Shown here in pieces: positions 1 through 64,000 of a stretch of 64,000 nucleotides of DNA. Both the position numbers and the translations under genes were made by a program. The notes under the pieces are model-generated. The model was not told the DNA's origin and did no database searches. It saw nothing but the letters and a program-made list of their open reading frames with translations. The DNA comes from Polyangia bacterium (GTDB lineage Bacteria > Myxococcota_A > Polyangia > Fen-1088), in contig DATATI010000034.1 in the NCBI GenBank assembly GCA_036268875.1, positions 89,875-153,874 on the forward strand, written 5' to 3'. The number at the start of each line of letters is the position of its first letter. Positions within the stretch are counted from its first letter, which is position 1.

Positions 1-214
1 TAAGCACCGATAACCTTCTCACCGGTCCGAAGCCCCAGCACACCAGTCCCGCAAACGGCCGCCACTATTTCCATCCAGGAGGCGCGGCTCCGCCGCGCCG
101 GCTTCCCTTGCGCGAGCCATACAGTTGAGGGGCGACGTGGGGGGATTTAATCCCCCCAACGCAGCGAGCGAGCGAGCGTCAGCGAAGCGAGCGAGCGTCA
201 GCGAAGCGAGCGAC
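1..214. other. Non-coding stretch at the window edge
   Basis: I see no convincing gene here. It holds two perfect short hairpins: an 8-bp GC stem at 81-99 with a 3-base loop, and a 7-bp stem at 139-157 made of a G run, an AT-rich loop and a C run. The second lies about 60 bases beyond the stop of the Fic-like gene that is read leftward from 985, so it could serve as a transcription end, although no T run follows on that strand. Confidence 0.5.
168..213. repeat. Short tandem repeat, 19-bp unit, about 2.4 copies
   Basis: A 19-base unit made of agcg/gcga motifs occurs exactly at 168-186 and 187-205, and its first 8 bases recur at 206-213. It ends right at the stop codon of the Fic-like gene. 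It is too short and has no spacers, so it is not a CRISPR array. Confidence 0.75.
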
Positions 215-985
215 CTAGCTCGCCCGCTTCATGCGCAGACCGTTCAGCTCGTCGAGGAACTTGCCGGTGGTCTCGATGCTGTTCTCCAGCGATTCGATGA
301 CCAGGCTCAGCAAACCCTCATTTTCGTAGCGCAGCACTTCGTAATAACGCTGGCGCTCAATCGAGTGGATGACCGCCGGCAAGTAACCGTGCCGCAGCAA
401 CATGAAGTTCATCAGCAGCCGAGCGACCTTGCCAGAGTTCTTGGTCCACGGGTATGTCGTCAGCAGCCGGTGGTGGGCCTTGGTGGCGCGGGTGATGGGG
501 TGCAAGTCGCGGAACTCCTCCGACTCCAGCCACTCGCCCAGCTTCCGCATCTTGTACGAGATTTTCTCGGGCGGCGCGATCTCGTGATAGTAGAGCCGGT
601 GCAGCGGGTTCTCGCGCCGATACGGGTAGCCCTTGGCGGCTGCCTCCGGCGTCAGAATGGCGTAAAGCTTTCGAACCAGCTCCAGGTCCACCGGCAGCGG
701 CTTCTTCGTGTTGTTGGCTTCCTCACGAACGAAGTCCACCGCCAGCTTGTGGTTGCGAACCTCTTCGTACATCGGGATCAGCGTGACGTCGCTGATGATG
801 CGCTGGTCGATGGCCGCCTTCAGCTCGGAGTACGAAAGCACAACGCCCTCAAGGGCGTTGTCGTGAAAGATCCAGGAGACGTCCAACCGATCCTGGTAGG
901 TCTTGATCAGGTTCGGCGGAAAGCTGGCCAGCTTATTCCGCACCGCTTCCATCTTCGCGTCGAGCTCGAAGAACTTGGCGTCCAT
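215..985 (-). CDS. Fic-fold protein with degenerate active-site motif
   Basis: About 256 residues. The Fic family transfers AMP or other phosphate-containing groups to hydroxyls using the motif HPFx(D/E)GNGRxxR. Here the equivalent stretch reads YPWTKNSGKVARLLMN (DNA about 428-475): the catalytic His is Tyr, the acidic residue is Lys, GN is NS and the first Arg is Lys. The helix after the motif and the upstream segment NALEGVVLS, resembling the inhibitory (S/T)xxxE(G/N) helix of class II Fic proteins, are kept. The fold is therefore probably intact but the usual chemistry lost. I chose the ATG at 985 because AGGAG lies six bases before it; in-frame starts at 991 and 1009 are possible. The gene is divergent from the dcw cluster. 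A regulatory or binding role is inference. Confidence 0.7.
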   Translation of the reverse strand: MDAKFFELDAKMEAVRNKLASFPPNLIKTYQDRLDVSWIFHDNALEGVVLSYSELKAAIDQRIISDVTLIPMYEEVRNHKLAVDFVREEANNTKKPLPVDLELVRKLYAILTPEAAAKGYPYRRENPLHRLYYHEIAPPEKISYKMRKLGEWLESEEFRDLHPITRATKAHHRLLTTYPWTKNSGKVARLLMNFMLLRHGYLPAVIHSIERQRYYEVLRYENEGLLSLVIESLENSIETTGKFLDELNGLRMKRAS

Positions 986-1018
986 CCCCATCTCCTGCGT
1001 TCTGTCCAATTGACCGAT

Positions 1019-1064
1019 AGTGGCCCCTCAAAAAACGGGCGCCCCCACAACAAACGGGGCCACT
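1019..1064. repeat. Perfect 9-bp inverted repeat upstream of the Fic-like gene
   Basis: AGTGGCCCC at 1019-1027 is matched exactly by GGGGCCACT at 1056-1064, with 28 bases between. It sits 34-79 bases upstream of the Fic-like start at 985, where an operator would be expected. It could alternatively be a worn end of an insertion sequence; no transposase is nearby. Confidence 0.5.
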
Positions 1065-1272
1065 GTACCTCCTGTTAACCCTTTAGTCAAGCGGGGTTAG
1101 CCGTGATTGCCGGACTGCGAGCAGGGTCACACCCGTCAGCCGTGGCCAGCCAAACCCCCCGGCTTTTCGCCCGCGGTCTAGGTCCCCGCGGGCCACCGTC
1201 TCGGTCCGTTGACCGGCCGCCCTCCGACGCCTGATCCCATGGCAATCATTAGCGAAATCGCCGAGGCAAAAC

Positions 1273-1300
1273 TTGACAGGGCAAGCAGTCGGGCAAGAAT
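1273..1300 (+). promoter_or_regulatory. Candidate sigma-70 promoter of the dcw cluster
   Basis: A perfect TTGACA (1273-1278) is followed after 16 bases by AAGAAT (1295-1300), a 4/6 match to the -10 consensus. Transcription would start near 1307, leaving a leader of about 60 bases before rsmH. It is the best promoter-like element ahead of the cluster. Confidence 0.45.
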
Positions 1301-1368
1301 TGCCAAGGGCTGCTTGGGCGCTGGACAAAGCCGACCCAACAAGCCGCCTCGCCGCCCCTATCTATATA

Positions 1369-2286
1369 ATGACCGGTCCTGCGCTTTCCTTTTCCGACCA
1401 TCAACCGGTCCTGCTGGACGCGGTTTTGCAGCACCTCGCCCCGAGCCCGGGCGGTCGGTACTGCGATGCAACCGTCGGGCTGGGCGGGCACGCCAGCGCG
1501 GTGCTGGAACGATCGGGACCGGACGGGCGGCTGATCGGTCTCGATCGCGATCAAGAAGCGCTGCGGACGGCCGCTGTTCGCTTGGCGTCGTTCGGCGATC
1601 GAGTCTCGCTGATCCACGCGCCGTTCTCGCAAGTGGGCAAAGTTCTAGATGATCTGGGCGCGATCCCGATCGACGGCTTCGTGGTTGATCTGGGTGTGTC
1701 GTCGCCGCAGCTGGACACCCCCGAGCGCGGCTTTTCGTTTCAGCGCAATGGCCCGCTGGACATGCGCATGGATCAAAGCCAGGGCGAGACGGTGGCCGAC
1801 CTCTTGCTGCGCGTGGATGAGATCGAGCTTGGTCGCATCCTGCGCGAGTACGGCGAGGAGCGCTATGCCGCCCGCATCGCCCGGTCAATCCTGCAAGCGC
1901 GCGATCGCGGCGAGCTGTCGTCGACCGGTGCGCTGGGCGCGCTGGTGGCCCGCGCGTTGCCCCATCACGAGCGTCACAAGAACCCGGCGACGCGCACCTT
2001 CCAGGCGCTGCGCATCGCTGTTAACCAAGAGCTGACCGAGCTGGAACAGTTTCTCGACCAGATGGCCGACTGCCTGCGCCCCGGCGGCCGCATCTGCATC
2101 ATTGCATTTCACTCGCTGGAGGATCGCATCGTCAAGCATCGGCTGCGCCAACTGGCGGCGCGCAATGGCCCCACGCCGCCAAAGCTGCGCTTGCTGACCA
2201 AGCACGTGGTGGTGGCCGACGAGGCCGAGCGGTTGGCCAACCCACGCTCGCGCTCGGCCAAGCTGCGCGCGGCGGAGAGGATCTGA
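1369..2286 (+). CDS. rsmH: 16S rRNA m4C1402 methyltransferase RsmH
   Basis: 305 residues, the usual length. RsmH (MraW) transfers a methyl group from SAM to N4 of C1402 in 16S rRNA. Visible signatures are HQPVLL near the N-terminus, the SAM-binding DATVGLGGH (about residues 33-41), GPLDMRM (about 128) and FHSLEDRIVK (about 247), all diagnostic. The frame is open upstream, but ATG 1369 precedes the conserved N-terminus by the normal distance; no good ribosome binding site is visible. It is the first gene of the dcw cluster here, and ftsL begins one base after its stop. Confidence 0.95.
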   Translation: MTGPALSFSDHQPVLLDAVLQHLAPSPGGRYCDATVGLGGHASAVLERSGPDGRLIGLDRDQEALRTAAVRLASFGDRVSLIHAPFSQVGKVLDDLGAIPIDGFVVDLGVSSPQLDTPERGFSFQRNGPLDMRMDQSQGETVADLLLRVDEIELGRILREYGEERYAARIARSILQARDRGELSSTGALGALVARALPHHERHKNPATRTFQALRIAVNQELTELEQFLDQMADCLRPGGRICIIAFHSLEDRIVKHRLRQLAARNGPTPPKLRLLTKHVVVADEAERLANPRSRSAKLRAAERI

Positions 2287-2287
2287 C

Positions 2288-2752
2288 GTGCAGCCGGTGG
2301 TGGAAGGCAACGGTTTCGGCAAAAAGCGCGGCGTCGGCGTGGGTGGATTCTTGATTGCCCTTGTCACCGCCGGCGCGCTGACCCACGTCGCCGTGCGCAT
2401 GAAGGGCATCGAGGTCGCCTACGATCTCGGCCGCGAACGGCGCACCAGCACCGAGCTGGAAGAACAGCGCCGCCGCCTGCAGATCGAGATAGGGATGTTG
2501 AAAGATCCCGGCCGGGTGATCAGTCTGGCCCACGACAAGCTGCAGATGGGACCACCTGCCGCCGGTGACATCGTGCGGGCCGGCCCGGGGGTGCTGCTGG
2601 CCTTGCCACCGCCGGCTCCCGACAAACCGACACCCGTGACCGCCCGAAGCAAATCGGCCAAACCGGCGCTCAAACCCGCGCCGGCTCCGGCACGGGCGCC
2701 GGCGCCTGCTTCTAAACGCACCGCCGACGACAACGCTGCGGAGGACCAGTGA
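2288..2752 (+). CDS. ftsL: Cell division protein FtsL-like
   Basis: 154 residues, GTG start. The layout is that of FtsL: a short cytoplasmic N-terminus, one membrane segment (about residues 17-37) and a charged helical region with coiled-coil character (about 45-75, ELEEQRRRLQIEI). FtsL forms the FtsQLB complex in the periplasm and activates septal peptidoglycan synthesis. The last 45 residues are an unusual Ala/Pro/Lys-rich tail. FtsL sequences diverge strongly, so the call leans on position between rsmH and ftsI. The stop overlaps the ftsI start (GTGA). Confidence 0.85.
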   Translation: MQPVVEGNGFGKKRGVGVGGFLIALVTAGALTHVAVRMKGIEVAYDLGRERRTSTELEEQRRRLQIEIGMLKDPGRVISLAHDKLQMGPPAAGDIVRAGPGVLLALPPPAPDKPTPVTARSKSAKPALKPAPAPARAPAPASKRTADDNAAEDQ

Positions 2753-4845
2753 TCGCCGCCACCCGCTGGACGCGCATTCGCCTGGTGGCTTGCGGGGTCG
2801 GCTTTGGTTTGCTGTTCACGGCGGTCGGCCGGCGCGCCTATCACCTGCAAGTCGTGCAGGCCGACCACCTGCGCACGATGGCCGAAGAACAATACCTGCG
2901 CGAGATCGAGCTGCCGCCCCGCCGCGGCCGCATCCTGGATCGCAACGGCGCCGAGCTGGCGTCCACCGCCGACGTCGATTCGATCTATTGCAACCCGCGC
3001 CGCCTGCCGGATGTACGCGACGCCTCCCGCCGTCTGGCCTACGTGCTGGGCCTGGAACGCCGCGAGCTGGAAAAGAAGCTTTCCCAGAAACGCTTTTTCG
3101 CCTGGGTCAAACGCAAGGTGACGCCCGACGAGGTGACGGCGGTCCGCGCGCTGAATTTGCCCGGCATCGCCTTCACCCGCGAGCCGCGGCGTTTTTATCC
3201 CAATCGCACGCTGGCGGCGACGGTGATGGGTCACGCCGGCTCGGACGGCGGCGGCCTGGACGGCGTCGAGCTGTCGTTCGACAAATACCTGCGCGGCAGC
3301 ACGTCGTCAGTGCAAGGCGTACGCGACGCCTTGGGCCGCGATCTGATGGTCGAGGGCATGGCCGACATGCCCACCGGCGTGGGCAGCGACGTGGTGCTGA
3401 CGATTGACCGCTACCTGACCTTCGTCACCGAGAAAGCGCTGGCCGATGCCACCGCCGCCCACCATGCCAAGTCGGTCATCGCCGTGGTCATGGATCCATC
3501 CAACGGCGAGGTGCTGGCCATGGCGTCGACACCGACTTACAACCCGAACGATCCAGGCGGCGCCGCCGAGAACGGGGCCCGCAACCGCGCCATCACCGAC
3601 GCCTTCGAACCGGGATCGACGATGAAGACGTTCACCATCTCGGCGGCGCTGGACGCCCGCGCGGTGCGCGCCGACGAAAAATTCGACTGCTTGATGGGCC
3701 GCATGATGGTCGGCCGCTACCAGATCCACGACACCCACCCGCACGGCGTGCTGACCGTGGCCGAGGTGTTCAAGTTCTCCAGCAACATCGGCGCCACCAA
3801 GATCGCCCGCCGCCTGGGCCGCGACGAATTCGCCCGGGCGCTGGACCGTTTCGGCTTCGGCCACCAGACGGAGATCGGCCTGCCCGGCGAACGTTCCGGC
3901 ATCATCCGCCCGGTCAGCAAGTGGGGCGACATCGGTTTCGCCAACGCTTCGTTCGGCCAGGGTTTGACGGTGACGCCGCTGCAGATGATCGCCGGCGTCA
4001 GCGCCATCGCTTCGGGCGGCGTCTACCATCAGCCGCACGTGGTGGCGCGCATCGTGAATCAGGACGGCAGCGTGGAGACCCCGGCTTTGCGGCCCGACCG
4101 ACGGGTGATCTCGGCGGACGCCGCCCGCACCATGGTCGGCATCATGCGCGGCGTGACCGAACCCGGCGGCACCGCCAAGCAAGCGGCCATCCCCGGATAC
4201 CCGGTGGCGGGCAAGACCGGCACCGCGCAAAAGGTGGCCAACGGACACTACGACTCTAGCAAGTGGGTGGCGTCCTTCATCGGGTTCGCCCCCGCCGACG
4301 ATCCCCGGGTGGCCATCATCGTCGTCGTCGACGAGCCGCAAGGCGATCACCTGGGCGGCGCGGTGGCGGCGCCGGTGTTCCGCGAGATCGGGGAACAAGC
4401 CTTGCGTTATTTGCACGTCCCACCGTCGGCGGCGGCGCTGGCGGCGGCCAGCAAAGCGGACGGCGCCACTGACAAACACGGCAAAAAAGCCGCCGCCGCC
4501 ACCAGCAGCGCTGACACCGACGACGACGTCAGCCCCGACTTTGCCGCCAGCGACGCTCCCGCTGACCCCACGCTGGGCGAGGACGGCGATCTCGACGGCA
4601 ATTGGGACTCCAGCGACGGCGCCGAGGGAGCGGCCTCCGGCGGCCGCAACGACGCGGTGGTGGTGCCGAACTTTGCCGGGCTCAGCATCGCCGAGGCCAT
4701 TCACGCCGCCCGTCGCAGCGGGGTCGAACTGTCCTTCGACGACACCGTCGGCGGCCCGAGCGGCGTGGCCGTCAAACAAAAACCGGCTCCCGGCCCCGCC
4801 GCACGCGGCACGCCGATCCGCGTGGCCTTCGGTCGCCGCGAATGA
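2749..4845 (+). CDS. ftsI: Septal transpeptidase FtsI (PBP3-type) with C-terminal PASTA domain
   Basis: 698 residues. This division transpeptidase cross-links septal peptidoglycan in the periplasm. It has an N-terminal anchor (about residues 13-32), a pedestal domain, and the three penicillin-binding motifs: STMK with nucleophile Ser290, SSN (344-346) and KTGT (489-492). After the catalytic domain comes an acidic Ala/Asp/Ser-rich linker (about 560-630), then one PASTA-like domain (VVVPNFAGLS onward to the end). PASTA domains bind peptidoglycan or muropeptides and are commoner in Gram-positive PBPs. The GTG start overlaps ftsL by four bases, and the stop overlaps the murE ATG. Confidence 0.95.
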   Translation: MIAATRWTRIRLVACGVGFGLLFTAVGRRAYHLQVVQADHLRTMAEEQYLREIELPPRRGRILDRNGAELASTADVDSIYCNPRRLPDVRDASRRLAYVLGLERRELEKKLSQKRFFAWVKRKVTPDEVTAVRALNLPGIAFTREPRRFYPNRTLAATVMGHAGSDGGGLDGVELSFDKYLRGSTSSVQGVRDALGRDLMVEGMADMPTGVGSDVVLTIDRYLTFVTEKALADATAAHHAKSVIAVVMDPSNGEVLAMASTPTYNPNDPGGAAENGARNRAITDAFEPGSTMKTFTISAALDARAVRADEKFDCLMGRMMVGRYQIHDTHPHGVLTVAEVFKFSSNIGATKIARRLGRDEFARALDRFGFGHQTEIGLPGERSGIIRPVSKWGDIGFANASFGQGLTVTPLQMIAGVSAIASGGVYHQPHVVARIVNQDGSVETPALRPDRRVISADAARTMVGIMRGVTEPGGTAKQAAIPGYPVAGKTGTAQKVANGHYDSSKWVASFIGFAPADDPRVAIIVVVDEPQGDHLGGAVAAPVFREIGEQALRYLHVPPSAAALAAASKADGATDKHGKKAAAATSSADTDDDVSPDFAASDAPADPTLGEDGDLDGNWDSSDGAEGAASGGRNDAVVVPNFAGLSIAEAIHAARRSGVELSFDDTVGGPSGVAVKQKPAPGPAARGTPIRVAFGRRE

Positions 4846-6410
4846 ACGCGCCGGCGTTTCAACTTTCCGCGCTGCTGGCCGGCGTGGAGGGCGCGGTGGT
4901 CAGGGGCGGCGCGCTCGTCGAGGACATCACCGTCGCCGACGTGCGCGACGATTCGCGCCTGGTGCAACCGGGTGACCTGTTCATCGCCGTGCCGGGCACC
5001 GCCACCGACGGGCGCGCCTTCGTGGCCGCCGCCGTCCAGCGCGGCGCGCGCGTGGTGGTGACCGAAGGGGGCGGCCTGCTGCCCGACGCCGGCGCGGTCA
5101 CCATGGTGACGGTGGCGAACGCGCGTCAGGCCCAGGCGCTGATCGCCGCCAACCGATTCAAGGACGGCGCCGCGCTTGATCTGATGGCCGTGACCGGCAC
5201 CAACGGCAAGACCACCACCACCTATCTGGTCGAAGCGATGCTGGCAGCGACGGGATTGATCCCGGGCGTGATCGGCACGGTCAGTTATCGCTCGGCGGCG
5301 GCGGGCTGGCGCGGTGGGGCGCGGGCGGCGTCGCTGACCACTCCCGGCGCGCTGGCCTTGCACGCGCTGCTGGCCGAGATGCGCGCCGCCGGCACCACCG
5401 ACGTGATCTTGGAAGCGTCGTCGCAAGCGCTGGATCAGCGGCGATTGGACGGCTGCCGGTTTCGCGTGGCGGCGCTGACCAACGTGACGCAAGACCACCT
5501 CGACTATCATCAATCGATGGACCGGTACTTCGACGCGAAGGCCCTCCTGTTCGAACGGCTGCTGGATCCGGCGCGCGGCGTGGCGGTGTTCCTGCTCGAC
5601 GGCGACGCGGGACGGAAGATGCGGCGGCGCGTGCGCGGGCTGCCGACGCTGGGGGTGACGGTGAAGACCGCCGCGCCCGGCGCCGACATCGCCGTCGCCG
5701 AGCAACACCTGTCGGCAGACGGAACGCGGGCGCGTTTTTCCACGCCGGTGGGCTCTATCGACGTCGCGTCGCCGCTGGTGGGCGAGTTCAACCTGGCGAA
5801 CATCGCCACCGCAGTCGGGATGGGCGTGGCGCGTGGCCTGCCGCCCAATGCGATCGCCGCCGGCATCGGCGCGCTGCCCATGGTTCCCGGTCGCCTGGAA
5901 CGCGTGCCCAACCAGCGCGGAATCTTGTGCGTGGTCGACTACGCCCACACGCCCGACGCCCTGGAGCGGGCCATCGCGGCGCTGCGCCCGCTGACCAGCA
6001 AGCGTCTGTTCGTGGTCTTCGGCTGCGGCGGCGATCGCGATCGGGGCAAGCGCCCGCTGATGGGCGAGGTAGCGGCGCGCGACGGCGACATCGCCATCGT
6101 CACCTCGGACAACCCGCGCAGCGAAGATCCCGGATCGATCGTCGACATGGTCGCTGACGGCGCCCGCCGCGCGCTGGCCCCGGAGCTTTCCGCCGACGAA
6201 TTGCCGGGGGCCTTTCGTGGCTTCACCCGCGTCGTCGATCGGCGCGCGGCGATCCGCCTCGGCGCTGCGTCGGTGCAGCCGGGCGATGTCCTGCTCATCG
6301 CCGGCAAGGGACACGAGGACTATCAGATCATCGGCACCACGAAATATCCGTTCGACGATCGCCTTGTAGCGGCGGCGGCGTTGGCGGCGCGAGACGAGGC
6401 CGGACCGTGA
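4842..6410 (+). CDS. murE: UDP-MurNAc-Ala-Glu:meso-diaminopimelate ligase MurE
   Basis: 522 residues. Cytoplasmic ATP-dependent ligase adding the third residue of the peptidoglycan stem peptide. The P-loop TGTNGKTTTT (about residues 118-127) and the C-terminal motif DNPRSEDP (from Asp423) are visible. DNPR is the established signature for meso-diaminopimelate rather than lysine, which fits a Gram-negative wall. ATG 4842 overlaps the ftsI stop (ATGA), supporting this start over longer upstream alternatives in the same frame. murF overlaps its stop. Confidence 0.95.
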   Translation: MNAPAFQLSALLAGVEGAVVRGGALVEDITVADVRDDSRLVQPGDLFIAVPGTATDGRAFVAAAVQRGARVVVTEGGGLLPDAGAVTMVTVANARQAQALIAANRFKDGAALDLMAVTGTNGKTTTTYLVEAMLAATGLIPGVIGTVSYRSAAAGWRGGARAASLTTPGALALHALLAEMRAAGTTDVILEASSQALDQRRLDGCRFRVAALTNVTQDHLDYHQSMDRYFDAKALLFERLLDPARGVAVFLLDGDAGRKMRRRVRGLPTLGVTVKTAAPGADIAVAEQHLSADGTRARFSTPVGSIDVASPLVGEFNLANIATAVGMGVARGLPPNAIAAGIGALPMVPGRLERVPNQRGILCVVDYAHTPDALERAIAALRPLTSKRLFVVFGCGGDRDRGKRPLMGEVAARDGDIAIVTSDNPRSEDPGSIVDMVADGARRALAPELSADELPGAFRGFTRVVDRRAAIRLGAASVQPGDVLLIAGKGHEDYQIIGTTKYPFDDRLVAAAALAARDEAGP

Positions 6411-7846
6411 GCGCGGCGCCCGCCAGCCACGCACTTGGTTTCGCCGTGGCGGCCATGAACGGCACCGTGATCGCCGCCGGCACGCGGGGCGATCGGTTTG
6501 CCGGCGCAGCCACGGACAGCCGCCTGGCCCAACGCGGGCAGCTCTTCTTTGCCTTGCCGGGCGAGCGCGTCGACGGATTTTCCTTCGCCGGGCAAGCCGC
6601 GGCGGCCGGCGTCGCGGCCATCGTGGTGCAAGCCGGACGCGGCCTGCCCGCTGGCTGCGCCGGCGCCGCGGTGATCGCCGTGGCCGATCCGCGCGCGGCG
6701 CTGGGCGCGCTGGGGCAAGCGGTGCGGGAGCGTTTCGCGGGAATGGTCATCGGCGTCACCGGTTCGAACGGCAAGACCACCACCAAGGAATTGATCGCGG
6801 CGGCGCTGCGTCCGCTGGGCGAGGTGTTGCGCACGGCCGGTAACTTGAACACCGACGTCGGTCTGCCGCTGACCATCCTGGCGGCCAGCGGCAGCGAAAA
6901 AGCCTGGGTGCTGGAGATGGCCATGCGGGCGCGCGGTGAAATCGCCACCCTGGCGCGCATCGCCCGGCCGCACATCGGCGTCATCACCAACGTGGCCGGC
7001 GCGCACCTGGAACGTCTCGGTTCTCTCGAAGAGGTGGCGCGCGCCAAAGGCGAGTTGTTCGCGGAATTGCCTCCCGACGGGATCGCCATCCTGCCCAACG
7101 ACGAACCGTTGGTGACAGCGCAGGCGGCGCACATTCCGGCCGCGCGACAGCTTCGGTTCGGCGTCGGCGTCGCTGCCGACGTACGCGTGATGGAGGTGAT
7201 CCCGGCGGGCGCCGCCGGCGCGGTGGTGCGATACGCGGTGCGCGACGTGCCGCTGGTGGCGCGCTTGCCGCTGCCCGGCCTGCACAACGCGCGCAACGGA
7301 GCGGCGGCGCTGGCGGTGGCGCTTGCGGCCGGCGTTCCGGTCACGGCGGCAGCGCGCGCCCTGGAATCACTGACGCTGCCGCCGCACCGTTCGGCTGCCG
7401 TCGACGCCGGCGGACGCACGGTGCTGGACGATTGCTACAACGCCAACCCGGCGTCGATGCGCGCGGCGCTGGCGGCGCTGCTGTCGTCGGTGGGCGCGGG
7501 CCGGCCGTTCGCCATCCTCGGCGATATGCTGGAGACCGGACCCGACGCTCAGACCCTACACCGGCAAATCGGCGCCGAGGCCGCCCCTCGTCTGGCCGGC
7601 CTGGTCGGGGTGGGGCCGCTGGCGGCGGCGATGGTGCAAGCGGCGCGCGCCGCTGGGTTGCCAGATGCGCGGGCGCTCTGCGCGGCCACCCCCGAGGAAG
7701 CGGCGGCGCACGTGGCGCCGTGGACGCAGCCCGGCGATTGGATCTTGGTCAAGGCGTCGCGCGGCATGAAGCTGGAAGGCGCGGTCACCGCGCTGGGCCG
7801 GTTGCTGGCCACGGGCGCCGCTGCCCGCGGAAACAAGATAGGCTGA
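6407..7846 (+). CDS. murF: UDP-MurNAc-tripeptide:D-Ala-D-Ala ligase MurF
   Basis: 479 residues, GTG start overlapping murE by four bases. MurF adds D-alanyl-D-alanine to finish the cytoplasmic pentapeptide precursor. It shows the Mur-ligase P-loop VTGSNGKTTTKE (about 117-128), the central AGNLNTDVGLPL segment typical of MurF, and the C-terminal DCYNANPASMRAAL and ILGDMLETG signatures. ddl, which makes the D-Ala-D-Ala substrate, is not in this cluster. Confidence 0.95.
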   Translation: MSAAPASHALGFAVAAMNGTVIAAGTRGDRFAGAATDSRLAQRGQLFFALPGERVDGFSFAGQAAAAGVAAIVVQAGRGLPAGCAGAAVIAVADPRAALGALGQAVRERFAGMVIGVTGSNGKTTTKELIAAALRPLGEVLRTAGNLNTDVGLPLTILAASGSEKAWVLEMAMRARGEIATLARIARPHIGVITNVAGAHLERLGSLEEVARAKGELFAELPPDGIAILPNDEPLVTAQAAHIPAARQLRFGVGVAADVRVMEVIPAGAAGAVVRYAVRDVPLVARLPLPGLHNARNGAAALAVALAAGVPVTAAARALESLTLPPHRSAAVDAGGRTVLDDCYNANPASMRAALAALLSSVGAGRPFAILGDMLETGPDAQTLHRQIGAEAAPRLAGLVGVGPLAAAMVQAARAAGLPDARALCAATPEEAAAHVAPWTQPGDWILVKASRGMKLEGAVTALGRLLATGAAARGNKIG

Positions 7847-7889
7847 ACGTCACCTCGCCCCGGCGAAGCCGAAAGCAGAAAACCATCGC

Positions 7890-9002
7890 ATGCTGTTTCA
7901 CCTCTTCAATGCGCTCCGCGAGAAATTGCCGGGGGCGAACGTGTTTCGTTATGTCTCGACGCGCGTCGGGTTGGCCACGCTGACGTCGCTGCTGATCACC
8001 TTCATGGTGGCGCCGTGGTTCATTCGCCGCGCCCGCGCCAGCCAACTGGGCGAGGTCATTCGCGAAGACGGCCCGGCCAGTCATGCCTCGAAGAAAGGCA
8101 CGCCGACCATGGGCGGGGCGCTGATCATCCTGGCCCTGGTGGCGGCCACCGTGCTTTGGTGCGACCTGCGCAGCACGCTGATCTGGCTGGCCCTGCTGGT
8201 CACGGTGGGCTTCGGGGCGATCGGGTTTCTCGACGATTATTTGAAGCTGTCGCGCCGAAACAAGAAAGGTCTGTCCGGGCGGCTCAAGATCGCCGGACAG
8301 CTGGTGATCGGCGGCGTGGCATGCGCCTGGCTTTTCACCGGCGAGGCGCTGCCCGCCGACGTACGCTTGCGGCTGGCGTTGCCGCTGGTCAACTTTCACC
8401 ACACCTCGCTGGCGCTGCCGCTGGCCGCGTACCTTGGCTTCGGGATGTTCACGCTGGTGGCGACGTCGAACGCCGTCAACCTCACCGACGGTCTGGACGG
8501 CCTCGCCATCGGGCCGGTGATCATCTCGTCGTTCACGTTCTTGCTGCTGGCGTACGCCGCCGGGACTACCCTGCGCAACTTCAACATCGCCGGTTACCTG
8601 GGCATGCCGCACGTGCCGGGCTCCGGCGAGCTGGCGGTGTTCTGCGGGGCGATGGGCGGCGCGGGCATCGGGTTCCTGTGGTTCAACACCCACCCGGCGC
8701 AGGTGTTCATGGGCGACGTGGGCGCGCTGTCCTTGGGCGGCGCGCTGGCCTTCGTCGCGCTGGCCTCGAAGACCGAGCTGTCGTTGCCGATCATCGGCGG
8801 CGTGTTCGTCACCGAAGCGGTCAGCGACATCATCCAGGTGGCGTATTACAAGCGCACCAAAAAGCGCGTGTTCCTGATGGCGCCCATCCACCACCATTTT
8901 GAAAAGCTGGGCTGGCCGGAATCGCGCATCGTGGTGCGTTTTTGGATCGTCTCCTTCGCTTGCGCCATCCTGGGCCTGATCCTGACCTTGAAAGTGCGAT
9001 GA
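7890..9002 (+). CDS. mraY: Phospho-MurNAc-pentapeptide translocase MraY
   Basis: 370 residues, about ten hydrophobic segments. This integral membrane enzyme joins phospho-MurNAc-pentapeptide to undecaprenyl phosphate, making lipid I. Conserved motifs are GTPTMGG (about 70), FLDDYLK (about 113), NLTDGLDGLA, FMGDVGALSLG and the C-terminal IHHHFEKLGWPE. It lies 43 bases after murF with a weak ribosome binding site, one of the few true gaps in the cluster. The stop overlaps the murD ATG. Confidence 0.96.
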   Translation: MLFHLFNALREKLPGANVFRYVSTRVGLATLTSLLITFMVAPWFIRRARASQLGEVIREDGPASHASKKGTPTMGGALIILALVAATVLWCDLRSTLIWLALLVTVGFGAIGFLDDYLKLSRRNKKGLSGRLKIAGQLVIGGVACAWLFTGEALPADVRLRLALPLVNFHHTSLALPLAAYLGFGMFTLVATSNAVNLTDGLDGLAIGPVIISSFTFLLLAYAAGTTLRNFNIAGYLGMPHVPGSGELAVFCGAMGGAGIGFLWFNTHPAQVFMGDVGALSLGGALAFVALASKTELSLPIIGGVFVTEAVSDIIQVAYYKRTKKRVFLMAPIHHHFEKLGWPESRIVVRFWIVSFACAILGLILTLKVR

Positions 9003-10411
9003 ACGGCGAGCTGCAAGGAAAACGCGTGTTGGTGGTCGGCCTGGGGAAATCCGGGGTGGCGGCGGCGTTGCTGTGCGTGGCCGGCGGCGCCGCCCAGGTG
9101 ACCGTCACCGATCGCAACAGCGCCACCCAGCTGGCCGGCGCGCTGGCCAAGCTGCCGCCCAGCGTCCGGCAAGAGCTGGGCGGTCACCGACGGGAGACCT
9201 TCGTCGGCAGCGATCTGATCGTCCTTTCCCCGGGCGTGCCGCCCATCCCCGAGATCGCCGCCGCCCGCGCCGGCGGCGTCACGATCATCGGCGAGCTTGA
9301 GCTGGCCGGGCGTTTCATCGAGGCGCCCATGGTGGCCATCACCGGCACGAACGGAAAATCGACCACCACCACGCTGTGCGGCCTGATGCTGCGAGCGACG
9401 GGCGCGCCGACGTTCGTGGGCGGCAACCTGGGCACGCCGCTGGCCGAAGCCGTCGGCACGCCGGCCGCCGGTCCGCGCGGCTATTGCGTGGTCGAGGTGT
9501 CCAGCTTTCAGCTGGAGACCTCCAAGACGTTTCACCCGCGGGTGGCTGTCTTGCTGAACATCACCCCCGATCACCTGGACCGTTACGCCAGCATGAACGA
9601 ATACGCGGCGGCGAAGGCGCGCATCTTCGCCGGGCAAGGCCCGGGCGATTTCGCCGTGGTCAACGTCGACGATCTGCTGGTGATGCGCGCGGCGGCCGGC
9701 GCGCCCAGCCGCAAGCTCGGCATCTCGACCGAGCATCGCATCGACGGCGGCGGCGGCTGGGTCGAAGGCGACGATCTGATCGTGCGCCTGCCGGGCGCGC
9801 CGGTGGAGATTTATCCCGGCACGCTGCCGGCGCTGGTGGGTCGGCATAACCAGCAAAACGCGCTGGCGGCGCTGCTGGCGGCGCGCCTGGCCGGAGCCTC
9901 CGCGGCGGAGGCGCGGCGCGCGCTGGTGGAATTTCGCCCGCTGGCCCACCGGATGGAACTGGTGGCGGAGAAAGACGGCGTTTCGTACTACGACGATTCG
10001 AAGGGCACCAACGTGGGCGCCGTGGTGGCCACGCTGGCCGGATTTCCGCGCCCGGTGGTGCTCATCGCCGGTGGGCGCGACAAGGGCGGCGACTATGGCC
10101 CGCTGGCCGACGTGCTGGCCAAGGTCGGGCGCGCGGCGGTTTTGATCGGCGAGGCGGCGGAGCGCATCGCCGCGGCGTTGCCCGCGCCGCTGCCGGTGCG
10201 CCGCGCCGCCAGCATGGACGAAGCGGTGGCGCTGGCGGCCCGGCTCAGCCGTCCCGGCGACGCGGTGGTGCTGTCGCCGGCCTGTTCCAGTTTCGACATG
10301 TTTCGCGACTATATCCATCGCGCCGAGGTCTTTCGCGCCGCCGTGCGCGTGCAGGTCGGTCCCAGCGACGACGAGGAATCGTCACCCACCCTTGCCGAGC
10401 GGAGCCTTTGA
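8999..10411 (+). CDS. murD: UDP-MurNAc-L-Ala:D-Glu ligase MurD
   Basis: 470 residues. Cytoplasmic ligase adding D-glutamate. An N-terminal Rossmann-like domain begins VLVVGLGKSG, the ATP site is ITGTNGKSTTT (about 114-124), the central segment NITPDHLDRY is typical of Mur ligases, and the C-terminal DDSKGTNVGA and VLSPACSSFDMF motifs identify MurD. ATG 8999 overlaps the mraY stop (ATGA), preferred over an upstream start inside mraY. Confidence 0.95.
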   Translation: MNGELQGKRVLVVGLGKSGVAAALLCVAGGAAQVTVTDRNSATQLAGALAKLPPSVRQELGGHRRETFVGSDLIVLSPGVPPIPEIAAARAGGVTIIGELELAGRFIEAPMVAITGTNGKSTTTTLCGLMLRATGAPTFVGGNLGTPLAEAVGTPAAGPRGYCVVEVSSFQLETSKTFHPRVAVLLNITPDHLDRYASMNEYAAAKARIFAGQGPGDFAVVNVDDLLVMRAAAGAPSRKLGISTEHRIDGGGGWVEGDDLIVRLPGAPVEIYPGTLPALVGRHNQQNALAALLAARLAGASAAEARRALVEFRPLAHRMELVAEKDGVSYYDDSKGTNVGAVVATLAGFPRPVVLIAGGRDKGGDYGPLADVLAKVGRAAVLIGEAAERIAAALPAPLPVRRAASMDEAVALAARLSRPGDAVVLSPACSSFDMFRDYIHRAEVFRAAVRVQVGPSDDEESSPTLAERSL

Positions 10412-11793
10412 TGGGCATCCGCGTGACTGGCCCCGGGGCGGAAGCCCGTTCCCGATGGGGCACCACCATCGCCGTGGCCGTGCGCCAGCGCTGGGAAGCC
10501 GTGCTGCGGATATTTCACCGGGATTCATCGCTCGGTGGCGCGCCCGGCGACGCCCGACCGCTGATTCGCCCCAGCGAGATCGGTGTCGACCGCGTGCTGT
10601 GCGGCGCGGTCCTGGTGCTGGTGGGATTCGGGATGGTGATGGTGTTCTCGTCGGGCGCCGTGTTCGCCGCGAAAAAATACGGTGATTCGACCTATTTTCT
10701 GAAGCGCGAGATCATCTACGCGGTGGCCGGCCTGGCGGCGATGTCGCTGGCCTTGCGCACGGACTACTCGATCTACCGGCGCCTCGCCTACCCGCTGCTG
10801 GGCGTGAGCATCCTGACCTTGGTGGCGGTGCTGAAGATCGGCTCGCGCGCGGGCGGCGCCATCCGCTGGTTTCGCCTGGGCCCGCTGTCGTTTCAACCCA
10901 GCGAGCTGGCCAAGCTGGCGCTGGCCGTTTATCTGGCCACCCTGCTGGCGCGACAATCGGAGAAGGTGCGGGTGTTCTCGGTGGGGTTCTTGCCACCGCT
11001 GCTGGTGACGGGAACAATGATGGGGCTGCTGCTGAAGCAGCCGGACCTCGGCACGGCGGTGATCTTCGGCGTGGTCGCCCTGGGCCTGCTTTTCATTGCT
11101 GGCACGCGCACCAGCTATTTGATCCTGGCGCTGCTGGTGGCGGCCCCGGCGGGATGGAAGTTCATCGTCTCGACGCCGTTCCGCATGCGCCGGATGCTGG
11201 CCTTTCTGGATCCCTGGGCCTTCCGGCGCAACGTCGGCTATCAGATCACCGAATCGCTGATCAGCGTCGGCTCGGGCGGCGTCACCGGCATGGGCCTGGG
11301 TGATGGGCGGCAGAAGTTGTTTTTTCTTCCCGAGGCGCACACCGATTTCATTCTGTCGATCGTCGGCGAAGAGCTGGGGCTGCTGGGGATCTTGTTCGTC
11401 ATTGCCGGTTTTGGCGTGCTGGTGTGGCGCGGCCTGCGCACGGCTTACCGGGCGCGCGACGTGTTCGGCTGCTACCTGGCCTTCGGTATCACCGCCATGT
11501 TCGGGCTGCAGGCGCTGGTGAACATCGGCGTGGTGCTGGGATCGCTGCCCACCAAGGGGTTGCCGCTGCCGTTCATCAGCTATGGGGGCAGCTCGCTGGT
11601 GGTCAGTCTGTTCATGGCCGGCATCCTGGGAAATATTTCGGCGCGCAATCCCGAACCGCGCGACGGCCTGTGGACCGGGCTGCACGCGCGCGCCGCCAAG
11701 GCCGGCAACCGGCGACTGGAAGACGGCCCGACCATCGTCGTCGAGGTCGACCCACCCCGCCCTCGTCCTCTTCCACCCGCGGCGCCACAATGA
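10411..11793 (+). CDS. ftsW: Septal peptidoglycan glycosyltransferase FtsW
   Basis: 460 residues. SEDS-family membrane glycosyltransferase that polymerises lipid II with FtsI. About ten membrane segments start near residue 62, preceded by an unusually long cytoplasmic N-terminus rich in Arg. SEDS motifs: RWFRLGPLSFQPSELAKL (about 153-170), PEAHTDFILSIVGEE (about 310) and LPFISYGGSSL near the end. ATG 10411 overlaps the murD stop (TGATG); a TTG three bases upstream is possible. The stop overlaps the murG ATG. Confidence 0.94.
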   Translation: MGIRVTGPGAEARSRWGTTIAVAVRQRWEAVLRIFHRDSSLGGAPGDARPLIRPSEIGVDRVLCGAVLVLVGFGMVMVFSSGAVFAAKKYGDSTYFLKREIIYAVAGLAAMSLALRTDYSIYRRLAYPLLGVSILTLVAVLKIGSRAGGAIRWFRLGPLSFQPSELAKLALAVYLATLLARQSEKVRVFSVGFLPPLLVTGTMMGLLLKQPDLGTAVIFGVVALGLLFIAGTRTSYLILALLVAAPAGWKFIVSTPFRMRRMLAFLDPWAFRRNVGYQITESLISVGSGGVTGMGLGDGRQKLFFLPEAHTDFILSIVGEELGLLGILFVIAGFGVLVWRGLRTAYRARDVFGCYLAFGITAMFGLQALVNIGVVLGSLPTKGLPLPFISYGGSSLVVSLFMAGILGNISARNPEPRDGLWTGLHARAAKAGNRRLEDGPTIVVEVDPPRPRPLPPAAPQ

Positions 11794-12887
11794 CGGCGGA
11801 CGGGATGCGGGTCTTGATCGCGGGCGGCGGCACCGGCGGCCACCTGTATCCCGGCATCGCCCTGGCCGAGGAGATCAAATCACGCCCGGGCGGCGAGGTG
11901 CTGTTCGTCGGCGCCCAGCGCGGCCTGGAAGCGAAGGTGATTCCGGCCGAAGGGTATCCGCTGGAGTTGCTGGAGGTCAGCGGCATCAAGCGCACCGGCA
12001 TGCGCGGCCTGGTCAAGGGCCTGGTCAAGCTGCCGCGCGCGCTGGCCCTGTCGCGCGATATCCTCAAGCGCAACGATCCGTCGGTGGTGGTGGGCGTGGG
12101 TGGCTATGCCTCGGGGCCGATGGTGCTGATGGCATCGCTGATGGGTTTTCCGACGGCGATTCAGGAGCAGAACAGCCATCCCGGGTTCACCAACAAGGTG
12201 CTGCGGCGATTCGTCGACCGGGTGTTCATCGCCTTCGACGACGCCCGCAAACAGCTGGGCAAAAAGAAGACCACCCTGACCGGCAACCCGGTGCGCCGGA
12301 AATTCATCGACGGCGCGCAACGTCCGCACGCGGCCGCCGCCGGCCGGCTGGTGGTGGTCGGCGGCAGCCAGGGCGCGCGGGCCATCAACGACCTGGTGGC
12401 CGGCATGACCCCGCTTTTGATGGAGCGGGGCGAACTGCCGCCCGTCCTGCATCAGTCCGGGCAAAGCGATTACGATCGCGTGCGCCGCCGTTACGACGTT
12501 CTGCGCGTCGGCGAGCGCGTCGAGCTGCGGCCCTACATCGAAGACATGTACGAAGCCCTGTCCACCGCGGCGCTGGTGATCAGCCGCGCCGGCGCCTTGA
12601 CCCTGGCCGAGCTGGCCATCGTCGGCTGCCCGGCCATTTTGATCCCGCTGCCCACCGCCAGCGACGATCACCAGACCAGCAACGCCCGCTCCTTCGAGCG
12701 CGCCGGCGCCGCCGTGCTTATGCCTCAGCGGGAGACCGTCTCGGACGATCTGGCCGATCTGGTCGCCGAGCTGATGGCCGACGTGCCCCGCCGCCAGAAG
12801 ATGTCGGCGGCCATGCGCGAGCTCGGGCGTCCGCAGGCGGCCCGCGAGATCGTCGACCAGCTGACCGAGCTGGCGAACGACGGGTAG
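11790..12887 (+). CDS. murG: Lipid II-forming GlcNAc transferase MurG
   Basis: 365 residues. GT28 enzyme at the inner face of the membrane that adds GlcNAc to lipid I, giving lipid II. Motifs are GGGTGGHLYPGIALAE near the N-terminus, YASGPMVLMAS, QEQNSHPGFTNK and GGSQGARAIND (about 190), plus SRAGALTLAEL for UDP-GlcNAc binding. ATG 11790 overlaps the ftsW stop. It is followed by a 113-base gap before murC, the largest in the mur part of the cluster. Confidence 0.95.
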   Translation: MTADGMRVLIAGGGTGGHLYPGIALAEEIKSRPGGEVLFVGAQRGLEAKVIPAEGYPLELLEVSGIKRTGMRGLVKGLVKLPRALALSRDILKRNDPSVVVGVGGYASGPMVLMASLMGFPTAIQEQNSHPGFTNKVLRRFVDRVFIAFDDARKQLGKKKTTLTGNPVRRKFIDGAQRPHAAAAGRLVVVGGSQGARAINDLVAGMTPLLMERGELPPVLHQSGQSDYDRVRRRYDVLRVGERVELRPYIEDMYEALSTAALVISRAGALTLAELAIVGCPAILIPLPTASDDHQTSNARSFERAGAAVLMPQRETVSDDLADLVAELMADVPRRQKMSAAMRELGRPQAAREIVDQLTELANDG

Positions 12888-13000
12888 ATGAATGCCGGCG
12901 GATTTTGAGGCGGGCGCCGCGCCGCCACACCGCTAGCGCTTTTTCGCCGCAAAAACTTGCTGGATGGCTGAGTTCCCGATCAAGTAAGAGACGGGAGCCC

Positions 13001-14392
13001 ATGTTCAGGAAGCGGAACGTCGCCATTCATTTCGTCGGCATCGGCGGCATCGGCATGTCGGGCATCGCCGAGGTCTTGCTGAACCTGGGCTATCCGGTGT
13101 CCGGGTCGGACGCCAAGGAAAGCGAGGTCACCCGGCGATTGGTGACGCTGGGGGCGCACATCCACGTCGGGCACGCCGCGGACCACGTGGCGACGGCGGA
13201 CGTGGTGGTGGTGTCCAGCGCGGTGCGCTCGGACAACCCGGAGGTGGCGGCCGCTCGCGCACGCGGCGTGCCGGTGATTCCGCGGGCAGAAATGTTGGGC
13301 GAATTGATGCGCGTGAAGGACGGCGTGGCGGTGGCGGGCAGCCACGGCAAGACCACCACCACCACCATGATCGCGGTGATCTTGGCGGTGGCGGGCCTGG
13401 ATCCGACGGCCATCATCGGCGGCAAGGCGCGCGCCTTTGGATCGAACGCGCGCCTCGGCCAGGGCGAGGTGCTGGTGGCGGAAGCGGACGAATCGGACGG
13501 ATCATTCCGGCACCTTTTTCCCACGGTCGCGGTCATCACCAACATCGATCGCGAGCACCTGGATCATTTCGGCACGGAGCAAGCGCTGCGGCTCGCGTTT
13601 CTCGACTTTGCCGAGAAGGTGCCTTTCTATGGATTGGTGGTGATCGGGTCCGACAACGCGGCGGCGGCGGCGCTGGTGCCGCGCCTGCAAAAGCGGCACG
13701 TCACCTACGGCCTGCGCAGCGGCGACTACCGCGGCGAGATCATCCACGCCGGCCCGGAAGGCACGCGCCTGCGCATCACCGTGCGCGGCCAGCGTCGCGG
13801 CGAGGCCCACGTGCGCATGCCCGGCGTGCACTACGCCGAAAATGCGCTGGCGGCGCTGTGCGTTTCCGATTACCTGGGCGTGGCCTTCACCGACTACTGC
13901 GCGGCGCTGGAAGGATTTGAAGGCGTGGACCGGCGCTTTTCCGTGCGCGGCGAAGCGGCCGGCGTGCTGGTGGTCGACGACTATGGCCACCACCCGACGG
14001 AGCTGGCGGCGACGGTGGCGGCGGCGCGGCTTTACGGCCGGCGCTTGATCGTCGCCTTTCAACCGCACCGCTACACGCGCACGCGCGATCTGCTGGCTGA
14101 TTTCGCCCCGGCGCTGGCGGCGGCCGACGCCGTGGTGCTGACCGACATCTACGCCGCCGGCGAGCCCCCCATCGCCGGCGTCAGCGCCGAGGCGCTGCTG
14201 GCCACCTTTCCCGCGCTCGGCAAGGCCTGGCATGCGCCGCGCGCGCACCTGGTGGCCACGGTCGGCGCGCTGGCCCGCGCCGGCGACCTGGTCTTGTTCC
14301 TGGGTGCCGGCGACATCACCAACGCCGCGCCCGAATTACTGGCGCGCCTGTCGTCAACTGACGCCGCCAGCGACGGAAAGCCCGGCGCGTGA
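13001..14392 (+). CDS. murC: UDP-MurNAc:L-alanine ligase MurC
   Basis: 463 residues. First Mur ligase of the stem-peptide series. The N-terminal nucleotide fold HFVGIGGIGMSGIAE and the ATP site AGSHGKTTTTTMI (about 112-124) are diagnostic, as are EADESDGSF and DDYGHHPTEL. I chose ATG 13001 because a purine-rich ACGGGAG lies just upstream and it gives the normal N-terminus. The frame stays open for over a kilobase upstream through murG, but that is a high-GC shadow. The ftsQ GTG overlaps its stop; murB, often next, is missing. Confidence 0.95.
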   Translation: MFRKRNVAIHFVGIGGIGMSGIAEVLLNLGYPVSGSDAKESEVTRRLVTLGAHIHVGHAADHVATADVVVVSSAVRSDNPEVAAARARGVPVIPRAEMLGELMRVKDGVAVAGSHGKTTTTTMIAVILAVAGLDPTAIIGGKARAFGSNARLGQGEVLVAEADESDGSFRHLFPTVAVITNIDREHLDHFGTEQALRLAFLDFAEKVPFYGLVVIGSDNAAAAALVPRLQKRHVTYGLRSGDYRGEIIHAGPEGTRLRITVRGQRRGEAHVRMPGVHYAENALAALCVSDYLGVAFTDYCAALEGFEGVDRRFSVRGEAAGVLVVDDYGHHPTELAATVAAARLYGRRLIVAFQPHRYTRTRDLLADFAPALAAADAVVLTDIYAAGEPPIAGVSAEALLATFPALGKAWHAPRAHLVATVGALARAGDLVLFLGAGDITNAAPELLARLSSTDAASDGKPGA

Positions 14393-15354
14393 AAGGCAGC
14401 CGCGCCCCGGTCAGCCCGGCCGAACGCATCGAAGTGCACGACCGCCGTGCCCGTGCGCCGCGGGTCGAACCCCCGCGTCGGGGATTTTTGCGCCGCCGCC
14501 GCAACCGCCGCCTGGTGGTCGAGCGTCCGGCGCTGAAGGTGCGCTTGAAAGACGCGGCCCGCGCCTTCGGGCGCCGGCTGTGGATTGCCACCAAGGTCGT
14601 GCTGGCGCTGGCGGCGGTGGCGGGCGCGGGTTGGGGCGGCGCCATCGGCGTGCGCCACGTCGTCAACTCGCCGCGATTCGCCCTGCGCGACATCCGCGTG
14701 GGCGCCACCACCCACGTGCGCGCCGACGAGGTGCTGGCGCTGGCCGGCGTGCACCCGGGCGATCGCCTGCTGGCGCTGGACACCGACGCCATCGCCGCGC
14801 GGGTGGCGGCGCACCCGTGGATCGCCTCCGTGCGCGTGCGGCGCGAGCTGCCGGCGGCGCTGGCCATCGATGTGGTCGAACGGCGGGCGGTGGCGGCGGC
14901 GTTGCTGGGCAGCCTTTATCTGGTCGACGAGGCCGGCCACCCGTTCAAGCACGCCACCATGGAGGAAGCCGACGGCCTGGTCGTCCTCACTGGCCTTTCG
15001 CGCGAACAGTACGCCGCCTTTCGCGCCGCCAGCGAGGGCGCCTTGCGCGAGGCGCTGGCGGTGCTGGCCGCCTATCGGGCCGAAGACGCCCTGGCCGCCG
15101 CCCGCCTGGGTGGAACCGCGCGCCCGCAGCTGTCAGAGATCCACATCGATCCCCGTTATGGATTTTCGTTATTCCTGCTGGACGGCGGCGGCGAGATTCG
15201 CCTGGGCCGCGGCGCCGCCGACGACAAGCTGGCCCGTCTGGACGAGATCCTGGAGGCCGCCGGCGCTCGGGGCCTGCCGTCATTGCGGGTGGTTCACCTG
15301 GACGGCCCCAACCGCGATCGGGTCCCGGTTCGCTGGACGCCGCCCGCTCACTAA
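14389..15354 (+). CDS. ftsQ: Cell division protein FtsQ
   Basis: 321 residues, GTG start overlapping murC. FtsQ is a bitopic membrane protein that scaffolds FtsB/FtsL and FtsW/FtsI at the septum. It has a very basic cytoplasmic N-terminus of about 60 residues (Arg-rich), one membrane segment (about 64-87) and a POTRA-like domain beginning SPRFALRDIRVG, followed by the HPWIASVRVRRELP segment typical of FtsQ. Identification rests on this layout plus position just before ftsA. Confidence 0.9.
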   Translation: MKGSRAPVSPAERIEVHDRRARAPRVEPPRRGFLRRRRNRRLVVERPALKVRLKDAARAFGRRLWIATKVVLALAAVAGAGWGGAIGVRHVVNSPRFALRDIRVGATTHVRADEVLALAGVHPGDRLLALDTDAIAARVAAHPWIASVRVRRELPAALAIDVVERRAVAAALLGSLYLVDEAGHPFKHATMEEADGLVVLTGLSREQYAAFRAASEGALREALAVLAAYRAEDALAAARLGGTARPQLSEIHIDPRYGFSLFLLDGGGEIRLGRGAADDKLARLDEILEAAGARGLPSLRVVHLDGPNRDRVPVRWTPPAH

Positions 15355-15413
15355 CCTTTCGCGCACAAAAAATTTCGGTCTGCGGGCAAACGCGGTGAAG
15401 ATTAGGCGGACAA

Positions 15414-16643
15414 ATGCCCAGAAGATCGTCTGACATCATCGTGGGGCTGGACATCGGCACGACGAAGATCGCGGCCGTGGTGGCCGAGATCGGCGCCGAC
15501 GGTCTGGACATCATCGGCGTCGGCACCCACCCGTCGCGCGGCCTGAAAAAAGGCGTCATCGTCAACATCGACAGCACCGTCGCCTCGATCAAGCAGGCGG
15601 TGATGGAAGCCGAGAGCATGTCCGGCTGCGAGATCTCGCAGGTCTACGTGGGCATCGCCGGCGGCCACATCAAGGGCGTGAACTCGACCGGCACCGTCGC
15701 CGTCAAAGACAAGGAAGTGCGCGCCGCCGACGTGGGCAAGGTGCTGGAGCTGGCGCGCGCCATCGCCCTGCCCGTCGACCGCCACATCGTCCACGTGCTG
15801 CCCCAAGAATACAAAATCGACGGCCAGGACGGCGTGCGCGAGCCGCTGGGCATGTGCGGCGTGCGGTTGGAAGCGCGCGTCCACATCGTCACCGCCGCCG
15901 CCGCCGCCGCCCAGAACATCATCAAGTGCTGCACGCGCTGCGATCTGGAAGTGCTGGACATCGTCCTTGAGCCGCTGGCCTCGGGCGAGGCGGTGCTGGA
16001 AGACGACGAAAAAGGACTGGGCGTGGCCCTGGTGGACATCGGCGGCGGCACCACCGACATCGCCATCTTCACCGAGGGCTCCGTCGCGCACACCAGCGTC
16101 ATCCCCATCGGCGGGCATCAACTGACCAGCGACATCGCGTTTGGTCTGCGCACGCCGCCGCACGAGGCGGAGAAGATCAAGATCCGCGCCGGCTGCGCCA
16201 TGGCCAGCATGGTGTCGGAAGAAGAGACGCTGGAGGTCGCGTCAGTGGGCGGCCGGGCCCCGCGCGTGCTGTCGCGCCACATGCTTTGCCGCGACATCAT
16301 CCAGCCGCGCGTCGAGGAGATCTTCTCGTTCGTCAAGGCAGAGATCGCGCGCCTGGGTTGCGAAGATCTGCTGGCGTCGGGCGCGGTGATCACCGGCGGC
16401 GCGACCCAGCTGCCGGGCATGACCGAGCTCGGCGAGGAGATCCTGGGCATCCCGGTGCGCCGTGGTTTGCCCAAGGGCGTGGGCGGCCTGGCCGAGGTGG
16501 TGCGCTCACCGACTTTCTCGACCGGCGTCGGGCTGGTGCAGTACGGAATGGCCCGGCAAAGCGCCGAACGCGTGACCGACGGACCGCCCAAGCGCGGCGG
16601 ATTTCTCTCGAAGATCCGCCGTACGCTCAGCAACGCGTTCTAG
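15414..16643 (+). CDS. ftsA: Cell division protein FtsA
   Basis: 409 residues. Actin-fold ATPase that tethers FtsZ to the membrane. It begins IIVGLDIGTTKIAAVV (phosphate 1 motif), has LVDIGGGTTDIA (phosphate 2, about 205-216) and ITGGATQLPGM (adenosine motif). The C-terminus KRGGFLSKIRRTLSNAF is a typical amphipathic membrane-targeting helix. It follows ftsQ by 59 bases; a 71-codon gene separates it from ftsZ. Confidence 0.95.
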   Translation: MPRRSSDIIVGLDIGTTKIAAVVAEIGADGLDIIGVGTHPSRGLKKGVIVNIDSTVASIKQAVMEAESMSGCEISQVYVGIAGGHIKGVNSTGTVAVKDKEVRAADVGKVLELARAIALPVDRHIVHVLPQEYKIDGQDGVREPLGMCGVRLEARVHIVTAAAAAAQNIIKCCTRCDLEVLDIVLEPLASGEAVLEDDEKGLGVALVDIGGGTTDIAIFTEGSVAHTSVIPIGGHQLTSDIAFGLRTPPHEAEKIKIRAGCAMASMVSEEETLEVASVGGRAPRVLSRHMLCRDIIQPRVEEIFSFVKAEIARLGCEDLLASGAVITGGATQLPGMTELGEEILGIPVRRGLPKGVGGLAEVVRSPTFSTGVGLVQYGMARQSAERVTDGPPKRGGFLSKIRRTLSNAF

Positions 16644-16765
16644 ATCGGCCATCGGTCGCGCTCTCCGGCGCTGCCACACAATCGACAAATGCGGTGATGA
16701 GATCATCGCCGAGTTGTCACCGGGCGTCTCCGCTCCCAGGGCTATACGGGGAACGAGGAGGCCCC

Positions 16766-16981
16766 ATGCACTTCAAAGCCGGCTTTCAGAACGAAGGCGA
16801 CAACGAGATCACCGGCATCCACCTGTCGAACGGCGATCCCAGCCCGGCAGGAATCCTGGGCGCGTCGGTGCCCAAGCTGTTCAAGGACGGCTGGCGCTTC
16901 TTTTACACCGGCCAGCACGGCGACAACGTGACCTGGGAGATTCTGCCCAGCGCCACCGCGGCGCCGCTTTTGGCCGAGTAA
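16766..16981 (+). CDS. 71-residue conserved-looking hypothetical protein between ftsA and ftsZ
   Basis: A strong ribosome binding site (GAGGAG) lies six bases before the ATG. The protein is soluble, with no signal peptide; distinctive segments are ITGIHLSNGDPSPAGILG and FFYTGQHGDNVTWEIL. These remind me of a C-terminal region of larger secreted phosphatase-like proteins (possibly the PhoX/DUF839 type), but I cannot confirm this, and here it stands alone. It is 122 bases after ftsA and 180 before ftsZ, on the same strand. I do not assign a function; a division role is suggested only by position. Confidence 0.6.
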   Translation: MHFKAGFQNEGDNEITGIHLSNGDPSPAGILGASVPKLFKDGWRFFYTGQHGDNVTWEILPSATAAPLLAE

Positions 16982-17161
16982 CCCGCGCACCGCTCGTCAA
17001 CCGGCGGGAGAGGTCGGCCGCCTCTCCCGCTGTCGGCGAGCCAAGTAAGCTGCGGCCCGGGAGGCCATTTCAGCGGCGTGCGCCGACAAGCTGCCCGATG
17101 GGCAGGCAAAAAATTGGCGTCCGCAATCAAGCCATGGGATCGATAGAGGAGGAGACTCACC

Positions 17162-18712
17162 ATGCTTGAATTCGATGACGAAGCTGTCAGCCCGGGGCGT
17201 CCTGCGATCAAGGTCATTGGGGTCGGGGGCGGCGGCGGCAATGCGGTGAACACCATGATCGAGGGCGGCATCGAAGGTGTCGACTTCATCGTCTCGAACA
17301 CCGACTGCCAGGTGCTGGACGCCAGCCTGGCCGGGATCAAGGTTCACCTCGGGAAGAATTTGACCAAGGGCCTGGGCGCCGGCGCCAACCCGGAGATCGG
17401 CCGCGCCTCCGCGCTGGAAGATGTCTCGCGGGTGGCAGAGGCGCTGACCGGCGCGGACATGGTCTTCGTCACCGCCGGCATGGGTGGCGGCACCGGCACC
17501 GGCGCGGCGCCGGTCATCGCGCAGGTGGCGCGGGATCTCGGCGCCCTGACCGTCGGCGTGGTGACCAAGCCGTTCGCCTTCGAAGGCTCGCAGCGCAAGA
17601 AAAAGGCGCTGGCCGGCATCGCCGAGCTGTCCAAGGCCGTCGACGCGCTGATTGTCATCCCCAACGATCGGCTGATCGGCATCGCCGGCATGAAGATGAC
17701 GTTGAAGGACGCCTTCGCCATGGTCGACAACGTTTGCTTGAACGCCGTGCGCGGCATCAGCGACCTGGTGATTGCGCCCGGCCTCATCAACGTCGACTTC
17801 GCCGACGTCCGCACCATCATGACCGGCATGGGCCGCGCGCTGATGGGCACCGGCCGCGGCCACGGCGACAAGCGGGCCGTCGAGGCGGCCCAGCAAGCGA
17901 TCAGCTCGCCGCTGCTGGAGGACGTGTCGATCAACGGCGCCACCGGAATTCTGCTGAACATCACCGGCGGCCCCGACCTGACCCTGGCCGAGATGAACGA
18001 AGCCTGCAGCCTGATTGCCGAAGCCGCGGACCCCGATGCCAACATCATCTTCGGTTCGGTCATCGACGCCCACGCCGGCGACGAAGTGCGCATCACCGTC
18101 ATCGCCACCGGCTTTCAATCGCGCCAGGCGGACCAGCCGACACCCAACGCCAGCCCGCGCGTGGGCGGCGGAGGCGGCGGCAAGCGCCACGTGGACCAGA
18201 TGCCGTTGCCGATGCAGTCGAACCACGGCCTCGTGCCCAACCTGTACAGCGCGCCGGTGCCGATGGGCACCGCGCAGACGCAGGCCATGCCCGTGGCCAG
18301 CCCGCCGCTGCCGCCACCGGCGTGGAATCAGCCCGCCGGACCAACGCCGCGCGGAGGCTACGCTGCGCCCCGATCGGATGTCGAGTCGATCGAGATCGAC
18401 GACTTTTACGCGGGCACCGAATACAACTCCGGCGCCGTCCCCGCCACCATGGCACCCGCGCCGTCAGCGCCGGCGTACAGCAGCGCCAACCCGCCCATGG
18501 GATTGGGCGTGGCGCCGAACGGCGGCGAGTGGACGCCGGCCGAGCGTCCGATCATCCGCCCGCCGGTGGCGCCGACCGCGGCCAACGCGGTGCCGGGCCG
18601 TCGTCTGGCCAACAACCAGGTCCCGGCGCGCCCCGCCGACGAGCTGGGCGTCGAAGAGAGCGAGTTCGACAAGCCCACGTATTTGCGCCGCGGCATCTTC
18701 GCCCCCGAGTAA
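17162..18712 (+). CDS. ftsZ: Cell division GTPase FtsZ
   Basis: 516 residues, longer than the usual 380-400 because of a C-terminal linker of about 190 residues rich in Pro, Gly, Ala and Met. FtsZ polymerises with GTP into the Z ring. Visible are the N-terminal [13 protein letters not shown], the tubulin signature [10 protein letters not shown] (about 109-118), and the T7-loop/synergy region [11 protein letters not shown] (about 210). The tail ends with DKPTYLRRG, the conserved C-terminal peptide that binds FtsA and other partners. A strong GAGGAGGAG site precedes ATG 17162. Last gene of the cluster. Confidence 0.96.
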
Positions 18713-18765
18713 GCGGCGAGCGGCGGCCGAGGCCCGTTTTTCCGGTTTCGGGTAGACTGGTTACC

Positions 18766-19323
18766 GTGGCTTCTCCCGTGACGCGGCGGCCGCCGCCTCT
18801 GACCTACGACGAGTATCGGCTGCTGCCCGACGACGCAAGCGCTACGAGCTCATGGACGGAGATCTCTTCGTGTCGCCAGCGCCCTCGACCCGCCATCAGA
18901 CCGTCTCCGGCCGTCTGCAGTTCGCGTTGATGCAGGCGCTGGAGGTGCCAGGACTGGCCCAGATCTTCAACGCGCCTTGCGATGTCATTTTCACGCCGAC
19001 ATCGGTTGTCCAGCCGGACCTGGCGATCGTCAGTGCCGCGCGGTCGCACCTAATCACGGCGCGCGCCATCGAAGGCGTGCCCGACGTGCTGGTCGAAATC
19101 ATCTCGCCCGCTAGCAGCGACCGCGACGAACATCTCAAGAAACGGCTCTACGAACGCCATGGCGTCCCAGAATACTGGGTGGTCGAGCCCGAACACGGCT
19201 TCATCACCGTCTGGCGCATTGACGGCAGCACCGACGGAGTGCGCGCGCTACGATCGCGCGGCGCTGCTGGAACATCCCGACATCCCAGCCATCCAGATCC
19301 CGCTGGTCGGAATCTTCGCCTGA
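18766..19323 (+). pseudogene. Uma2-family (DUF820) nuclease-fold gene, two frameshifts
   Basis: Read with two frame corrections, this gives a typical Uma2 protein of about 185 residues: LTYDEYRLLPDD, YELMDGDLFVSPAPS, QPDLAIVS, GVPDVLVEIISPASSDRD and GVPEYWVV, the last three matching the restriction-endonuclease-like core. The first break, near 18834, loses one G (GACGACGCAAG where GACGACGGCAAG is expected). The second, near 19235-19250, moves the C-terminus to another frame that ends at the stop at 19323. The gene starts at GTG 18766, about 50 bases after ftsZ. Either a decaying copy of this highly multiplied family or sequencing errors. Confidence 0.75.
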
Positions 19324-19430
19324 GTGGTTGAAACGAACGGCGGACTGGCGCGTCGATCGTTACGGGGTTGCGGCATGGACTGCAATCGTCCAGTGGGGAT
19401 AGCGTAGCCACGTCGCCACGCCGCCACCGT

Positions 19431-19778
19431 TTACATCAAAACGGACAGCAGCTTCGGCAGGGCGTTGGCGAATTGGCCCTTGGCCATCACCTGGCTGCAG
19501 CCTTTGGCGCGCGCCTGATCCATGACGTCGGTCTTTTCGTGATCGATGAAGCCGACCACGGTGGCAGCGCCCTTGTCTGCGTCGGCGGCCAGGGCGTCCA
19601 GCGCGTCCAGCGCGGTGGGCAGGCGCAGGTCGATCACCACCAGCTTGGCGGCGCGCGCCGCCGCCACCAGCGCCGGCACGTCGCGGGTGGACTGCACGGT
19701 GACGCCGGTTGCCTTGGCCGCCTCGCGCACCTTGGACGAGAACAGCATGTCGGAAATCAGGGTGACGACGTCGGCCAT
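19431..19778 (-). CDS. Small receiver-like (CheY-fold) protein
   Basis: 115 residues, the size of a stand-alone receiver domain. A possible phospho-acceptor Asp sits at the end of a hydrophobic strand (LVVIDLRLP, about residues 45-53) and a conserved-type Lys in VMAKGQF near the C-terminus. The acidic pair expected after strand 1 is not evident (LISDML has only one Asp), so phosphorylation is uncertain and it may be a pseudo-receiver. No output domain or kinase is nearby. It starts 30 bases after the 3' end of the SRP RNA gene, on the same strand. Confidence 0.65.
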   Translation of the reverse strand: MADVVTLISDMLFSSKVREAAKATGVTVQSTRDVPALVAAARAAKLVVIDLRLPTALDALDALAADADKGAATVVGFIDHEKTDVMDQARAKGCSQVMAKGQFANALPKLLSVLM

Positions 19779-19807
19779 GGCGCGATGGATTCGAATGGCG
19801 AAGCAAT

Positions 19808-19889
<82 letters not shown>

Positions 19890-19895
19890 GCGGAT

Positions 19896-19910
19896 GTTCT
19901 GTCACAGAAC
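19896..19910. promoter_or_regulatory. 15-bp perfect palindrome just upstream of the SRP RNA
   Basis: GTTCTGTCACAGAAC is a perfect inverted repeat with one central base. It ends seven bases before the inferred 5' end of the SRP RNA, overlapping where its -10 element would be, and lies between that gene and the FkbM gene stop (19947). Possible operator; no regulator is identified. Confidence 0.4.
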
Positions 19911-19946
19911 CCCGGCCAGGTCCAGACCATCATCGGCGGCGTCCGG

Positions 19947-20879
19947 TCACGTCTGGTCGCGGTGCCACAGCGACAGCGTGCCCGCCTCGAGACACGCCGC
20001 CTGGTGCTCGGCGACGCGACCAATCGCTTGTTCCAGGGCCAAGCAGGTCGGTCGCTCGGCGGGCAAACGCTCGGCTGCCCAGCGAACACTCTGCACCGCC
20101 TCGCCGTGCTGGTAATACGCGCACAGCAAGGTGACCTGCTGGCGCAAGGCGCGCATCAACCACTCCGGACGATCAATTGGCAAGGCGGCGATGTCGCGGA
20201 TGAACAGAACATCGCACTCGTGCTGCGCGGCCAGGGTGGCGGCGAACCGCGGGCCGGTGCAGCCGGTCGGCTCCAGCGCCTTGCGGGCGATGCGCGTGTT
20301 GACGTAACGGAACCCGCGGGCTTCGAAATAGGTGATCACCTCGGGCAGCCGCGCCGACCCGAGCTGCGCCGGATGAGAGTCCATGCTGACCTCCATCTCG
20401 ACCAGCAGCAGCTGCTCCAGGCGACGCGCGTCCATGCCCTTGACGATGTCCAGCTCGGACCCTTGCGTGTCCAGCTTGATGGCGTGCACCAGATCGATGC
20501 GCCGCTCGTCCAGGCAGGCGGCCAGCGTGCGCGTCTCGATGTCGACAATCCTCAGCGGAAAGAAATAGTCGTGGTTCAGCGCCGGCCGCCCGGGCCACGG
20601 GTGCGGCGGGAACAGCGAGCTGCCTGAATCGGTGTTGGCCAGGAAAAACTCGGCCGCGCCCCCGGTGCGCGACAGTGCGGTCGGAATCACCGTCACCCGA
20701 TCGGGCGGCAGGTTCTTGGCGTAGGCCAGGTTCTTGCCCACCGGATCGAACAAGACGAACGTCGCCGTCGGCAGCGGGACGAGATAGCTCCAGGTGTCGG
20801 GCAGAAAATAGGACGCGCCCACGTCGGCCAGGTTCAAAGGATGGCCGCCCAGAATCTGCCACAGCGCCTCAGCGGACAT
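19947..20879 (-). CDS. FkbM-family methyltransferase
   Basis: 310 residues. FkbM-type SAM-dependent enzymes O-methylate sugars or other small molecules. NLADVGASYFLPDTW near the N-terminus is the SAM-binding start, and IKLDTQGSELDIVKGM (about 185-200) is the family signature. ATG 20879 overlaps the stop of the upstream oxygenase gene by 11 bases, so I prefer it to in-frame starts up to 21023. Paired with an oxygenase gene at the left end of the glycan locus, it probably decorates a glycan; its substrate is unknown. Confidence 0.8.
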   Translation of the reverse strand: MSAEALWQILGGHPLNLADVGASYFLPDTWSYLVPLPTATFVLFDPVGKNLAYAKNLPPDRVTVIPTALSRTGGAAEFFLANTDSGSSLFPPHPWPGRPALNHDYFFPLRIVDIETRTLAACLDERRIDLVHAIKLDTQGSELDIVKGMDARRLEQLLLVEMEVSMDSHPAQLGSARLPEVITYFEARGFRYVNTRIARKALEPTGCTGPRFAATLAAQHECDVLFIRDIAALPIDRPEWLMRALRQQVTLLCAYYQHGEAVQSVRWAAERLPAERPTCLALEQAIGRVAEHQAACLEAGTLSLWHRDQT

Positions 20880-22116
20880 GACCACTCCCCGGGCGCAGCG
20901 CCCCCAAAAGATGGTTGTAAAAATCAATTCCGTTTTTCTTCTGCACGTCGAACACCACCTGCAGGGCGGCGCGTGTTCCCGTGCGAACCATGCCGCCTCG
21001 GTGCAACAGGCGCCCGCCGTCAAAGACGATGACGTGCCCGGCAGGCGCCAGCATCTTCACCTCGCCGGCGGCCAGCGCCGCCGCCTGCGTCGAGCCTTCC
21101 AGAACATCGAAGCCAAGGTGCGAATTCAGGCGCAGGCGCGCCGGCAGCATGCCGAAGAACTGCCGCGCCACCCGCGACGAGAAGACCCCGCGGCTGGGTT
21201 TGAGGTCCGTCATGGTCCGGCGGATCTCATTGGAGGCCAGTGTGGTCAGCGTGGCCCGCGCCACCACCCATTCGAAGCGCGGCCGCTCCATGGCGTAGGA
21301 CGACGGGACGTACGAAAACGGCCCGCGCTGGTCGTCGACGTCGTCCAGATAAATGATCGCCTTGTAGGCGTCGCGCGATTCGTCGTTGTGAAAATAGGCG
21401 GCCGGGCTGGGCGCCGTCAGGCCCGCGTCTTCATACCGCGAATGCCACCAGTCGTTGTCGTGCGGAGACAGCTCGACGGCGAAACCGCCGGCGCGGGCTG
21501 GTTCGTGGCGCAGGTCAGAGACCGCCTTGTTGAAACCATGACGCCCGAACACCTCGCCGATCAAAGCGGTGGAAAACGCGTCGACCTCATTGGTGGAAAG
21601 TTCTTCCCGCGAACGCCCGCCCTGGCGATAGCGCGCCTGCAACTGCTGCAGGTACGGCTGCACCTTTTGCCGAATGGCGGACAGTTCGTCCGCACCGAGG
21701 TCAAAGCGCATGAAACCGTGAACGGCCAGCTGATTGCGCAGGGCCATTTCGGCCGCGTTGTTGATCACTGGGACGTAGCTGTTGCGGCGTTCGAAGTACG
21801 CCAGGTCGTCGACCACGATCCGCACAATTTCCAGATAGAACCGATCAACGAACGGCGCGAAGAGCGCACCCGTGGCCTTGTTCGCCTGAACCAGCAGCTG
21901 CATCAGCAGCTGCACGCCTTCGTTGACCCGCTCCAATGCCTGGGCAAGGGTCAATCGCTTGAGAGTCAGCGACGATTCACAATCCAGCAGCAATCGATTG
22001 AGCAGATCGATCGCTTCGTCAATGGACGCGTCTTTGCGGTTATCCCAGGTCAGATGAGGCGCGAAGGCCGGATGGCGGGCGTAATCCACCTGGAACGGCA
22101 GGATTGATTGGGTCAC
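20869..22116 (-). CDS. PhyH-like 2-oxoglutarate/Fe(II) oxygenase
   Basis: About 415 residues from GTG 22116; the frame remains open upstream to 22386, but that part reads as non-coding Arg/Ser-rich sequence. The C-terminal half holds the likely iron ligands of the double-stranded beta-helix: YFHNDES (His-x-Asp) and a distal His in LLHRGGMVRTGTRA, whose Arg would bind 2-oxoglutarate. The N-terminal half is helical with no recognised motif. It overlaps the FkbM methyltransferase gene, so the two are co-transcribed and probably hydroxylate then methylate the same product (inference). Divergent from pseB across about 250 bases. Confidence 0.65.
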   Translation of the reverse strand: MTQSILPFQVDYARHPAFAPHLTWDNRKDASIDEAIDLLNRLLLDCESSLTLKRLTLAQALERVNEGVQLLMQLLVQANKATGALFAPFVDRFYLEIVRIVVDDLAYFERRNSYVPVINNAAEMALRNQLAVHGFMRFDLGADELSAIRQKVQPYLQQLQARYRQGGRSREELSTNEVDAFSTALIGEVFGRHGFNKAVSDLRHEPARAGGFAVELSPHDNDWWHSRYEDAGLTAPSPAAYFHNDESRDAYKAIIYLDDVDDQRGPFSYVPSSYAMERPRFEWVVARATLTTLASNEIRRTMTDLKPSRGVFSSRVARQFFGMLPARLRLNSHLGFDVLEGSTQAAALAAGEVKMLAPAGHVIVFDGGRLLHRGGMVRTGTRAALQVVFDVQKKNGIDFYNHLLGALRPGSGHVR

Positions 22117-22367
22117 GCGACCAGCAGGTTGCAAGGCGTACGCCACGCGGGGCCAGCGTGCGGCACCAGATCGTGGCGTTTTTCGTGGCGAGCGTCCGTC
22201 AGAATCGTGACGGACGTCAGGGACGTGGCGCCAGATCCGGCGTCTCCCACTTTGCGCGTCAATGTGCGCCAGCGTGGCGAACCAGTCTTTCAGCGGCGAA
22301 AATGCCCGCCCGCGGTTGTTTGGCCCGCCCACGACGCTGGCGTGTCGGTTGCAAACACTGCCTGTTG

Positions 22368-23462
22368 ATGACCTCCGACAAGCCACGAGGCCGGCGCATA
22401 CTGGACAACCGTTCCATCCTGATCACCGGAGGAACCGGATCGTTCGGCCAGAAGCTGGTCCGCCAGGTTCTGGACCGCCACGACAACTGCCGCGTCGTCG
22501 TTTACTCGCGCGACGAGATGAAGCAGTGGAACATGGCCAACGAGTTTCGCGACCATCCCAAAAGCCACTTGCTGCGCTTTTTCCTGGGCGACGTGCGCGA
22601 CAAAGATCGCCTGTACCGCGCGTTCAGCGGGATTGACTACGTGGTTCACGCCGCCGCCCTGAAGATCGTCCCCGCCGCCGAATACAACCCCTTCGAGTTC
22701 ATCAAGACCAATATCAACGGCGCGATGAACGTCATCGACTGCGCCATCGATCAGAACGTCAAGAAGGTCATCGCGCTGAGCACGGACAAGGCGTGCAACC
22801 CGATCAACCTTTACGGCGCCACCAAACTTTGCTCGGACAAGCTATTCGTGGCCGGCAATTCCTACAGCGGCGTCGACGCCACCCGATTCTCCGTGGTCCG
22901 CTATGGCAACGTCATGGGCAGCCGGGGGTCGGTCATTCCCCTCTTTCGATCGCTGCGCGAAAGCGGCGAAATGCCCATCACCGACGCAGCCATGACCCGC
23001 TTCATGATCACCCTGGAACAGGCGGTCGATCTGGTCATGCACGCCCTCAAGAACGCCATCGGCGGCGAGATCTACGTGAAGAAGATTCCATCCATGCGCG
23101 TCGTCGACATCGCCCGCGCGGTGGCGCCCGAGGCCAGGCTGAAGATCATCGGCATCCGCCCGGGCGAAAAGCTGCACGAACAGATGATCAGCCAGGAAGA
23201 CGCCGCCACCACCTACGAGTACCCCGAGTACTTCAAGATCCTCCCCAATATTCACGACTGGAGCCTCGATCCGAAGCGCATCAAGGACGGCAAGAAGTGC
23301 GAGGCGGGCTTCTGCTATTCCAGCGAGCAGAACAAGAGCTGGATGACCCAGGCCGAATTGAAAGCCTGGCTTTCGCGCGAGTACGGCCAGCCGGGCGCCC
23401 AGGCTGCCGCCGGGCGCAACCTGCCGACCCTTCGGCGCAAGATGGCGGCCGTCGGCCGGTGA
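22368..23462 (+). CDS. pseB: UDP-GlcNAc 4,6-dehydratase (5-inverting), PseB
   Basis: 364 residues. PseB starts pseudaminic acid synthesis, making UDP-2-acetamido-2,6-dideoxy-L-arabino-hexos-4-ulose. Signatures: ILITGGTGSFGQKLV (NAD(P) site), VVYSRDEMKQWNMA, VPAAEYNPFE, STDKACNPINLYGATK with the catalytic Tyr/Lys pair, and RFSVVRYGNVMGSRGSVIP. The residue after AAALK is Ile where many relatives have His. ATG 22368 is the nearest start; the frame is open upstream. First rightward gene of the glycan locus; the next gene begins seven bases after its stop. Confidence 0.9.
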   Translation: MTSDKPRGRRILDNRSILITGGTGSFGQKLVRQVLDRHDNCRVVVYSRDEMKQWNMANEFRDHPKSHLLRFFLGDVRDKDRLYRAFSGIDYVVHAAALKIVPAAEYNPFEFIKTNINGAMNVIDCAIDQNVKKVIALSTDKACNPINLYGATKLCSDKLFVAGNSYSGVDATRFSVVRYGNVMGSRGSVIPLFRSLRESGEMPITDAAMTRFMITLEQAVDLVMHALKNAIGGEIYVKKIPSMRVVDIARAVAPEARLKIIGIRPGEKLHEQMISQEDAATTYEYPEYFKILPNIHDWSLDPKRIKDGKKCEAGFCYSSEQNKSWMTQAELKAWLSREYGQPGAQAAAGRNLPTLRRKMAAVGR

Positions 23463-23469
23463 GCGAACG

Positions 23470-24402
23470 ATGATTCAGCCGCGGGTCTTGGTGACGGGGG
23501 CGACCGGCCTTTTGGGCGCGACGTTGGTCGACGCCTGGCGCACCGACTGGCAGGTCGCGGCGCTGGCCCAGCGCTTTCGGTTTGGCCTCGCCGACGTGGA
23601 GAATGTCTCGATGGACCTTGGCGATCTCGCCGCGCTTCCCGGCCTGGTCGAGCGTCTGGCCCCCGACCTCATCGTCCACTGCGCGGCGCTGACGAACCTG
23701 GACCTTTGCGAGCAGCAGCCGGCGCTGGCCCGCACAATTCATCGGGATGCCACCGCCGTGTTGGCCCGCGCAGCGCAGCGGCGCGGCGCCGCCTTCGTCG
23801 CCATCTCGACCGATGCCGTCTTCGGCCAGGGCGAGCGGGCCCACCGCGAGGACGATCCCGTGTTCCCGTTGAGCGCTTACGCGCGGACAAAGTGGGAGGG
23901 TGAGCAAGCGGCGCTGGATGAGACGGGGGGCGAGGCGCTGGTCGTTCGAACCTGCATCCACGGATGGAACGCCCAACCGAAGTCCAGCCTCAGCGAGTGG
24001 ATCCTCGGCGAGCTGCGCGCGGGCCGTTCTCTCACCGGCTTCACCGACGTCTTTTTTACGCCGCTGCTGTGCAATACCCTTGGCCGCGCTTTGCCCCGGC
24101 TGCTCGAGCGCAAGGCCAAGGGCGTTGTTCACGTCGCCGGCGCGGACATCATCTCCAAATACGATTTCGCGGTGGCCCTGGCCCGCCAGTTCGGCCTGGA
24201 TGAGCAGCTTGTCCGGCGGGGTTCCATCGCCGACAGCCCGCTTCGGGCATCGCGGCCACGCTTCCCCTGCCTTGACAGCGCGCGCTTCGCAGCGCTCACC
24301 AGTTGGCCGCTGGCGCGCACGGCGGATGATTTCGCCGAGATGAAACGCCTCGAAGACGGCGGTTACCCGCAGCGGTTGCGCGGACTGGTGTCGCGAAACT
24401 GA
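23470..24402 (+). CDS. RmlD-like NDP-sugar reductase (extended SDR)
   Basis: 310 residues. Resembles dTDP-4-dehydrorhamnose reductase (RmlD): N-terminal VLVTGATGLLGATL for the cofactor, CAALTNLDLCEQQP, AISTDAVFGQG and the active-site YARTKWEGE (Tyr-x3-Lys). Members of this family reduce a 4-keto or similar group of an activated sugar. It lies between pseB and pseI, where a standard pseudaminic pathway has an aminotransferase, so it may divert or modify the PseB product. Its actual substrate cannot be read from sequence. Confidence 0.75.
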   Translation: MIQPRVLVTGATGLLGATLVDAWRTDWQVAALAQRFRFGLADVENVSMDLGDLAALPGLVERLAPDLIVHCAALTNLDLCEQQPALARTIHRDATAVLARAAQRRGAAFVAISTDAVFGQGERAHREDDPVFPLSAYARTKWEGEQAALDETGGEALVVRTCIHGWNAQPKSSLSEWILGELRAGRSLTGFTDVFFTPLLCNTLGRALPRLLERKAKGVVHVAGADIISKYDFAVALARQFGLDEQLVRRGSIADSPLRASRPRFPCLDSARFAALTSWPLARTADDFAEMKRLEDGGYPQRLRGLVSRN

Positions 24403-24425
24403 CCTGACGACGAAAGGAGCACACC

Positions 24426-25481
24426 GTGGCTTCGTACTCTTTCAAAATCGCTGGCCGTCCTGTCGGTGACGATCATCCGACCTACATCATCGCGGAGATC
24501 GGGTCGAACTTTGACGGCAGCCTCGAACGGGCCCGCAAGCTGGTCGATCTGGCCAAAGAGAGCGGGGCCGACGCCGTCAAATTCCAGAGTTTCAAGCCCG
24601 ACAAGATCATCTCGAAAGAGAACTTCGATCGGGCCAGCAAGTCGAGCTTCCAGTCGAAGTGGGATCAATCGGTCTGGGACGTCTACCGCCAGGCGACCTT
24701 CCCGCGCGAATGGCACCACGAGATCCAGGGATACTGCGACGCTCGCGGGATCACCTTTTTCTCGGCGCCCTACGACACAGAGGCCGTCGAGCTGCTGGAC
24801 GCCATGAACACGCCGGCGTTCAAAGTGGGCTCGGGGGACATCTCCTGGCTGGCGCACATTGACAAGATGGCCCGCACCGGCCGCCCGCTCATCCTCGGCT
24901 GCGGAGCCACCACCCTGTCGGAGATCGACGAGGCGGTGAGAACGGCCCGCGCCGCCGGAAACCAGCAGATCGCCCTCCTTCAGTGCGTGACGAACTACCC
25001 GTCGCCCTTCGAAGACGCCAACCTGCGCGCGATGGCGGCGCTGCGCGAGGCCTTCGGCTGCGTCGTCGGATACTCGGACCACACGCCGGGCAGCGTGGTT
25101 CCCCTGGGCGCGGTGGCGCTGGGCGGTCGCATCATCGAAAAGCACTTCACCGACGACAAGAACCGCAAGGGGCCGGATCACTCGTTCGCCATGGACGGAG
25201 CCGAATTCGCGCAGATGGTGCGCGAAGTGCGCAACCTGGAAAAAGCGCTGGGCGACGGCGTCAAGAGGATCATGCCCGCCGAGAAGGAGACCTATTCACT
25301 GCAACGGCGGAGCATCCTGGCCGCCGTCGACATCGCCCCTGGAACCGTCCTGACGGCCGAGCACGTGACGGTCCTTCGCCCGCAAGTCGGCCTGCTCCCG
25401 CGCGAGCTGCCGAACGTCGTCGGCCGCACCGCCCGCGCGGCGATCAAGAAGGGCGACCCTATCCGTTGGGAGCTGCTCTGA
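24426..25481 (+). CDS. pseI: Pseudaminic acid synthase-like NeuB family enzyme
   Basis: 351 residues, GTG start with AAAGGAG six bases upstream. NeuB-family enzymes condense a 6-carbon 2,4-diamino or N-acyl sugar with phosphoenolpyruvate to give a nine-carbon nonulosonic acid. Seen: the TIM-barrel start YIIAEIGSNFDG, DAVKFQSFKPDKI, KVGSGDI, LLQCVTNYPSP, GYSDHTPG and the EKHFTDDKNRKGPDHSFAM segment. A C-terminal SAF (antifreeze-like) domain occupies about 285-351. Placement next to PseG and PseB favours PseI over NeuB or LegI. Exact product specificity is inference. Confidence 0.88.
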   Translation: MASYSFKIAGRPVGDDHPTYIIAEIGSNFDGSLERARKLVDLAKESGADAVKFQSFKPDKIISKENFDRASKSSFQSKWDQSVWDVYRQATFPREWHHEIQGYCDARGITFFSAPYDTEAVELLDAMNTPAFKVGSGDISWLAHIDKMARTGRPLILGCGATTLSEIDEAVRTARAAGNQQIALLQCVTNYPSPFEDANLRAMAALREAFGCVVGYSDHTPGSVVPLGAVALGGRIIEKHFTDDKNRKGPDHSFAMDGAEFAQMVREVRNLEKALGDGVKRIMPAEKETYSLQRRSILAAVDIAPGTVLTAEHVTVLRPQVGLLPRELPNVVGRTARAAIKKGDPIRWELL

Positions 25482-25501
25482 GCGCTGTCACTCGCCCGAG
25501 A

Positions 25502-26578
25502 GTGCTGGTGCGCCTGGATGCCTCGTCGCGGATCGGCATCGGGCATCTGGCGCGATCGTTGACGCTGGCAGGAGCCTTCACCCGCGCCGGCGTCCAGGTG
25601 CGCTTCGCCTGCCACGCGCTGCCCGAGGGTCCCAAGAAATGGCTGACCGCGCAGGACTTCGCGCTCGTCAACGTCGACGCCGAGCCGGGAAGCCCGGCCG
25701 ACCAGCGCCAGACCGTGGCGCTCGCCCGGCAAAGCGGCGCCAACCTGGTGTTCATCGACGGCTACCAGTTCGGCTCTGATTACTTGCAGGGATTCCGCCA
25801 GGCGCGTCTGTTCGCCTGCTACTTCGACGACATGATCAACCTCGATTACCAGTGCCACGCCGTCTTCAACCAGAACTTCCACTCGCCGGCAGACCAGTTT
25901 CGCGCGGCGCACGACTGCACGCTCATCCTTGGTCCGCAGTACGCGTTGTTGCGTGACGAGTTCGTCGACGCTCGCGGCGCACGACCGACGACGGTCGCCG
26001 CCGTCGGCAGACGGCTCCTGGTCACCATGGGCGGCGCTGATCCGACCGCGGAGACCGAAAAGGTGCTGCGGGCGCTCGGCGTCGGACCGCTGGCGCGGGA
26101 CGGCGGGCCGGTTCTGGACGTCCGGGTCGTCGTCGGGTCGGCGAATCCACGCGCCAGCGAGATTCGCACCGCCGCCGCGGCCAGTGGCCGACACCAGGTG
26201 GAGGTGTTGCAAGACATTCGCAACATGGCCGAGCAGATGTCCTGGTGCGATGTCGCCCTGTCCGCCAGCGGAACAACCTGCATGGAGCTTTGCTGCGTCG
26301 GTGTCCCCTCGATCATCACCATGGTCGTCGACAACCAGCGCCTCATCGGACCGGCGCTTCAACAGCTCGGCCTCATGCGGCTGGCCGGTTGGCACGAGGA
26401 GGTGCAGCCGGCGGAGCTGAGCATCGCCATCGCCGCGCTGATGGACGACCAACCGGCGCGCGCTGCCATGGTGTCTCGGCAGCGCGCCGCGATCGACGGC
26501 CTGGGAAAACATCGCGCCGTCCAGCTCATGCTGGCGACATTCGATCGATTGGTGAAAGCGGGCGTCGTCGATTGTTAG
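25502..26578 (+). CDS. pseG: UDP-sugar hydrolase PseG
   Basis: 358 residues. PseG is a GT-B-fold hydrolase that releases UDP from the 2,4-diacetamido sugar before PseI acts. The N-terminal RLDASSRIGIGHLARSL carries the catalytic His of the family (GxGH), and DVALSASGTTCMELCCVG plus VDNQRL mark the nucleotide-binding C-terminal half. GTG 25502 gives the normal N-terminus. A CTG at 25478 overlapping the pseI stop (CTGA), with GGGAG five bases upstream, is an attractive non-standard alternative adding eight residues. Confidence 0.87.
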   Translation: MLVRLDASSRIGIGHLARSLTLAGAFTRAGVQVRFACHALPEGPKKWLTAQDFALVNVDAEPGSPADQRQTVALARQSGANLVFIDGYQFGSDYLQGFRQARLFACYFDDMINLDYQCHAVFNQNFHSPADQFRAAHDCTLILGPQYALLRDEFVDARGARPTTVAAVGRRLLVTMGGADPTAETEKVLRALGVGPLARDGGPVLDVRVVVGSANPRASEIRTAAAASGRHQVEVLQDIRNMAEQMSWCDVALSASGTTCMELCCVGVPSIITMVVDNQRLIGPALQQLGLMRLAGWHEEVQPAELSIAIAALMDDQPARAAMVSRQRAAIDGLGKHRAVQLMLATFDRLVKAGVVDC

Positions 26579-26629
26579 TCGCCGCGCGCCGATTGACCCC
26601 ACGCAGGCGGGGGCAGTAAAATTTTCCCC

Positions 26630-29188
26630 GTGGCAGGTGTTGACCGTCGCGATGAGGCACCCTGCGTGTCGTCGCGCGATCAAACGCCCCGCCTGGCCAG
26701 GCAGGAGCTGGCCGAGGCCTTGCGCGCGGTGCTGCCGGCTGTGCCCGGCATCGCGGTCATCCACTCGTCGCTGCCGGCGCTGATCGGGACGGAACCATTT
26801 GGTCGCTGGGATGCGCTGGCCGCGCTGGAGAGTTTGGTGGCGGAAGGTTGGACCATCTGTTTGCCGGCGTTCACCTTCAGTTTCTGCGGCGGCAAGCCCT
26901 TCGACCTGCGTTCTAGCCCGTCGGAGGTCGGCATCCTGGCGGATTGGGCCCACGCTGATCTTCGCGACGCGCGGCGCACGCCGCATCCCATCTACTCGTT
27001 CGTGGTGGCAGGCCCATTGGCCGCCGAGATCGAGGCGCTGCGCCCGGAGACCATCTTCGGCGCGGGCAGCGCGTTCGCGTTCTTCGAACGGCACGCCGCG
27101 ACCCTGGTCATGCTGGGTTGCGACTGGACGTTTTGCACGCCGCTGCACCGCTATGAAGAGCTGGCCGCGGTTCCCTATCGCCATTACAAGGACTTCGCCG
27201 GGGTGGCGCGCCTCGGAGACAGCGAAGGGGCCGCTTCGGCGCGCATGTTCGTTCGCGACCTTGCATCCGGCGCGCAGAACGATTTCTCGCCCGTCATCGA
27301 CGCCCTTCGGTCGCGGGGGGCAATTGCCACGCGCGCGCTTTGGCGCGGGCAGGTGGAGGCGACCTCTGTCTCGGCGCTGGCCGCGGTCTGTCAGGAGCAA
27401 CTGGCCGCCGATCCCTTCGCGCACGTGAAGGACGCCGCGCAGCTCGCGTATCGGCTGGCGAAGCGGCGCCAGAAGGAGACGGCAACACCACTTTCGATCG
27501 CCATCCTCGGACACGCCAACGTCGAGCAATTGCGTTCCGCCGTCGACGCTCAGATGGAAGAGCTTTTGGTGGGGCGGCTGACCAGGACCCACGCCGTCCC
27601 GTTCGGCCAGTTGGCGCAAGAGGTGCTGAACCCGCGGTCCGCGCTGGGCGGGTTCGAACCGGAGGTTTCAATCTTCGTCGACCGTCTTGAAGATCTGATC
27701 GGCGCCGCATCGATCGAGGGCATCGCCCCCGACGTCATTGAAGAGCGCGTAGCGGCCTACGGCGATCTGATCGTGCGGCACGCGGCCGCCCACAAAGGCC
27801 TGACCATCGTCTTTCGCTTCGCGCTTCTTGCGCACCCCATCGGCGCCGCCGAGCGACAGGTCCGAAGCTGTGTCGAGGAACTTAACACCCTGCTGGCCGC
27901 GAAATTGGCCACGCTCGATCCGCTGGTCTTCGTCGACGTCGGCTCGGAGGCGGCGCTGTTCGGCGGCCCGGTCCGCGACAGCCGCCTGTGGCTGATGGGG
28001 CGCTTCCCCTTCTCGGAGCCCTTCTCCCGTCATCTGGCCCGTCGCTGCGCGGGGATCGTCCTGGCTGCCCTGGGGAAGACGGCCAGGCTGGTCGTTCTTG
28101 ATCTGGACAACACGCTGTGGGGTGGCGTGCTGGGCGAGGACGGTCCGGAGGGAATTCAGCTCGGCGGCGACTACCCCGGCAACGCCTTCGCGGAATTTCA
28201 GAAGGCGCTGCAACGACTGGCGGCCCGCGGGGTGGCGCTGGCGCTGGCCAGCAAGAACGACGAGGAGCTGGCCCTCGATACGCTGCAGCGGCATCCAGCG
28301 ATGCACCTGCGCCAGGCAAGCATCGTCAGCCACCGCATCAACTGGGAACCCAAGTGGTGCAACGTCAAGGCGATCTGCGATGAGCTCGGCCTTGGTCTCG
28401 AGTCCGTGCTCTTCGTCGACGACAATCGCGTCGAGCGCGAGCAGGTGCGACGTTGGCTGCCTGAAGTGAAGGTTCTCGACCTGCCCGATGACCCGGTGGA
28501 CTATGTCCTGGCGCTGGAGTCCTGCCCGTGGCTAGAGGTCTCCACGGTAACCACCGAAGACCTGCATCGGGTGGACAGCTATCGACAGCGCGCGATCATC
28601 GAACAAGAGCGGCGAAACGCCGACGGGCTGGAGAGCTTCCTCGGCAGCCTGCAGATGACGCTGCAGCTGGCGCCGCTCGATCCGGGGAACAGCGCGCGGG
28701 CGGTCCAGCTCTGCCAGAAGACCAATCAGTTCAACACCACCACCCACCGCTACGACAAGGCGCAACTGGAAGCCATCGTCGCTGCCGGCGGCGACGTGAT
28801 CGTCGTCGGCCTGGCGGACAGGTTCACGAACCTGGAGAACATCGGGATCATCGTCTTCAAGCCACACCCCGAGCGGCGAAACTTTGGTCTGATCGACGAT
28901 TTTCTGCTTTCTTGCCGGGTCCTCGGACGCGGCCTCGAGACCGGCGTGCTCTACTGGGCGCTGGCGTACGCCCACCGTCGGCAATGGAAGGGTCTCGGTG
29001 GATACGTGGTCGAGACCGAGCGGAATGCGCCGGCAAGGAACGTCTTCAAAGAGGCGGGCTTTCGGCAAGAGCTGTCTTCTGGACAATGGCTGCGCTCCAG
29101 CGATCCGCCGCCGCCCGTGCCGGGTTGGTTCGCCGTGGACGACCGCAGCCACCGTTCGCCCGCCCGTGACCTGCGGGTTGCCCAATGA
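26630..29188 (+). CDS. AAC(3)-like N-acyltransferase fused to FkbH-like HAD/GNAT protein
   Basis: 852 residues, GTG start. Residues about 25-270 match the aminoglycoside 3-N-acetyltransferase (AAC(3)) family: VIHSSLPAL, LPAFTFSF, RRTPHPIYSFVVAGP with the catalytic-type His, and HRYEELAAVPYR. Residues about 285-830 are an FkbH protein: an N-terminal domain ending ALGGFEPEV, the HAD core VVLDLDNTLWGGVLGEDG (catalytic DxD), LFVDDNRVER, and a GNAT-like end (CQKTNQFNTTTHRY, NAPARNVFKEAGF). FkbH proteins are known to load glyceryl from 1,3-bisphosphoglycerate onto acyl carrier proteins. The AAC(3) domain could then pass that acyl group to an amino sugar (inference). Its stop overlaps the next gene, which carries an ACP. 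Confidence 0.85.
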   Translation: MAGVDRRDEAPCVSSRDQTPRLARQELAEALRAVLPAVPGIAVIHSSLPALIGTEPFGRWDALAALESLVAEGWTICLPAFTFSFCGGKPFDLRSSPSEVGILADWAHADLRDARRTPHPIYSFVVAGPLAAEIEALRPETIFGAGSAFAFFERHAATLVMLGCDWTFCTPLHRYEELAAVPYRHYKDFAGVARLGDSEGAASARMFVRDLASGAQNDFSPVIDALRSRGAIATRALWRGQVEATSVSALAAVCQEQLAADPFAHVKDAAQLAYRLAKRRQKETATPLSIAILGHANVEQLRSAVDAQMEELLVGRLTRTHAVPFGQLAQEVLNPRSALGGFEPEVSIFVDRLEDLIGAASIEGIAPDVIEERVAAYGDLIVRHAAAHKGLTIVFRFALLAHPIGAAERQVRSCVEELNTLLAAKLATLDPLVFVDVGSEAALFGGPVRDSRLWLMGRFPFSEPFSRHLARRCAGIVLAALGKTARLVVLDLDNTLWGGVLGEDGPEGIQLGGDYPGNAFAEFQKALQRLAARGVALALASKNDEELALDTLQRHPAMHLRQASIVSHRINWEPKWCNVKAICDELGLGLESVLFVDDNRVEREQVRRWLPEVKVLDLPDDPVDYVLALESCPWLEVSTVTTEDLHRVDSYRQRAIIEQERRNADGLESFLGSLQMTLQLAPLDPGNSARAVQLCQKTNQFNTTTHRYDKAQLEAIVAAGGDVIVVGLADRFTNLENIGIIVFKPHPERRNFGLIDDFLLSCRVLGRGLETGVLYWALAYAHRRQWKGLGGYVVETERNAPARNVFKEAGFRQELSSGQWLRSSDPPPPVPGWFAVDDRSHRSPARDLRVAQ

Positions 29189-30738
29189 GCGGCCCGGATC
29201 GAAACGGTCGCTTCGATCGCTTCGCGGTGGGAGATCACGCGGTGTTCGCGCGATCATTTACCAGCGCGGATTTCGCCTGCTTCTCGCAGGTGAGCGGCGA
29301 TTCGAATCTCCTGCATCACGACGAGGCGTACGCGCGCGCCCACAGCCCGTTCGGCACGCCGATCGTGCCGTTGCATTTGACGATGGCGCCGCTGTCGATG
29401 ATCGCCGGCATGATCTTTCCGGGAGAGCCGTCGCTTTACCTAGGGCACGAGGTCACCGCTGCAAAGGCGGTGAAATACGGTGAGCGCTTGCAATACACGG
29501 CGCGGATCGTCTCGATCAACCACAGCCACCGCACCCTGACCCTCCGGGTCCTGGCCCTTCGTGACGTCGACGTGGTTCTCGACGCCACCATGCGGGTTCA
29601 GGCTCGAAGCGAAGAATGGGCGTCGGGGCCTTCCGAACTGGTGCGACAAGCCAGGCCCGCACTGGCGCTGGTCACCGGCGCCAGTGGCGAGATCGGCAGC
29701 GCCATCGCCGAGGCTCTAGCAAAGGCCGGCTGGCGTTTGCTGCTGCAGGATCGGGGAGCGACGCCCCGGCGGCAGCGCTTGCTTGAAAGGCTCGGCTCCG
29801 ATGCGACCGACGTGCGCTTCGTGGCGGCCGATCTGGCCCGTTCAACCGACCTTGGCCCGCTGCTGGACGCGATCCGCGCCGCGGACGATCTCGATCTCGT
29901 GGTCCACGTCGCGTCGCCGGCCGTGGAGGCGCCCGTCGACGAGCTGGTAGCGGTCAATTTTTCGGCGTTGAAGCAGATCACCGACGCTGCGCTTCCGGCG
30001 CTGCTGGCCCGCCAGCAGGGAGCCATCGCGCTCATCGGCACGACCGCCGTCCGGGCGTCATTGCCGGGATGGGAGGCTTACTCCGGCGCGAAGGCCATGG
30101 CGATGAACCTTGTCGACACCATCGATCGACGCTTCGCCCGCTTTGGCGTGCGCGGCTACACGCTGGCGCCGGGATACGTGGCGACGCGATTCTCCGCCTC
30201 CTACCGCCAGGCTTCCGATGCCGCGCTTTTGCCCGGCGAGGTGGCCGAGGCACTGGTCACGATGGTGCGCGATCCGACTGGAGGGGCCAACACGATCTTC
30301 CTCGAGCCTGGTCGAGCGAGCCGCGGCCAATTCGTCTTCCAGCGCGCAGCGCCAGACGCTGCCCCATCGATCCCGAACCAGGTTCCGAACGACGACCACC
30401 AGCCCGAACCCAGCGCGGGGCTCTCGCCCGCTCGGTCGACGGAAGCAGAAGGCGGCGTCGCGAAGACGATCCGCGCCGTTCTGCGCTTGCCGTCCGCCTC
30501 TGACCTGCGAGGCGGCGGCCTCGGTCTGACACCGGGGTGGGACTCCCTCAAGCACATCGAAATCATCGTGGCGATCGAAGCCCTTGTCGGGCTGCGCTTC
30601 AAATCAAGCGAGATCGAGGCGACGCATCGCTATGACGATCTCGTCGCCTTGTGCGCGCGGAAGACGCCGATCACCCCACCTGCCAGTGAGCCCGTCAGGA
30701 GCCAGCGTGGAAACGGCACCGGAACCAGCAGCGGATAG
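29185..30738 (+). CDS. Trifunctional MaoC dehydratase/hydratase - SDR reductase - acyl carrier protein
   Basis: 517 residues. Three domains read in order. A MaoC-like hotdog domain (about 10-150) has [18 protein letters not shown], the Asp/His active-site loop. An SDR (about 158-390) has [14 protein letters not shown] and the active-site pattern Ser...[10 protein letters not shown] (Tyr-x3-Lys). A C-terminal carrier-like domain (about 425-500) has [12 protein letters not shown], whose Ser is the likely phosphopantetheine site (consensus DSL). The parts fit reduction and hydration/dehydration of a 3-keto or 3-hydroxyacyl group bound in cis. ATG 29185 overlaps the AAC(3)-FkbH stop. A condensing enzyme is not nearby. 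Confidence 0.83.
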
Positions 30739-32020
30739 CGGCGCGGCGATGCACGCCTTGGCGCGTGAGCTGTTCCCGATCTGTCGCAGTCTGACCGGCG
30801 AGGGAACCCGCGCAACTTTGCGACGGATTCGCGATCACCTCCCGGGTCTGGCGCTTTCCGAAGTGCCCTCCGGAACGCAGGTGTTCGACTGGACCATCCC
30901 CGACGAATGGAACATTCGTTCGGCTCGCCTGGTCGGACCCGACGGAAAAGTCGTCGCCGACTTCGCGGTGAACAATCTTCACGTGCTGGGTTACTCCGAG
31001 CCGATCGACCGAGAGATTGATCTCGACGAGCTGCAACCCCACCTGTACTCGCTCCCCGATCAGCCCGACGCCATTCCTTACGTGACCTCTTATTACCGCA
31101 GGCGCTGGGGCTTTTGTCTTTCGCATCGCGTTCGCGAGCAATTGCCGCCGGGGAGATACCGCGCCACCATCGATGCGACCCTGGCGCCCGGCCACCTCAC
31201 CTACGCCGAGCTGGTGGTGCCGGGCGCTGAAAAGCAGGAGATCTTCGTCTCCACTTATGTCTGCCATCCCTCGATGGCGAACAACGAACTGTCGGGGCCG
31301 ATGGTGGCGACCTGGCTGGCGAAGTGGGTTCGGTCGTCACCGCGCCGCTACACCTACCGATTCGTCTTCATTCCGGAGACCATCGGCTCGATAACCTATC
31401 TCAGTCGCCATCTCACTCACCTGCAGTCGCACGTGGTGGCCGGGTTCAATGTCTCCTGCGTCGGTGACGAGCGCGTGTATTCATTTTTGCCGTCCCGAAA
31501 CGGCGCGACCCTGGCGGATCGAATCGCGCGCCACGTACTTCGTCACACGGACCCCAACTACATCAATTACTCCTTCCTCGACCGTGGCAGCGACGAGCGG
31601 CAGTACTGCGCGCCCGGGGTGGACCTGCCTGTCGCCTCGGTGATGCGCTCGAAGTATGGCGCTTATCCCGAGTACCACACCTCGCTGGACGACCTGCGCC
31701 TCGTGACGGCGAAGGGCCTGCAAGGCAGCCTGACCGCCCTCATCCGCTGCCTGTCCTGTCTGGAGGCCAACCGTACCTACCGCGCAACCGTGCTCTGTGA
31801 GCCGCAGCTGGGAAAGCGCGGGCTTTATCCCACGGTTTCAACGAAGCACAACACAGAGCACCCTGCGCACATGATGAATCTGCTCGCCCACGCTGACGGA
31901 ACCCGTGACCTCATCGACATCGCCGAGCTCATCGGGAGCCCGGTCTGGGATCTCATCGGCGTGGCCAAGAAGCTGGAAGAGCATTCCCTCATCGCGCCGG
32001 CGCCTCACGGCGGTGGGTAG
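30707..32020 (+). CDS. DUF4910-family, M28-like aminopeptidase-fold protein
   Basis: 437 residues from GTG 30707, with AGGAG six bases upstream; it overlaps the previous gene by 32 bases. Characteristic segments are [41 protein letters not shown] and [11 protein letters not shown]. The latter two carry the His, Glu and Asp residues expected for zinc in the M28-like fold; many relatives read NDNLSG where this reads NNELSG. A C-terminal winged-helix-like part follows ([19 protein letters not shown]). The family is common in polysaccharide loci, but I know of no settled function. It converges with the leftward glycosyltransferase gene, overlapping by 16 bases. Confidence 0.75.
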
Positions 32021-34038
32021 GCGAGCGATCCGTCTTGCAGCAAAGACCGCAGCGCCGCGAGGTCCGACACCAAAGTGGCGCTGGCCGACAAAGACCCGTC
32101 GCGGTGGTGGTCGTTTCCTTCCGCCCAAACAAATTGCGCCCCAGCGCGAGCGAGGCGGGCCGCCATCGGCGAGCGCCGCGCGAGGGGATCGCTGCCACCG
32201 AAGAGATAGAAATTCCGCGCCGGCGTGGCGATGAAAAGATGAATATTCGGCGCCAAACTAGTCACTTTTAGCCGATCAACAAAAGGCGCCACCTCGCGCT
32301 CGCTGTTAAGCCCGATGAAGATCAGCTCGAATTCACCGTCTGGTTCTTTCCCGGCGCCAAGGACGTGAACCAGACGCCGGAGCTGGCTCTTTAACGCCAG
32401 TTCTTCCTGCGCGTCGGCGCCGGGACCGGCGAGCTGGCGACGGCGCTCGAGGTTGATATCGACCACGTTGCGTCCCTCGACGATGATTTGCCGGATGGCG
32501 GCGGCGGCCGCCGGCAGCTTGAACACCGGCAGCCCACCAAAATCAGCGTGCGGGATAACATCGCTGAGATCGACGGACCGGCCCAGCGCGTCCATGTGAT
32601 ACCAGCGAAAGGCGTGCTTGATGTTGTCGAACGGAGCCGGCCGGCCCAGCAGTTGCTGCAGCTTTTCGAAGTAGGCGCTCGCCGTCGGCGCCCACTCCAG
32701 AAACGATTCGTGCGGCCAAAATTGATAGCCTTTGAACGCGGCCAGCACCGGCACGCCCAGGCGCGCCAGCTCCAACCCCATCGAACTCCAGCTGGTCAAC
32801 GCCATCGAGGCCAGCTCGGCCAGGTCATAGCTGGAAACTTTCTCCTCGGGCCAGATGATCAAACAATTGCGGTAACTGCCGTCGAAGCGAGCGTGCAGCT
32901 CTTCCAGGTGCTGGGAGCGGATACTTTCGCGTTTGTTCGCGCCTTCACGGGGGTGGATGCGAACCACCAACTGGGCGTCGTTCCGACTTTCGAAGTGGGC
33001 AATGAGCTGGGAGATCCATTCGATCTGATCCCCGAACGGTTGCAGCGGCCCGCCGGTCGGAATGCCAAAGACATCTTTCAACACCTTTGAGGCCTTCGCC
33101 TCATCGGTGCTGCTGGTGTATGCCACCACCAGCTTCTTCTCTGGCGACAGCTTCAGCTTTGACGACAGCTGATCGCCGTCGTCGAACGTCTTGGGCGGCG
33201 AGTAGGTGTGCGTCGCGCCGGCGCCAAACTTTCGCAGCAGATCGCCGGCCACCTCGGCCACGTCGTATGGCGCCAGCGGCAGGTCCCTCCATTCCGGCCA
33301 GCGCTGGGAGAGGTCGTGGCGCGAGCGGTACTCCATCTCCGGAACGATCACCAGATGCCGCCGATCGACCGAGCGATGCCAGGCAGCGTGCGTGGTGAAC
33401 ACCGGAATCCCGCGCGCCGCTGCCGCCACTCGCGCGCTCAGCAGGATGCCGTAGTCCTGGTAGGTCACCAGGGCCCGCAAGTTCAGGCTTTCGGTCAGGC
33501 GCTCGATGATCAGATAGGACAGCACCGCCGAGCTGATGTACTGGATCCACAGAGCGCGATTTTCCGGCGAAACGTTGTCGTGATCGTTGAGCTTGGTCGC
33601 CAGCACCAGATCGTGCAGGCAGATCTTTCCAAACGCGATCCCATCGTAAGAAAAGTCGCGCAGGTCAGCCGGCATGTCCTGGCCCAGTGACACGCACGCC
33701 AGCACCGCCGCGTGATCAACATGGTCGGCCAGGGAGATCATCGGCAGGCCATAGGCGCCCACGATCGCCTGGGCATTGTGCTGGCATTCGCCGCAAACCT
33801 GCTTTCGTTGCGCGGCTGAGACCGCGCCAGGCAGGCCGTGCATGTCCATCACCGGGCAGCGCGAAAACAGGCTGGGGCAGAAAGCAAAGGCGACGTTTTC
33901 GCCCTGTTCCTTCAGGGTCCGCGCCAGCACACATTGCGCGGTCAAATGCGGCACCACCGACGCTTCGGGCGTGAAAAAAAGGATGAGGCGATCAGCGCCA
34001 GCTTTTGTCTCGCTCCTGGACAGCGGCGCGGCGATCAT
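32005..34038 (-). CDS. Capsule-type glycosyltransferase-like protein (GT-B)
   Basis: 677 residues. The N-terminal region ([15 protein letters not shown]) and the middle ([37 protein letters not shown]) resemble capsule/teichoic-type transferases of the KpsS or CDP-glycerol kind, where His-Pro-Arg and a Ser/Gly-rich nucleotide loop are typical. A CxxC pair (VCGECQHN, about 81-88) is unusual. About 140 residues at the C-terminus form an extra domain I do not recognise. ATG 34038 overlaps the stop of the SpsF-fusion gene by four bases, so the two are translationally coupled; it may transfer the CMP-activated sugar (inference). Confidence 0.6.
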
Positions 34039-35903
34039 GGCAACTCACCGGTGGCGATCGATTCCAGCACCGTGCGATAGATGCGCTGGATCTGATCGGT
34101 GTCCTCCTGCCCGTGGCTGAAGCTGACCGCCTGCACGTCGGACAACCAGAGCCCACGGTCTCGGCAGGCAGCGACGAAGCGCGTGGTCATCGATCGTCCG
34201 TCTCCGTGCACCGAATCGGCAAAGACGATCCGACTGAGCGGCCCCAACCCGTGGCTGCGCGCCATCTGGCCCAGGCCATAGTGCGCCGCCAGCACGTTAA
34301 ACCCATCGCGTAGGCGACCGCCCTGTTCCCAGAGGTGGCCGACCACGGGCTTTGATCGAAGTTCCTGCAGCGTCGCGCGCGCCGCCGCCAACGCAAAGAT
34401 CGCCGGCGCACGGAACGGCTCGTCTTGGGCGTCCGCTTCGGTGACAGCCGGGTCCAGCAAAGAGGCCGCGCCCAGCACGGCGCCGATTGGATAGCCATTG
34501 GCCAGCGATGGTCCCAGCAATGTGAGATCGGCGGTGATTCCAAAATGGGCCCGTGCGCCGCCGAGGGCGTAGCGAAAGGCGGTGCGCCGCTCGTCGAGGA
34601 TCAACAGGGCGCCGCGTTTTTGGCAAAGCGCGCGCGCGCCAGCCAGAAATCCACTCTCCGGCTCGCGGCCGGAGGGCCCCGGCAAACCGGTCGGCTCGAT
34701 GATCAACGCCGCGATGTCGCCGGCGCCGCGCGACGACAGCAACCGGCCCAGCGCATCGCTGTCTGTCTCGCGGCAGCGCAACACCTCGGACCGGCCGGTT
34801 CTTCGCTGCGCCAGCCGCGTGGCCAGCTGTTCGGCCGCCGCGCCGGTCTCGACAAAGAGCGCGCCGCTCGCCTCGGGGATCAGCGTCGACAGACTGTCTC
34901 TGACCGCCGCCTCCAGCGGGTGCGCCGGACCTGACACCGCCCCGGCCCGTAGCGCCTCGATGGCCGCCTCGGTCACCGCGGGGTGGTGATGCCCCAGGAT
35001 CACCGCGGCCGCGTTCAGGTCCAGGTCCAGATAGCGGTGACCGTCGCTGTCCCACACCCGACATCCCTGGCCTCGTTCGATGGGCGCCGGCCGGCGCCAG
35101 ACCGGGGCGATGGGTTTTTCTTTGGTCAGCGACAGGTAGTAACCGGCGTGGCGAACGATCCCGGCGTTCATCGCGGACAGCGCCGGCTCTCGCTGCAGCA
35201 GGGCCAGCACGTCGGCCAGGCCAAAGTGGGCGTCACCTTGATCCAGACGGGCGTAGACGGCGCGCACGAATTCCAGATCCGCCGGCTCGTCGACGGTCCA
35301 GCGCAGATTGCGCTGGGACAGATCCTGTTCATGCACCACCTCGCCCAGACGAAACCGCGCCCGCGAACGCAGGTACGGCGTGACGTGTTCGCGCTCGGCC
35401 GGCTGCTTGGCCTCGCGCCAGGCCTGCGCCAGCACCGCCAGCGAGAACACCTCGGTGTCCAGGCCCTGCGGATAGGTGTAACGAAAGTTGTTCGCCACAT
35501 AGTCGTGGTCGCCCTGGCCGTACAGCGCGACCACGCGATCGATCACCTCCGGATCGAGCAGCGGGCAATCCGAGGTCACGCGCACGATCACCTGCGCCCC
35601 CGTCGCCGTCGCTGCCTGGTAATAGCGATCCAGGACGTCGTCCTCGCTGCCCCGAAAAACCGCGATGCCGTGGTCGCGGCAAAAAGCGGCCACGGCGTCG
35701 TCCTGGCTGGCGACGGTGGTGGCCACGACCACCTGGTCGACCAGGCGCGCCCGTCGGACCCGCTGGACCACGCGTTCAAGCATCGTCGCCGCGCCGATGG
35801 ACAGCAGCACCTTGCCGGGCAACCGACTGGATCCCAGCCGCGCCTGGATGATGGCGACGACCTTTTTCTTGTCGGTCAAACAGGCCTTCCCACCGGCGAT
35901 CAT
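34035..35903 (-). CDS. SpsF-like cytidylyltransferase fused to an inactive class III aminotransferase-fold domain
   Basis: 622 residues. Residues about 12-240 are SpsF/PseF-like: IIQARLGSSRLPGKVL and VRVTSDCPLLDPEVID, a family that activates nonulosonic acids with CTP. Residues about 270-620 follow glutamate-1-semialdehyde aminomutase/class III aminotransferases (LILDERRTAFRYALGGA, HFGITADLTLLGPSLANGYP). However, the PLP-binding Lys of the consensus LGKxLANG is Pro (CCA codon, plus-strand 34510-34512), and the phosphate-binding GTEA and T(L/Y)SGNP loops are altered. The second domain should not transaminate. Start: ATG 35903; a TTG eight codons on is possible. Upstream partner of the glycosyltransferase gene it overlaps. 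Confidence 0.82.
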   Translation of the reverse strand: MIAGGKACLTDKKKVVAIIQARLGSSRLPGKVLLSIGAATMLERVVQRVRRARLVDQVVVATTVASQDDAVAAFCRDHGIAVFRGSEDDVLDRYYQAATATGAQVIVRVTSDCPLLDPEVIDRVVALYGQGDHDYVANNFRYTYPQGLDTEVFSLAVLAQAWREAKQPAEREHVTPYLRSRARFRLGEVVHEQDLSQRNLRWTVDEPADLEFVRAVYARLDQGDAHFGLADVLALLQREPALSAMNAGIVRHAGYYLSLTKEKPIAPVWRRPAPIERGQGCRVWDSDGHRYLDLDLNAAAVILGHHHPAVTEAAIEALRAGAVSGPAHPLEAAVRDSLSTLIPEASGALFVETGAAAEQLATRLAQRRTGRSEVLRCRETDSDALGRLLSSRGAGDIAALIIEPTGLPGPSGREPESGFLAGARALCQKRGALLILDERRTAFRYALGGARAHFGITADLTLLGPSLANGYPIGAVLGAASLLDPAVTEADAQDEPFRAPAIFALAAARATLQELRSKPVVGHLWEQGGRLRDGFNVLAAHYGLGQMARSHGLGPLSRIVFADSVHGDGRSMTTRFVAACRDRGLWLSDVQAVSFSHGQEDTDQIQRIYRTVLESIATGELP

Positions 35904-36068
35904 TGCGAGCGGTGTGCCAACGATCGCGCGACCTCCCGAAGGCGAAGGCGGCGATTGCCTTGCAACAGCAAGGCACCAGCACCGCCACAGGATTGACGGA
36001 CGTCATGAATCTGACGCAGCCGCATGTGGGTGCCTGGGCTCTTTGGACCGCCAGGCGACATTGATCAA

Positions 36069-37079
36069 TTAAGAGAGCGGCGCGGTCTGAAGCGCGGCGA
36101 CGACCCGCTCTTCCAGGCTGCCGGTGATGGCGGGCGGCGCCGCGCAGAGGACGTCGATCGCCTTCAACAGCGTGACCGCCAGCTCGCCGGCGTCGCGCAC
36201 CACCGCTGGCGACGCGGCGGCGGCCAAAAGCCGGCGCAAGACCAGCGCGCGATCAGATTCAAAGCCCGTCGCTGGTGGCGATTCCGCTGGCGCTCGCTCT
36301 GGCGCCGGCGCGGGCACCGCCGCCGCCGCCATTGCCGCCGCGATCGGCGCCGACAACCACGGCAGCATCAACGCCGACGTCTTGACCCGGTCACGCTCCG
36401 CGCCATCGGCGCGACAGGAGATGGTGGCGGTGACCTTGGCGACGTGAAGAAAATCGTAGGCCACCGCCAAACGCGCGCCGAGATCATCGTTGGGCGTGGC
36501 CAGCCCGTCCAGACACGCGCGCTCGTGCATCACCGACGGCAACGGGATCGGGTCGGCTGTCTTCGGACGGGTGTGATCGAAGGGCTGCGACCGGGCCATC
36601 AACGGTCGCACCGTACGACAACCAGCGGCGGTCTTCTCTTCCAAGACCCAGGTCGCGTCACTGTAGGCCACCTTGTGCGTGCCCTGGCGGAGGGCATCGA
36701 CCAGCACCTGCAGGTGCTCCGGGGCGAACCAGTCGTCGTCGTCCAGATAGGCGATGTACTTTCCGCGTGCCAGGGCCAGGGCGCTTTGCCGGGCGGCCAT
36801 TCGATCGCGCGGCCGATCGTGGCGCCGCAGGTATGCGACCGAAAGCGTCGAGGCGAATGGCTGCAACAGCGCCTCGATCCTGGCGCCACCGTCGTTGACC
36901 ACCACCACTTCGAAATCAGTCAGCGTCTGCCTGACCAGGCTGCCCAGCGCCCGTTCCAGCAGCGCGGGTTTATCGCCTGTCGGCACAATCACCGACACCA
37001 ACGGATCGGAGGACCAGGACGACGCCGCCGCAGCCGGACCGCAAATCGCGGCCGCCGTCGCAACGCCGTTTGTGAACAT
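36069..37079 (-). CDS. Glycosyltransferase family 2
   Basis: 336 residues from ATG 37079 (a TTG at 37091 adds four). GT-A fold: VSVIVPTGDKPALLERALGS at the N-terminus, VVVVNDGG, and YLDDDDWFAPEHL with the metal-binding acidic cluster (about 115). The last 100 residues are Ala/Pro-rich then helical. It transfers a sugar from a nucleotide donor; acceptor and donor unknown. Read leftward and divergent from the epimerase gene at 37235. Confidence 0.8.
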   Translation of the reverse strand: MFTNGVATAAAICGPAAAASSWSSDPLVSVIVPTGDKPALLERALGSLVRQTLTDFEVVVVNDGGARIEALLQPFASTLSVAYLRRHDRPRDRMAARQSALALARGKYIAYLDDDDWFAPEHLQVLVDALRQGTHKVAYSDATWVLEEKTAAGCRTVRPLMARSQPFDHTRPKTADPIPLPSVMHERACLDGLATPNDDLGARLAVAYDFLHVAKVTATISCRADGAERDRVKTSALMLPWLSAPIAAAMAAAAVPAPAPERAPAESPPATGFESDRALVLRRLLAAAASPAVVRDAGELAVTLLKAIDVLCAAPPAITGSLEERVVAALQTAPLS

Positions 37080-37234
37080 GGCCCCGAACAAAGCAAGCGT
37101 AAGGCCACTGTCGCCACGGTCGGATCGCCGACAGACGCCGGTTCCGTCGCCGCCGGCGGCGTCACGACGCTGACGCTTGCCAGATTTCTGGCGCCGCTCG
37201 CCGGCGCGTCGGTCGAAAACGGGCGCTGCTGGTC

Positions 37235-38302
37235 ATGAGAGAGCCCACGGACGGTCGGCCTCGGACTTGCTTTGGAACGGCGTCGATGCCACCAACCGGG
37301 AAGCCGCAAACGCCTTCGCCCGAAGCGGCCTTTCACCAGGCGCGCGTCCTCATCACCGGTGGGCTGGGATTCATCGGGTCGAACCTGGCCGCGCGATTGG
37401 TGGGCCTGGGCGCCGACGTCACCCTGGTCGACACGCTGATTCCCACCTATGGCGGCAACCTGTTCAACATCGAGCCGATCAAGTCGCGGGTGCGGGTGAA
37501 CGTCTCCGACGTGCGCGATCAATACAGCTTTCAATACCTGGTGCGCGGCCAGGACTATCTCTTCAATCTGGCGGGTCAGACCAGCCACCTCGATTCGATG
37601 CTGGATCCGTTCACCGACCTCGACATCAATTGCCGTTCGCAGCTTTCGATCTTGGAAGCCTGCCGCCACCACAACCCCACCGTGAAGGTGGTCTTCGCCA
37701 GCACCCGCCAGCTGTACGGCAAGCCGGACTATCAGCCGGTCGACGAGAAGCACCTGCTTCGCCCGGTCGACGTCAACGGCATCAACAAGATGGCCGGCGA
37801 GTGGTACCACATCCTTTACAACAACGTGTACGGCGTGCGCGCCAGCGCCCTGCGCCTGACCAACACCTACGGCCCGCGCATGCGCATCAAAGACGCGCGG
37901 CAAACCTTCCTGGGCATCTGGATCAAGACGCTGCTGCAAGGACAACCCTTCGAGGTGTGGGGCGGCGAGCAGCTGCGCGACTTCACCTACGTCGACGACG
38001 CCGTCAACGCCCTGATGCTGGCGGCGCTGACCGAGCGAGCGAACGGCATGGTCTACAACGTCGGCGGGCACAAGCCGGTGACGTTGAAGGCGCTGGCCGA
38101 CCTGCTGATCGACGTCGCCGGCGGCGGCAAATACCTCACCAAGGAATTTCCGCCCGACCGCAAGCGCATCGACATCGGCGACTACTACGCCGACGACCGG
38201 GCCATTCGCCAGCAGCTGGGATGGGAGCCGAAGATCTCGCTGGCCGATGGGCTGCGGCGCTCGATCGATTATTTTCGCCAGAACCTCGACCACTATTGCT
38301 GA
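37235..38302 (+). CDS. NAD-dependent NDP-sugar epimerase/dehydratase
   Basis: 355 residues with a 35-residue extension before the Rossmann motif VLITGGLGFIGSNLAARL. It follows the UDP-glucose epimerase/GDP-mannose dehydratase pattern: TYGGNLFNI, FNLAGQTSHLDSM, FASTRQLYGKP, LRLTNTYGPRM and LRDFTYVDDAV. Where the active-site Tyr-x3-Lys is expected (usually PYGxSK), the sequence reads VNGINKMAGEWY, with Asn in place of Tyr. I recall this substitution in a whole subfamily, so it is probably natural. The next gene, a DegT aminotransferase, starts six bases after its stop, suggesting a shared 4- or 3-keto sugar pathway. Confidence 0.8.
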   Translation: MREPTDGRPRTCFGTASMPPTGKPQTPSPEAAFHQARVLITGGLGFIGSNLAARLVGLGADVTLVDTLIPTYGGNLFNIEPIKSRVRVNVSDVRDQYSFQYLVRGQDYLFNLAGQTSHLDSMLDPFTDLDINCRSQLSILEACRHHNPTVKVVFASTRQLYGKPDYQPVDEKHLLRPVDVNGINKMAGEWYHILYNNVYGVRASALRLTNTYGPRMRIKDARQTFLGIWIKTLLQGQPFEVWGGEQLRDFTYVDDAVNALMLAALTERANGMVYNVGGHKPVTLKALADLLIDVAGGGKYLTKEFPPDRKRIDIGDYYADDRAIRQQLGWEPKISLADGLRRSIDYFRQNLDHYC

Positions 38303-38308
38303 GGGCTC

Positions 38309-39481
38309 ATGACCGCGACCGCCGCTGACATTCCCCAGACCAACCCGCGCGCCAGCTATGTCGCGCACCAAGAAGAGATCGACACCGCGCTCTTGCGTGT
38401 ATTGACGGGCGGGCGATACATCCTGGGCCCCGAGGTGACCGCCTTCGAAACCGCGTTCGCCGCCTTCGTCGGCGCGGCCCAGGCCATCGGCGTGGCGAAC
38501 GGCACCGACGCGCTGACCCTGGCCCTGCGCGGCTCGGGCATCGGCGCCGGCGACGTGGTGGTCACCACCGCCCACACCGCCGGCGCGACCATCGCCGCCA
38601 TCGAACTGGCGGGCGCCATCCCGCTGTTCGTCGACATCGATCCGGCCACCTTCACGCTTGATCCAGACGCCCTGGCGGCGGCGCTGGCGACGCCACCGGC
38701 CGGGGTTGATCGCACCGCCATTCGCGCGGTGGTCCCCGTGCACCTTTACGGACAGCTGGCCGACATGCCGGCCATCAGCGCCATCGCCGCGCGGGCCAAG
38801 CTGCTGGTGATCGAAGACTGCGCCCAGGCGCACGGCGCGACGCTGGACGGGCGCGCCGCCGGCACCTGGGGCGCGGCGGCGGCGTTCAGTTTTTATCCCA
38901 CGAAGAATCTGGGCGCCTTCGGCGACGGCGGCGCGGTAGTCACCAGCGACGGCGCCATCGCCGCACGCGTGCGGGCTCTGCGCGAGTACGGCTGGCACCA
39001 GCGTTACATCAACAGCGAAAAAGGGCCCGGCCAAGGAATGAACAGCCGTCTGGACGAGCTGCAGGCGGCGATCTTGCGCGTGAAGCTGCCTTATCTGAAC
39101 GCCGACAACGCCCGGCGCGTGGCGATCGCCGCCGGTTACGATCGCGGCCTGGCCGCTGCCGACGTCGCCACCCCGCACAATCGCCCCGGCGCCGCCAGCG
39201 TCTATCACCAGTACGTCATCCGCGCCGCCGCACGCGATCGGCTGCGCGAGACTCTGGCCGCTGCCGGCATCGGCACCTTGATTCATTACCCGGTCCCCGC
39301 TCACCTGCAGCCGGCTTATCAGAGGCGTCTGCCCATCGCCGGCCCGATGGCCCACACCGAGACAGCCTGCCGTCAGATCCTCAGCCTGCCGATGTTTCCC
39401 GAGCTGACCGACGCCGACGTTCAGCGCGTGGTGGCCGCGGTGACGGCGGCTCTTCCCAGAACCACCAGGAAATCAGCGTGA
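38309..39481 (+). CDS. DegT/DnrJ/EryC1/StrS sugar aminotransferase
   Basis: 390 residues. PLP-dependent enzyme converting a keto-sugar nucleotide to an amino sugar. The Schiff-base Lys is in AFSFYPTKNLGAFGDGG (about 200), with VANGTDALTLALR, VHLYGQLADM, IEDCAQAHGA and the GMNSRLDELQAAIL region all typical. The Lys-site context is that of 3-aminotransferases such as FdtB/QdtB rather than PseC (SFHPVK or SFHAIK), so I do not name it pseC. It follows the epimerase gene directly, and its stop overlaps the next gene's GTG. Confidence 0.87.
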   Translation: MTATAADIPQTNPRASYVAHQEEIDTALLRVLTGGRYILGPEVTAFETAFAAFVGAAQAIGVANGTDALTLALRGSGIGAGDVVVTTAHTAGATIAAIELAGAIPLFVDIDPATFTLDPDALAAALATPPAGVDRTAIRAVVPVHLYGQLADMPAISAIAARAKLLVIEDCAQAHGATLDGRAAGTWGAAAAFSFYPTKNLGAFGDGGAVVTSDGAIAARVRALREYGWHQRYINSEKGPGQGMNSRLDELQAAILRVKLPYLNADNARRVAIAAGYDRGLAAADVATPHNRPGAASVYHQYVIRAAARDRLRETLAAAGIGTLIHYPVPAHLQPAYQRRLPIAGPMAHTETACRQILSLPMFPELTDADVQRVVAAVTAALPRTTRKSA

Positions 39482-41952
39482 GCGCCGACAACGACGTGCA
39501 ACGGCTGCTGCTGGCCGCCTGCGCCCGGCATTTGCCACGACCGGCGCGCGTGCTCGAGTGGGGCGACGGCGCCGGAATGATCCACGCCATCCGCTGCCTG
39601 GATGAGGACCGCCGCGACAGCGCCGACGCCGGGGTGGCCATCGTCGGCGACGAGAAAACGTTCCAGGCCGCCCAGGCCGCCTTGACCGATGGTGGCGATG
39701 GCCGCGGCGGGCGAGAGATCTTTTTTGTTCCGGTGGCGGCCAGCGTCGACGGTGAAACGGAACTGGGCGCCTCCCATCGCGATTACACCCTGTCGCCGGC
39801 GGCGCTGGGGCGATCGTTTTCGCTGGTGATCGTCGCCGGAGCCGCCCGCGCGTCGTGCGTGATGATCGGCTGGCTGTTGCTCGATCGCGGCGGTGTGATG
39901 ATGGTGCGGCGCCCAGGCGACGACGCCGACTGCGAAGGGATCCTGCCGCGCACAGCGGCCGTGGTGAACGTGGTCGGCCCCACGGGCGCCGCCGCCTTCA
40001 CCCTGGTGGCGAAGGACCAAACCGTCGCCACCGCCATCGCCGCGTCGGTGCGGCAGACGTTGCCGGCTGGCTATCGCCTCGCGGACGCGGCGGTGCCCAT
40101 CATCGTCGCCGCGAAACCCACCCGCGCATCGCAATCGAACCGACCAGCGCCAAGCTGCGTCTTCGTCAACACCTACTACCCGGCGTTCCTGCAGGCGCAC
40201 TACCAGCGTCATCCTGAACTGCTGACCGCTTCCTACGCCCAACAGAAAGCCAGGCTGCAGGCGACCTGTTTCGGCGACAGCGATTTTTATTCGGCTGGCC
40301 TGGCGCAGGCGGGCTGGGTGGCCGACGACGTCATCGCCAACTGCGGACCGCTGCAGAGCGCCTGGGCGCGCGAAGCTGGAATCGCCGCTCCCGATTATCT
40401 GGACGTCTTGATCGAGCAGCTCAAGCGCCTGCGTCCGCAGGTCATCTATCTGCAAGATCTCAGCTTGGCCACCACCGCCATCCTGTCGCGGCTGCGCCCG
40501 CTGGCCCAGCTTCTGGTCGGGCAGATCGCCTCGCCGCTGCCGCCGGACACCGACCTCGCCGGCCTGGACATCGTCTTCACCTCCTTCCCGCACTGGCCGG
40601 CGCGGCTGCGACAATCGGGATGCGCCGCCTACTACCAGCCGCTGGCCTTTGAGCCGCGCGTCCTCGATCTGCCGCCGACGGAGAGCGAGCGCCACTCGAT
40701 CACCTTCGTCGGTGGGATCTCCCCCGCCCACCCGGCCGGCACGGAACTTCTGGGTTCGCTGGCCGCCGCCCTGCCCATCGCCATCTATGGCTACGGCGCC
40801 GAGACCCTGCCCGCCGATTCACGCATTCGCGGCCGCCACCTGGGCGAGGCCTGGGGCGAAAAGATGTTCGGCCTTTTGCGCGCGTCGGCCATCACCGTGA
40901 ACCGGCACATCGCCGTCGCCGAAAGCGACGCCAACAACATGCGCCTTTACGAAGCCACCGGCTGCGGCGCGCTGCTCATCACCGATCACAAGAACAACCT
41001 CGGCGAGCTGTTCGAGATCGGCAAGGAGATCGTCGCCTATCGCACGCCCGAAGAGTGCGTGGCGCTTTGTCGTTATTACCTCGGTCACCCCGACGAGGCG
41101 GCGGCCATCGCCCGCGCCGGGCAAGCGCGAACCCTGCGCGACCACACCTACGCGCGGCGGATGCGCGACACCGCCGAGATCTTGGCGGGTCACCTGCGCC
41201 ACAAAGGCGAGGCCGCGCAGATCCAAGCGGTGGATCTGGGCGCCGTCTCCACCGGTCAAACGCCCATCGCCGCCGCCGCCGTCACCACCGCCCTGACCGA
41301 AGCCTGGAAAGACGAGAGCCTGCCGGGGAAACAGCGCGCCCTGGTCGAACGCGAGCTGGCCGCGATGTACCAGGGCGGCTCGATAACCCCGTTTGACGTG
41401 CTGGCGAACGCGCTACGGCCGCTTCTCACTCGCCACCCGTCGGCGGCGGTGCTGGAGATCGGCTGCGCCAGCGGCTACTACCGCGAGGTGCTGCGCTATC
41501 TGCTCGGCCGGCCGATCAATTACACCGGCGTCGACTATTCACCGGCGATGATCGACCTGGCCCGGGACTACTACCCCGCCGGAAACTTCTCGGTCGCCGA
41601 CGGCGCCCGGCTGCCCTTCGCCGATCAATCTTTTGCCGTCGTCATCTCGTCGTGCGTGCTGCTGCACGTCCCCAATTACCAGCAGCACATCCGCGAGACC
41701 ACCCGCGTGGCCGGCGACGTGATCGTCGTTCATCGCACGCCGATCTGCCGCACCCGCCCCACCCACCACCTGCGCAAGAAAGGCTACGGCGTCGACATGG
41801 TCGAGCTTTGCTTCAACGAAGGCGAGCTGCTGGCACTGTTCGCGGAGGGCGGCTTCACCGTCACCTCACAGCAAGAGTTTCACGCCGACGCCGCCCGCGA
41901 CGAATACGGCGTCACCTATGTCTGCCAGCGCGCGGGCAAGGAGCTTTTCTGA
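39478..41952 (+). CDS. CgeB-like glycosyltransferase fused to a SAM methyltransferase
   Basis: 824 residues, GTG start overlapping the aminotransferase stop. Residues about 1-200 look like a worn methyltransferase-type domain (VLEWGDGAGM). Residues about 220-570 match CgeB-type GT-B transferases: FVNTYYPAFL, ISFVGG-like ITFVGGISPAHP, VNRHIAVAESDANNMRLYEATGCGAL and AYRTPEECV. Residues about 610-820 are a class I methyltransferase: VLEIGCASGYYREVLRYL and FAVVISSCVLLHV. One polypeptide could thus add a sugar and methylate it. The gene overlaps the next by one base. Confidence 0.77.
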   Translation: MSADNDVQRLLLAACARHLPRPARVLEWGDGAGMIHAIRCLDEDRRDSADAGVAIVGDEKTFQAAQAALTDGGDGRGGREIFFVPVAASVDGETELGASHRDYTLSPAALGRSFSLVIVAGAARASCVMIGWLLLDRGGVMMVRRPGDDADCEGILPRTAAVVNVVGPTGAAAFTLVAKDQTVATAIAASVRQTLPAGYRLADAAVPIIVAAKPTRASQSNRPAPSCVFVNTYYPAFLQAHYQRHPELLTASYAQQKARLQATCFGDSDFYSAGLAQAGWVADDVIANCGPLQSAWAREAGIAAPDYLDVLIEQLKRLRPQVIYLQDLSLATTAILSRLRPLAQLLVGQIASPLPPDTDLAGLDIVFTSFPHWPARLRQSGCAAYYQPLAFEPRVLDLPPTESERHSITFVGGISPAHPAGTELLGSLAAALPIAIYGYGAETLPADSRIRGRHLGEAWGEKMFGLLRASAITVNRHIAVAESDANNMRLYEATGCGALLITDHKNNLGELFEIGKEIVAYRTPEECVALCRYYLGHPDEAAAIARAGQARTLRDHTYARRMRDTAEILAGHLRHKGEAAQIQAVDLGAVSTGQTPIAAAAVTTALTEAWKDESLPGKQRALVERELAAMYQGGSITPFDVLANALRPLLTRHPSAAVLEIGCASGYYREVLRYLLGRPINYTGVDYSPAMIDLARDYYPAGNFSVADGARLPFADQSFAVVISSCVLLHVPNYQQHIRETTRVAGDVIVVHRTPICRTRPTHHLRKKGYGVDMVELCFNEGELLALFAEGGFTVTSQQEFHADAARDEYGVTYVCQRAGKELF

Positions 41953-42989
41953 TGGCCGAGCGACGTTTCTTCTGCACGCTGGCCGATCGCAATTACCTGG
42001 TGCGGGCGATGACCCTCATCGAATCGCTGCGCCGCCACGAGACCAGCGACTACACGCTTTACTTCATCTGCCTGGACGAGCTGACCCGCACCGTCTTGCG
42101 CGCCCTGGCGCTGCCCAACGTCGTGCCGATCCCGCTGCACGCCATCGAAGCCGGCGACGAGTCACTGCGGGCCGCGCGCCAGGGTCGGACGGCGGTCGAG
42201 TACTACTGGACGCTGACGCCGACGATCATCCAGTGGACCATCAACCACCACCCGCAGATCGACGTCCTCACCTACCTGGACGCCGACCTGTTCTTCTTCT
42301 CGTCGCTGGATCCGATCTACGCCGAGCTGGGCGAGCAATCGATCCTGGTCCACGAGCACCGCTTCACGCCAGAGCTGGCGTATCAAGAGCGCGACAGCGG
42401 CCGCTTCAACGTCGGCCTGCTCTCGTTCCGGCGCGACCGCGAAGGGATGGCGGCGTTGCAGTGGTGGCGCGAGAGCTGCAACGAATGGTGCTTTCAGCGC
42501 ACCGAAGACGGCAAGTTCGGCGATCAGATGTACTTGAACGAATGGCCGACGCGCTTTCGCCGCCTGGTCATTCTGCAGAACATCGGCGCCGGCCTGGCGC
42601 CCTGGAACATGGGCAATTATCGCTTTGGCGACGAACCCGGGAAGCCGGCCACGGTGAACGACGGGCCGCTGGTCTTCTTTCACTTTCATTCGCTGCAGGT
42701 GCCCCGCCCTGACGTGGTGCTGGTCAGCAAGCACGTCGGTTTTCCGCTGACCTTCGAGGTGTTGAACGCTTGCTACGCGCCCTACGCCGAAGCGCTGCTG
42801 GCTCAAGGTTTGGTGGTGAAGGCCCTGCTACCCACGTTCACCTTCGGCTTGAGCGAACCGGTCGAGCTGCGCCAATCGCTGGTTTTTCTGCTGCAACCGA
42901 AGGGCCGCGATCGTGAGTTCGGGCTTGAACCCTGTCAGCGCTTTCCGCTGCAGGGCGGCTGGGAAGCGTGGGAGCTCGGCGCCCGATGA
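41952..42989 (+). CDS. GT8-like glycosyltransferase
   Basis: 345 residues; the ATG overlaps the preceding stop (TGATG). The N-terminus RRFFCTLADRNYLVRAMTL and the acidic motif TYLDADLFFFSSLDP (DxD, about 104) match retaining GT-A transferases of the GT8 type, which use UDP-sugars and a divalent metal. The conserved GRFNVGLLSFRRD is also typical. No membrane segment. Part of the co-directional run from 37235 to 43821. Confidence 0.7.
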   Translation: MAERRFFCTLADRNYLVRAMTLIESLRRHETSDYTLYFICLDELTRTVLRALALPNVVPIPLHAIEAGDESLRAARQGRTAVEYYWTLTPTIIQWTINHHPQIDVLTYLDADLFFFSSLDPIYAELGEQSILVHEHRFTPELAYQERDSGRFNVGLLSFRRDREGMAALQWWRESCNEWCFQRTEDGKFGDQMYLNEWPTRFRRLVILQNIGAGLAPWNMGNYRFGDEPGKPATVNDGPLVFFHFHSLQVPRPDVVLVSKHVGFPLTFEVLNACYAPYAEALLAQGLVVKALLPTFTFGLSEPVELRQSLVFLLQPKGRDREFGLEPCQRFPLQGGWEAWELGAR

Positions 42990-43002
42990 GGAGGAGACAG
43001 TC

Positions 43003-43821
43003 ATGAGCACGGAAGCCTTCGGCAGGCGGCCCCGGTACGTCGCCCCGCCGGTGGGGGAGCCGAATCTGATGCTCCAGCACGCCGTCGATTGCTACAGCAA
43101 GGGCCGGGTGTATGACGCGCTGGACGTCTGCGAGCAGACGATGGGCCGATTCCCCGGCGTCTCTCGCAATGTGCTGATGCTCGCCTACGAAATGTATCGA
43201 CCGATGTGGGAAGCCGATCGGCACACGCTGTACCAGGCGCGCCACTTTCATTTCGGCATCCGGCCAGGCGACAAGGTGCTGGACATCGGCAGCGGCAACA
43301 ACCCGCTCAGCTTCGCCACCCACCTGGCCGACCTGGCGGTCGACGACGACCACTATGGCCGCGCCGGCTCGCCGTTCAAACACATCGCCGGCAAACCGGT
43401 GTTCAACTGTCCGGTCGAATCAATGCCCTTCGCCGACAACGAATTCGACTTCGTTTATTGCTCGCACGTCCTTGAGCACGTGGCCGATCCGGAACGCGCT
43501 TGCCGCGAGCTGATGCGGGTGGGAAAGCGCGGCTATGTCGAAACACCGACGCTGGGCAAGGACGTCTGGCTGAACGTGGGCAAGATCAGCAACCACCGCT
43601 GGCACGTCGCCCTGTTCAACGAAACCCTGGAATTCACCGAATACGCGCCCCGCGATCTGGACGGCGTCGAGACCGACCTCTTGCTGGACATGCACATGCA
43701 CCCGCAAACCGATCGCGAGAAGGCCTTCGCGGCCTTGGTCCTGCTGAAGTCGGACGTCCTCAACACGATGCTGCTATGGGACACGCGCTTCTCGGTGACG
43801 GCCCGCCGGCAGCCTCGCTAG
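43003..43821 (+). CDS. Class I SAM-dependent methyltransferase
   Basis: 272 residues; GAGGAGGAG precedes ATG 43003 by a good distance. About 45 N-terminal residues look like one TPR-type helix pair, then a methyltransferase-11 fold: VLDIGSGNNPLS (SAM), MPFADNEFDFVYCSHVLEHV and RACRELMRVGKRGYVETP. Last gene of the rightward run; it converges with a GT4 gene 17 bases away. Probable O- or N-methylation of a glycan; substrate unknown. Confidence 0.75.
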   Translation: MSTEAFGRRPRYVAPPVGEPNLMLQHAVDCYSKGRVYDALDVCEQTMGRFPGVSRNVLMLAYEMYRPMWEADRHTLYQARHFHFGIRPGDKVLDIGSGNNPLSFATHLADLAVDDDHYGRAGSPFKHIAGKPVFNCPVESMPFADNEFDFVYCSHVLEHVADPERACRELMRVGKRGYVETPTLGKDVWLNVGKISNHRWHVALFNETLEFTEYAPRDLDGVETDLLLDMHMHPQTDREKAFAALVLLKSDVLNTMLLWDTRFSVTARRQPR

Positions 43822-43838
43822 CGACGTCGTCGACCTCA

Positions 43839-46097
43839 TCAGCGCGCGCGAGAATCGGCGCGATCGCCCAACTGAGCAGCGCGGGCGAGATGCTGAATCA
43901 GCCGGAGGGCGACGGCGGAATCATCGGGATGTTGCCGCCAACCATGCTCGAGGACTGCGCCGGCGGCCTGGAAATTTCCCTGCGCGACGAAGGCGTCCGC
44001 CTGGCTTATGACCGCGTCCGCCGTGTCGGCCGGCGGCGCTGCCGTCCCCTGCGCTGGCGCGCGCGCCGCGATGGTTTCTTCGGCCAGGGCGCAGATCGCG
44101 CGCCCGTAGGCCAGCGACAAGGCCCGCCCGCGCTCGAGCGCTTTGCCCTCTTCGGCCAGATTCGGACCGGGCGCCAGGGTGGGAATCACCTCGGCCAGCA
44201 CCGTCTCCAGATGGGCCGAATCAGCGGTGCGAAAATAATGGGCCTCGCGTCCGGCCTGTTCAAAGTGCGCGCGCGACTCGGTGAGAATCAGCGGCTTGCC
44301 GAACAGCCGCGCCTCCTCCACCACCATGCTCCAGCTCTCGAAGAAAGATGGCTGCACCACCGCTAGGCTGGCGCGCATCAGGGCCAGCTGTTCCGCCCGC
44401 GGCAAATGCCCGACCAGACGAAACCGCCGCGACACGCCCAGCTTCTCCATCAGTCCGCGGACCATCATTAAGACCGACGCGTACTGCGGATCGTCCGTCG
44501 AGCCCGTGCAAACAAACAACGGGCTGCCGCCTTTGGCCATCAAGCCACGGGCCGCCTCCAACAACGAGCCATATCCTTTGTACAAGGTGAGGGCGTTGCT
44601 GCAGAGGACAAACGGCTCGTCGATCCCGTGCTTGACCATCACCGCCGCCGGCTCGACGGACAGCCAGGCCGGGTCCAGCGTGGCCCGGGGCTCGATCACG
44701 CGCACCGTCGGCCGCGCGTGCGGGTAGTACACGTTCCAGTCCTGGCGGGCGGCGTGGCTGCTCAGCACCAGGATCTCCGCGTCGGCCGCGACGGCGCGAC
44801 AGCGGCGTTCCCGCTCGGCCATTTCATGCGCGCTATAGACATTCGGCAACCGTCGATCGCGAACGTCGGGCACCCACGACGCCGCCGGCCGCCCGGGCAG
44901 CGCCTGGCGAAAGGCCGGGAACAGGAAATCGATGTGGCCGAACAATTGATCCCAGTCGCGCGCCGCGCCGCCGATCTCGATGATCTCGTCGACCAGGGGA
45001 AACAGCGGTTGGTACGCGCTGATGGAGGCGGCCCGATCGGGCGGCACCACCAGCGCCATGTGCGGACGCTCGTCTGGCGGCAGCCCGGCCAGGGCGCGCA
45101 CCATGTGACCGACCCGCTCGACCCCGCCACGCCAGTCGGCGGCGGCGAAGGTGGGAACGCCGATCCGCAACCGGCGCGCCGGCGCCCGCGTGCGCGCGGA
45201 GTCATCGACGCGATATGCCCGATCGCCGCAAACCAGCGGACCACCGGTCTCCAGGCCGTCTTTGAGCAATTGAATCGAGGACTCGGCGAACGCCATCAGC
45301 GCCTCTTCGAGCACCATGTCCAGTCTGTGCGGCGCCACCGTCCCCTGCACCGCCCGTTCAATCGAGGCCATCGCACCGTCCATGGCGCTGGTCCGAATCA
45401 ACGCCTGGTTGTCTTTGAACAAGGGGCTCAGGCGCTCGACCGTCTCGATGCCCAGCGGCATCCAGTGCTTTTTGACGTCGTAGAAGCTCTTGTGCGCCAG
45501 GTGAGAGGAGATCGGCTGGTCGATCTCGCGCGTGGGATATCCCGCCAGCAACGGATAGGCGGCGAAGAAATAATCCCACCAGGGCAGACCCATGTAGTAC
45601 GGCGTGGCCGGATACCCGTGCAGCAACTTGCGTCCGAAGAAGAAGACGTCGATGCCACCGTCGTAACGGGTTCCCGCCTTCCCATCTTCGCCGTGGTCGA
45701 TACGCTTGTTGAAGGTCAGCCCGTCACCAACCAATTCCTTCACCGCGTCCGCCAGCCGCCGATCGCCGAGCGGATGAAGGACGATGTCCGAATTGACGAT
45801 GCCCGACACCGCGCGGTTCTGCTCACGCAAGACCGCCAGCACCTCGTCCAGCGGAACCAAGGGCTTGCCCGCCAAGGCGCGCGCATCCCGCCTGGCCACG
45901 CGAAAGGTGACCCCCGAAAAATACGGCGTCAGCGCGGTGATCTCGTCCGCGCTGTTGACCGAGACAACGTCAAACCCCTGCTCGAGCCAGCTTCCCACCG
46001 CCGCCTTCTGCCGCGGCAGCTTGTCAGGCGCCAAAGACGTCGCGATCAACGGACGCTCGGCCATCAATGGCGCTGACGGGGATGGAGACGAACTCAT
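43839..46097 (-). CDS. GT4-family glycosyltransferase with N-terminal extension
   Basis: 752 residues from ATG 46097 (GTG 46118 and ATG 46064 are alternatives). The first 290 residues hold an unassigned domain with SGIVNSDIVLHPLG and YYMGLPWWDYFF, perhaps an inactive GT-A-like fold. From about 320 a GT-B/GT4 enzyme follows: RGGVERVGHMVRAL, LCSNALTLYKGYGSLLEA and PSFFESWSMVVEEARLFGKP, the E-x7-E nucleotide-sugar motif. The C-terminal 60 residues are TPR-like (FVAQGNFQAAGAVLEHG). It transfers a sugar to a surface glycan intermediate; specificity unknown. Confidence 0.75.
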   Translation of the reverse strand: MSSSPSPSAPLMAERPLIATSLAPDKLPRQKAAVGSWLEQGFDVVSVNSADEITALTPYFSGVTFRVARRDARALAGKPLVPLDEVLAVLREQNRAVSGIVNSDIVLHPLGDRRLADAVKELVGDGLTFNKRIDHGEDGKAGTRYDGGIDVFFFGRKLLHGYPATPYYMGLPWWDYFFAAYPLLAGYPTREIDQPISSHLAHKSFYDVKKHWMPLGIETVERLSPLFKDNQALIRTSAMDGAMASIERAVQGTVAPHRLDMVLEEALMAFAESSIQLLKDGLETGGPLVCGDRAYRVDDSARTRAPARRLRIGVPTFAAADWRGGVERVGHMVRALAGLPPDERPHMALVVPPDRAASISAYQPLFPLVDEIIEIGGAARDWDQLFGHIDFLFPAFRQALPGRPAASWVPDVRDRRLPNVYSAHEMAERERRCRAVAADAEILVLSSHAARQDWNVYYPHARPTVRVIEPRATLDPAWLSVEPAAVMVKHGIDEPFVLCSNALTLYKGYGSLLEAARGLMAKGGSPLFVCTGSTDDPQYASVLMMVRGLMEKLGVSRRFRLVGHLPRAEQLALMRASLAVVQPSFFESWSMVVEEARLFGKPLILTESRAHFEQAGREAHYFRTADSAHLETVLAEVIPTLAPGPNLAEEGKALERGRALSLAYGRAICALAEETIAARAPAQGTAAPPADTADAVISQADAFVAQGNFQAAGAVLEHGWRQHPDDSAVALRLIQHLARAAQLGDRADSRAR

Positions 46098-46339
46098 CGC
46101 CCGGGATCTTGTGCACACCGCGCGCCAGCCCCGCCCATCCCAAGCCGCCCGTCAGCGCCCCATCCCCCTATTTTTGCGCCAACAAATTGACGCCCCCCCC
46201 ACCCAACGTCACACCATTGGCGCCCCGGTGAACCGTTCCACGAACGGCCCGCTCGCGGCCTCCGGCCCGCTCATTCACCCCACGCCTCAACGACAGCGCG
46301 AAGGTCGGCTTCGCCGACCGGAGTGCGCTGGCCGGAGGC

Positions 46340-46362
46340 TTGGAACCCTTTCAGGGTTCCAA
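46340..46362 (-). terminator. Hairpin just downstream of the tRNA-Ser genes
   Basis: TTGGAACCCT and AGGGTTCCAA pair perfectly (10 bp) around a 3-base loop, five bases beyond the tRNA-Ser(GGA) 3' end. No T run follows on the minus strand, so it may be a processing signal rather than a full intrinsic terminator. Confidence 0.5.
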
Positions 46363-46367
46363 ATCTG

Positions 46368-46452
46368 AGGAGAGACAGGGATTCGAACCCTGGGTACCTT
46401 GCGGTACACATGATTTCCAATCATGCACCTTCGGCCACTCGGTCATCTCTCC
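46368..46452 (-). tRNA. tRNA-Ser(GGA)
   Basis: Minus strand. Acceptor GGAGAGA pairs exactly with TCTCTCC, the anticodon loop is TTGGAAA (anticodon GGA, reading UCC/UCU), there is a long variable arm as in all serine tRNAs, and the T-arm is CAGGG-TTCGAAT-CCCTG. CCA is not encoded. The base at position 73 reads T where bacterial tRNA-Ser usually has G. Confidence 0.95.
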
Positions 46453-46475
46453 GGATGCTTCGTTTTCCAATTCTG

Positions 46476-46562
46476 AGGAGAGAGTGGGAGTCGAACCCAC
46501 GTTGGACTTGCGCCCAAACCTGATTTCGAATCAGGCGCTTTCGGCCACTCAGCCATCTCTCC
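46476..46562 (-). tRNA. tRNA-Ser(CGA)
   Basis: Minus strand, 23 bases upstream of the GGA gene. Same acceptor pair GGAGAGA/TCTCTCC, anticodon loop TTCGAAA (anticodon CGA, reading UCG), long variable arm, T-arm GTGGG-TTCGACT-CCCAC. It shares the 3' flank (T then CAGA) with its neighbour, suggesting tandem duplication and divergence. Confidence 0.95.
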
Positions 46563-46763
46563 GGACCAAACTCCCGTGTCGGTTTCGAGCGGGCGATATG
46601 TCTAGCACCACCGCCCGCCTAGGTCGATAGGCGCCTTTCGCCGCCATCTTTTTCAGGTATTGTCGCGCGCCAGGCGCGGGTCCACGGGTCCCACCGTTTT
46701 CGCCGCCGGTGCCGCCCCGCCGTCAGCGGGCCCGATCAATCTAGACGCAACAAGGAGACTCGA

Positions 46764-47849
46764 ATGTCAGGCAGCTTGAACATCCGCCCGGACGGAGCGC
46801 TGGACTTTTTGGCTTTGGGCGCCGTCGTTCACCGACTGGATCCGGGCGTGATCCCCTTTCGCAAGGCGACCGAATGTCAGATCCACGTCAGCGGCGGCGA
46901 GTTCAACGTGGCCGCCAACCTGGCCGACTGCTTCCGGCTGCAGACCGGCGTGGCCACGGCGATGGTGGACTACCCGATCGGCGATCTGGTCTCCGAACGC
47001 GTGCGCGCCATGGGCGTGCGGCCGTTCTTCAAGCGCTTCGCCCACGACGGCGTCACCGGCCCGAACATCGCCACCGTGTACAGCGATCGCGGCGCCGGCA
47101 TGCGCGCGCCGGTGGTTTTCTATAACCGTTCGAACGAAGCGGCGGCCCGTCTCAAGGTCGGCGACTTTGACTGGAACAAGATCTTCGCCGGCGGCCTGCG
47201 CTGGTTTCACAGCGGCGGCATCTTCGCCGCGCTCTCACCCACCACGCCCGAGCTGATCATCGAAGGGATGAAGGCCGCCAAGGCGGCCGGCGCGGTGGTG
47301 TCGTTCGATCTCAACTTCCGCGAGAAGCTGTGGAAGATCTTCGGGGGCCTCGACCGCGCGCAGGAGACCTTGCGCAAGATCGTCGACCACGTCGACATCG
47401 TGGTCGGCAACGAAGAAGATCTGCAAAAAGGGCTGGGCGTCGCCGGGCCCGAGGTGGCCACCGCCAAGTCCAAGCTGGATCCCAGCACCTTCTTCGGGAT
47501 GATGGACCGCGTGCTCAAGCAGCATCCGCACATCAAGGGCGTCGCCACCACGCTGCGCGAAGTGCACAGCACCAACCGCCACACCTGGGGCGCGGTGGCC
47601 TGGCTGGAAGGCAAGACCTACGTCTCTCCGACCTGCGAGCTGGACGTCGTGGATCGCGTGGGCGGCGGCGACGGCTTCGCCTCCGGTTTGATCTATGGCC
47701 TGCTCAGCGGCGAGAGCCACGAGCAAGCCACCCGCCTCGGCTGGGCGCACGGCGCCTTGCTGACCACCTACCCAGGCGACACCACCATGGCCACCGTCGA
47801 ACAAGTGAAAGACTTCGCCAAGGGCGGCTCGGCGCGCATTCAACGCTGA
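46764..47849 (+). CDS. PfkB-family carbohydrate kinase, KDG kinase-like
   Basis: 361 residues; AAGGAG lies upstream of ATG 46764. PfkB (ribokinase-like) enzymes phosphorylate sugars with ATP. VSGGEFNVAANLA near the N-terminus forms the substrate site, VSFDLNFREKLW and VVGNEEDL are typical, and DVVDRVGGGDGFASGLIYG (about 295-313) carries the catalytic Asp in a GGGD version of GAGD. The pattern most resembles 2-keto-3-deoxygluconate kinases, but specificity is not certain. It converges with the transporter gene 20 bases downstream. Dedicated upstream region of about 200 bases after the tRNAs. Confidence 0.8.
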   Translation: MSGSLNIRPDGALDFLALGAVVHRLDPGVIPFRKATECQIHVSGGEFNVAANLADCFRLQTGVATAMVDYPIGDLVSERVRAMGVRPFFKRFAHDGVTGPNIATVYSDRGAGMRAPVVFYNRSNEAAARLKVGDFDWNKIFAGGLRWFHSGGIFAALSPTTPELIIEGMKAAKAAGAVVSFDLNFREKLWKIFGGLDRAQETLRKIVDHVDIVVGNEEDLQKGLGVAGPEVATAKSKLDPSTFFGMMDRVLKQHPHIKGVATTLREVHSTNRHTWGAVAWLEGKTYVSPTCELDVVDRVGGGDGFASGLIYGLLSGESHEQATRLGWAHGALLTTYPGDTTMATVEQVKDFAKGGSARIQR

Positions 47850-47869
47850 ACCGCGATCGATCTGCCGGG

Positions 47870-49549
47870 CTATGCCCGCCCGTGCATCCAGCGTTTGAGC
47901 AGCGGCGTCAGCGCCAGCAGCAGCAACGCCGGCCCGATGCTGCTGACGATCAGAAAGCCGTAGATGGGCACGTGGTGTTTGTCGAGGATCGATTCCAGCG
48001 TGCCGGCCAGATAGTTGGCGATGGCGTTCGACACGAACCACAGCCCCATCGCCAGCGACACCACCCGCGCCGGCGCCAGCTTGGTCACCATCGACAGACC
48101 GATCGGTGACAGGCACAGCTCGCCCATGGTGTGCAGCGCATAGACCGCCGCCAGCCAGCCCATGCTGACCTTGCCGTTTGCCTCGGCGATCTTTTGTCCG
48201 AAGAACATCACCACGAAGCCCAGGCCCAGGATGATCATCCCGATGGCCATCTTGGTCGGCGTCGACGTGCGCAGCCGCCCGCGATCGAGGCGCAGCCACA
48301 GACGAGAAAAACTGGGCGCCAGCGCCACGATCAAAAGCGGGTTGATGCTTTGAAACTGCGACGCGGCGATCTCGATGCGCTGTCCGGAGAGCAGCGCCTT
48401 GCCGCCCCAGACCAACGTGGCAATGCCGGTCAAAATGAACAGGTACGTCAGCACGCCCCACAAGATGCGCGCCGCTTTTTCCTGGCGCGTGGTGCGGTGA
48501 ATGTTGATGCCGGCGCCGATCTGCACCAGGGCGGCGACGATGATCTCGCCCCAGCCCACCACCCGATCGGTCTGCTTGTCGGCGAACAACGTCATCGTGC
48601 CGCCGGCCTGTTCGAACCCCATCCAGAAAAAGATGTTGAAGACGCAGAGGATGATCACCACCCACACCTGCTGCGATTCCTCCGCGTTCGCCCCGCGCAG
48701 CAGGCCAAAGATCACCGTGGCCAGCGCCAGCAGCGCCAGAGCCAGCGCGGCCGTGGTGGGAACCGCCGCCCACAGCGCGCCCAGGGAACCGCGCGCCGTC
48801 ACCACCGCCCAGACCAGGCCGGCACCGGCGACGACCCAGGCAACGACGTCCAGGTAGTCGCGGCGATCCAGTCGTTGCGCATCGGGCGCGGTGGTTGCCG
48901 CCGTCTCGGATGCGCGCGCCTTGCGGGGCGGCATGCCCACCGCGGCCAAGAACTTCTGGCCCCACACGAACACCATCAGGCCGCAGGCCATCCCGACCGC
49001 CGCCGCGGAAAATCCGTAGTGCCAGCCGACCTTCTCGCCCAGGTTGCCGCAGATCAATGGCGCCAGATAAGCGCCCAGGTTGATCCCCATATAGAAGATG
49101 GTGAAGCCGCCGTCGCGGCGAACGTCACCCTCTTCATAAAGGCCGCCGACGATGGTCGAGATGTTGGGCTTGAAGAACCCGTTGCCCAGAATCAAAAGCC
49201 CCAGCGCCAGGTGCAGGAGCGGCTCGAACGCCATCGCCAGGTGGCCCAACGCCATCAAGATGCCGCCGATGAGGACCGCCTTGCGCCGACCCAGCACCCG
49301 ATCAGCGAAGAACCCGCCGGCGATGGGCGTCAGGTAAACCAGGCCGGTGTACGTCGCGTAGATCGACAGCGCGTCAGGCCGGTTGAACTGCAGGTGCTTG
49401 GTGAGGTACAGCACCAGCAGGGCGCGCATTCCGTAATACGAGAAGCGCTCCCACGCTTCCGCCCCAAACAGCACGTACAGCCCGGTCGGGTGAGCCTGGG
49501 TCGGGGCGGCGGTGTCGGCCGCGCCGGAAGGAGGCGCCGTGGTCCGCAT
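47870..49549 (-). CDS. POT/PTR2-family proton-coupled peptide transporter
   Basis: 559 residues with 12-14 hydrophobic segments. Major-facilitator protein importing di- and tripeptides with protons. EAWERFSYYGMRALLVLYL near the N-terminus is the ExxERFxYY motif of the family; GGFFADRVLGRRKAVLIG is the MFS loop; NGFFKPNIST and FTIFYMGINLGA (FYxxIN motif) are further POT signatures. Single gene, divergent from the esterase lipoprotein across about 350 bases. Confidence 0.92.
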   Translation of the reverse strand: MRTTAPPSGAADTAAPTQAHPTGLYVLFGAEAWERFSYYGMRALLVLYLTKHLQFNRPDALSIYATYTGLVYLTPIAGGFFADRVLGRRKAVLIGGILMALGHLAMAFEPLLHLALGLLILGNGFFKPNISTIVGGLYEEGDVRRDGGFTIFYMGINLGAYLAPLICGNLGEKVGWHYGFSAAAVGMACGLMVFVWGQKFLAAVGMPPRKARASETAATTAPDAQRLDRRDYLDVVAWVVAGAGLVWAVVTARGSLGALWAAVPTTAALALALLALATVIFGLLRGANAEESQQVWVVIILCVFNIFFWMGFEQAGGTMTLFADKQTDRVVGWGEIIVAALVQIGAGINIHRTTRQEKAARILWGVLTYLFILTGIATLVWGGKALLSGQRIEIAASQFQSINPLLIVALAPSFSRLWLRLDRGRLRTSTPTKMAIGMIILGLGFVVMFFGQKIAEANGKVSMGWLAAVYALHTMGELCLSPIGLSMVTKLAPARVVSLAMGLWFVSNAIANYLAGTLESILDKHHVPIYGFLIVSSIGPALLLLALTPLLKRWMHGRA

Positions 49550-49898
49550 GGGCGGACAGTAACACAGCGCGAGTAATCGGAGCCGAGGCTCAACCCAATC
49601 GATTTAATTCATGATTCAAGCCGATGTTTGCGCTGGCCAATAGTTGTAGAAAAAAGCCGCAAAAATGCGCTGCGCTTTCGCCGCGACGCATTTGATCGCT
49701 GCAGCGGGGGCAAGGCTACAAAGATAGAAGTCGATCACGATGGTCGGGCGCGCTGCTGTGGATTTTCCCAGGGAAGGGGGGTAGGGTGGCGGGAATTTCG
49801 CCGATCGCGGTTTTGGGACGGTCGGAAATGGGCGGCTCGGGTGAAGAAACCGCGCTGGTTTTCCTGGCGCGCTTACGCTCAGAAACGAGGAGAAAGAG
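49550..49898. other. Long divergent intergenic region
   Basis: No gene supported. It contains a perfect 7-bp inverted repeat AAATGCG/CGCATTT (49663-49669, 49687-49693) and a good ribosome binding site (GAGGAGAAAG) at the far right for the esterase lipoprotein. I looked for a riboswitch core (for example c-di-GMP type) and did not find one. Confidence 0.5.
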
Positions 49899-51110
49899 AT
49901 GAGATCTTCAGTTCGTTCTAACGTCGTACTCACCGGGCTCATCGCCGGGCTCACTTCGATTTACGGCTGTTCGTCGAGTGGCGGTGGAAATACGTTTGGC
50001 TCGGGAGGTTCGACTGGGGCCACCGGCGGAGCGACCGGCAGCGGCGGCGCTGCCACGGGCGGCTCCACCGGCACGGGCGGCGACAGCACGGGCGGGACCA
50101 GCGGCAGCGGTGGCGCGGTCGGCACCGGCGGCGCAGCGACCGGCAGCGGCGGCGCGACGGATGGTGGCCCCACCGACATGAGCAGCGATATGACGACCAT
50201 GACGAACGACATCACGAAGGTCCGTCCGACGGCCGGCTGCGGGATGGCTCCGACCGGCACCGGCGATCAGACCATTCAGACCATGGGAACCAAGCCGACA
50301 GGCTGCGCCGACAGCAAGTGCGGCGCCTGGTCGTACCCCCGCCAGTACAACGTCGTCCTCCCGTCTGGCTATGTGAACACCAAAGCTTACCCCTTGGTTT
50401 TCGAGGGACCAGGCTGCGGCGGCCATGAGATGGACGTTTACCCGCTGTCACTCAACGGCAACAATGCGGGCAATACGGTCATCCGCGTCGGTTTGAATCC
50501 GCCGCCGAACACCATCGGTCACGCCACCAACCCGGGTCAGGGCTGCTTCGACGACAAAGAAGGCGACGACTCGGTCGACTGGGTGTTCTATGAGAACCTG
50601 TGGGACAAGCTGGCCGGTCAGATCTGCTTTGACCAGAACCGCGTCTTCGCCTCGGGCAACAGCAGCGGCGCCTGGTTCTCGAACGAGGTGGGCTGCAAGT
50701 ACGCTGGCGACGCCACGCACCCGATCCGCGGCATCATGCCGAACACCGGTGGATTGCCGAGCCAACCGATGTACGAACCGACGTGCACGAGCAAACCGCT
50801 GTCCGGCATGTGGATGGGCGACATAGAGGATCCGGAGAATCCGTTCAGCAACAACATCTTCGCCATGAACCGCGCGGCGAAGGTCAACGGGTGCACGACC
50901 ACCTACGAGCAAAACATGAATGATCCTTTTCCAATTGGTGGCGGCAATGCCGCAAACCAGTGTAAGAAATTCAAAGGATGCCCGGATCTCTACCCAATCA
51001 TCTTCTGCACGGTCGATAACAAGACCCACGATTCCCACGAAAACATGGCGGAACCAGGATTCTCAACGTTCCTTCAGATGTTCCAAAAGGCTCCATTCCT
51101 GACGCCTTAA
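49899..51110 (+). CDS. Secreted esterase-like lipoprotein with Gly/Thr/Ser-rich stalk
   Basis: 403 residues. A signal peptide ends in a lipobox-like SIYGC (Cys24), followed by about 65 residues of Gly/Ser/Thr/Ala repeats that would hold the catalytic part away from the membrane. The C-terminal about 290 residues look like an alpha/beta-hydrolase of the feruloyl-esterase/depolymerase type: nucleophile in SGNSSGAW (G-x-S-x-G), and a likely catalytic His in KTHDSHENM. Many Cys (CGGH, CFDD, GCKYAG, CPDL) suggest disulfides. The same domain recurs in the lipoprotein at 52291. Substrate unknown. An intrinsic terminator lies just after the stop. Confidence 0.75.
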   Translation: MRSSVRSNVVLTGLIAGLTSIYGCSSSGGGNTFGSGGSTGATGGATGSGGAATGGSTGTGGDSTGGTSGSGGAVGTGGAATGSGGATDGGPTDMSSDMTTMTNDITKVRPTAGCGMAPTGTGDQTIQTMGTKPTGCADSKCGAWSYPRQYNVVLPSGYVNTKAYPLVFEGPGCGGHEMDVYPLSLNGNNAGNTVIRVGLNPPPNTIGHATNPGQGCFDDKEGDDSVDWVFYENLWDKLAGQICFDQNRVFASGNSSGAWFSNEVGCKYAGDATHPIRGIMPNTGGLPSQPMYEPTCTSKPLSGMWMGDIEDPENPFSNNIFAMNRAAKVNGCTTTYEQNMNDPFPIGGGNAANQCKKFKGCPDLYPIIFCTVDNKTHDSHENMAEPGFSTFLQMFQKAPFLTP

Positions 51111-51139
51111 TAGCAAACGAGCGCGACCATCGCGTGAAG

Positions 51140-51171
51140 GCCACGGCGAGATCTCGCCGTGGCTTTTTTTT
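51140..51171 (+). terminator. Intrinsic terminator after the first esterase gene
   Basis: GCCACGGCGAGA at 51140-51151 is followed immediately by its exact complement TCTCGCCGTGGC (51152-51163) and eight T residues. It is 30 bases after the stop at 51110. A weaker version of the same element follows the second esterase gene. Confidence 0.85.
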
Positions 51172-51263
51172 ATTCGTCGCCCAGAACGCAACGCAGCGGC
51201 ATCGCGACCGATATCCGTTTACATTGCGAGCCACGGATCCCTTTTGGGCCCTGCGAACCCCGT

Positions 51264-51273
51264 GCTATACGGG
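51264..51273 (+). promoter_or_regulatory. Candidate -10 element (GCTATACGGG) of the first TPR gene
   Basis: GCTATACGGG, containing TATACG, ends ten bases before ATG 51284, which would give an almost leaderless mRNA. The whole upstream region from about 51186 is conserved in the second copy (54528-54624), and the 10-mer also precedes the 71-residue gene at 16766. No clear -35 is visible. Confidence 0.35.
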
Positions 51274-51283
51274 TCGTCTAGCT

Positions 51284-52279
51284 ATGGGCGGTTTGTTTGG
51301 TCGAATAATCGGGGTGAGTGTGGTGGTTGGCTTGTTTCTAGCCTCGACCGCGACGGCGGCTCCATCCGAAGATCCCGAAACGCTGATTCATCAGGGGATC
51401 GAGCTCCGGAAAAAGGGGGACGATCTGCGGGCAGAGGGCTACTTCCGCCGCGCCTACGACCTTGCCCGGACCCCTCGAAGCGCGGCGCAGCTCGGCCTGG
51501 TAGAGATGGCCCTGGGAGTCTTTACCGACGCCGACGAGTACCTTTCTCAAGCCCTTGCGAGTCCGGATGCTTGGGTCAGAGCCAACAGCCAGGTATTGCG
51601 AGACGCTCTTGATCGGGCGCGCACGCACTTGTTACGAATTCAGATGAGCGGTCTCCCTCTTGGCGCGACGATTAACACTCCAACCCGCAGCGCGATCGCC
51701 TTGTCGTCCGACCGAGCATTCTGGCTGGCACCGGGGCAGACACTCATCCACGTCGAGGCCCCAGGTTACTCGCCTGTCGACATCAGAATCAGCGGCATTG
51801 CGGGCGAGACGCGCCAGGTCCCAGTCGGAATGACGTCTGCCCAACCGCAAGCGACTAAGGCGGCTCCCGCATTGCCTCCGCCGCCGCCCGATACCGATGC
51901 GAACATCGCAAAAACGCCGGAAGTGACGGCCACCGGGGGGGCGTCATCCCGCGGCTTGCGATGGGGAGGCATTGGCACGGGAGCGGTGGGCATCGCCGCG
52001 GCCATTGTGGGCGGCGTCGTGTTCGGGCAGGGGAGCACAAAACGCGACAATCTTCAGTCACCAACGCTGCCGTACAATCGAAGCGACGACAATTGGAAGG
52101 GCTTCGAGACAGCCGGGATCGGTCTCCTGGCCGGAGGAGGCGTCCTGATAGCCGGGGGAGTCGCGATGTATTTGATTGGCCGCCGGGTCGAATCGTCGTC
52201 CAGCGACGCGCCTGTGACTTCGGTGTCGGCCGTGGCCGGCCCGGGCTTCGGCGTATTGCGGTTGGATGGCCATTTCTGA
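51284..52279 (+). CDS. Periplasmic TPR/PEGA-like protein with C-terminal membrane segments
   Basis: 331 residues. Signal peptide (about 1-24, ending STATAA), then a TPR-like helical region (DPETLIHQGIELRKKGDDLRAEGYFRRA...), a PEGA-like beta region (WLAPGQTLIHVEAPGYSP, about 145-185), a Pro/Thr linker and two Gly-rich hydrophobic segments (about 225-250 and 280-300). This layout is common in myxobacteria, usually without known function. It starts 173 bases after the first esterase gene, past the terminator, and ends 11 bases before the second lipoprotein gene. A degraded duplicate lies at 54625. Confidence 0.7.
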   Translation: MGGLFGRIIGVSVVVGLFLASTATAAPSEDPETLIHQGIELRKKGDDLRAEGYFRRAYDLARTPRSAAQLGLVEMALGVFTDADEYLSQALASPDAWVRANSQVLRDALDRARTHLLRIQMSGLPLGATINTPTRSAIALSSDRAFWLAPGQTLIHVEAPGYSPVDIRISGIAGETRQVPVGMTSAQPQATKAAPALPPPPPDTDANIAKTPEVTATGGASSRGLRWGGIGTGAVGIAAAIVGGVVFGQGSTKRDNLQSPTLPYNRSDDNWKGFETAGIGLLAGGGVLIAGGVAMYLIGRRVESSSSDAPVTSVSAVAGPGFGVLRLDGHF

Positions 52280-52290
52280 AGAATGCGCTG

Positions 52291-54456
52291 ATGGAACACA
52301 TCCGCGAGCTGTGGCTGGGTGGCGTTTTTCTGTTGTGGATGGGCGTGCTCGGCGGTTGTTTCAGCGTAACGATCCCGGAAGGAAAACCATGCTCCCCCAA
52401 GAGCGAATGCCCAATTGGATTTATCTGCGGACTGGATAAGAAATGCCATCGGCCGGACGGCGCGGCAACCGCCGACGGCGCACCGTCCGATGGTGCGACG
52501 ACCGCCGATGGCGTGACGGCCTCCGACGGATCGGTCGAGACCATTGCCGACGGTCCGACTGATGCAGCGAGGCCAGACGACGGAGCATCGGACTGTCCAA
52601 CGATAGTCGCTTGCACACCGGCCAACCCATGCCACGTAGGCAAAAACGCCTGCGACGACACCGTGCCCGGTTGCACTGACACGGCGCAATTGCAGGCGGA
52701 CGGCACGCCCTGTGGTGACGGCAGTGTCTGCCATTCAGGCAGCTGTGTCGCCTGTCCGGATGGAACAATGTGTGCCGTCGTCAATCAATCATGCTCGGCC
52801 GGAACAATCTCCTGCTCCACGGGTTTGGCGGTCTGCGTTCAGTCTGGCAATGCTCCGGAAGGAAAATTGTGCGGCGATAATATGGTTTGCTCGATGGGCA
52901 ACTGCACCACTTGCAATAGTGGTTTGACGTGTACGCCGACGAACCCTTGCCACGGTGGGAAAATAGACTGCGGATCGGGGAAACCTGTCTGCGTCGATCA
53001 GCAGAACTCTGTCGCCGATGGAACTTCTTGCGGCACGGACATGGTCTGTGGAGGCGGCGTTTGCGCGGCCTGCAAAGCAGGACAGTCCTGCACCGTTGCG
53101 AACCCTTGCAAAACCGGCGCGATCGCATGTGGGACCGGAAAGCCGTTGTGTATGGAGGCTGGCAATGTCGCCGCGGGCACAAATTGCGGTGCCGGAAAGG
53201 TTTGCGGAGAAGGAACGTGCCGGGACTGTTCGGCAGGCGCGAATTGCACGCCCACCAATCCATGCCACACCGGCATGATTTCATGCTCCCAAGGTTCCGC
53301 CACATGCACAGACAGCGGCACCACGCTGGCCAACGGAGTCTCGTGTGGTGCGGACATGGTGTGCAGCGTTGGCTCGTGCGTCAGCTGTGCCGCCGGCAAG
53401 GCCTGTACGCCATCGGGCAGCATGTGCAAGACCGGCACGACGACGTGTGGCACTGGCGCTTCCGTTTGTCAGCCGAGCGGCAACGCCGCCGATGGCACGA
53501 AGTGCGGCAACAATATGGTCTGCAGAGGCGGTACTTGCATCGATCCGATCACTCTTGTGTCGCCTGCCGCGGGGTGTGGAATGCCTCCGACGGGCACCGG
53601 CGAACAGACCATTCAGACCATGGGAACCAAGCCGGCCAACTGCGCCGACAGCGTCTGCGGCGCCTGGTCATACACCCGCCAATACAACGTCGTGCTGCCT
53701 CAAGGTTATGTGAACTCCAAAGCCTATCCTCTGGTCTTCGAGGGCCCGGGCTGCGGCGGCAACCAAGATGCCGTCTACCCGCTTGCAATCAATGGCATGA
53801 ACAACGCAGGCAATACAGTCATTCGCGTCGGCCTGAGTCCGCCGCCGAACACTATCGGTCACTCCACCAACCCCAACCAAGGGTGCTTCGACGACAAGGA
53901 AGGCGACAGCTCGGTTGACTGGGTCTTCTACGAGAACCTGTGGGACAAGCTGGCCACGCAGATCTGCTTCGACCAGAATCGCGTCTTCGCCGCGGGCAAC
54001 AGCAGCGGCGCTTGGTTCTCGAACGAGGTCGGCTGCAAATACGCTGGCGATGCCAAGCGCCCGATCCGCGGCATCATGCCGAACACCGGTGGGCTGCCGA
54101 GCCAACCGATGTATGAACCGACGTGCACGAACAATCCTCTGTCCGGTATGTGGATGGGCGACCTAAGCGACCCGGAGAATCCGTTCAGCAACAACATCTT
54201 CGCCATCCAGCGCGCGATGAAGGTCAACGGGTGCACCACCACAACCTACGACGCGACGACAATGACCGATCCTTTTCCGATCGGTGGCGGCAATGCCGAT
54301 GACCAATGCAAGCAAGTCAAAGGCTGCCCGGATCTCTACCCCATCATGGTCTGCACGGTTAACAACGGTACCCACGAAAGCCATGAAAACATGGCGGAAC
54401 CAGGATTCTCAACGTTTCTTCAGTTGTTTCAGAAAGCTCCCTTCCTGACGCAGTAA
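52291..54456 (+). CDS. Lipoprotein with six Cys-rich repeats and an esterase-like domain
   Basis: 721 residues. Signal peptide with lipobox VLGGC (Cys23), a short Cys motif (CSPKSECPIGFICGLDKKC), an Asp/Gly/Thr linker, then six repeats of about 52 residues (about 102-415), each with about seven Cys in the pattern CxxGxxCTPxNPCxxG, CGxGxxxC, GTxCGxxMVC, GxCxxC. The last about 290 residues are a close paralogue of the esterase domain at 49899, including AGNSSGAWFSNE and GTHESHENM. The repeats probably form a rigid disulfide-bonded stalk, replacing the Gly/Thr stalk of the first copy. Directly follows the first TPR gene. Confidence 0.78.
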   Translation: MEHIRELWLGGVFLLWMGVLGGCFSVTIPEGKPCSPKSECPIGFICGLDKKCHRPDGAATADGAPSDGATTADGVTASDGSVETIADGPTDAARPDDGASDCPTIVACTPANPCHVGKNACDDTVPGCTDTAQLQADGTPCGDGSVCHSGSCVACPDGTMCAVVNQSCSAGTISCSTGLAVCVQSGNAPEGKLCGDNMVCSMGNCTTCNSGLTCTPTNPCHGGKIDCGSGKPVCVDQQNSVADGTSCGTDMVCGGGVCAACKAGQSCTVANPCKTGAIACGTGKPLCMEAGNVAAGTNCGAGKVCGEGTCRDCSAGANCTPTNPCHTGMISCSQGSATCTDSGTTLANGVSCGADMVCSVGSCVSCAAGKACTPSGSMCKTGTTTCGTGASVCQPSGNAADGTKCGNNMVCRGGTCIDPITLVSPAAGCGMPPTGTGEQTIQTMGTKPANCADSVCGAWSYTRQYNVVLPQGYVNSKAYPLVFEGPGCGGNQDAVYPLAINGMNNAGNTVIRVGLSPPPNTIGHSTNPNQGCFDDKEGDSSVDWVFYENLWDKLATQICFDQNRVFAAGNSSGAWFSNEVGCKYAGDAKRPIRGIMPNTGGLPSQPMYEPTCTNNPLSGMWMGDLSDPENPFSNNIFAIQRAMKVNGCTTTTYDATTMTDPFPIGGGNADDQCKQVKGCPDLYPIMVCTVNNGTHESHENMAEPGFSTFLQLFQKAPFLTQ
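52594..53545 (+). repeat. DNA encoding six Cys-rich protein repeats
   Basis: Six in-frame units of about 156 bases inside the lipoprotein gene. Units share codons for NPC, CGTG, GNxxxGT and MVC motifs but are clearly diverged, so expansion is old. Units 3, 4 and 5 are the most alike by eye. Confidence 0.75.
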
Positions 54457-54483
54457 TCGCAAACGAGCGTGCCATCGCGGAAG

Positions 54484-54512
54484 GCACGGCGAGATCATCG
54501 CCGCGGCTTTTT
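54484..54512 (+). terminator. Probable terminator after the second esterase gene
   Basis: A stem with core GGCGA/TCGCC (54488-54492 with 54498-54502), extended outward by C-G pairs past a small internal loop, is followed by five T residues. It is the decayed counterpart of the perfect terminator at 51140-51171. Confidence 0.55.
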
Positions 54513-54604
54513 ATCGTCGCCCTAGAACGCAACGTAGCGGCGTCGCAACCGATATCCATTTACATTGCGAGCCACGGATCCCTTTTGGGCACTGCGAACC
54601 TCGT

Positions 54605-54614
54605 GCTATACGGG
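54605..54614 (+). promoter_or_regulatory. Candidate -10 element of the duplicated TPR gene
   Basis: Second copy of GCTATACGGG, again ten bases before the ATG (54625), within an upstream region nearly identical to that at 51186-51283. Confidence 0.3.
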
Positions 54615-54624
54615 CCGTATCGCT

Positions 54625-55481
54625 ATGGGTGGTTTGTTTGGTCGAATAATCGGGGGGCTTGTGGTGGCTGGGCTGTCTCTGGCGTCGACCGCAGCCGCGA
54701 CCCAATCCGAAGATCCTGAAACGCTGATTCATCAGGGCATCGAGCTGCGGAAAAAAAACGACGATCTTCGCGCCGAGGGGTACTTCCGCCGCGCCTTTGA
54801 GCTCGCCCGGACACCCGGGCCGCGGCGCAGCTCGGCCTGGTGGAAATGGCGCTGAGCGCTTATCCCGAGACCGAACAGTATCTCGGCGACGCAATGGCGA
54901 ACCCCGACGCCTGGGTGCGCGCCAACACCCAGGTCCTGCAGCAGACGTTGGATCGCGCCCGAACGCATTTGCTGCGCGTGCAGCTCGTCGGCCTACCCGC
55001 GGGCGCGACCGTCTCGACGACAACGCGCGGTGCCCTGAAAGTCCCGCCGGACAACACGATCTGGCTGCCTCCAGGTGACACAACGATTCGAGTGGAAGCC
55101 TCCGGATCGAGCGGCGCGGACTTGAAGGTGACCGGCGCCGCCGGCGAAACGCGACGGGTCACGGTCGCGATAGCGCCCGAGGTCGAGCGCGCCGCCTCCG
55201 CAGAACCTTCGCATTCCTCCGCGAGCTATTCCGAGGCACAAGCAACCATCGCCGAAACGCCGGCGCAACCTGCCACGCAAACGCCAGGCTCAGGTCTGCG
55301 TTGGGGAGGCATCGGCGTTGGTGCGGCCGGTGTCGTTGCAGCCGTCATCGGCGGCGTACTTCTCGCCGATGGAAATGCGAAGCGTGACAATCTCCAGTCC
55401 CGCACACACCCGTACGATCCGAGCGACGCAAACTGGAAGACGTTTCAAACGTCGGGCATCGGGCTGCTGATATTTCGATGA
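54625..55481 (+). pseudogene. Frameshifted and truncated duplicate of the TPR/PEGA-like gene
   Basis: The first about 64 codons match the gene at 51284 (MGGLFGRIIG, DPETLIHQGIELRKKNDD). Comparing DNA around 54808-54824 with the intact copy shows one base missing (nine bases between GCCCGGAC and GCGGCGCAG instead of ten), which shifts the frame. The rest (MALSAYPETEQYLGDAMANP, the PEGA-like part and one hydrophobic segment) continues in the next frame and stops at 55481 as GIGLLIFR, losing the last about 55 residues of the intact protein. Either a dead duplicate or, for the first break, a sequencing error. Confidence 0.8.
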
Positions 55482-55532
55482 GCGCCACAAGACCCGAAAT
55501 AAAACCCAGTAACCAATGCGCGTTGGATCAGC

Positions 55533-56267
55533 ATGGCAACAAAGATTGAGCGGATGGCGCCATCAGAGAAGGTTGCCGAGGCGCTAAAGCGATCACTCCC
55601 TCACCTACCAGCGGACGCTCGGGCGCTGGTGGAATCGATGCTCGAACCGAAGAGTTTGGCACTCATCGGTGGGACGCTGGTGATTTGGGTCGGCTCCCAT
55701 GCTTTTGGAGTGGGCGAAGTCGTCGACGCGATCCTGCTCGGAGTCGGGGTGATTGCTCTGGGCTTCTCGGTTTTCGAGGGAGCAAAGGCGTTCAAGGACT
55801 TTGCGGTTGGCGCCGTTCGTGCCCGTTCGGAGGCAGATCTCGATGAAGCCGGACGGCAGTTCGCCCGCGCGGTTGTCATTCTCGGGATCGACGCCTACGG
55901 CGTCATTCAGGTCGCGCGCAGTCAGACACTCACAGAGCAACGCCTAACCCTGCTGCACGAGTTGGTTCATCGATTTTTCTCTCCCCGAACTGGTCCCCTC
56001 CGCCGGTTGCGCGCCGAGCTCAGCATGTCGGCGTATGCCAGGTCTGCCATCCTGCGCCACATTGAGGAAGCGCTTGCGGAGGGTTACGCCCAGCTGCGCA
56101 TCAATGGGCTAAATTCGGCCTTACAGGCCTATCGATTTCCGCTCAGCGGAGGGTATGTGACGGTCTCCCAGCTTGCTGCCGAAGGACAAGCCATCGGTAC
56201 CATCGTCATGGGAGGAATTGTGCTCCACGTATCGATCTCTCGGGGCTCCCTTACAAGTGATCCATGA
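55533..56267 (+). CDS. Putative polymorphic-toxin-type effector with HExxH metalloprotease domain
   Basis: 244 residues, no signal peptide. The N-terminal part (about 20-118) is a helical, partly hydrophobic module (LALIGGTLVIWVGSHAFGVG, VGVIALGFSVFEGAKAFKDF, EADLDEAGRQFARAV) that I recall from many contact-dependent or type VI effectors. The C-terminal part has LLHELVHRFFSP (HExxH, His142/Glu143/His146 by count) and, about 35 residues on, RHIEEALAEGYAQL, whose Glu would be the third zinc ligand of a gluzincin-like protease. The next gene, overlapping by four bases, is the likely immunity gene. No delivery domain (PAAR, VgrG, RHS) is in the window, so the delivery route is open. Confidence 0.6.
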   Translation: MATKIERMAPSEKVAEALKRSLPHLPADARALVESMLEPKSLALIGGTLVIWVGSHAFGVGEVVDAILLGVGVIALGFSVFEGAKAFKDFAVGAVRARSEADLDEAGRQFARAVVILGIDAYGVIQVARSQTLTEQRLTLLHELVHRFFSPRTGPLRRLRAELSMSAYARSAILRHIEEALAEGYAQLRINGLNSALQAYRFPLSGGYVTVSQLAAEGQAIGTIVMGGIVLHVSISRGSLTSDP

Positions 56268-56485
56268 TCGAGCGCGAACAAGCCTTGCAGATCGCGCGCG
56301 AACGAGCGGCCGCAAACGGATGGGCCTTTGGCGAACCCGTGGAAGTCAGACTAAGGCGAGGCTGGTTCGGTCAGGACGATCGCTATCAGATCGAAACCAA
56401 CGCCGGCCAGCGAGGAACCAAAGCCCGGTTTCTGATCAGCGCAAAAAACGGAAAGATCCTTTCGGAGGGATACATTCCTCGCTGA
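56264..56485 (+). CDS. Small protein, candidate immunity partner of the HExxH effector
   Basis: 73 residues; the ATG overlaps the toxin-like gene's stop (ATGA), a typical coupling for toxin-immunity pairs. Sequence is one helix (REQALQIARERAAANGW) followed by beta-rich stretches (EPVEVRLRRGWFG, DRYQIETNAG, KARFLISAKNGKILSEGYI), a PepSY-like arrangement. Acts presumably in the cytoplasm, having no signal peptide. Function is inferred from position, size and coupling; I do not recognise an immunity family. Confidence 0.55.
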   Translation: MIEREQALQIARERAAANGWAFGEPVEVRLRRGWFGQDDRYQIETNAGQRGTKARFLISAKNGKILSEGYIPR

Positions 56486-56537
56486 CGCCGTCCTCTGGCG
56501 CTGCTTGGAGGCCGCCTTCGGTTGCAGTGTTCTCCAA

Positions 56538-56766
56538 TGGATGCGCATTTTCTTCATCGTCTTCGCCCTGCTGGCCGCCTGCGGCGGCAGCAGCGGTCCC
56601 GACATCGGCCGTGGGTCGGCAATTGGAACTCGGCCGGAACGCAGTCGACCACCTGCCCTGTGCTGGGCACGACGAACTAACCAGATTACCGATCTCCGGT
56701 AGCACCATCACCGGATCGAACACCGACTCGACGAACACTGGCTCGTTCATACAGCAGTCACGCTGA
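56538..56766 (+). pseudogene. Remnant of a short lipoprotein gene
   Basis: Begins with a convincing lipoprotein signal, MRIFFIVFALLAACGG (lipobox LAAC), then breaks: the Ser/Thr-rich continuation typical of such lipoproteins appears in other frames (a segment encoding WNSAGTQSTTCPVLG, then STITGSNTDSTNTGSF ending at 56766). At least one and probably two frame changes, so it is unlikely to be functional. It lies 52 bases after the candidate immunity gene. Confidence 0.45.
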
Positions 56767-56846
56767 CCTGATGTAAGCCGCGGGGCGACGCGTAAGTCGG
56801 ACCGGGCAAGAGGGACGCCCCGGCTGCGCTGGCCGGGCGCCGCGGA

Positions 56847-58124
56847 TCACAGCAGCAGCTTCATCGGCAACAGCACCAGCCACGGGAACAGCACCAGCAA
56901 GAACAGGACGATCGTTTCGGCCACCAGAAAGGGCCAGACGCCGATCATCAGGGCGTCCATGGTCATCTCGCCGGTGCCGCACACGACGTTCAGGACCGTG
57001 CCGACCGGTGGGGTGATGAGGCCGATGGCGTTGTTCATGATGAACACGACACCGAAGTAGACCGGGTCGACGCCCGCTTCTTTGATGAGTGGCATCAAGA
57101 TGGGGGTCAGGATCAAGACCGTCGGAACCAGGTCCATCGCCGTACCGACCACGATCACCAGGACGGTCACGGCCAGCATCAAGAGCAGCTTGCTGTGTAA
57201 CAGCGGGTGCAGCATCGTCACCACGTCGCTGCCCACGTCGGCGACAGTGATCAGCCACGACGAGACCAGCGCGGCAGCGACCAGGAACATGACCACCGCC
57301 GTGCTCTTGGCGGCGCGCAGGATCAGGCTGTACAACATCCGCGGCTTCAGCTCGCGGTAGATGAACATGCCGACCACCAGCGACAGGAAGGCGACGACGG
57401 CTCCGGTCTCGGCGGGGGTGAAGATGCCGAACTTCAGGCCACCGACGATGATCACCGGCATCAGCAGTGCCCAGAAGGCGCTCTTGAAGGCGACCAGGAT
57501 CTCCTTGAACGACTTGCGCTTGGCGACCGGCAACGTCGATTTGCGGTTCAGCCACCACCAGGTGAAGATCAGGCTTCCGCCCATCATCAGGCCCGGGACG
57601 ATGCCGGCGACGAACAACTTGGTGATCGACAGGTTCGCGGTGACGCCGAAGACGATGAAGGCAAGACTGGGCGGCAGCATCGGCGCCACGATGCCGGCCG
57701 AAGCAATCAGGCCGCCCGAGCGCGCTTTGTTGTAGCCCGCCTTTTCCATCAACGGCAGCAGCAGCGACGCCAGGGCCGCCGTGTCGGCGATGGCCGAACC
57801 CGAGACGCTGGCCAGGATGAACGCCGCGAATACCGCGACGTAACCGAGCCCGCCGCGCAGGTGACCGACGACGGTGTCGGCGAAGCCGACGATGCGTTTC
57901 GAGATGCCGCCCGCCTCCATGAATTGGCCAGCCAGCATGAAGAACGGGATGGCCATCAGCGAGAAGCTGTCGGCGCCGCTGATCATGTTCTGGGCGATGA
58001 TCTGCGAATCGAAGTTGCCCTGCTGGAGCATGATCGCCGCGCCACAAACAATCAGCGCAAAGGCGATGGGCATGCCCAGCGCCATGGCGGCCAGCAAAGA
58101 GACGATAAAAGTAGTGACAGTCAT
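56847..58124 (-). CDS. dctM: TRAP transporter large membrane subunit DctM
   Basis: 425 residues with about 12 hydrophobic segments. This subunit is the sodium-driven channel of tripartite ATP-independent periplasmic transporters for organic or sugar acids. MALGMPIAFALIVCG, GRQ-like MLAGQFMEAGGISKRIV, LIASAGIVAPMLPPSLAFI and GLITPPVGTVLNVVCG are typical. It starts 14 bases after the dctQ stop with a GAGGAAG ribosome site. Last gene of the three-gene operon. Confidence 0.93.
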   Translation of the reverse strand: MTVTTFIVSLLAAMALGMPIAFALIVCGAAIMLQQGNFDSQIIAQNMISGADSFSLMAIPFFMLAGQFMEAGGISKRIVGFADTVVGHLRGGLGYVAVFAAFILASVSGSAIADTAALASLLLPLMEKAGYNKARSGGLIASAGIVAPMLPPSLAFIVFGVTANLSITKLFVAGIVPGLMMGGSLIFTWWWLNRKSTLPVAKRKSFKEILVAFKSAFWALLMPVIIVGGLKFGIFTPAETGAVVAFLSLVVGMFIYRELKPRMLYSLILRAAKSTAVVMFLVAAALVSSWLITVADVGSDVVTMLHPLLHSKLLLMLAVTVLVIVVGTAMDLVPTVLILTPILMPLIKEAGVDPVYFGVVFIMNNAIGLITPPVGTVLNVVCGTGEMTMDALMIGVWPFLVAETIVLFLLVLFPWLVLLPMKLLL

Positions 58125-58138
58125 GTCGTGGGCTTCCT

Positions 58139-58702
58139 CTACTCGCCCCGCTCGGCGCGGGCTTTCTCTTCGGCCTGCTTGGCCTCAAACGTGGTCATCT
58201 CGTCGGATTCCTTGACGGTGATCAGATCTTCCTCCTTGGCCCGGCCGGTCAGCACGCGAAAGAGGTTGTTCAGCACCAGGACCCCGATCAATGCGCTGCA
58301 CACCAAGCCCGGGCTGTAGATGATGGCCATCGGCAACTCGGTCACCGGGGCGCGCACGCTGAGGTTGATCACCGTCTGGTGCCACGACCCGATGAAGAAC
58401 ATCACGCAGCACGCGATCACCAGGACGTCGCTGAGGATCGCGCAGACCTTCTTGCCCAGCACGGGCAGGTGCTTGACCAGCGTGTCGACGCCGATGTGCG
58501 CCTTGTCTTTCATGGCGATGATGGCGCCCAGGAAGGTCAGCCAGATGAAGAGCATCCGCGACGCCTCCTCGGAGATGGTGATCCCCGAGTTGAATACGTA
58601 GCGAAGGACGACGTTGCCGAAGACCATGATCGCCATGAGGCTGATGCAGAAGACCAGCAGGATCTCGATGCCACGAAAAATCAGCGCATTGATGCTCTTC
58701 AT
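58139..58702 (-). CDS. dctQ: TRAP transporter small membrane subunit DctQ
   Basis: 187 residues, four membrane segments. It pairs with DctM. ISEEASRMLFIWLTFLGAI (about 45-63) with the conserved EE/R pattern and KDKAHIGVDTLVKHLP are DctQ signatures. The C-terminal 25 residues are charged (KEEDLITVKESDEMTTFEAK). A GGAAGAG site precedes the ATG; an intrinsic-terminator-like hairpin separates it from dctP. Confidence 0.9.
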   Translation of the reverse strand: MKSINALIFRGIEILLVFCISLMAIMVFGNVVLRYVFNSGITISEEASRMLFIWLTFLGAIIAMKDKAHIGVDTLVKHLPVLGKKVCAILSDVLVIACCVMFFIGSWHQTVINLSVRAPVTELPMAIIYSPGLVCSALIGVLVLNNLFRVLTGRAKEEDLITVKESDEMTTFEAKQAEEKARAERGE

Positions 58703-58723
58703 GCCTCTTCCTTTGTTGCCTAT

Positions 58724-58756
58724 AAAAAAAGCGCCGCCGCTGAGTAGCGACGGCGC
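58724..58756 (-). terminator. Attenuator-like terminator between dctP and dctQ
   Basis: On the minus strand GCGCCGTCGCT and AGCGGCGGCGC pair (11 bp with one G-U) around ACTC, followed by seven T. It lies between the dctP stop and the dctQ start inside the operon, so most transcripts would end after dctP, giving excess of the binding protein. Confidence 0.8.
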
Positions 58757-58771
58757 CTTTCAACCGATCAG

Positions 58772-59788
58772 TTACTGACCTTTGCGGATCTTTTGCAGCT
58801 CCGCGTACATGTCTTTGACCAACGGCTCGCCGAATTCTTTGCTGTACTTGGCGATCACCGGCTGCGCCTTCTCACGCAGGCGTGCTTCCTCGGATGCTGG
58901 CAGCTGGTTCACCTTCATGCCGGCCGACTTCAGATCGCTCAGCGCCTTGGCGGAGGCGGCGCGGATGATCTTGCGCTCGTAGTCGCGCGACTCGACGGCG
59001 GCGTCCTTGAGGATCTTCTGCTCCTCGGGGCTCAGCGTGTCCCAGATTTTCTTGCTGACCAGCACCACCCAGACGCTGTACGACTGTCGCGAAAGGGTCA
59101 GGTACTTCTGCACCTCGTTGAACTTTGACGTCTCCACGGTCGGGATGGGGTTCTCCTGGCCGTCGACGGTCTTGGTCTCCATTGCCGTGAACAGCTCGGT
59201 GAAGGCCATCGGCACGGCGTTGGCGCCCAGGCTCTTGTAGCTGTCGATGAACAGCGGGTTCTGCATCACGCGCAGCTTCAGGCCCTCATAGTCTTCGACC
59301 TTGGTGATGGGGCGTTTGCTGTTGGTGACCTGGCGATAGCCGTTCTCCCAGAAAGCCAGGCCGACCAGGCCCTTTTCCGGCAGCTTGGCCAGCAGTCGAT
59401 CTCCGATCGGGCCATCGAGCAACGCGTCCGCTTCCTTTTCGTTGTTGAAGAGGAAAGGGAAATTCAAGGCGCCGAACTCGCGGAACTGGCCGACCATGAT
59501 CGCGGTATCCGGAATCGCCATCTCCTGCGTCCCACCCTCGAGCGCGGAGACCATGGTGAGATCGTTGCCCAGCGCGCCGCCGGCGTAGAGCTTGATCTTG
59601 ATCTTGCCGCCGCTCTTGGCGGCGACGATGTCAGCGAACTTCTTGACGGCCTGGCCCTGAGGGTGGTCCTCGGTCAGGCCGATGCCAACCTTGATCTTCC
59701 GGTCCTTGACCTGCGCCTGGACGTTGGCTGAAACGACAAACGCAGCGACTGCCGCCAGCGCGACAGCGACGAACTTTACTTGCCTCAT
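58772..59788 (-). CDS. dctP: TRAP transporter solute-binding protein DctP
   Basis: 338 residues. Signal peptide (about 1-25, ending NVQAQ). Periplasmic binding protein of the TRAP system: KVGIGLTEDHPQGQAVKKFA, LYAGGALGNDL, GLKLRVMQNPLFIDSYKSLG with the conserved Arg that binds the ligand carboxylate, and VDGQENPI. A good GGAG site precedes the ATG. Ligand is probably a carboxylic or sugar acid; not resolvable from sequence. First gene of the operon; a repeat-rich candidate operator lies about 60 bases upstream. Confidence 0.93.
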   Translation of the reverse strand: MRQVKFVAVALAAVAAFVVSANVQAQVKDRKIKVGIGLTEDHPQGQAVKKFADIVAAKSGGKIKIKLYAGGALGNDLTMVSALEGGTQEMAIPDTAIMVGQFREFGALNFPFLFNNEKEADALLDGPIGDRLLAKLPEKGLVGLAFWENGYRQVTNSKRPITKVEDYEGLKLRVMQNPLFIDSYKSLGANAVPMAFTELFTAMETKTVDGQENPIPTVETSKFNEVQKYLTLSRQSYSVWVVLVSKKIWDTLSPEEQKILKDAAVESRDYERKIIRAASAKALSDLKSAGMKVNQLPASEEARLREKAQPVIAKYSKEFGEPLVKDMYAELQKIRKGQ

Positions 59789-59840
59789 TGCGGTCTCCTT
59801 CTGGTTGTGGGGGTTTCGTTCAACCTTTGACGTCGGCCCG

Positions 59841-59870
59841 ATGATCGTTCGATCAATTCGATTCGATCAT
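59841..59870 (-). promoter_or_regulatory. Candidate operator upstream of the TRAP operon
   Basis: AT-rich island within GC-rich DNA. ATGATCG (59841-59847) and CGATCAT (59864-59870) form a perfect inverted repeat, and TTCGATCA occurs twice (59848-59855, 59862-59869), 14 bases apart. Placed 53-82 bases upstream of the dctP start, fitting a dimeric regulator. No regulator gene is adjacent. Confidence 0.5.
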
Positions 59871-60029
59871 TTGACCGGGGCAGGAATCCCCCGCTTTTGG
59901 TAATTCGCCGGTGGGTCAATGAACACGTGTGGTTCCCGCCAAACGTATGGTTGCCCACTCTTCCTGCTGGTGGATGCCTATCACGTCCGACGGCAATGCT
60001 GCAACCCACAGGCGAAACTTCGTGCCGCG

Positions 60030-61127
60030 TCATTCGGCGCTCAAAGTCGTTGCCCCGTGGCGTCGCCGATAACGAATCGATGACCACAGCGACAGGGCGA
60101 TCGAGCCGGCGCCCACCAGGCCGGTGACCGCCTCCGGAACATCGATTATGGTCGAGACGAGCATCAGCAGCGCCAGCGCGCCGACGGCGTAGAAAGCGCC
60201 GTGCTCGAGGTAGCGATAGGCGTCCAGCGTCCCCTCGTCGACCAGCATGATGGTCAGGCTCCGAACGAACATCGCCCCGATGCCAAGGCCGATGGCGATC
60301 ATGAAGAGGTTGTTGGTCAGGGCGAAGGCGCCGATCACACCGTCGAAGCTGAAGCTGGCGTCCAGCACGTTGAGATAGAGAAAGCCGGCCAGCCCGGCCC
60401 GCTGCAGGTTCGCCGCCTGGGCGCCCTCCTCGCCCTGCTCCATGGCCGAGCCGACGGCGTCGACGGCGATGAAGGTGATGAGCCCCCAGATGCCGGCGCT
60501 GAGCAGCGGGCGCGAAACGGCCTGGGGCACCACGCCGGAAAAAACGTAGATGGCGATCAGCATCAGCGCGATCTCGATGGCTTCGAAACGCCCCAGCCAG
60601 GCCAGGCGGCTTTCCAGGGGTGCGATCCAGTGGACGCTCTTGTTGGCGTCGAAGAAGAACTTCAGCGACACCATGCCCAGGAAAGAGCCGCCGAACGCCT
60701 GCAACGGCACGTGCGCCTCGCTCAGCACGCGCGCGTAATCGGCGGGCTGGAAGGTGGCCAAACGAACGGCTTCAATGGGGCCGATTCGCGCCACGACGCT
60801 GACCACCACCAGCGGGAAAACAAAGCGCATCCCGAAGACGGCGATCGCCATGCCCCAGGTCAGAAAGCGCCGCCGCCACAGCGGCGAGGTGTGCTTCAAG
60901 ACCGTGGCGTTGACGACCGCGTTGTCGAACGACAGCGAGACCTCGAGGACGCTGAGCACCGCCACCAGGAACACCGTGCGGGCGGCGCCGGCGAACGTGC
61001 GGTGGTAGTAAAATCCCACCGCCGCGCCCAGCAGCAGCCCCACCGCCGTGACGACGATGGAGCCCTTGAAGTAACGAAATCGTCCAGGCGAGGGCATGGT
61101 CGCGGACGAGAGCCCTCCTGCGCTCAT
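60030..61127 (-). CDS. DUF475 (TerC-like) integral membrane protein
   Basis: 365 residues, about nine hydrophobic segments. Two related motifs, SVLEVSLSFDNAVVNATVL (about 58) and LDASFSFDGVIGAFALTNN (about 255), each with acidic residues in the membrane, are the hallmark of DUF475, which is related to TerC metal-linked membrane proteins. Function is not settled; metal ion export or homeostasis is suggested by the family. The ATG follows immediately after the lipoprotein stop (TAG-ATG), so the two are co-translated. Confidence 0.85.
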   Translation of the reverse strand: MSAGGLSSATMPSPGRFRYFKGSIVVTAVGLLLGAAVGFYYHRTFAGAARTVFLVAVLSVLEVSLSFDNAVVNATVLKHTSPLWRRRFLTWGMAIAVFGMRFVFPLVVVSVVARIGPIEAVRLATFQPADYARVLSEAHVPLQAFGGSFLGMVSLKFFFDANKSVHWIAPLESRLAWLGRFEAIEIALMLIAIYVFSGVVPQAVSRPLLSAGIWGLITFIAVDAVGSAMEQGEEGAQAANLQRAGLAGFLYLNVLDASFSFDGVIGAFALTNNLFMIAIGLGIGAMFVRSLTIMLVDEGTLDAYRYLEHGAFYAVGALALLMLVSTIIDVPEAVTGLVGAGSIALSLWSSIRYRRRHGATTLSAE

Positions 61128-61988
61128 CTACTGCTGCATCGTCGTCGGCGACTGCATTGTATCGGGTTGCTTCGCCAGGCTCATCGTGCGCAGCCCAGTC
61201 TTGCCGAACAGGTACGAACCGTTCGCCCCGGTCAGCTCGATGTGATCGCCGCGATTGCAGTACGTCACCTGTTGCGGGTAGTTGTTGTTCAGCAGGATCT
61301 GCAGCGTTGGGCTGCCCGGCTCCTGGCTGAAGATCCCGGCCGGTCCCGAGGTGGCCGTAACATCGAAGGTGCACTGACAGCCCCCTGACTCGATCTTGCT
61401 GTCGGTGCACGCCGCGTTCTGATACGCCCCTTCTCCCGTGCCGGCGGCGTGCACCACCGTCGTCAGCTGGTCACAAAGCCTCGCCGGACCACCGTCGGGA
61501 TTGTTCACCGGATCCGCCGGCCGACTGTTGTCCATGGCCGCAAAGGCGCGCATGCAGTAGGCGGGAAAGTCGAGAGTGTAGTGCCCGATCTGTGTCAGCC
61601 CGGCGCTGAAGGTGAGGTCAGGCTTAAAGGTGACCGACGCTACGCCAATGTGCGGGTCATCGTAGTAAAAGTCTGGGTCGTGCACGCTGAGCATGGTCCC
61701 ACCGTTGGTAACCAGCGAGTCGCACCAGTCGGACAGCGCCGGATCAAGCGGCGGCTGCCGCTGCACGGGAACCATGCCGCCGTTTACCCGCGGGTCGGCG
61801 GGAGGGACATAGATATCCTCCGAGCAAGAGGGATGACTCGAGTCGAGTATATAGGTGCCCTTGGGAAGGTCACCGCCACAAGAATCCAAGGCCGGGCAGT
61901 GCGGCTTCTGCATGAACTGATCGCAGCCCGAAGTCATCACGGTCAAGAACACGGAGCAGGCAACAATTGTGAACGTCGGTTTCAACAT
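61128..61988 (-). CDS. Hypothetical lipoprotein
   Basis: 286 residues from ATG 61988, preceded by GGGGGAGGA. Signal peptide with lipobox MTSGC (about Cys23). The mature part has about a dozen Cys in several pairs (CPALDSCGG, CSED, GGCQCTFD) and a C-terminal beta-rich segment. No catalytic motif seen. It lies 20 bases after the outer-membrane protein gene and abuts the DUF475 gene, so the three probably form one envelope system; function unknown. Confidence 0.75.
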   Translation of the reverse strand: MLKPTFTIVACSVFLTVMTSGCDQFMQKPHCPALDSCGGDLPKGTYILDSSHPSCSEDIYVPPADPRVNGGMVPVQRQPPLDPALSDWCDSLVTNGGTMLSVHDPDFYYDDPHIGVASVTFKPDLTFSAGLTQIGHYTLDFPAYCMRAFAAMDNSRPADPVNNPDGGPARLCDQLTTVVHAAGTGEGAYQNAACTDSKIESGGCQCTFDVTATSGPAGIFSQEPGSPTLQILLNNNYPQQVTYCNRGDHIELTGANGSYLFGKTGLRTMSLAKQPDTMQSPTTMQQ

Positions 61989-62008
61989 GTGTTTGTCCTC
62001 CCCCCGTA

Positions 62009-63583
62009 TCAAAAGAAAAATGCCATGCTCAGCTGCCCGCGGTTGTTGCGCGCCGTCTGCGCCATGCCGCCGGTGCCCGGCTGGGTCGGCTGAATCGGCT
62101 CGCCCGTATACGTGGGCTCCGGCGAGCTCACGTCGCCGAACGTCTGCTTCACGGTCTGGAAGGAGAGGCCCAGGACCACCGCGGGCGTAACCTCCATCTC
62201 GATGTTCGCGTCGATATATTCCATCTTGGTGAAGATGGCGGCGAAGCTGTCCATCGGGGTCAGCGTCTTGATGTTGTCCGACCAGACGCGCGAGTAGATC
62301 CCCGTCACCCAGATGCGATTGGTCTCCATCGGCAGGTAGTACTGCAAACCGCCGACGAAGGCACGCCAGTTGATGGTCTTGAGACTGTACGTGCGATCAA
62401 AGGTTACGAGACCAGGGTCCACGTTCGCGGGATATGCCGGCGCCGGCGTCGTCAAGCCGACGTTCACGACCACCGGAAACCGCGACCCGCCGTCCATGCC
62501 GCTGTACATGTCGGCGATGCCGGTGCCGATGCTGAACTCGCCGGTGAGCGTCAGCGCGTTGCTGCGGTCATATTCCGCTCTGGCCGGGATGACCGGCAGC
62601 AGGATCGACGCCGCCGCGCCGTACCCATTGGCCGTCACCGCCTCCGACCCAGGGCTGGGGCGGAAGGCCGGCACCTCGAAGTGGCGATACATCCCCGAAA
62701 CGCCGATCGACAGCGGCACCAGGTACGGGCTGCCGAAGCCGGACCCAGACCAACCTTTCCAACCTTTGTAGGCGAACTTGATCCCCGCCTGCCCCTCGGG
62801 AATGCCGGAGTCGCGTTGCGCCGGCTCCACGGCCGCCGCCGCGATCACCAGCTCGTAGTTGCCGTCGTCGGAGCGCAGTTTTTCTTCCAGACGAAGCTGC
62901 GGGTTGCGGTGGTAAATCTGCCCCGGCACGCCCAGGTAGGCGACGGTCGCCGGATAGAAATAACCACCCCACCCGAACAGGTCCTGCGTCTGGCCGGCGA
63001 TGACGTCAATGACATACGTCTCCAGCTTCAGATACGCCTGCCGCATGCGCACCGGCCCGTAGATGATGACGTCGCTGCGCTTGGCGTCCGTGGGCGTCAG
63101 CCCGAAGAAATCGAACTCGATCAGGCCGGACGTGCGCATGCCCTTCAGCTTGGGCGTGATGTCCGGGAACGAAGGGGCGAGGAACTGCAGGCCGACGCGC
63201 GAATCACGCGCGGTCAACGTGGTCCGGCGGTGGTCGCCCTTGTACGTCCCGACGCGCTGGATCATGTTCCCCCCGACATTGCTGTCGAGCGACTGCGTCG
63301 AGTCTTCGGTCATGTCCAGCTTGGCGAAACCGAAAGGTTGGATCGACCAGTCCTCGCGCGCGCCATAGGTGGGCACGCGCTGGGGCTGCGCCGGGATCAG
63401 CTGATCCTGCGGCACTTCCCAGGCCGACTGATCGTGCACGACCTCCGGCACGTCCTCGCCCTTCTTTTCCTCTTCGTCGGGCTTCTTGTCGGGCTTCTTG
63501 TCGGCGGCCAGCGCGGCCACCGAAACGTGCGTCACCGCCAGGGCGATGGCGATCGAAAAAGACCCAAGCGTCCGATATCTCAT
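62009..63583 (-). CDS. Outer-membrane beta-barrel (porin-like) protein
   Basis: 524 residues. Signal peptide (about 1-27, ending AALAA), then a highly charged Lys/Asp/Glu stretch (DKKPDKKPDEEEKK), then alternating beta-strand-like sequence (SIQPFGFAKLDM, DSRVGLQFLAP, RQAYLKLETYVIDVIAGQT) ending in QLSMAFFF with the terminal Phe typical of outer-membrane barrels. LIEFDFFG and the DLFGWGGYFYP region resemble phosphate-selective or DcaP-like porins. A GGAGGG site precedes the ATG. First gene of the barrel/lipoprotein/DUF475 operon. Confidence 0.78.
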   Translation of the reverse strand: MRYRTLGSFSIAIALAVTHVSVAALAADKKPDKKPDEEEKKGEDVPEVVHDQSAWEVPQDQLIPAQPQRVPTYGAREDWSIQPFGFAKLDMTEDSTQSLDSNVGGNMIQRVGTYKGDHRRTTLTARDSRVGLQFLAPSFPDITPKLKGMRTSGLIEFDFFGLTPTDAKRSDVIIYGPVRMRQAYLKLETYVIDVIAGQTQDLFGWGGYFYPATVAYLGVPGQIYHRNPQLRLEEKLRSDDGNYELVIAAAAVEPAQRDSGIPEGQAGIKFAYKGWKGWSGSGFGSPYLVPLSIGVSGMYRHFEVPAFRPSPGSEAVTANGYGAAASILLPVIPARAEYDRSNALTLTGEFSIGTGIADMYSGMDGGSRFPVVVNVGLTTPAPAYPANVDPGLVTFDRTYSLKTINWRAFVGGLQYYLPMETNRIWVTGIYSRVWSDNIKTLTPMDSFAAIFTKMEYIDANIEMEVTPAVVLGLSFQTVKQTFGDVSSPEPTYTGEPIQPTQPGTGGMAQTARNNRGQLSMAFFF

Positions 63584-63607
63584 CGGCCCTCCGTCACGCG
63601 CTCATGG

Positions 63608-63632
63608 GTGTCCATCGGGTGGCGACGGACAC
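63608..63632. promoter_or_regulatory. Imperfect inverted repeat upstream of the barrel gene
   Basis: GTGTCC and GGACAC (63608-63613, 63627-63632), extended inward by TCG/CGA past one mismatch, centred about 37 bases before the barrel-protein start. Could be an operator or a leader hairpin. Confidence 0.35.
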
Positions 63633-63677
63633 TATCCTCAGCGGCCTAGACGGTCAACCAGTTCCACGCCCTTTTGG

Positions 63678-64000
63678 CTAGAGATCGCGGTGTTTGAAGG
63701 CACGACCACCAGCGCCATAGTTCGCTGTCTGTTGACCGTTGCCGCGCAGCAGCCACTTATAGGTCAAGAGCCCTTCGACACCGACGGGACCGCGGGCGTG
63801 CAATTTATCGGTGCTGATTCCCACCTCCGCGCCCAAACCATAACGATAGCCATCAGCAAAACGGTTGCTGGCATTGTGAAAGACGCTGGCCGCGTCGACC
63901 GCGCGCAGGAATGTCTCTGCCGCTGAATGGTCCTGTGTAACGATCGACTCTGTGTGCCGCGAACCGTGGGTGGCGATGTGCGCCAGCGCCTGGTCGAGAC
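63678..64000 (-). CDS. proA: Gamma-glutamyl phosphate reductase ProA, C-terminal part (cut by the window edge)
   Basis: The last about 107 residues of ProA read on the minus strand: [59 protein letters not shown], then the stop at 63678. ProA reduces glutamyl-5-phosphate with NADPH in proline synthesis. The N-terminus, including the catalytic Cys, lies outside the window. The envelope operon starts 94 bases downstream on the same strand. Confidence 0.93.

What the first reader, a model, noticed from the sequence alone, without database searches (positions are those of the whole stretch)
215..985. Fic-fold protein with every key catalytic position changed, next to the dcw cluster
HPFx(D/E)GNGR is replaced by YPWTKNSGK while the flanking helix and an inhibitory-helix-like NALEGVVLS are kept. 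Loss of the His and of the nucleotide-binding residues, with an otherwise healthy gene, suggests a pseudoenzyme or a new activity.
Basis: seen in the sequence. Interest (0 to 1): 0.55.

Follow-up and report, generated by a model that had tools for sequence, protein, structure and literature searches.

The report
Fic-fold protein lacking its active site
A gene that looks like a well-known family of protein-modifying enzymes, but without that family's catalytic residues, is kept under strong selection as a core gene in a class of soil bacteria, so it probably does something other than the textbook reaction.

Summary
Confirmed and extended. Window 215-985 (minus strand) encodes a 256-aa protein above the Pfam Fic cut-off; its AlphaFold model matches human FICD (VIA Z 26.9). 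The Fic motif HPFx(D/E)GNGRxxR reads YPWTKNSGKVAR: His, acidic metal ligand, first Gly, Asn and first Arg are changed; Pro, second Gly, last Arg and the inhibitory-helix Glu remain.

It is not a damaged single copy. 303 of 317 genomes of the class (Polyangia, Myxococcota) have a match. The His is absent in 113 of 114 distinct class members read and in 38 of 38 relatives from other classes of the phylum. With motif columns removed, this clade separates at 100/100 from 11 other Fic-family proteins. Selection is strong: dN/dS 0.012-0.139 in 13 pairs of the window's family, lower than neighbouring rsmH in all 11 pairs compared. In the window's genome it is the only Fic protein.

Best reading: an ancient pseudo-Fic that no longer transfers AMP by the known mechanism and works by binding a partner through its invariant flap. 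An AvrB-like new activity is not excluded. Unexpected: one family fuses it to a histone-H1-like basic tail, and relatives sit beside ribA.

The parts
215..985 (-). pseudo-Fic gene, 256 aa (ATG at 985; an upstream in-frame TTG at 1009 is possible but the family's N-termini align from Met1)
419..454 (-). altered Fic motif YPWTKNSGKVAR (residues 178-189; canonical HPFx(D/E)GNGRxxR)
845..865 (-). inhibitory-helix motif HDNALEG (residues 41-47), Glu46 kept, Ser/Thr replaced by Asp42
581..622 (-). target-docking flap YRRENPLHRLYYHE (residues 122-135); R123, P127, H129, R130, Y132 invariant in 114 of 114 class members
341..358 (-). ERQRYY (residues 210-215), pocket-side R..YY segment shared with canonical Fic
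1062..1090 (-). sigma-70-like promoter candidate for the pseudo-Fic gene (consensus match only)
1273..2286 (+). rsmH (mraW), first gene of the dcw cluster, divergent neighbour (ORF as listed; coding start likely about 1370)
   Evidence: (orthologue hits MraW methylase)

Best explanation
It is a vertically inherited, single-domain pseudo-Fic: an FICD-like (class II) Fic fold that lost the phosphotransfer machinery before the class Polyangia diversified and was kept for a non-AMPylating, housekeeping role. Shown: fold, motif loss, near-universal presence in the class, strong purifying selection, retained inhibitory Glu and last motif Arg, invariant flap. Inferred: it works as a binding protein. 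The flap (R-x-x-x-P-x-H-R-x-Y-x-H), which in Fic enzymes holds the target's backbone, docks a partner protein; the pocket, with Lys/Arg in place of the Mg ligand, may hold a nucleotide or other phosphorylated ligand; and the kept Glu46-Arg189 pair acts as a lock that the ligand opens or closes, so that binding rather than catalysis carries the signal. In one large family (f30) a histone-H1-like basic N-terminal tail would tether the same domain to DNA or another polyanion.
For: Pfam Fic above cut-off; FICD best by sequence and structure. His absent in 113 of 114 and 38 of 38 distinct relatives; Asn184 kept in 2 of 114 and 0 of 38; acidic residue at 182 in 5 of 114. Last Arg 152 of 152; inhibitory Glu 109 of 113 and 34 of 38, Asp in the rest. 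dN/dS 0.012-0.139 in 13 within-family pairs, below rsmH in 11 of 11 pairs. 303 of 317 class genomes matched at E<=1e-3. Only Fic protein in G000, G004, G007, G009 and G011 (5 of 18), so it needs no canonical Fic partner. The most conserved stretch, the flap, is also the stretch of lowest model confidence in both models, as expected of a segment that orders on binding (inference). Precedent: BepC acts through its FIC domain by binding GEF-H1 even with four motif residues replaced (PMC7842960, passages).
Against: No partner, ligand or phenotype is known. Near-absolute conservation of pocket-facing residues (E46, R189, R211, Y214, Y215, and flap H129, R130, H134) is also what an active site would show. 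Gene neighbours differ between lineages, so no single partner is indicated. Residue roles are taken from FICD by alignment, not from an own structure.
Confidence: 0.57

Rival explanations
1. A new enzyme on the Fido fold: the His-based AMP transfer was replaced by another, metal-independent chemistry using R189, K182/K186 and flap H129/R130/H134, perhaps with a nucleotide-sugar or other diphosphate donor, as AvrB does.
For: AvrB lacks the Fic motif yet is a glycosyltransferase whose Arg266 and Asp297 matter (PMC10866546, passages). In the class, H129, R130 and Y132 are 114 of 114 and H134 112 of 114, unusual for a mere scaffold. Neighbours are often metabolic genes (ribA, thiE, ilvE, argH).
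Against: H129 and R130 are not kept across the whole clade: 14 of 38 relatives in other classes have them. What is common to all is mostly structural plus E46 and R189, so one shared new chemistry is not supported for the whole clade, only possibly for Polyangia and the ilvE-linked group.
Confidence: 0.25
2. It still AMPylates or deAMPylates, with another residue replacing the His.
For: FICD-like fold and kept Glu, which supports deAMPylation in FICD (established knowledge). A Doc-type clade with Gln for His exists, and residual activity of a His mutant of IbpA is cited (PMC4454073, passages).
Against: The anion-hole Asn, the metal ligand and the first Arg are lost together with the His; the replacement residue is mostly Tyr or Phe, and Phe cannot act as base.
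Confidence: 0.08
3. It is an inhibitor or antitoxin-like partner that mixes with a canonical Fic protein in the same cell.
For: In Campylobacter one Fic protein acts as antitoxin for another (PMC5651007, passages).
Against: 5 of 18 genomes of the window's family, the window's own among them, hold no other PF02661 protein (some of these genomes are incomplete).
Confidence: 0.04
4. A decaying or damaged copy, or a sequencing artefact.
For: None found.
Against: Open and conserved in 18 of 18 family genomes, dN/dS well below 1, same substitutions in independent assemblies.
Confidence: 0.01

Closest known systems
FICD/HYPE and Fic-1 (class II Fic AMPylases/deAMPylases; PDB 4u0u, 6i7g, 5jj6)
   Same: whole-domain fold (VIA Z 26.9, rmsd 2.5 over 240 residues), inhibitory helix Glu-Gly and last motif Arg
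   Different: about 22% identity; no catalytic His, metal ligand, anion-hole Asn or first Arg; no TPR or membrane part
BepC of Bartonella (FIC domain with HxFxKGNGRxxR)
   Same: Lys at the metal-ligand position; FIC domain acts by binding (PMC7842960, passages)
   Different: BepC keeps His and Asn, is an injected effector with a BID domain; ours is a chromosomal core gene of environmental bacteria
AvrB (Fido fold without the motif)
   Same: fold without the Fic motif (VIA Z 10.8, rmsd 3.9); shows that such folds may carry new chemistry (PMC10866546)
   Different: remote; effector; no sequence similarity detected
Doc-type clade D2 (Qx[FY]x[DE][GV]NKR)
   Same: catalytic His replaced in a whole clade (PMC4454073, passages)
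   Different: keeps acidic residue, Asn and Arg; Doc type without the helix; our clade replaces nearly all motif residues
Bep8 FIC domains (PFxxGNE)
   Same: highly degenerate motif on a canonical fold (PMC8401265, passages; PDB 4py3)
   Different: effectors; different substitutions

Membership tests
Fic/Fido fold superfamily (PF02661) | profile match above curated cut-off | tested here: met
   44.4 bits vs 24; all 18 family genomes above cut-off
Fic/Fido fold superfamily (PF02661) | helical Fic fold | tested here: met
   VIA Z 25-27 to FICD, 2.2-3.1 A, on a model of mean pLDDT 79
Catalytic class II Fic AMP-transferase (FICD type) | HPFx(D/E)GNGRxxR motif with catalytic His | tested here: not met
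   YPWTKNSGKVAR in the window; His in 1 of 114 and 0 of 38 relatives
Catalytic class II Fic AMP-transferase (FICD type) | N-terminal inhibitory helix (S/T)xxxE(G/N) | tested here: inconclusive
   Glu46-Gly47 kept (Glu 109 of 113), Ser/Thr replaced by Asp/Glu at position 42
Catalytic class II Fic AMP-transferase (FICD type) | AMPylation or deAMPylation activity | not testable with these tools
   needs a biochemical assay
Doc kinase subfamily | motif HPFx(D/N)xNKR (recalled; D1 motif also in PMC4454073) | tested here: not met
   NSGK in the window; no His, no Asn
FicTA toxin-antitoxin module | toxin gene with adjacent small antitoxin carrying the inhibitory motif | tested here: inconclusive
   inhibitory motif is in cis; conserved neighbours are rsmH, argH, a kinase/redoxin set, ribA or ilvE; ORFs under 90 aa were not examined
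BepC-like binding FIC domain | function by partner binding without catalysis | not testable with these tools
   needs pull-down and mutants

The most novel reading that the evidence does not exclude
A phylum-deep, housekeeping pseudo-Fic clade: a Fic fold turned into a non-AMPylating core protein with a switchable Glu-Arg lock, in one large family anchored to the chromosome by a histone-H1-like tail, and ancestrally coupled to GTP cyclohydrolase II (RibA), i.e. a ligand-sensing or newly catalytic Fic protein in basic metabolism or nucleoid control rather than in toxin, effector or stress roles.
Probability: 0.3. Interest if true: 0.8.

Novelty: new variant of a known kind. Interest (0 to 1): 0.62.

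Why it matters
Fic proteins are defined by their catalytic His. Known motif-poor Fido proteins are mostly effectors (BepC, Bep8, AvrB) or small clades (Doc D2). A near-universal core gene of a whole bacterial class that keeps the fold, the flap and the inhibitory lock but drops the catalytic residues gives a clean natural experiment: what is a Fic domain good for without AMP transfer? It also bears on the origin and role of the inhibitory helix, which is here conserved longer than the activity it is thought to inhibit. For annotation, several hundred proteins carried as 'Fic family protein' would wrongly be read as AMPylases or toxins.

Tried and rejected
Damaged copy: rejected by orthologues and dN/dS. 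Inhibitor of a canonical Fic: unlikely, since the gene is the only PF02661 in 5 of 18 family genomes. dcw function: the divergent rsmH neighbour is found in 26 of 73 class loci of 3 kb or more, but the gene persists elsewhere without it, so a cell-division role is not supported. A common operon partner: the search gave different neighbours per lineage, a lead not a proof. Extra domain in the long frames: NCBIfam and Pfam found no other domain in L079; the extension is a low-complexity basic tail, while the long frame of L027/L237 shows no such tail and is probably not coding. Structure of the flap: both models are below pLDDT 50 there, so its shape is unknown. NCBIfam also listed the XopAC subfamily profile far below its cut-off (31.9 of 450 bits); it was not followed, because it only reflects the shared Fic domain. 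Literature searches for a described pseudo-Fic of this kind found none in the open-access library; subscription papers are not held. One search was a script error, repeated correctly.

Full report
WHAT IS THERE. The reading frame lies at window 215-985 on the minus strand and encodes 256 residues. Pfam gives one significant family, Fic (PF02661, 44.4 bits, cut-off 24). Among solved structures the closest are human FICD chains (E about 1e-20). The alignment places YPWTKNSGKVARLLMN on the FICD motif HPFIDGNGRTSRLLMN. So His, Asp, Gly, Asn and Arg are replaced by Tyr178, Lys182, Asn183, Ser184 and Lys186, while Pro179, Gly185 and Arg189 stay. HDNALEG aligns with the inhibitory helix TVAIEG of FICD: the Glu (46) and Gly (47) stay and Thr becomes Asp42.

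NOT A DAMAGED COPY. The nearest named relatives are Myxococcales and Polyangia assemblies (titles). In the window's family 18 of 18 genomes have the orthologue at 65-85% identity. In the class 303 of 317 genomes have a match at E <= 1e-3; by my reading of that table 7 of the 303 have only a weak match (worse than 1e-30) and may lack the orthologue, leaving 296. In a phylum sample of 377 genomes 211 match the family alignment at E <= 1e-5, many of them only weakly; about 45 genomes of other classes (my count of that table) give E between 1e-31 and 1e-57, and I read 38 of them.

MOTIF COUNTS. I read 114 distinct class members with the motif covered and 38 from other classes (identical rows counted once; the 20 stretches came later and are not in these counts). 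Position of the catalytic His: Tyr 72, Phe 39, His 1, Ser 1, Leu 1 in the class; Phe 16, Tyr 14, Trp 8 elsewhere. Anion-hole Asn: kept in 2 of 114 and 0 of 38. Acidic metal ligand: 5 of 114 in the class (Lys or Arg in 81) and 15 of 38 elsewhere. Second Gly: 114 of 114 and 34 of 38. Last Arg: 114 of 114 and 38 of 38. Inhibitory Glu: 109 of 113 (Asp in 4) and 34 of 38 (Asp in 4). Flap residues R123, P127, H129, R130 and Y132: 114 of 114. The single His (L103) comes with neither the Asn nor the acidic residue. Across both sets the shared residues are mainly structural ones plus R189.

ONE ANCIENT CLADE. A maximum-likelihood tree of 65 proteins without the motif columns puts the 54 pseudo-Fic proteins on one side of a 100/100 branch from 11 other Fic-family proteins, 10 of which have the canonical His and one (a plasmid protein, L229) does not. 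Profile scores leave a gap as well: pseudo-Fic 118 bits and up, canonical Fic 93 and down. Limits: the 11 were chosen by similarity to the window protein and are few, and the root is not inferred, so a single loss is the simplest reading rather than a proof. The phylum search cannot say whether the clade exists outside the phylum.

SELECTION. dN/dS in 13 pairs within the window's family is 0.012-0.139; over all 26 pairs tested the highest is 0.277. For 11 pairs where rsmH could be compared in the same genomes, the pseudo-Fic value is lower in all 11 (rsmH 0.084-0.292).

STRUCTURE. The AlphaFold model (9 sequences, mean pLDDT 79, pTM 0.81) matches FICD with ADP at Z 26.9, 2.5 A over 240 residues, and other Fic proteins at Z 19-26. 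A second model, of a Polyangia relative at 47% identity, has pLDDT 83. In both, the flap is below 50 although it is the most conserved stretch. I read this as a segment that orders on a partner (inference).

CONTEXT. In 73 class loci of at least 3 kb: rsmH divergently upstream in 26, a HisKA kinase upstream on the same strand in 23 (with a TlpA-like redoxin in 18 and an Omp85 protein in 10), thiE convergent downstream in 20, argH downstream in 12. Among the 38 relatives of other classes, 24 form one group by motif, of which 19 have ribA (GTP cyclohydrolase II) directly downstream on the same strand and 1 upstream; of the other 14, 12 have ilvE on the same strand. ribA follows the gene on the same strand also in 5 of 114 class loci, from two families (f17: L061, L179, L180, L181; f12: L203). 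Many loci carried only 0.6-1.5 kb of flank, so all these counts are lower bounds. The fic-ribA pair in distant lineages suggests an ancestral linkage; in the window it is absent. The gene has its own promoter-like site and so does rsmH (2 found, 0.2 expected in shuffles).

BASIC TAIL. In family f30 of the class many orthologues have long frames. 21 of 23 loci examined start with a Lys/Arg/Ala-rich tail before the domain, mostly 170-600 residues long, 20 of them with net charge +45 to +138. In 24 pairs the tail has dN/dS 0.11-0.44, so it is coding and constrained, less than the domain. Such tails resemble histone-H1-like DNA-binding tails of bacteria (recalled). A DNA-regulated Fic enzyme exists in Coxiella, with a helix-turn-helix instead (PMC10628234, passages). 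The window protein has no such tail.

MECHANISM. Fic chemistry needs the His as base, the acidic residue for Mg, and Asn/Arg for the phosphates (established; PMC12409994 passages). All are gone, so AMP transfer by the known route is very unlikely. What is kept is the target-docking flap, the Glu-Arg lock and the pocket floor. BepC shows that a Lys at the metal position can hold ATP phosphates and that its FIC domain acts by binding even when four motif residues are replaced (PMC7842960 passages). AvrB shows the opposite outcome, a new activity on a motif-less Fido fold (PMC10866546 passages). I put a binding pseudoenzyme first (0.57) and a new enzyme second (0.25). The window's genome has no other Fic protein, which speaks against a role as inhibitor of a canonical Fic.

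NOVELTY. Motif-poor Fic proteins are known, so the kind is known. I found no description of a core, phylum-deep pseudo-Fic (searches; open-access library only).

Noticed in passing
L079, L081, L230-L236, L238-L244, L246, L248, L249, L188, L056 (family f30): Pseudo-Fic fused to a Lys/Arg/Ala-rich N-terminal tail, net charge up to +138, constrained as coding sequence.
   Followed up: partly
L117, L118, L121, L122, L124-L127, L130-L132, L061, L179-L181, L203: ribA (GTP cyclohydrolase II) directly downstream of the pseudo-Fic on the same strand in distant lineages; in L131 and L132 the frames are 1 base apart.
   Followed up: partly
L077:2487-7705 and 23 of 73 class loci: Conserved set Omp85 - unknown protein - HisKA kinase - TlpA-like redoxin - pseudo-Fic on one strand in several families.
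   Followed up: partly
L103 (G151): Only class member with His at the catalytic position (HPFARHSGKLAR), without Asn or acidic residue: a likely chance return.
   Followed up: no
L174, L175 (family f22): Extra stretch of about 30-45 residues just before the flap, splitting the profile match in two.
   Followed up: no
L229: Aneurinibacillus plasmid 'Fic family protein' with SPFFVGNGKTAR: another His-less Fic, outside this clade.
   Followed up: no
L226: Methylobacter plasmid: canonical Fic gene between type I restriction genes hsdS and hsdR, overlapping both by 4 bases.
   Followed up: no
window 162-213: 19-bp tandem repeat, 2.8 copies, just downstream of the pseudo-Fic stop codon.
   Followed up: no
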